From Cochliopodium minus (taxonomy: Eukaryota > Discosea > Himatismenida > Cochliopodiidae): a stretch of 21,152 nucleotides of DNA. The stretch is from assembly GCA_024220525.1 (NCBI GenBank), contig JAMYWO010000215.1, positions 7,969 to 29,120 of the forward strand. Direction: 5' to 3'. The translations under genes were made by a program, and so were the position numbers. Shown piece after piece: positions 1 to 21,152 of this stretch. The notes under the pieces are model-generated. The model did no database searches. It was not told where the DNA came from and saw only the letters and a list, made by a program, of their open reading frames with translations. Each line of letters starts with the position of its first letter. Position 1 is the stretch's first letter.

Positions 1-121
1 GATTTTTTATTTCAAATTTCAAATTTATTTATTTTATTTTTTATTTGTTTTTTATTTTTTTTATTTTTTTATTTTTTTTTTCATTTTTTTTTATATTTTT
101 TATTTTTTTTTAATTTTTTAG

Positions 122-2270
122 GCAAATGCCACTTTTTTCTCTTTGTCTTCTAGTGACTTGCTTTGTAAACAGTTTGGAGAATCAGAGAAGCTCATCAAAG
201 AACTATTCAAAAGTAAATAAAAAAATAAAAAAATAAAAAATAAAATAAAATAAAGAATTGAAATAATAAAATTTACAAAATTTAATTTTAAAAAATAAAA
301 AACTAAAACAAAAAAAAATTAATGTACAATGAAAATAAATTAATATTAAACAAAAAAATAAAAATAAAATTAATTAAAAGAAAAATAAAATTAATATTAA
401 AAAAAAAATAATAAACTAAAAATAATAAAATAAATAAAGAAATATTAATATTAAAAAATAAAATAATAAAAAATTATTTGAAAAAAAAATTAAAATTATT
501 TGAAAAAAAAATTAATATAATTTTTATAAAAAATTAAAAATTAAACAAAAAAAATTAAAATAAAATTAATTAATTAAAAAAAAATTTGACTTTATTTTTT
601 ATTTCAAATTTCAATTTTTTTATTTCAAATTTTTTATTTTTTATTTTGACAGTTGCCGAAGAAAAGAAACCATCAATAATATTCATTGATGAGATTGATG
701 CTTTGTGTGGAGACAGGGAGAAGGAGGGGATGCATGAGGCGAGCAAGAGATTGTTGACTGAACTCATGACAAGGATGTCCAATCTCCAAGATGGTGTTTT
801 AGTTTTAGGTAAAAATATTTTAAAATAAAAAAATAAAATTAAAAATGAAAATAAAATCAAAAAATTTAAATTAAAAATAAAATAAAAAAATTTAAAATTT
901 AAATAAAAAAATAATAAGTCAATAATAAAAATAAAATAAAATGAAATAAAATGAAATCAAAAAATTTAAATTAAAAAAAATAAAAAGAAAAAAAATAAAA
1001 TTAAAAAATTTATGAAATAAAATGAGTAAATAATAAAATTAATTTTGAAATATATCAAATTTAATGCAAAAAAAATAATTTTGAAATTTTTAATGAATTA
1101 TAAAAAATAAAAATAAAAAATTTCAAAAAATTTCTGTAAAAGCTGCAACGAATAGACCATATGACCTGGATATTGCAATTAAAAGAAGATTTGAAAAGAG
1201 GTTTAAATTTTAAAATAAATTTTTTAAATTTAAAATAATTTTTTTAATTTTAAAATAATTTTTTTTTATTTTTTAAAATATTTTTTTTAATTTAATTTAT
1301 TTTTATTTTTATTTTTATTTTATCAAGAATTTACATTCCTCTTCCTGACTTGATTTCTCGTGAAAAAATGTTCGAATCAAAAATAAACAGTGATGAAAAG
1401 AAAAACCTTTCTTCTAATTTGTTCAAAGACTTATCTAAAAAAACTGATGGTTACTCTGGTTCTGTAAAAAAAAATCAACTAAAAAAAAAAAATAAAAAAA
1501 TAAAAAAAAATTAAATTAAGAATTTAAAATCATGAACTAAATATATTTTTAAAAAGGACATCCAAACTATTATCAATGAAGCTATGATGTCTCCTTTAAG
1601 AGAAGCTGTAAAAAATAAAAAAAAGTTTTTATTTGTAAAAAAAGTTTCATTTACTATTTTTAGTTAAAAGCAACACATTGGAAAGAAATTGACAGTAAAT
1701 TAATTTTAAAAAAATATTTTTTCAAAGATATTTTTTAAAAAAAATTTTAATATTAATTTCTCTTTTTTTAATTATTAATTTTTTGAATGGAAAAATTTTT
1801 TTTAAAAAGTAGAAAAATATGTTCCTTGTTCTCCTTTGGATAAAAATGGTTTTCAAAAAAATTTGATGGATTTTGCGGAAAATCCTCTCTCCGTTGTTTT
1901 GCCCAAACTGGAAGACAGACATTTTTATGAAGCTCTCAAGAACACCAAGGCCACCGTCAATCAAAAAGAGCTGAAAAAGTACGAAGAGTGGACTAAAAAA
2001 TATGGAACTTTCGAAACTAGTCATCAAAATAACGAAAATGAAATAAACGAAAATTTTGACGAAAAAAATAATTCAAACTTTGTTGACACTAATCATTATT
2101 CTTTTCGTTCTTCAATTGACAATGATTCTTCTCTTTTTGATTTGTTCCCTTCTGCTCCTACTTTTGTGCCTGTTGTTGGAAATAAAGATACTAAAAATAA
2201 TCAAGAACATGTTGATCCTTACAGTATCCTTAAGAACAAAAAGAAAAAGAAATCAATTTTAAGAAATTAA
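122..2270 (+). CDS. VPS4: VPS4-type AAA ATPase, 3' portion (7 exons visible)
   Basis: The product disassembles ESCRT-III polymers on endosomes and other membranes. Exons: 122-212, 653-808, 1143-1200, 1328-1463, 1557-1607, 1664-1694, 1810-2270; phases agree at every junction and give 327 residues plus stop. The 5' part, with the MIT domain and Walker A, lies before the window. Visible marks are FFSLSSSDL and GESEKL, Walker B IIFIDEID, sensor-1 AATNRP, the arginine finger region IKRRFEKR, KTDGYSGSD, ATHWKEI and YVPCSP. The Vps4-specific C-terminal helix (EALKNTKATVNQKELKKYEE) separates it from katanin, spastin and fidgetin. After KKYGTF, where Vps4 normally ends, a polar tail of about 80 residues follows, rich in Asn/Asp/Ser and ending in five lysines. 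Introns of 440 bp (213-652) and 334 bp (809-1142) hold only A/T-rich sequence. It converges on the gene at 2435-3499, sharing a 164-bp spacer. Confidence 0.93.
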
Positions 2271-2289
2271 AAAGAAGATTTTTTCTGAG

Positions 2290-2390
2290 TTTTGAAATTT
2301 CTATTATTTTATTTAGTCAATCTTTTAACTTTCTTTATTTTTTGAAAGAATTAAATCAAAAGATTTCATATTTTTAAAAACTTTTCAAAA
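2290..2390 (-). promoter_or_regulatory. SECIS-like element in the 3' UTR of the PRXL2-like gene
   Basis: Read on the minus strand. AUGA (2369-2366) is followed by AUCUUUU, which pairs perfectly with AAAAGAU, and the opposite strand then continues with GA (2318-2317). This gives the tandem G.A/A.G core of a eukaryotic SECIS. The helix extends by three wobble or Watson-Crick pairs (GAU/GUU) to about 10 bp. Above it, an unpaired AA lies about 13 nt after AUGA, followed by a mini-stem UUCUUU/AAAGAA, as in form 2 SECIS elements. An outer stem UUUUGAAA/UUUCAAAA (8 bp) brackets the core; the helix directly below the quartet is weak. An AATAAA-like signal follows the core. Chance hairpins are common in DNA this AT-rich, but the ordered match of all core parts 65 nt after the stop of a gene with a TGA at its active site is hard to dismiss. 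Confidence 0.62.
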
Positions 2391-2434
2391 TTTAAAACTT
2401 AAAAAAAAAATTTAAACATATCAAAGATCATTGA

Positions 2435-3499
2435 TTACAAAAAAAAGAGATAGAAGAGGAAAATGAGGAGAAGGACGAAAGAATAAAAGAAAATGCGTTC
2501 AATCAACTGAAGGGATCTCTTGATTTTGGAATGAGAAAGAAATTGATCAACAGCAGAGTTGTAATTGAGATCAATCTTGTTCTTTTTGTTTTTTATGCTG
2601 GTATTATCCTCTTGGATGAGGGAGAGGACATCCAAACTCGCAAAATCAACTGGATTTTCATCTAGATGGTAATAGAGGCAGTTGGATCCTTCCATTATCA
2701 AGGTTGCTCCCTGTATCCAGGAATCTCCTACCAATTTCGAATTGCTTATTGCGAGAAATAAAGCTATTTTGAGGATAGAAGACAATTGATTTCTGAATTT
2801 GGTGATTGATGTTGGTATGAACGAGAAAATCGACCTATTTTTGAGATTTACAGAAAAATTATATGAATTTGTTTCTATAATAAAAATTATCAAATTAAGA
2901 TTGATCATATTGAGATATATCATCCATCCATCCATCAAATTTACATCTATCCATTCCGTAATCAAAATAAATAATTTAAGTGTTTATCAATCATTTCATT
3001 TAAAAAAATATATTTCTTTATTTCCTTAAATAGGGTATGTGATTCAAATTATTTTTCCTAATGTTATTTATTATGATTTTATCTTTAATTTTACCTGAAG
3101 ATTCCTCTTTTAGTGTTTATAGCTTTATATGTCAACAATTTTTCGTCACAGTATAATTCAGGAAGGATTTCGGAAGGGAACGATTCAATGAATTTTCCTA
3201 TCTGCTCCAGATTAGAAGATGTGATGAAGCATACTTTGATATTTCTCTCTATTAAAAGAGGATATATTTTATTATATGCTTCCAATTGTATATTAAGCAC
3301 TAATCAAGCACAATTTCGAGACCATACTAAAATTGTTTTTTGGCTAATTGAATATTGGTGTTAAATAAATTAACAATTTTGATATAATGAGCATTTACTC
3401 TTTATATAAATCTGATAATTTGAAGATATTTCCATCACTTTTCATAATTTTTAGATCTTGAATTCTTTCATCAACAGTATTTTGTTCTTTCTCTTTCAT
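2435..3499 (-). CDS. Predicted selenoprotein: PRXL2/AAED1 (SelU-like) thioredoxin-fold protein with C-terminal membrane tail
   Basis: Exons in coding order: 3499-3399, 3343-3095, 2834-2435; phases match and give 250 codons including the stop. The family is AhpC/TSA-like thioredoxin-fold oxidoreductases (PRXL2/FAM213/AAED1). Family marks: KLSDLYKDQKTILVWSRN, then CDEKLLTYKAINTKRG (compare YVDPEREIYKRLGMKRG), then GDSWIQGATLIM and YYHLDENPVDFASLD (compare HRDRNRLDHKPI). Codon 47 is TGA (3306-3304). Without gaps, VWSRNCA-TGA-LVL aligns to human AAED1 VFVRHFLCYTC, putting the TGA on the first Cys of CxxC; the second Cys is Leu here. Splicing out the TGA would need a 28-nt intron and would break frame. 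A SECIS-like hairpin lies about 65 nt past the stop. The last 19 residues are hydrophobic (FVLLLIFLFYLFF), suggesting a tail anchor. If TGA is a true stop, the gene is broken. The homology is firm; Sec decoding is inferred. Confidence 0.8.
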
Positions 3500-3618
3500 T
3501 TTTTTTATTATTAATTTAATATTTTAAATTAATTTAATATTTATAAAAAAAAATGAAAAAAATAAAAAAATTCATAAAAATTATTTATTGTGAAAACCGA
3601 TTCAAATTTCTCAAACTA

Positions 3619-5158
3619 TTATTCATTAAAAAATTCTATTTCACAAACAGTATCCCCATAAAAAAGATCAATAACAAAAACATAATCAATTTGATCACTT
3701 CTATCAAAAGGCTTCTCTATTTGCTTCATTCCATTCAAATTGCAAATGAACAATTTTCTCTCAAAATCTATTTTGAAAACAAACACATTTTCATAATCTG
3801 TGCATGTTCCCCAATCTGTATTCCGTTCTCCTGTTTTTTAGAATAAAAAAAAAAATTTAAATAATTTATAAATAAAAATAAGTAGCAAATAAAATAAAAA
3901 TCTTATAAAAAATTTTGAATAAATCTATAATTAAAAAAAAAATAAATAAAAAAACAAAAATAATATTAAAAAAAAAAAAATTAAAAAAACAATATAAACG
4001 AAAAATAAAAATAAAAAATGACAAGAATAATAAAATTTAAAATTTTGGTAGAGAAATTGTTTTATTAAAAATGAAAAAAATTTCAAAAAAAATAAAATGA
4101 AATAAGATACAATTTATTAAAATTAAAAAATCAATGAAATAAAATTTAATAAAAAATAAAATAAATAAAATACAATTTTTTAAATAATAAAAAATAAAAT
4201 ACAATTTATAAAATTAATTTAGTATTTTTTTTTTTACCATATCCTCCTTCATCATATCCAGAAATGTTTCCAAATCTGGTATCAATGACCCTTCCTTTGG
4301 TATTTTTGTGACAAAGAAAACCATTCGCAAAAAAATTTTCTTCGAGTGCTCCGAAGCCGAAATACTTGTCCCACGATGGAAAATGAGTCACTTTCAACTT
4401 GAATCCCTTCACTCCTCTTGGGTTGAGTTTCTTCGTAAAGATAAAAATATCTTGCAGACCATCTATTAATTAAAATAAAAAAATTTAAATTATATTATAT
4501 AAAAAGAATTGATTTTGATTTGAAAAATTTTGATGATCATCAGATCTTATAAAATTTTAAATTTAAAATTCAATTTTAAATTTAATTTTTATTAAAATCA
4601 TAATTTTTAATTTTAAAAAAATTTTTTTTGCCCAAAGCTTTGACTATGAACTTTCTTCTTTTTCTTGTGATTGAGATTTTCTTCGTATCATAGGTTTTGA
4701 ATGGATTATTGTATTTATAATGAAGATAAATACGTCCATATCTCTTTTCATATTCACTCAATTCAATATTGAAAAGATCCCCTTCGATTTCTTGCTCATT
4801 TATTTCTCCCACTTCATCCATATAAAATCTCTTCCAAATCAGATCAGAATATTTGAGTTCCCCATTGAAATAAAGGTTGAAGAAAAATTTATTGAGCGAA
4901 GAAACTTCCAAATTTTCTTTTAAATCCAAATACTCAAAGATCTTAAACAATATCACTTTTGGTAATTTCTCAAATGAACAAGTGGCAGAGATATCTGTTG
5001 TGAAAAGATTTTGGAATACTTCATTTTTCTTCTTTTCTTCTTCTTCCTCTCTTCTCTTTAATTTTTCTTTTTCAATTTCTTTGGTATCAACATTTGTATT
5101 TTTTCTATTGTTTTGATCTCCATTTTTTCGACTTTGAATTCCCCATTTATAAACTCCA
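3619..5158 (-). CDS. F-box protein, copy A (start codon not located)
   Basis: Coding order: exon 1 from about 5158 to 4632, exon 2 4462-4238, exon 3 3830-3619 (stop TAA). Exon 1 encodes a charged Lys/Glu-rich stretch and then an F-box (FEKLPKVILFKIFEYLDLKE, with SDLIWKRFYMDE), the SKP1-binding module of SCF ubiquitin ligases. Exons 2 and 3 encode a conserved C-terminal region (VTHFPSWDKYFGFG, RFGNISGYDEGGYGERNTDW, KIDFERKLFICNLNGM) that I do not recognise with certainty; it may be the substrate-binding half. Phase requires exon 1 to end TTG-G before GCAAAA, so intron 1 is an inferred GC-AG intron (4631-4463). The 407-bp intron 3831-4237 is A/T-rich filler. The exon-1 frame is open up to an in-frame TAA near 5165, but no in-frame ATG precedes the F-box. 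An upstream exon near 5270 is possible, or the 5' end is lost. The next gene starts 119 bp downstream. Confidence 0.7.
4647..5011. repeat. Near-identical tract shared with 6212-6576
   Basis: By eye this tract, covering the F-box coding part of copy A, matches 6212-6576 in copy B over roughly 360 bp with only one or two differences, near its low-coordinate end. On both sides identity falls sharply: small deletions on the intron/exon-2 side and unrelated Lys-rich leader sequence on the other. This block pattern suggests recent gene conversion or a recent partial duplication. Confidence 0.8.
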
Positions 5159-5284
5159 ATTTTATTTTATATTTTATAAAAATAAAAGGAAAATATAAAT
5201 TGAAATATAAATTTAAAAAAATAAAAAAAAAATTCATTAAATTTGTGATCTCACATCAACCTATTCATCTAGCATTTCATTAAA

Positions 5285-6720
5285 AATTCAATTTCAAACA
5301 GTATCCTCATAAAAGATCAATAACAAAACATAATCAATTTGATCACTTCTATCAAAGGCTTCTATTTGCTTCATTCAAATTGCAAATGAACAATTTTCTG
5401 AAATCTATTTTGAAAACAAACACATTTCATAATCTGTGCATGTTCAATCTGTATTCTGAGCTCCTGTTTAGAATAAAAATTTGGAAATAATAAAAAATAA
5501 AAAAAAAAATTAAAAAAAATAAAAATAAATTTAAAAATATTAAAATAAAAGAAAATAAAATAAAAATCAACAAAAATAAAAAAAAATATAATATAAAAAT
5601 TCAAAACATAAATCACACAAACATAAAAATAATTAAAATAAAAAAATAATAAAAATAAAAATGACAAGAATAATAAAATTTAAAATTTTAATAGAAAATT
5701 GTTTTATTAATAATAAAAATATTTCAAAAAAATAAAAACAAAAACAAATTTATTAAAAATAAAATATCAATAAAATACAATTTTTAAATAATAAAAATAA
5801 AAAAATTTATAAAATTAATTTAGTATTTTTTTTTACCATATCCTCCTTCATCATATCCAGAAATGTTTCAATCTGGTATCAATGACCCTTCCTTTGGTAT
5901 TTTTGTGACATAGAAAACCATTTGCAACAAAACTATCTTCGAGGCTCCTGAAACCAAATACTTGTCCCACGATGGAAAATGAGTCACTCAACTTGAATCC
6001 TTCACTCCTCTTGCAAGTTTCTTTGTAAAAACAAAATATCTTGAATACGTTCTAATATTTTTAAAAAAATTTAAATTATTTTTATAAAAGATTGGTTTTG
6101 ATTTGAAAAATTTGATGATCAGATCTATAAAATTTAAATTTAAATTCAATTTAAATTTAATTTTTATTAAAATTATTTTTAATTTTAATAAAATTTTTTT
6201 AAAGCTTTGATATGAACTTTCTTCCTTTTCTTGTGATTGAGATTTTCTTCGTATCATAGGTTTTGAATGGATTATTGTATTTATAATGAAGATAAATACG
6301 TCCATATCTCTTTTCATATTCACTCAATTCAATATTGAAAAGATCCCCTTCGATTTCTTGCTCATTTATTTCTCCCACTTCATCCATATAAAATCTCTTC
6401 CAAATCAGATCAGAATATTTGAGTTCCCCATTGAAATAAAGGTTGAAGAAAAATTTATTGAGCGAAGAAACTTCCAAATTTTCTTTTAAATCCAAATACT
6501 CAAAGATCTTAAACAATATCACTTTTGGTAATTTCTCAAATGAACAAGTGGCAGAGATATCTGTTGTGAAAAGATTTTCTATTTCTTCATTTTTCTTCTT
6601 CTTTGATTTTATTGAATTTTCTCGATTTTCATTTCTGCCAACTTTTTTTATATCACCTTCCCTCAAATCCCATTTCCTCTTTTTTTCTTTAGATTTATCT
6701 TTATTATCATTTTCTAGCAT
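5285..6720 (-). pseudogene. F-box gene copy B: intact F-box exon, decayed downstream exons
   Basis: This is a tandem paralog of the gene at 3619-5158. Its first exon (start ATG at 6720, chosen because it is the first in-frame ATG, MLENDNKDKSKEK) reads through a Lys-rich leader and the same F-box to a stop at 6199. The exon-2-like stretch (5834-6050) and exon-3-like stretch (5285-5463) match copy A closely but carry many deletions of 1 to 5 nt in short repeats, which shift the frame several times. The position corresponding to copy A's GC donor reads GCTTTAAAAAAA, so no splice donor is visible. The intron-like stretch 5473-5833 is A/T-rich and shorter than in copy A. From about 6212 to 6576 the two copies are almost identical. 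Copy B may make only a short F-box protein of about 170 residues, or be a dead gene. Confidence 0.7.
6212..6576. repeat. Near-identical tract shared with 4647-5011
   Basis: This is the second member of the direct repeat pair, about 1.56 kb apart and in the same orientation. It holds the F-box part of copy B, which keeps an open frame although the rest of that copy is decayed. Confidence 0.8.
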
Positions 6721-6764
6721 CAGATCAGTTTTTTTTTTTTTTTGTTTCAAATATTTTTTAAAAA

Positions 6765-7146
6765 TTAAAAAAGTTTAATCCAATTCAATTGTTTCATGTT
6801 GTTCAAATTGTGAAGAAGAATTTTCTCAAAACAATAGTATTCTTCCAATTTATCATTGAAATCTTTTCTTGGAAATTTTGGAAACTGATCCAACTTTCAT
6901 TTCCCTCCATCTTAGAGACCAATTCATCTTGGGAATTCTATTTAAAAAAATGTGAAAAAAACTTTTAAACAAAAATATAAAAAAGTAAAAAAATAAAAAA
7001 AAAAAGTTTCTTTAAATTAAAATGATGATTTCTTCTTTATTTTTAATCTTTTCGGTTAAAATAGCAAGATATCCAAATTTAAATGAAGTGCAGGAATCTG
7101 TGAAAACAATATTGTTTGGATTTTCTTTTGAAAATAGAAATAACGA
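6765..7146 (-). pseudogene. Unassigned coding-like fragments
   Basis: Two minus-strand stretches have protein-like composition but do not join into a gene. One, 7146-7012, reads KENPNNIVFTDSCTSFKFGY then LAILTEKIKNKEE and a stop. The other, 6937-6765, follows a good acceptor (TTTAAATAG) and reads NSQDELVSKMEGNESW in one frame and FNDKLEEYYCFEKILLHNLN in another, implying a frameshift. No splice donor of normal form lies between them. The plus strand of 6790-6950 is also open but gives a less natural protein composition. I read the region as remnants of an old gene, possibly related to the RGS-like piece next to it, with low confidence. Confidence 0.3.
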
Positions 7147-7266
7147 ATAAATCAATAATAATAAATAAAAAAATTTTGTCAAAATTTAATAAATAAATTC
7201 AAAAAAAAAAAAATAATATTTTAAAGAAGTTAATTTGATCAGTGAACTTGTTTCTTTTTTAAACAG

Positions 7267-7676
7267 TTAAATTTTGCAAACATCTTTGTTTGACTCCTCA
7301 TGTTGATTCCTTTTCCTACGCGAGCTCTTTTGTTTCTCAAGATCTTCCCTTAATTGAAATATTGTGTCATTGGCTTTGATCAATTCGAATTTAGTTTGCT
7401 CTAGATCCTTTCGTGTTTCCTCAAGTTGAGTGTGTTTCTTTTAGTTTGCTTTTCAGTTCTAAATTTTCTTATGCAAAAGGGAATTCTAAAATTTTCCAAT
7501 TTTTTATTTTTATTATTGATTTGATTTTCTAACAACATTTCAAAATTAATTGATCAATGAAAGTAGATTATCAATTCAATTTTTGCAATTTTTGGCTCAT
7601 TCAGAATATCATAAAGTGGAATTAATTTCAATCTTTCCAATCTCGGCGCAATTAAAAATTGTGAAGGTAATTTATT
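7267..7676 (-). pseudogene. RGS-like / coiled-coil gene fragment, broken
   Basis: On the minus strand the frame from 7676 reads NKLPSQFLIAPRLERLKLIP, then LYDILNEPKIAKIELIIYFH, an in-frame TGA, then SINFEMLLENQINNKNKKLE. The pattern (IL..P.......YF..S.NFE.LL) resembles the first helices of an RGS domain (FLxxEFSxENLLFW). A coiled-coil tail follows in another frame: TQLEETRKDLEQTKFELI, then AND..QLREDLEKQKSSRRKR, ending in TAA at 7269-7267. No GT donor allows the frame change by splicing, so at least one frameshift plus the TGA break it. I see no SECIS-like element downstream, so the TGA is not a selenocysteine candidate. It may be a decayed regulator of G-protein signalling. No start or N-terminal part is visible. 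Confidence 0.45.
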
Positions 7677-7805
7677 CTGCTTTGTTTAAAATTTCTTTAA
7701 TTACCTTTTTATAATTTATTGATTTGATTAATTTAATTTATTTTATTTATTAATTATATTTTTTTAAATTTCTTTTATTGCCGAAAATATTTCTAATTTA
7801 TTGAA

Positions 7806-8593
7806 TTATTTATTATTTAATTTAGAAATTTTTTCGCTATGTTCTTTCAAAGCATTTAACAGAATGTGTTTAGTAACACCATCGGGAGTATAGCAACAAG
7901 AAACGCCAAGCTTCTTAACACTTTGAATATTATGATACTCATTATCCAAAAACAACATTTCCTCGAAAGAAACTTTAGTTTTGTTGGAAATGTTTTTAAA
8001 ATGGACACACTTGGAGGAGGCCTTGTAGATCTCTTCTATTTCCCCGTCAAAGTAGTTCACCAGTGCTTTGTCATCTACCACTCGGATTTTTTCAAGACAT
8101 TCTTTCGCCCAATATGGTTCGTCTGTTGTACTGGCTATTCCCACTTTAACCTTTTTTTTTTAAATTTTAATTTAATTTTATTAAATAATTCAATTTGAAT
8201 TTAAAAATGAATTTAATCAAATGATATTTAAAGAATACAGTTATATTTGTTCTCAAATGATATCACAAATTAATTCTTCTTTGTATTTATTTTTTTTTAA
8301 AAGGGTTACCCCTTTCCATTCTTTTAATTCCATCAAAATCTCTCTCGCATCACCCAATACCTTCACCTCTTCTCCTCTCTTATCTTTGACGTTCAAATTG
8401 GAGGATTGTTTGAATGGAGAACCACCTCCCCACAACTGATACCTGATGAGTGAGGTAATAGGGAGAATTAGAACAATTATAATTGAAACATTTGATTGTA
8501 AATAAAACTATAATCGTACATATCTGGTGTCCATAAAGTTCCATCAAGATCCCATACAATTATTTTTGGGAGAATTAGTTGTTCAACATTCAT
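7806..8593 (-). CDS. MDP1: Magnesium-dependent phosphatase 1 (HAD family)
   Basis: Exons in coding order: 8593-8520, 8442-8310, 8150-7806; phases agree, giving 183 residues, close to the usual 165-180. MDP-1 is a small cytosolic HAD-fold phosphatase acting on phosphotyrosine and glycated or sugar phosphates. The nucleophile motif is IVWDLDGTLW (Asp15, Asp17). The family's WGGGSPF and KDKRGEEVKVL follow, then motif II at VGIASTTDEPYWA and motif IV at EMLFLDNEYHNIQSVKKLGV, with the Asp-Asn pair where vertebrate MDP-1 has DDERRN. The third exon uses the acceptor AAAAAAG before GTTAAAGTGGGA; the nearer AG would break the frame. The gene lies 125 bp below the stop of the LRAT-like gene on the same strand. 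Confidence 0.92.
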
Positions 8594-8718
8594 TTTTTTT
8601 TTTATTTATTTTTTAAAATCAAACTTCCCGTTTCTCAAAACGAACAAACAACCACAAATAAGAAGAAAAAATAATTGAATTTCTTTAAGTACAGAATTAT
8701 TTATTAGTAAAATTTTCT

Positions 8719-10329
8719 TTATTTTTTTTTGTTTATTGGTTGAGTTCCATCTTTTAAGAGAAGACAAGTTTGTTCTCCCTATTTAAATATAATTTAAAAA
8801 TTATCGGAAAAAAAAATTTATAAAAAAGAAAAAAAGAGTACAATAAAACAATTTCCCACTAAATCTTTGTTTAAATGAAATGCTCTGTGAAAAGATTTCA
8901 ACAAATATTCTTTATCAGAGTTTAACTCACTATTCATTTCATGCCTTTTATAAAAAAAAAAAATTTTCAAAGAAATAAATAATTAATTTAATCTAAAAAA
9001 AAATAATTTTCAAAAAAAGAAATAAATAATTAATTTAATCTAAAAAAAATAATTTCATTCTTTTTTGTACCATCTTTCCAACTCTTCATGATTTTTAAAC
9101 TCAATTATTTCTTTGTTAACAACAACCCTTGGTATAGGGGACCCACATGTTACCAAATACTCTAGAAATCTGTTTTTAAATAATAAAAAAAAAAAAAATA
9201 AAAAAAATATATAAAATAGAAATCAAAAAATAAATATCAATAAAAAATATGTATAAATTAAAAAAAAAAAATAGAAAATAAAATCAAAAAAAATGATAAA
9301 AAATCAGTAAATATAATAGAAGACAATTAAATCAAAATTTTGTTAAAAAAATTAAATAAAAAAAAAAACCAAAAAAATTTTTAAAAATAAAATTAAAAAA
9401 TAAAATGAAAATTAATTAATAAATAAACTTTACAATTTGGTTTGAGGATCTTGAAAAGTGATTTCTAAATTGAAAACTTTGAGAAATTGTTTGCAAAAAT
9501 ATTGGCAATTGTTTTTGACTGCACCGTAAATTTCGTGGGTATTCCAGTGAATGACGAATTTTATAATCTTTTTTCTATTTTCTTCATTGTCTTCTATTTC
9601 TGAGATCAATTCCCTTTCTTCTCCTTCTCCCCCTTTCTTTATTTTTTGTGGGTAAAAAACAGAGACTACATTTCTTGATCTGTACTTGTCTTTAATAAAC
9701 ACAAAACTAAAAAAACAATAAAAAAATTTAAAAAAACAAAAAAAAATTTTCTACCTTGTATCGAACCAATGCAAAACCTTATCACCTATCTTTATCACAA
9801 TTAAATAATTATATAATAATAAAAAATTATTAAAAACAAATTCTACTTGAATGGCAAGATGCGTAGATCCTATATTGCATATATCATTAATTAAAATCGA
9901 ATTAAACTCATTTTTGACATTGTATTTTTTTTACCAAATTCTGTAGCGATTTTTCCAATCATCCTATTCAAAAAATTCGATTCCAATGGAGTAAATAAAA
10001 CCCTATTCATTCAAATTGAATCAAGACATTGGAAAGGTTTATTTTCTTAATTACCTTATTTTCAAATTCTTTTTCCCTTCATTATTTTCAAAGAGATAAT
10101 CGTTTAAAAATTCATCTGAAAATAATTTCGTTTTTAAATCATGAATATCTTCTTCATGCCTCATAATTTTGAAATAATTGTTGACTATGTTTTTTTTAAA
10201 AAGGGATTATTTTTTTGATTGAAAATATTTGAAGAACCTTTTACTATACTCTTCGATATTCTTGGTTAATTTATTCGGTGGTGATTGAGGAGGAGGTTGT
10301 TTACTTTGACCTTGAGAAAGGTTACCCAT
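8719..10329 (-). CDS. LRAT/H-rev107-like papain-fold protein, likely N-myristoylated
   Basis: Exons in coding order: 10329-10245, 10184-10055, 10002-9935, 9869-9847, 9789-9755, 9706-9434, 9169-9071, 8944-8842, 8778-8719; all phases agree and give 291 residues. The core GSTHLAIQIGDKVLHWFD (His98, His109) matches the HWAIYVGDGYVVH signature of LRAT/HRASLS acyltransferases. AVKNNCQYFCKQFLKVF (Cys181) matches the NCEHFV cysteine motif. Members of this permuted NlpC/P60 fold transfer or cleave acyl groups on lipids or proteins. The N-terminus MGNLSQGQ fits N-myristoylation (Gly2, Ser5-like), predicting membrane attachment. The C-terminal part (PIPRVVVNKEIIEF, KEYLLKSFHRAFH, GEQTCLLLKDG) is shared only with the neighbouring paralog. 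The exon 6 stop at 9431-9429 is bypassed by splicing at TT|GTAAAG. Intron 9072-9168 does not exist here; introns lie at 9170-9433 (264 bp, A-rich) and 8945-9070, the latter with a tandem repeat. The substrate is unknown. Confidence 0.82.
8971..9056. repeat. Tandem duplication of about 45 bp inside an intron
   Basis: Two copies of a unit AGAAATAAATAATTAATTTA followed by ATCTAAAAAAAA(A)TAATTT lie head to tail, starting near 8971 and 9018 and differing mainly in A-run length. They fill most of the 126-bp intron 8 (8945-9070) of the LRAT-like gene. The paralog at 10486-12053 has no intron at this place. Confidence 0.8.
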
Positions 10330-10485
10330 TTTTTTTTTTTAATTTTATTTTCTTTCTCTTTGAAATTGAAATTCAATTTTTTTTTATTAAAATGAAAAAT
10401 GAAAAATTAATTAATCTCAACATAAATTAAACAAAAATTTGTTGACAAAACATTTCAACAATTTATTGAAAAAAATTATTATTTT

Positions 10486-12053
10486 TTAAATGTTAATTGA
10501 GGGTTTGATAGAATCTTCTGTAAGCAAGAAAGTCTGCTCCAACTAATTAATAAGAAGAGATAAAAAAAAAAAATACAAAAAAAAAAATTAAAAAAAAAGA
10601 TACAAAAGAACATGGATGAGTATCTCCTTTTATTTGAAAAGCATAGTGAAAAGAAGAGAGTAAATAGGTGAGATGCTGTGTTTTTTTGAAGTTTTTTTTG
10701 TGCCACTTTTCGAGTACCTTGTGATCATCAAAAATAACTTCGTTTCCTTCCACCTTAATTTTAATTCCACCCTCTCTTCCTTTATTCAAATCTTCAAAAA
10801 AGGTTCTATAAAATAATTGAAAATAAATAAAAATAAAAATAAAAAATAAAGAAAATTACAATAGAGAAGAAGTATCATTTATAGGAGGAAATTGGAGATT
10901 AAAAAGATTTAAAAAAGAAATTAAGAAATGGAGAGGATTGTTATTGAGAGGATGGAAAAGAAGAGATTTGTTGAAAGAAATGATCCAGTCGACAATTTTT
11001 TCTTTGTTGTTTGAGTTTTTCTCTAATTCACTAATTTTTTTCTTTTCTTTTTCTGGATAAAAAACACTCACTATCTTTTTCACTTCAACATTACTCATAT
11101 ACACAAAACTTTTTCAAACGAAAATAATAAATTAAAAAAATTTGTAAAAAATTAATTATTTACCTGGTTTCCAACCAATATAAAACTTTATCTCCAATCT
11201 TTATTGAAAATTTTTTTTAAATGATAAAATAATGAATAAAATGAGATTATTACTTGAATTGCAAGATGATTTCCTTTTAAAATTTTTATTTAATTCTATT
11301 ATTAATTTGATTATTTTACCTTTAAAAGAAGAATAGTAATTATTAGTTTTCACAGAAACAACAGGTATTAAAAGAATTCTAAATTTGATTTATTAAATAA
11401 TTAATAATGAATTAAAATTTTTAAAAATATTAAAATAAAAAGTTTGAATGTTAAAAAAAAAAAACCTTATCAGAAGATTATCTGTTTTTAAGGAACCAAA
11501 TAAATACTCTTCTAGGATGGGCTGATTTACTAAAAGGGTCATTTTGCTTTCAACTTCTTTGTTTGTTGCTTTTTCACCCTTTTCCTTTCTCAATAGTTCT
11601 TTTACTTTATTTTTTTAAATATTTTAAATTTTAAAAAATAAAGTGGATTGTTGAAAGAAGAAAAGAATTGGGAAGTGTAAAAAAAAATATTGTTTTGCCA
11701 TATTTTCCTAAATCTTTGTTTTGGGTAGTGGGTGGTTTTATTTGATAAATATTTTCATTTTCAGGAATATTATTAATCCTAACATTCATCTCATCCTTTT
11801 TGAATATATTGTTCTCATTTTTGTTCGTATTTTGATTATTTTTGTCAAAAGAATTGTCCTTGAAAGTATCATTCGTCAAAATTTTAATTTCAAAATTAGA
11901 ATCATTGTTATTGCTCACATCCTTGGTATTATCATCATAATTGGATTTATCATTTGTATTGTTTTGATTATTTTTAATTTTGTTTTGCTTTTCTTTCCAA
12001 TCTGTGTCATATATATCATCTTCTGACACACATGATGAGCTTGTAGATCCCAT
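10486..12053 (-). CDS. LRAT-like paralog lacking catalytic residues (pseudoenzyme)
   Basis: Exons in coding order: 12053-11699, 11604-11466, 11378-11320, 11273-11254, 11198-11164, 11108-10860, 10805-10604, 10542-10486; they sum to 372 codons. It matches the neighbouring gene exon by exon: LILLIPVV-type exon 3, GNHLAIQIGDKVLYWLET, VKKIVSVFYPEKEKKK, EKWHKKN, TYLLSSFHYAFQ, LEQTFLLTED. The first His is kept (GNHLAI) but the second is Tyr (VLYW for VLHW) and the cysteine motif NNCQYFC is NNNPLHFL, so thiol catalysis should be lost. The N-terminal exon adds about 110 Asn/Asp/Lys-rich residues behind MGSTSSSC, which fits N-myristoylation plus palmitoylation at Cys8. Intron 1 (11698-11605) must start with GC (TATG|GCAAAA) to keep phase. 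The exon joining the two parts in the sister gene is split there but whole here. Probably a regulatory or scaffold partner. Confidence 0.75.
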
Positions 12054-12196
12054 TGCTGATTATAAATGAAAGTCAAGAATTTCTTTCGTTTTTTTTTTCA
12101 ATTTTATTTTATTTTATGAAACTTTGAATTATTTAATTTTATTTTATTTAATTATATTTTAAATGATTTTTTAAATGTTTATTGAGAAACAATTTT

Positions 12197-13523
12197 CTAT
12201 AATTTTGGCTTTTTAAGAAGAAGTTTCTCTTTCAAATATTCAACTCTTTCATTTCCAAAAAAGAGTTCATTGTCATTATCAACCAAAGTTGGAACACCAA
12301 AAACACCCAACTCACAAGCTTGCTCTTCTATTTTTTTCATTTCTAATTTTGCAGTAGGTAAATAATTTAAAAACTCTTCGAAATTTCCTCCACTTTTTTC
12401 AATTTCCTTTACAATATGAAAAATAAACGAAAATATTAAATAAATAATAAATAAATAAAAATAAAATAAACAATATAAATATAAATTATGAATAAAAAAT
12501 AAAAAATAATAATAATAATAATATAAATATAATTTAAAATTTTAAATTAAATGGAAGATTACATTTTTCATAGAAGTTTGGTCTTCAATGTCCAATTCCC
12601 TTTCAAAAAATTTTTTAAATACATTATTATGATACTCCAAAAATCCGTTTGGATGGTATTTTTGCAAATAAAGACACCCCGCCAATGAAAGAGTAGAATC
12701 AAAAGCTTTTTTAAATATAAAGTTTTACAAAAAAAAATAAAAATAAAATAAAAATAAAATAAAAAAAAAATAAAAAAAAATGAAAAATAAAAAATAAAAT
12801 AAAAAAATAAAAATAAAAATAAAAAATAAAAATAAAATAAAAAATAAAAAAAATAAATTTGATAAGAAAAAAAAAGAAATAAAAATAAAAATGAAAATAA
12901 AAAAATTAAAAAAAAAAAATGAAAAATAAATAAAATAAATTTGATAAATAAAATAAATAAAATAATAAATTAAAAAAATTAAAAAAAATAAAGAAAAAAA
13001 ATATATCAATCACCTTTCTTTGGTCCATATATTTTAATGTTTTCTCTTTTGTTTGCTTGTCTTCTTGCATCCATGTAAGCATACCTATTTAAAGATTGAA
13101 TGATTTAATTTAAAAGTTTATTGTGTTTAGAATCAGGTTTTCTTAACTTCACTTTGTTCCACTGCCATTTGTTCCTTTTTTCTGGAAGTCCTGTAATTCA
13201 TAATAAATTTAAATTGATCTCTTAATTTTTGTTTGGGCAAGTTTACCGAAAAATCTTTTTTTGATTAATTTCGAATTATTATTCAAATTTAATTTAATTT
13301 TTAATTTCTATTTTTTTACTCTTCCATTTTGAAGCAGAATGGAATCCATCTTTTAAAAAAATTAATGATTTTAAATTTGGGATTATTTATTATTCTCATT
13401 AAAAATAAGAATTCTCTTTTACTCAGCCTGAATTCCCAATTCTTTCTCAAGTGAATAGATAGAATCCTTAATCAAGTAAGCGGCTGGTGATTTATAATCA
13501 AAAAAAACTCTTATTTTATTCAT
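12197..13523 (-). CDS. DsbA-family / 2-hydroxychromene-2-carboxylate isomerase-like protein
   Basis: Exons in coding order: 13523-13423, 13349-13320, 13254-13247 (8 nt), 13190-13163, 13084-13014, 12705-12563, 12406-12197 (stop TAG); 196 residues. The family is the thioredoxin-fold group of GST-kappa and HCCA isomerases. Seen: VFFDYKSPAAYL (catalytic-type Ser12 in the SPxxYL motif, no CxxC), EWIPFCF, YAYMDARRQANKR, KKAFDSTLSLAG, FFERELDIED, GVFGVPTLVDNDNELFFGNE. These follow the order of bacterial relatives (WLPY..., KYMYMDARR..., RELDIED, GVFGVPTF). The 8-nt microexon supplies EFFG, where relatives have SFLG or similar, and is the only way I found to keep frame between exons 2 and 4. The 308-bp intron 12706-13013 is A-rich simple sequence. 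The substrate is unknown; a glutathione or thiol-linked role is likely. Confidence 0.85.
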
Positions 13524-13536
13524 TTTTTTTTTTAAT

Positions 13537-13995
13537 TTAATTTTCTATTTCTATTTTTTGATCAATATAGTTCAAATATGATTCAGGAAGATCTACAATA
13601 AGATTCTGTTTGTTTACATTAGTTATTTCCTTTCCATTTATTTCATCAAATCTATCATCTTTTTTGTGGGTTGAAGAAAACTATTAAAGGTAAAAATTCT
13701 TTTTTTGAATTACCTTTCACCACTCTGATCAGATTTTGTATTTTATCTAAATCAAGAAGCAATGGACCTTCTATTTGATTATCATTTCTTTTTATAAACC
13801 AACCAACATGATATTTTCCTGGATTTTTTTAAAAAGGATTGAAAGATTGAAAAAAAGAAAGAAATAATTGAATTTGATCTGACCATCCTTGAATAAAACT
13901 TTTTTGCTCGTAGTTGATATCAATTTAAATTCAATCAAATTAAATTGGTTTATATTTCCATTCATTATATGTTTCAATTCAAATAATTTGCTCAT
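13537..13995 (-). CDS. Hypothetical protein, 112 residues
   Basis: Exons in coding order: 13995-13884, 13818-13714, 13658-13537; phases agree at both GT-AG junctions and the protein ends in TAA. The product begins MSKLFELKHIMNGNINQFNL, then EFKLISTTSKKVLFKDGKYH, VGWFIKRNDNQIEGPLLLDL, and ends with VDLPESYLNYIDQ. I do not recognise the family. The pattern of alternating hydrophobic residues suggests a small beta-rich cytosolic domain; there is no signal peptide or membrane segment. It starts 81 bp below the RNA ligase stop and its own stop is only 13 bp before the ATG of the DsbA-like gene. For exon 3 the nearer acceptor TTTAATAG gives a stop within nine codons, so the acceptor CAAAAAAG was chosen. 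Confidence 0.7.
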
Positions 13996-14076
13996 CTCTT
14001 TTTTATTTCAAGCTTTTCAATTTTATTTTTAATTTTTTTTTTTTTATTAAAATAAGGCGGTGAAATTAAAAACAAG

Positions 14077-14889
14077 TTATTTTAATTGATTTTTGATAAT
14101 AATCCTAGAAAAATCAGTTCTTCCACTAACAAATGTTTTTCTTCTCAATTTAAATCTATCTACAACATCATCACCTTTTTCTATTCTTATATATACACCC
14201 TCAGAAATTTCATTGGAACTGAATTTAGAAGGGAGAATGAGATCCTTCAATTTATCTGGTTGTAGAAAAGATTAAATAAAAAATAATTTGGATGGTTTAA
14301 CCAAAAAACAAAAACCTTTTAATTGATTTGAAGCACAAGATCCGCTCCATAATAAAGGAACATGAGTGAATTTGTCATTTAATTTATCTTTTAGAAATTG
14401 AAAGCTTTTCCATTTTTGAGTTTTCTTATTTAAAAGATCAAATGCCAAGAAAAAATCGGGAAGTTGATCATATTTGACTGCATGTAAACAATATAACCAT
14501 TCTCCAAAAATAACATACTCATCTCCCAATATTTCCCATAATTCTTCTATATTTGACATTACCCATTTTCTAAATTGCTCATATTGTTCATGTTCTCCCT
14601 TTTGTTCAATCAATCCAGATCTTTTTTGTATTATCGGATTATATTTGTTATCTTCATTTAAAAAATGCATACTAACATTCGCTCCATCTACTTTTTCTTG
14701 TATTACTATTGAGAATTCATTATCTAATTTCAAATTTGAAAAATTTATGATTTCATCGTCATCCACAACACTACTCCCTTCCAAATGAGGAGTTTTTGGA
14801 AATTTATAAAAATTATTTTCTTTTGTGTTATTTTTTCCCTTCTTTTCATCAATTTCTTTATTTGGTATATTTTTTGATCCTTTCTTCAT
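14077..14889 (-). CDS. ATP-dependent RNA ligase (Rnl2-like nucleotidyltransferase)
   Basis: Exons 14889-14316 and 14255-14077 give 250 residues. RNA ligases of this covalent nucleotidyltransferase family seal RNA nicks through a ligase-AMP intermediate. Motif I is EKVDGAN (Lys66, the AMP acceptor), motif III is FGEWLYC (about 128-134), motif IIIa is FFLAFDLLN (about 146-154), motif IV is EGVYIRIE (210-217), and motif V lies in VVDRFKLRRKTFV (222-234). About 35 Lys/Asn-rich residues precede the domain and might be a targeting or RNA-binding leader. Nothing follows motif V except about 15 residues, so it has little beyond the nucleotidyltransferase core. The first ATG was taken as start; the divergent promoter region with the LON gene follows. 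Possible roles are RNA repair or editing; which RNA it acts on cannot be told. Confidence 0.9.
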
Positions 14890-15745
14890 TTTTTAATTAC
14901 AAACTCTTTTTTTTTTTATTTTTCATTTGTTTTTCTTGAATGTCAAACTTTTAATCAATAAAAGTAATTAAAAATGTTCATAAAGTTAAATGTTCCTTTT
15001 AGAACTTAATTTTTTAAAGATTCAAGAACACCTTTACATTTATTTGAAAAACAAAAAGTCACCCATGACAAAATCCTTTCTGGGAACAATAGTTAAATAC
15101 AAATGTCTTTGAGCAAAGATTATTGACGATAATAAGAAACAAAAATATAAAGCGAAGGAATGTTGAAAACCTCTTAATTTCAATTCTTAGAAATTTCCAA
15201 TTTAAAAATGTTTTATTTCTTAATTGAGAAAATAAAGGTCACAAATTGTAATTAAATTCATTGTTATGATGAAAAATTTGAAAAGATTATGAAAATTGAT
15301 ATTTTATATTTTTTAAAGGATGTGTTATTTTTGTTCAATCTTTTCAAAAAGAGATTTAATTTGAATAAACTTGGTTGATGATTTTGGGATTTGGAATGGA
15401 CTTCTCAAATTTTTTTATTTTTTTATTGGAAGTATCCGGTGTGGTTGAAAATGGAGTTAAAAATTGAACAAAAGGATTGATATTTAAATACAAAAACCCT
15501 AATTACTCCCCAAATTATTAGAATGAAAAAGAAAACAACAAAAATTGCCCAATTTTTTTAACATTTATAGTATAAATATAAAATAAAAAAAAAATCACTC
15601 TTATTTTTTATTTCCTTTTCTTTTATCTTTTTAAAAAGATTATTATCAATATTTTTTAAAGGTTTCAACCAAATTAATCCATTTATTTGAAATATCATTC
15701 AAACTAATCCTCAATTTTTTTATAGACAAAGTGGAAGTTCTCTAT
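14890..15745. other. Divergent intergenic region between RNA ligase and LON
   Basis: The 856 bp hold no reading frame I can support. It should contain both promoters and the LON 5' UTR. A TATA-like run (TATAGTATAAATATAAAATA) lies near 15568, about 180 bp before the LON start codon. The stretch 15040-15180 is less A/T-biased than neighbouring introns, with CCCATGACAAA and TTCTGGGAAC forming a short stem. I could not match it to a tRNA, snRNA or SRP RNA. Confidence 0.5.
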
Positions 15746-18700
15746 ATGTCGGTAAGTTTTTTTTTTTATCAATATAAATATCAAAAATTTAACCAATAAT
15801 TTTGAAATATCTTCCAATTTAAAAATGATTTAATTCATATTCCTTACTAATTTTATAGGTAGTTGGAATTCCAGCTGAATTACCTATTCTTTGTATAATC
15901 AATGAAGTTGTATTTCCAGGTCATTTCGTTAGAATCGCAGTAACAAATGATAAAGGAAAAAAATTAATCAAATCTCTTTCGAAAAACGACAGATCAATTG
16001 GTATTTGTACTGTTGAGGGAGAAATAGTAAATTCAAAAACAATTAGAAAAGTCGGAGTATATGCAAATATCACCGATATTAAAAATTTGGTACATAAACC
16101 AGGATATCTGATTGTAGCAAAAATAATTTCAAGAATGCAGGTAAATTTTGGAAACCTTAATTTTCAACATCTTCAAATTTATTCAAAAATAAAAAAATTA
16201 TAATTTTATTAAAAGGTGGAAAGTTATTTGTCTGAAGAACCTTTCTTCAAAGCACAAGTGAAACAAATGATTGAACGTAAAAAAAAATTAACAAAAAAAA
16301 TCAATCACATTAGAAAATATCTTCAAAATATAAAAGAAATTATAAAACAAAACATAAAACATTTTAAATGAATTATAAATGAATCTCCTTTGTAATTTTA
16401 ACATTATATTATTTTATTTATAAAAAGAGAATTGCAATGATGAAGAGATGGTGAAATTGATAGAAGAGTACAGATTGCTCTTGGAAAAGTTTCTAAAGAC
16501 CATGCAACTCGATTCATCCACCATCAAAAACCTCAAGCAAGTCTCAGAAACAACTCCCATCTCCACCCTCATAGATATGATGGCTCCCGTCTGGAAATTA
16601 TCCCTCTCTGAGAAAATCACCCTCCTTGAAACAACTGATTCAAAGATGAGATTGAAATTGACGATCGAACACCTCAACAAAAGAATTGTCAACACCAGCA
16701 AATTGCAAAAGTCTCTGATTCCTATCCCCAAATCTTCTTTTTCAGGAATCTTTGGGAATGAGGATGATCAGAAGGAAGCAGAAATCCTCAAAAAGAAAAT
16801 CTCTAATTTGGATCTCCCTGAGGAGACTAGAATCAAGGTGGAGAGGGATCTTCTTCGTTTGGAAAGATTGAAGCCTGGTGCTTCTGAGTATGATATCCTC
16901 CGCACTTATTTGGAAATGGTCTCAGATGTAAGAAAATTCTGAATATTTATCATAAATATTTAAAGAAGCAAACATTTTGAATAATACAAATAATCACTTT
17001 CAAAAAAAAAAAAAATAATCAAAATTTTCATTTAAAAATATTATATTAATAATATTTGAATATATATTTTTTTTCGGAGTCTTTAAAAATTTAAATACGA
17101 AAAAAAATGAATTTTTTATTTATTTTTCTTTCTAGCTACCTTGGAACCGTGTCACACAAGACTTGGCGGACATCAAAAGATGCGAAGAGATTTTGGACCA
17201 AGAGCACACTGGCTTGGAAAAAGTGAAGAGAAGAATTATCGAGTATCTTTCCGTCAAAAAATTGACCAAGGAAATTAAAGGACCTATCCTTTGTCTTCAT
17301 GGGCCTCCTGGTGTTGGTAAAATAAACGAAAAAAAAGTTTCTTGTTTAAAAAAATAAAATAAATTTTTTTTTTAAAATTTAAAAAAGGAAAAACATCTCT
17401 GGGAAAATCCATTGCAAAATCTTTGGGAAGAAGTTTCGTTAGAATTTCTTTGGGAGGTGTCAGAGATGAGTCTGTTATCAGGGGTCATAGAAGAACTTAT
17501 GTGGGTGCTATAGCAGGCAGAATCATTGGTAAAAAGAAATTATCATTTAATTAAAAATGGATTTCATTTAATTTTAATTTATTTTCAATTAAACAAATTA
17601 ATAAAATTTATTTTAATACATATAATTTTATTAATATATATTTATATTTAATTTTTATTAATTAATTTATCTTTTTTTTTTTTTCAGATGGAATAAGGAG
17701 AGCAGGAACAAAGAACCCAGTGTTTTTGTTGGACGAAATAGACAAGTTGGGAAGTGACCACAAGGGAGATCCAGCATCTGCATTGTTGGAAGTGTTGGAT
17801 CCAGAACAAAACAATTCATTTGAGGATCATTACTTGGGTGTTCCTTTCGATCTTTCCCAAGTTCTTTTCATTGCTACTGGTAACGAAATTGAAAAAATCC
17901 CTGTACCTTTATTGGACAGAATGGAGATTGTTGAGATTCCTGGTAAAAATTCAGTTTTATTTTTTTTTAATTTTTTTTTAAAAATTAATTTTTACATTTT
18001 TTTTTTCAGGATACACTTTCTATGAGAAAATGAAAATAGCAGAAGAACATCTCATCACTAAACAAATTTCTCTTAATGGTTTGAAAAAGAATCAATTAGA
18101 AATTCCCAAAGACACTCTTCACGAAGTTTGCACCAAGTATACCAAAGAATCTGGTGTCAGAGAATTGGAGAGGCTCATTGGTGCTATCTGTAGATTCTAT
18201 TCCGCAAAGGTTGCAAAGGGAGAAATAGGTAAAAATAAAAAAATTATAAAATTTTCTCATTTTTCTTATTTTCTCTTCGAAAATAGGAGAAGAAGAAAAG
18301 GTTGTGGTGAAAGGAGAAGAATTGGATGGTATTTTAGGAATTACTCGTCACGATTTGGAGCCTAGAGAAAGATTGGAGAGACCTGGTGTTGCCATCGGAT
18401 TGGCATGGACTCCTGTGGGAGGAGATCTCATGTTTGTGGAGTGCATCAAAATGGGAGGAAAGGGAAAGCTCATCCTCACTGGACAACTTGGAGATGTCAT
18501 CAAAGAAAGTGCTCAAGCTGCTTTGAGTTGGATCAGAAGCAATGCAGTCAAGTATAACCTCTCCTCTTCTCATCACATCAACATTTTGGAGGAGACAGAT
18601 ATCCATATCCATTTCCCTGCTGGTGCTATTAAAAAGGATGGACCTTCTGCTGGTGTCACCATTCTTTCTGTCATCTTTTCTGTCCTTCTTGGTAAAAGTG

Positions 18701-18969
18701 TTCGTTCTGATACTGCCATGACTGGTGAAATCACTCTCCGTGGTCTTGTATTGCCTGTTGGAGGCATCAAAGAAAAAGTTCTAGCTGCTCATCGCTCTGG
18801 TATCAAAAGAGTATTGTTGCCTTACAGAAACAAAAAGGATCTTCACGATATCCCAGAGATCATCAAGCAAGACATTGAATTCATCTTCATTCGTACAGCT
18901 GAAAAATTGTTGGAAAACATCTTCTTGGAAGGCGATTTAGTCAAACCTATCTCCCTCAGCGCTTTATGA
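15746..18969 (+). CDS. LONP2: LON protease, peroxisomal (LONP2) type
   Basis: This ATP-dependent serine protease degrades damaged proteins. Exons: 15746-15751, 15859-16140, 16216-16276, 16428-16927, 17136-17316, 17388-17528, 17688-17942, 18010-18228, 18287-18969; 775 residues plus TGA. Exon 1 codes only Met-Ser before GTAAGT; the resulting [14 protein letters not shown] resembles the start of LONP2. The substrate-binding LON domain comes first, then a helical linker ([12 protein letters not shown]), then AAA+ Walker A GPPGVGKTS (split by an intron) and Walker [10 protein letters not shown], then the protease domain with Ser in KKDGPSAG and Lys in [31 protein letters not shown] is LONP2-like rather than mitochondrial. 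No mitochondrial presequence is seen. The C-terminus is Ser-Ala-Leu, not the usual SKL-type peroxisomal signal, so location is uncertain. Introns are 58-208 bp, all GT-AG. Confidence 0.93.
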
Positions 18970-19330
18970 CATTTCTTATTTTTGCCAAATCTTATTTACA
19001 CACTGTACAAATACCTCTTTTTTTTGGCAACGTCTTTTTTTGTGGAGATCTATATATATAGCAAATAAAGGATGTTTTTAATCTCTTTCAAAATATAAAA
19101 AATTCTCTTTCTCAAAATTTTAGTTAATGATTTATTATTTTAATCAAAATGACAATTTTATGTTTCCCTATTTGAGGGAATAACTCCAAAAATTTCAAAC
19201 AGAAAAAAAAAAATTTGAAAAAGAAGATGATTGTTGATTTTTTGAAAAGAAATTGAAAATAAATATTATTTTTAATTATTTTACAAAGAAGAGATAATAA
19301 ATAAAAAAAAATTTTGATTCTTCTTTGAGG
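18970..19330 (+). other. LON 3' UTR and spacer before the RhoGEF gene
   Basis: The 361 bp hold no gene. TTGCCAAA (18982-18989) and TTTGGCAA (19023-19030) form a perfect 8-bp inverted repeat with a 33-nt loop in the LON 3' UTR. A canonical AATAAA poly(A) signal follows at 19064-19069. The rest, to the ATG at 19331, is A/T-rich and should contain the RhoGEF promoter and 5' UTR. Confidence 0.6.
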
Positions 19331-21152
19331 ATGAATGATATACAAAATGGGAGAACAAATAATTATGCTGAAGTGATTGAAGATTATGATGCAGAATCCC
19401 ATAGAGAATTATCATTAAAAATTGGCGAAAAAGTTTTGATTATTTATGTGAGTAACAATATGGAATGGTGCAAAGGTAGATTAGAAGATAAAATCGGATA
19501 TTTCCCAAAAAAGAATGTGAAAATAGATTGGAAAATAGAAGAAAAAAGAGAAAGATTGGACAAAAATGTTGAAATAGAAAGAAGGAGATACGATTTCATC
19601 AATCAACTATTGATAGAAGAAAAAGATTACATCGACGAACTGAAATTACTTGACAATGTTTGTTATTTTTTAAATTATTTTATAAAAATCCTATTATATA
19701 TCTATATTCACATCTCTTTTTCTTTAATTCTAGCATTATATTCCAAATACTCTCAAATTATTCAATAAAGACTCTGATAATTTGAAGAACTTGAATAGAG
19801 AGGCTGTACAAAATATTTTTTCTTCAATACCAACCATTTACGAAAAAACGAATACCATTTATATCGAATTTGCGAGAAAAACTAAAACAGGAGAGGAAGT
19901 AGGAAACTGTTTTGAGCAAATTGTAAAAAAATTATGTCACACAAATTAATAAAAAAATATAATTTAAACTCTTTTTTTATATATCAACAGATTGATCTTC
20001 ATAAAAATGAAGTGATCAATTATATCGAAGATTTGCCATATAGAATAATAGTTTTGGATAATTACAAAGAAAAAAATTCGAAATTTTCAAATTTTCTTTC
20101 ACAAGAAGAAGAGAAAGGAGGAAGACCGCTTTATGATCAACTCTCCATTCCATTATACAAAATCCAACAATATATTAAATTCTGTAAATTGATATCAAAG
20201 TATTTTGATAATGAAGAACATAATGATCTCAAGATATTCAGAGAAAGTTTGGAATATTTGATGAGCTTGGAAGAATTTTTAAATGAAAAGAGAATTACTT
20301 GTGAGAATGTCATCAAATTGCTACAAGTGAAAGAATCTATCAAAGTGCCTGGATTGGTGAAGGAATGGAGGAAATTGGAAATGGATATCGAAACCAAAGA
20401 ATATGCGAGATCCAAAACAACAACAAAGAAATTCTATTTATTCAACGATATGATTGTAATCAGCTCGATGAAAAAGAATACCAAATACAAACAATATCTT
20501 TTATCTGACATTTCTCTATTGGATATCCCCGACAATACAAATATTAAATATGCTTTTGAATTGAACGTGATAAAGGGAAAAGAGAAAAAGAAATTCAGTT
20601 TTCTTTCCAACAACGAGAAAACACTCATCCTCAACAAAACCAAAGAATTTCAAAACTCCCTCCATCTTTTGAACGATTCTTCCAGCACCCCCAAAAGAAC
20701 CCGCTTCAACTCTTTTTTCAAAAAGCCAGAAAGGACGGACAGAAGCAACACCTTTTTCGGGAATCAATCTCCCTCTGATCACATCTTTAAAAGAAATCAA
20801 TCAACCAACGATGTCTTTCAATCCAATACTTCTTCAAATTCTTCAAATTCTTCTCCTCTCTCCTCTAAAAAAAGCTCTTCTCCCCTCTCCAATCTTAAAA
20901 TGGGGAATCGTCCCACCAAATCTTCCATTTACATCAACAGAAAAACCAGTTCTCTCCTTTCTGATTCTTCTGATGGTTTGAGTGATTCTCCTCCCTCCAT
21001 CGGCAACATCAACATCAACAGCAACTCCTCCTTCCCCCATTCTAATGCTCCTCCTTCTTCTTCCTTTGTTCGTCATTCCACCATTGGAATTTATGAAAGC
21101 CCCTCCACCTTCTCTAACACCACCATCTCCAATAAAAGTAGTGATACTAACA
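19331..21152 (+). CDS. SH3-DH-PH Rho guanine-nucleotide exchange factor, 3' end outside the window
   Basis: Exons: 19331-19657, 19734-19922, 19991 to the window edge; frame is open to base 21152. It should activate Rho/Rac GTPases to control the actin cytoskeleton. An SH3 domain comes first (about residues 12-65: AEVIEDYDAESHRELSLKIG, EWCKGRLEDKIGYFP), binding proline-rich partners. A DH domain follows (from about 83: ERRRYDFINQLLIEEKDYID, then IPTIYEKTNTIYIEFARKT and LSIPLYKIQQYIKFCKLIS). Next is a PH domain (KEYARSKTTTKKFYLFNDMI, then SFLSNNEKTLILN). A long Ser/Asn/Pro-rich tail starts near residue 290 and is probably disordered and phosphorylated. The tail is much richer in C (TCC, CCC codons) than the rest of the window. 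The start ATG was chosen because no in-frame ATG lies upstream. Confidence 0.9.

What the first reader, a model, noticed from the sequence alone, without database searches (positions are those of the whole stretch)
3304..3306. In-frame TGA at the active-site cysteine of a PRXL2/AAED1-like protein: candidate selenocysteine
Seen: after exons 1 and 2 are joined, codon 47 is TGA, and both sides stay in the same family-matching frame. Established: in PRXL2/SelU-family proteins Cys and Sec interchange at the redox motif, and AAED1 has CxxC there. The ungapped match VFVRHFLC / VWSRNCA-TGA puts TGA on the first Cys. TGA is a normal stop elsewhere in the window (LON), so the whole code is not reassigned. 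A 28-nt intron removing it would break frame. Inferred: Sec insertion; the resolving Cys is absent (Leu), so a one-selenol mechanism is implied.
Basis: partly seen in the sequence, partly recalled or inferred. Interest (0 to 1): 0.93.

Follow-up and report, generated by a model that had tools for sequence, protein, structure and literature searches.

The report
Selenocysteine-containing PRXL2/SelU-like redox protein
An AT-rich single-celled eukaryote appears to use the stop codon TGA to place the rare amino acid selenocysteine at the active site of a small, probably membrane-anchored antioxidant-type protein, a new member of a known selenoprotein family.

Summary
Confirmed. The minus-strand gene 3499-2435 has three exons, GT-AG introns and one in-frame TGA (3306-3304, codon 47 of 249). 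Profile PF00578 expects the redox cysteine there: 27.6 bits with Cys, 21.4-23.7 with Ser, Ala, Trp or Arg.

The genome has tRNA-Sec (anticodon TCA), SepSecS, SelD (a Cys form) and eEFSec. SBP2 was not found, by a weak search.

65 nt after the stop codon lies a near-ideal type II SECIS (minus 2369-2316): AUGA, 13 unbroken pairs, AA, helix III, GA. It is the only zero-mismatch match to my SECIS pattern in the window, both strands.

The same genome has other genes with TGA at known Sec positions: two SelW paralogues (a third, in tandem, has Cys) and three glutathione peroxidases. All five have SECIS-like elements, some no stronger than chance.

So this is a selenoprotein gene of the PRXL2/SelU/SelL-like group, whose Sec forms are known in animals and algae. 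AAED1 subtype and chemistry are unproven. New member of a known kind.

The parts
3399..3499 (-). Exon 1 (ATG at 3499-3497; MKEKEQNTVDERIQDLKIMKSDGNIFKLSDLYK..)
3344..3398 (-). Intron 1, 55 nt, GT..AG
   Evidence: predicted, no transcript data
3095..3343 (-). Exon 2 (..QKTILVWSRNCA-U-LVLNIQLEAYNK...KRGIF..)
   Evidence: PF00578 match over residues 10-88
3304..3306 (-). In-frame TGA, codon 47, read as selenocysteine
   Evidence: Cys favoured at this column by 3.9-6.2 bits over S, A, R, W
3310..3312 (-). Codon for Cys45, two residues before Sec (CxU); candidate resolving thiol
   Evidence: residue list, frame; role inferred
2835..3094 (-). Intron 2, 260 nt, GT..AG
   Evidence: predicted, no transcript data
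2435..2834 (-). Exon 3 (..GDSWIQGATLIMEGSNCLYYHLDENP..) with stop TAA at 2437-2435
   Evidence: PF13911 match over residues 62-177 spans exons 2 and 3
2438..2494 (-). C-terminal hydrophobic segment, residues 231-249 (IFFYSFVLLLIFLFYLFFL), putative tail anchor
   Evidence: mean hydropathy 2.75 over 19 residues; membrane insertion not tested
2316..2369 (-). SECIS element, type II, 65 nt after the stop codon
2366..2369 (-). SECIS core, 5' side, AUGA
   Evidence: sequence; pattern
2353..2365 (-). SECIS helix II 5' strand, 13 nt, paired to 2331-2319 without mismatch (2 G-U pairs)
2351..2352 (-). SECIS apical AA
2332..2349 (-). SECIS helix III, 5 bp with 8-nt loop
2316..2331 (-). SECIS helix II 3' strand and core 3' side GA(C)

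Best explanation
A functional selenoprotein gene. The UGA at codon 47 is decoded as selenocysteine by tRNA-Sec and eEFSec, directed by a type II SECIS in the 3'UTR (supported by sequence and predicted structure; not shown by experiment). The product is a thioredoxin-fold PRXL2/SelU/SelL-like redox protein with Sec at the position of the first Cys of the CxxC motif. Inferred: the selenolate of U47 attacks a peroxide or disulfide, and the oxidised selenium is resolved by neighbouring Cys45 (CxU) or by an external thiol, because the usual +3 Cys is Leu. A hydrophobic C-terminal tail probably anchors the enzyme in a membrane with the catalytic domain facing the cytosol. The confidence given is for Sec decoding in this family; I put the CxU chemistry and tail anchor at about 0.4 together.
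For: Gene intact apart from one TGA. That TGA falls on the profile's Cys column: 27.6 bits for C against 23.7 S, 22.9 A, 21.5 R, 21.4 W; adding C at +3 gives 34.7, so the register is CxxC. tRNA-Sec 66.4 bits (gathering score 47), anticodon TCA. SepSecS: five exon matches over positions 5-388 of 389. SelD 217.5 bits. eEFSec fragment matches solved eEFSec at 101.4 bits, against 50.9 for archaeal SelB and 39.8 for the best EF-Tu. SECIS: only zero-mismatch hit in the window, both strands; 1 of 4000 shuffles of the 300-nt 3' region has one; 2 of 1500 shuffles of the 500-nt region reach its graded score, and no other of 312 real tiles does. Other TGA genes at known Sec positions: SelW1 and SelW2 (SelW3 has Cys), and three GPx.
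Against: No transcript, ribosome or peptide data; 21 GT-AG pairs could skip the TGA in an open frame, 12 of them unscored. A covariance model from the two SelW SECIS places the element exactly but weakly (15.7 bits, E 0.17, rank 5 of 35 in the window). Rfam reports no SECIS family here. Other tiles scored nearly as high in the SECIS scan (21.6, 20.2). SBP2 was not recognised among 6 L7Ae matches, though that search missed RPL30 too; PSTK was not tested. No homologue was found in the bacterial/archaeal, viral and plasmid collections, by searches with limited reach, so codon 47 could not be compared across species. The membrane tail and CxU chemistry are inferred.
Confidence: 0.95

Rival explanations
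1. Splicing removes the TGA in frame, by a very short intron (12 or 33 nt) or a longer intron 1 (for example donor 3398 to acceptor 3245, 154 nt), and the protein has no Sec.
For: 21 GT-AG pairs skip the TGA and leave an open frame, one of those with intron 1's own donor being only 154 nt.
Against: Of 9 scored, none reaches PF00578's cut-off of 26 bits: best 18.7 (12 nt), 16.1 and 12.8 in two more, not reported in the other six, against 27.6 for the TGA-retaining form with Cys. PF13911 on this N-terminal stretch barely changes for seven of the nine (19.1-20.9 against 18.9), falls to 16.2 in one and is lost in one. All of them remove the redox position and leave the SECIS unexplained.
Confidence: 0.02
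2. A pseudogene, or a sequencing error in a Cys codon.
For: A Cys codon is one base from TGA; a diverged tandem copy of a neighbouring gene shows that decayed copies, or poorly polished sequence, occur nearby.
Against: No other stop in 249 codons and usable splice sites. 27 of 250 codons are one step from TGA, yet the stop is on the catalytic column. An error would not create a SECIS in the 3'UTR.
Confidence: 0.02
3. TGA is a true stop giving a 46-residue peptide.
For: TGA ends LON in this window.
Against: Family similarity continues to residue 177, 130 residues after the TGA, and a SECIS lies 674 nt downstream in the spliced message.
Confidence: 0.01

Closest known systems
Selenoprotein U family (SelU1/C10orf58, SelU2/C9orf21, SelU3), PRX-like2
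   Same: PRX-like fold (PF13911 met). Passages of PMC3473315 say Sec forms of SelU1, SelU2 and SelU3 exist in marine invertebrates; passages of PMC2375036 list SelU selenoproteins in Ostreococcus and Thalassiosira. That Sec sits on the first Cys of the motif there, and that C9orf21 is AAED1/PRXL2C, is recalled.
   Different: Leu at +3 in place of Cys, an extra Cys at -2, and a C-terminal hydrophobic tail. Whether other SelU proteins share these was not checked: no SelU alignment was seen.
SelL-related redox proteins (NCBIfam NF040769)
   Same: Only NCBIfam match, spanning residues 13-184.
   Different: 35.2 bits against a cut-off of 120. SelL has two Sec residues (passage of PMC3473315); this protein has one in-frame TGA.
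Sep15-type CxU selenoproteins
   Same: Cys two residues before Sec, a geometry recalled for Sep15.
   Different: Another protein family (recalled); resemblance of the motif only.
Eukaryotic type II SECIS elements
   Same: AUGA, helix II of 13 pairs, AA, helix III, GA; the class features are recalled, and AUGA_AA as the common form in invertebrates and vertebrates is in a passage of PMC3473315.
   Different: Extremely AT-rich: a single G-C pair in helix II (sequence).

Membership tests
Eukaryotic selenoprotein gene | In-frame UGA at a position occupied by Cys in homologues | tested here: met
   Profile substitution scan; profiles only, no aligned orthologues
Eukaryotic selenoprotein gene | SECIS in the 3'UTR on the sense strand | tested here: met
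   weak by the SelW-trained model and unseen by Rfam
Eukaryotic selenoprotein gene | Genome encodes tRNA-Sec, SepSecS, SelD, eEFSec | tested here: met
Eukaryotic selenoprotein gene | Genome encodes SBP2 | tested here: inconclusive
   6 L7Ae matches, none recognised as SBP2; the exon-wise search also missed RPL30
Eukaryotic selenoprotein gene | Genome encodes PSTK | not tested
Eukaryotic selenoprotein gene | Sec incorporated in the protein | not testable with these tools
   needs mass spectrometry or 75Se labelling
PRXL2 / SelU (AhpC-TSA_2, PF13911) | Passes Pfam gathering cut-off | tested here: met
   37.6 bits, cut-off 27
PRXL2 / SelU (AhpC-TSA_2, PF13911) | CxxC or UxxC redox motif (recalled as typical; not every member need have it) | tested here: not met
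   U47 with Leu50; only the first redox position is kept. I therefore say PRXL2/SelU-like, not SelU
AAED1 / PRXL2C (SelU2) subfamily | Groups with PRXL2C against PRXL2A and PRXL2B | not testable with these tools
   no collection of eukaryotic proteins at hand; the match to AAED1 is recalled
SelL-related redox protein (NF040769) | Passes curated cut-off of 120 bits | tested here: not met
   35.2 bits

The most novel reading that the evidence does not exclude
A membrane-tethered SelU-like selenoenzyme whose redox partner has moved from the usual +3 Cys to a Cys at -2 (CxU). That would be a re-wired active site, in a lineage that also tolerates loss of the partner Cys in a Sec-containing SelW paralogue (GTSU beside CTRU and CLSC).
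Probability: 0.4. Interest if true: 0.55.

Novelty: new member of a known kind. Interest (0 to 1): 0.5.

Why it matters
It indicates that a deeply AT-rich protist keeps a selenocysteine system with at least six candidate selenoprotein genes: this one, two SelW and three GPx. Its SECIS is built almost wholly of A-U pairs and is missed by Rfam. A standard annotation pipeline would probably truncate the gene or splice around the TGA. The SelW array (Sec, Sec, Cys side by side) makes Sec-to-Cys exchange testable within one genome.

Tried and rejected
I considered Anaeramoeba because passages of PMC11550330 describe very AT-rich genomes, but nothing here tests it; its main text holds no word beginning 'selen'. 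PF13911 scanned over the raw genome found nothing at E 0.001, presumably because introns split the domain. Rfam found no SECIS. A pooled covariance model of all SECIS was dropped because MAFFT did not align the helices. Searches for relatives in plasmids, genome contigs and viral contigs found none. Sep15/SelM-like genes: two read as Cys forms (TKPC, CKGC), the motif of a third was not resolved. A fourth Rdx match (C25, L023) was not resolved. I first read minus-strand loci L023 and L048-L050 in the wrong orientation and redid L023, L048, L049 and L051.

Full report
OBSERVATION. On the minus strand a three-exon gene runs from ATG 3499 to TAA 2435. Exons are 3499-3399, 3343-3095 and 2834-2435; introns are 55 and 260 nt, both GT..AG. 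The joined frame is 750 nt and has one internal stop, TGA at 3306-3304, codon 47. A genome search with the protein returns three matches, all from this gene, so it is single copy at that sensitivity.

WHAT THE CODON REPLACES. The joined protein passes Pfam's cut-off for PF13911 (37.6 bits, residues 62-177). It passes PF00578 only when residue 47 is Cys: 27.9 against 22.6 with X. In a substitution scan on the first 117 residues PF00578 gave 27.6 (Cys), 23.7 (Ser), 22.9 (Ala), 21.5 (Arg) and 21.4 (Trp). Cys at both 47 and 50 gave 34.7, showing that the profile's CxxC lies on 47 and 50. So TGA is on the first redox position, and the second is Leu. The only NCBIfam match is SelL-related redox protein, 35.2 bits, well below its cut-off of 120. 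A sequence search of the PDB gave one match, E 0.3, which I do not count as a relative.

MACHINERY. The genome (44.65 Mb, 598 contigs) holds a tRNA-Sec at C394, 66.4 bits against a gathering score of 47, read by ARAGORN as SeC with anticodon TCA. A second match also passes the gathering score (51.3 bits). Of the eight fetched of 16 matches, ARAGORN reads one as SeC, four as Ser (the 51.3-bit one among them), two as Gly and one as no tRNA. SepSecS is present as five exon matches over profile positions 5-388 of 389. SelD is present at 217.5 bits, with KGCGCKVP, a Cys form. The selB model gave 18 matches, none over its cut-off. One weak set, at C511, is eEFSec: its fragment matches solved eEFSec at 101.4 bits, archaeal SelB at 50.9 and EF-Tu at 39.8 or less. 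SBP2 was not recognised among six L7Ae matches, which I read (by recall) as RPS12, NHP2, SNU13 and RPL7A; RPL30 was missed too, so this says little. PSTK was not tested.

SECIS. 65 nt after the stop codon lies AUGA, 13 unbroken base pairs (2 G-U), AA, a 5-bp helix III with 8-nt loop, and GAC (minus 2369-2316). The minimum-energy fold is exactly this (-11.6 kcal/mol, z -2.2, 2 of 200 shuffles fold as well). It is the only zero-mismatch match to my pattern (UGA, 11-14 pairs with at most 3 G-U, AA, loop of 8-29 nt, GA) in the window, both strands. Sixty whole-window shuffles gave a mean of 0.1 such matches, at most 2, and 1 of 4000 shuffles of the 300-nt 3' region had one. With a graded score allowing mismatches and bulges it scored 22.6; 2 of 1500 shuffles of the 500-nt region reached that (highest 25.8). 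Of 312 real 500-nt tiles, its own tile was the best; the next scored 21.6 and 20.2. 36 of the 312 came from L035, which is mostly withheld N, and elements cut by a tile edge are missed. Against it: a covariance model trained on the two SelW SECIS hits the right place, 2370-2308, but with only 15.7 bits, rank 5 of 35 matches in the window. Rfam reports no SECIS family (gathering, E up to 10 on 2150-2500).

OTHER SELENOPROTEIN GENES IN THE SAME GENOME. At C79 three SelW/MIEN1-like genes lie in tandem, with motifs GTS-TGA, CTR-TGA and CLSC. The second, with Cys for TGA, matches solved C17orf37 (E 1.7e-7) and SelW (E 0.0066). Both TGA genes have a similar SECIS in the 3' region. The SelW-trained model scores these 88 and 90.8 by construction, and its best hit after the Cys copy is 14.1 bits. 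Of six GPx-like genes examined (11 matches), three have TGA at the known Sec position (NVATN-TGA-GLT twice, NVASF-TGA-GRT), two have Cys and one has neither. My SECIS scan found elements in the 3' regions of these five TGA genes with scores 15.0, 18.2, 18.2, 18.2 and 20.2. The best hits after the four non-TGA genes were 15.0, 16.0, 14.2 and none at 12 or more, and in the GPx C492 region an unrelated hit scored higher (16.8) than the SECIS (15.0). The minimum-energy fold is not the SECIS fold for the GPx C17 element, and the C24 element folds no better than shuffles. The scan therefore does not prove the weaker ones alone; their shared AUGA..AA..UGA pattern and place support them. The window's element scored highest of the six.

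ALTERNATIVES. 21 GT-AG pairs would skip the TGA and leave an open frame; 12 and 33 nt are the only ones under 60 nt, and one of 154 nt uses intron 1's donor. I scored 9 of the 21: PF00578 falls from 27.6 to 18.7 at best and is not reported in six; PF13911 on the same N-terminal stretch barely changes in seven (19.1-20.9 against 18.9), falls to 16.2 in one and vanishes in one. None explains the SECIS. TGA is an ordinary stop for LON in this window. A pseudogene or error needs a lone lesion on the catalytic codon and a SECIS by chance.

HOW IT PROBABLY WORKS. Shown by sequence: gene structure, position of TGA, SECIS, machinery. Inferred: Sec47 is the attacking residue. However Cys45 lies at -2 (the Cys residues are 45, 72, 99 and 169), so a selenenylsulfide within CxU is possible; an external thiol is the alternative. 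The last 19 residues are strongly hydrophobic (mean hydropathy 2.75) and follow a basic stretch, as in tail-anchored proteins; this is a prediction.

KNOWN OR NEW. Passages of PMC3473315 state that Sec forms of SelU1, SelU2 and SelU3 occur in marine invertebrates. Passages of PMC2375036 list SelU in two green algae and a diatom, and five selenoproteins, without SelU, in Dictyostelium. Passages of PMC3316567 place vertebrate Sec forms in SelU1. Only two of my ten paper searches bore on the unusual features: selenoprotein with tail-anchored and peroxiredoxin-like found no paper, and a search with CXXC found 19, of which 10 were listed and none opened for this. Searches for AAED1 with selenoprotein (no paper) and PRXL2 with selenocysteine (two papers, on ferroptosis by title) gave nothing on this. 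The library is partial, so I do not claim that these features are unreported. I call it a new member of a known kind. The host could not be named.

Noticed in passing
G000:C79:150200-151870 (L024, L025): Tandem SelW/MIEN1-like genes with Sec (GTSU), Sec (CTRU) and Cys (CLSC) forms; the first also lacks the partner Cys. SECIS in the 3' region of the two Sec copies.
   Followed up: yes
G000:C492:15788-15970, C17:2448-2609, C24:242208-242339: Three glutathione peroxidase genes with TGA at the Sec position; paralogues at C15 and C242 have Cys, C85 neither.
   Followed up: partly
window 4273-4944 and 5870-6510: Tandem copies of a gene with a weak F-box-like match (20.2 bits, below the cut-off of 24.3): 300 nt are identical (4645-4944 and 6211-6510), while the rest of the second copy differs by many small deletions, by eye. 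Recent duplication with decay, or a poorly polished stretch of assembly.
   Followed up: partly
window 12200-13523, minus: DsbA-like gene (PF01323, 30.5 bits, on its last exon); a likely first exon reads FFDYKSPAAYL, without Cys or TGA at the motif. That the two exons belong together is inferred.
   Followed up: partly
window 14275-14892, minus: RNA_ligase domain (PF09414, 80.5 bits, cut-off 27).
   Followed up: no
window 2271-2434: The VPS4-like gene (+) and the selenoprotein gene (-) converge with 164 nt between their stop codons; the SECIS lies inside this shared 3' region.
   Followed up: no
G000:C19:226926-227723 (L014): SelD is a Cys form (KGCGCKVP), not a selenoprotein itself.
   Followed up: partly
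G000:C25:32497-32688, minus (L023): A further Rdx-family (SelW/SelT-like) match whose redox motif exon was not resolved.
   Followed up: partly
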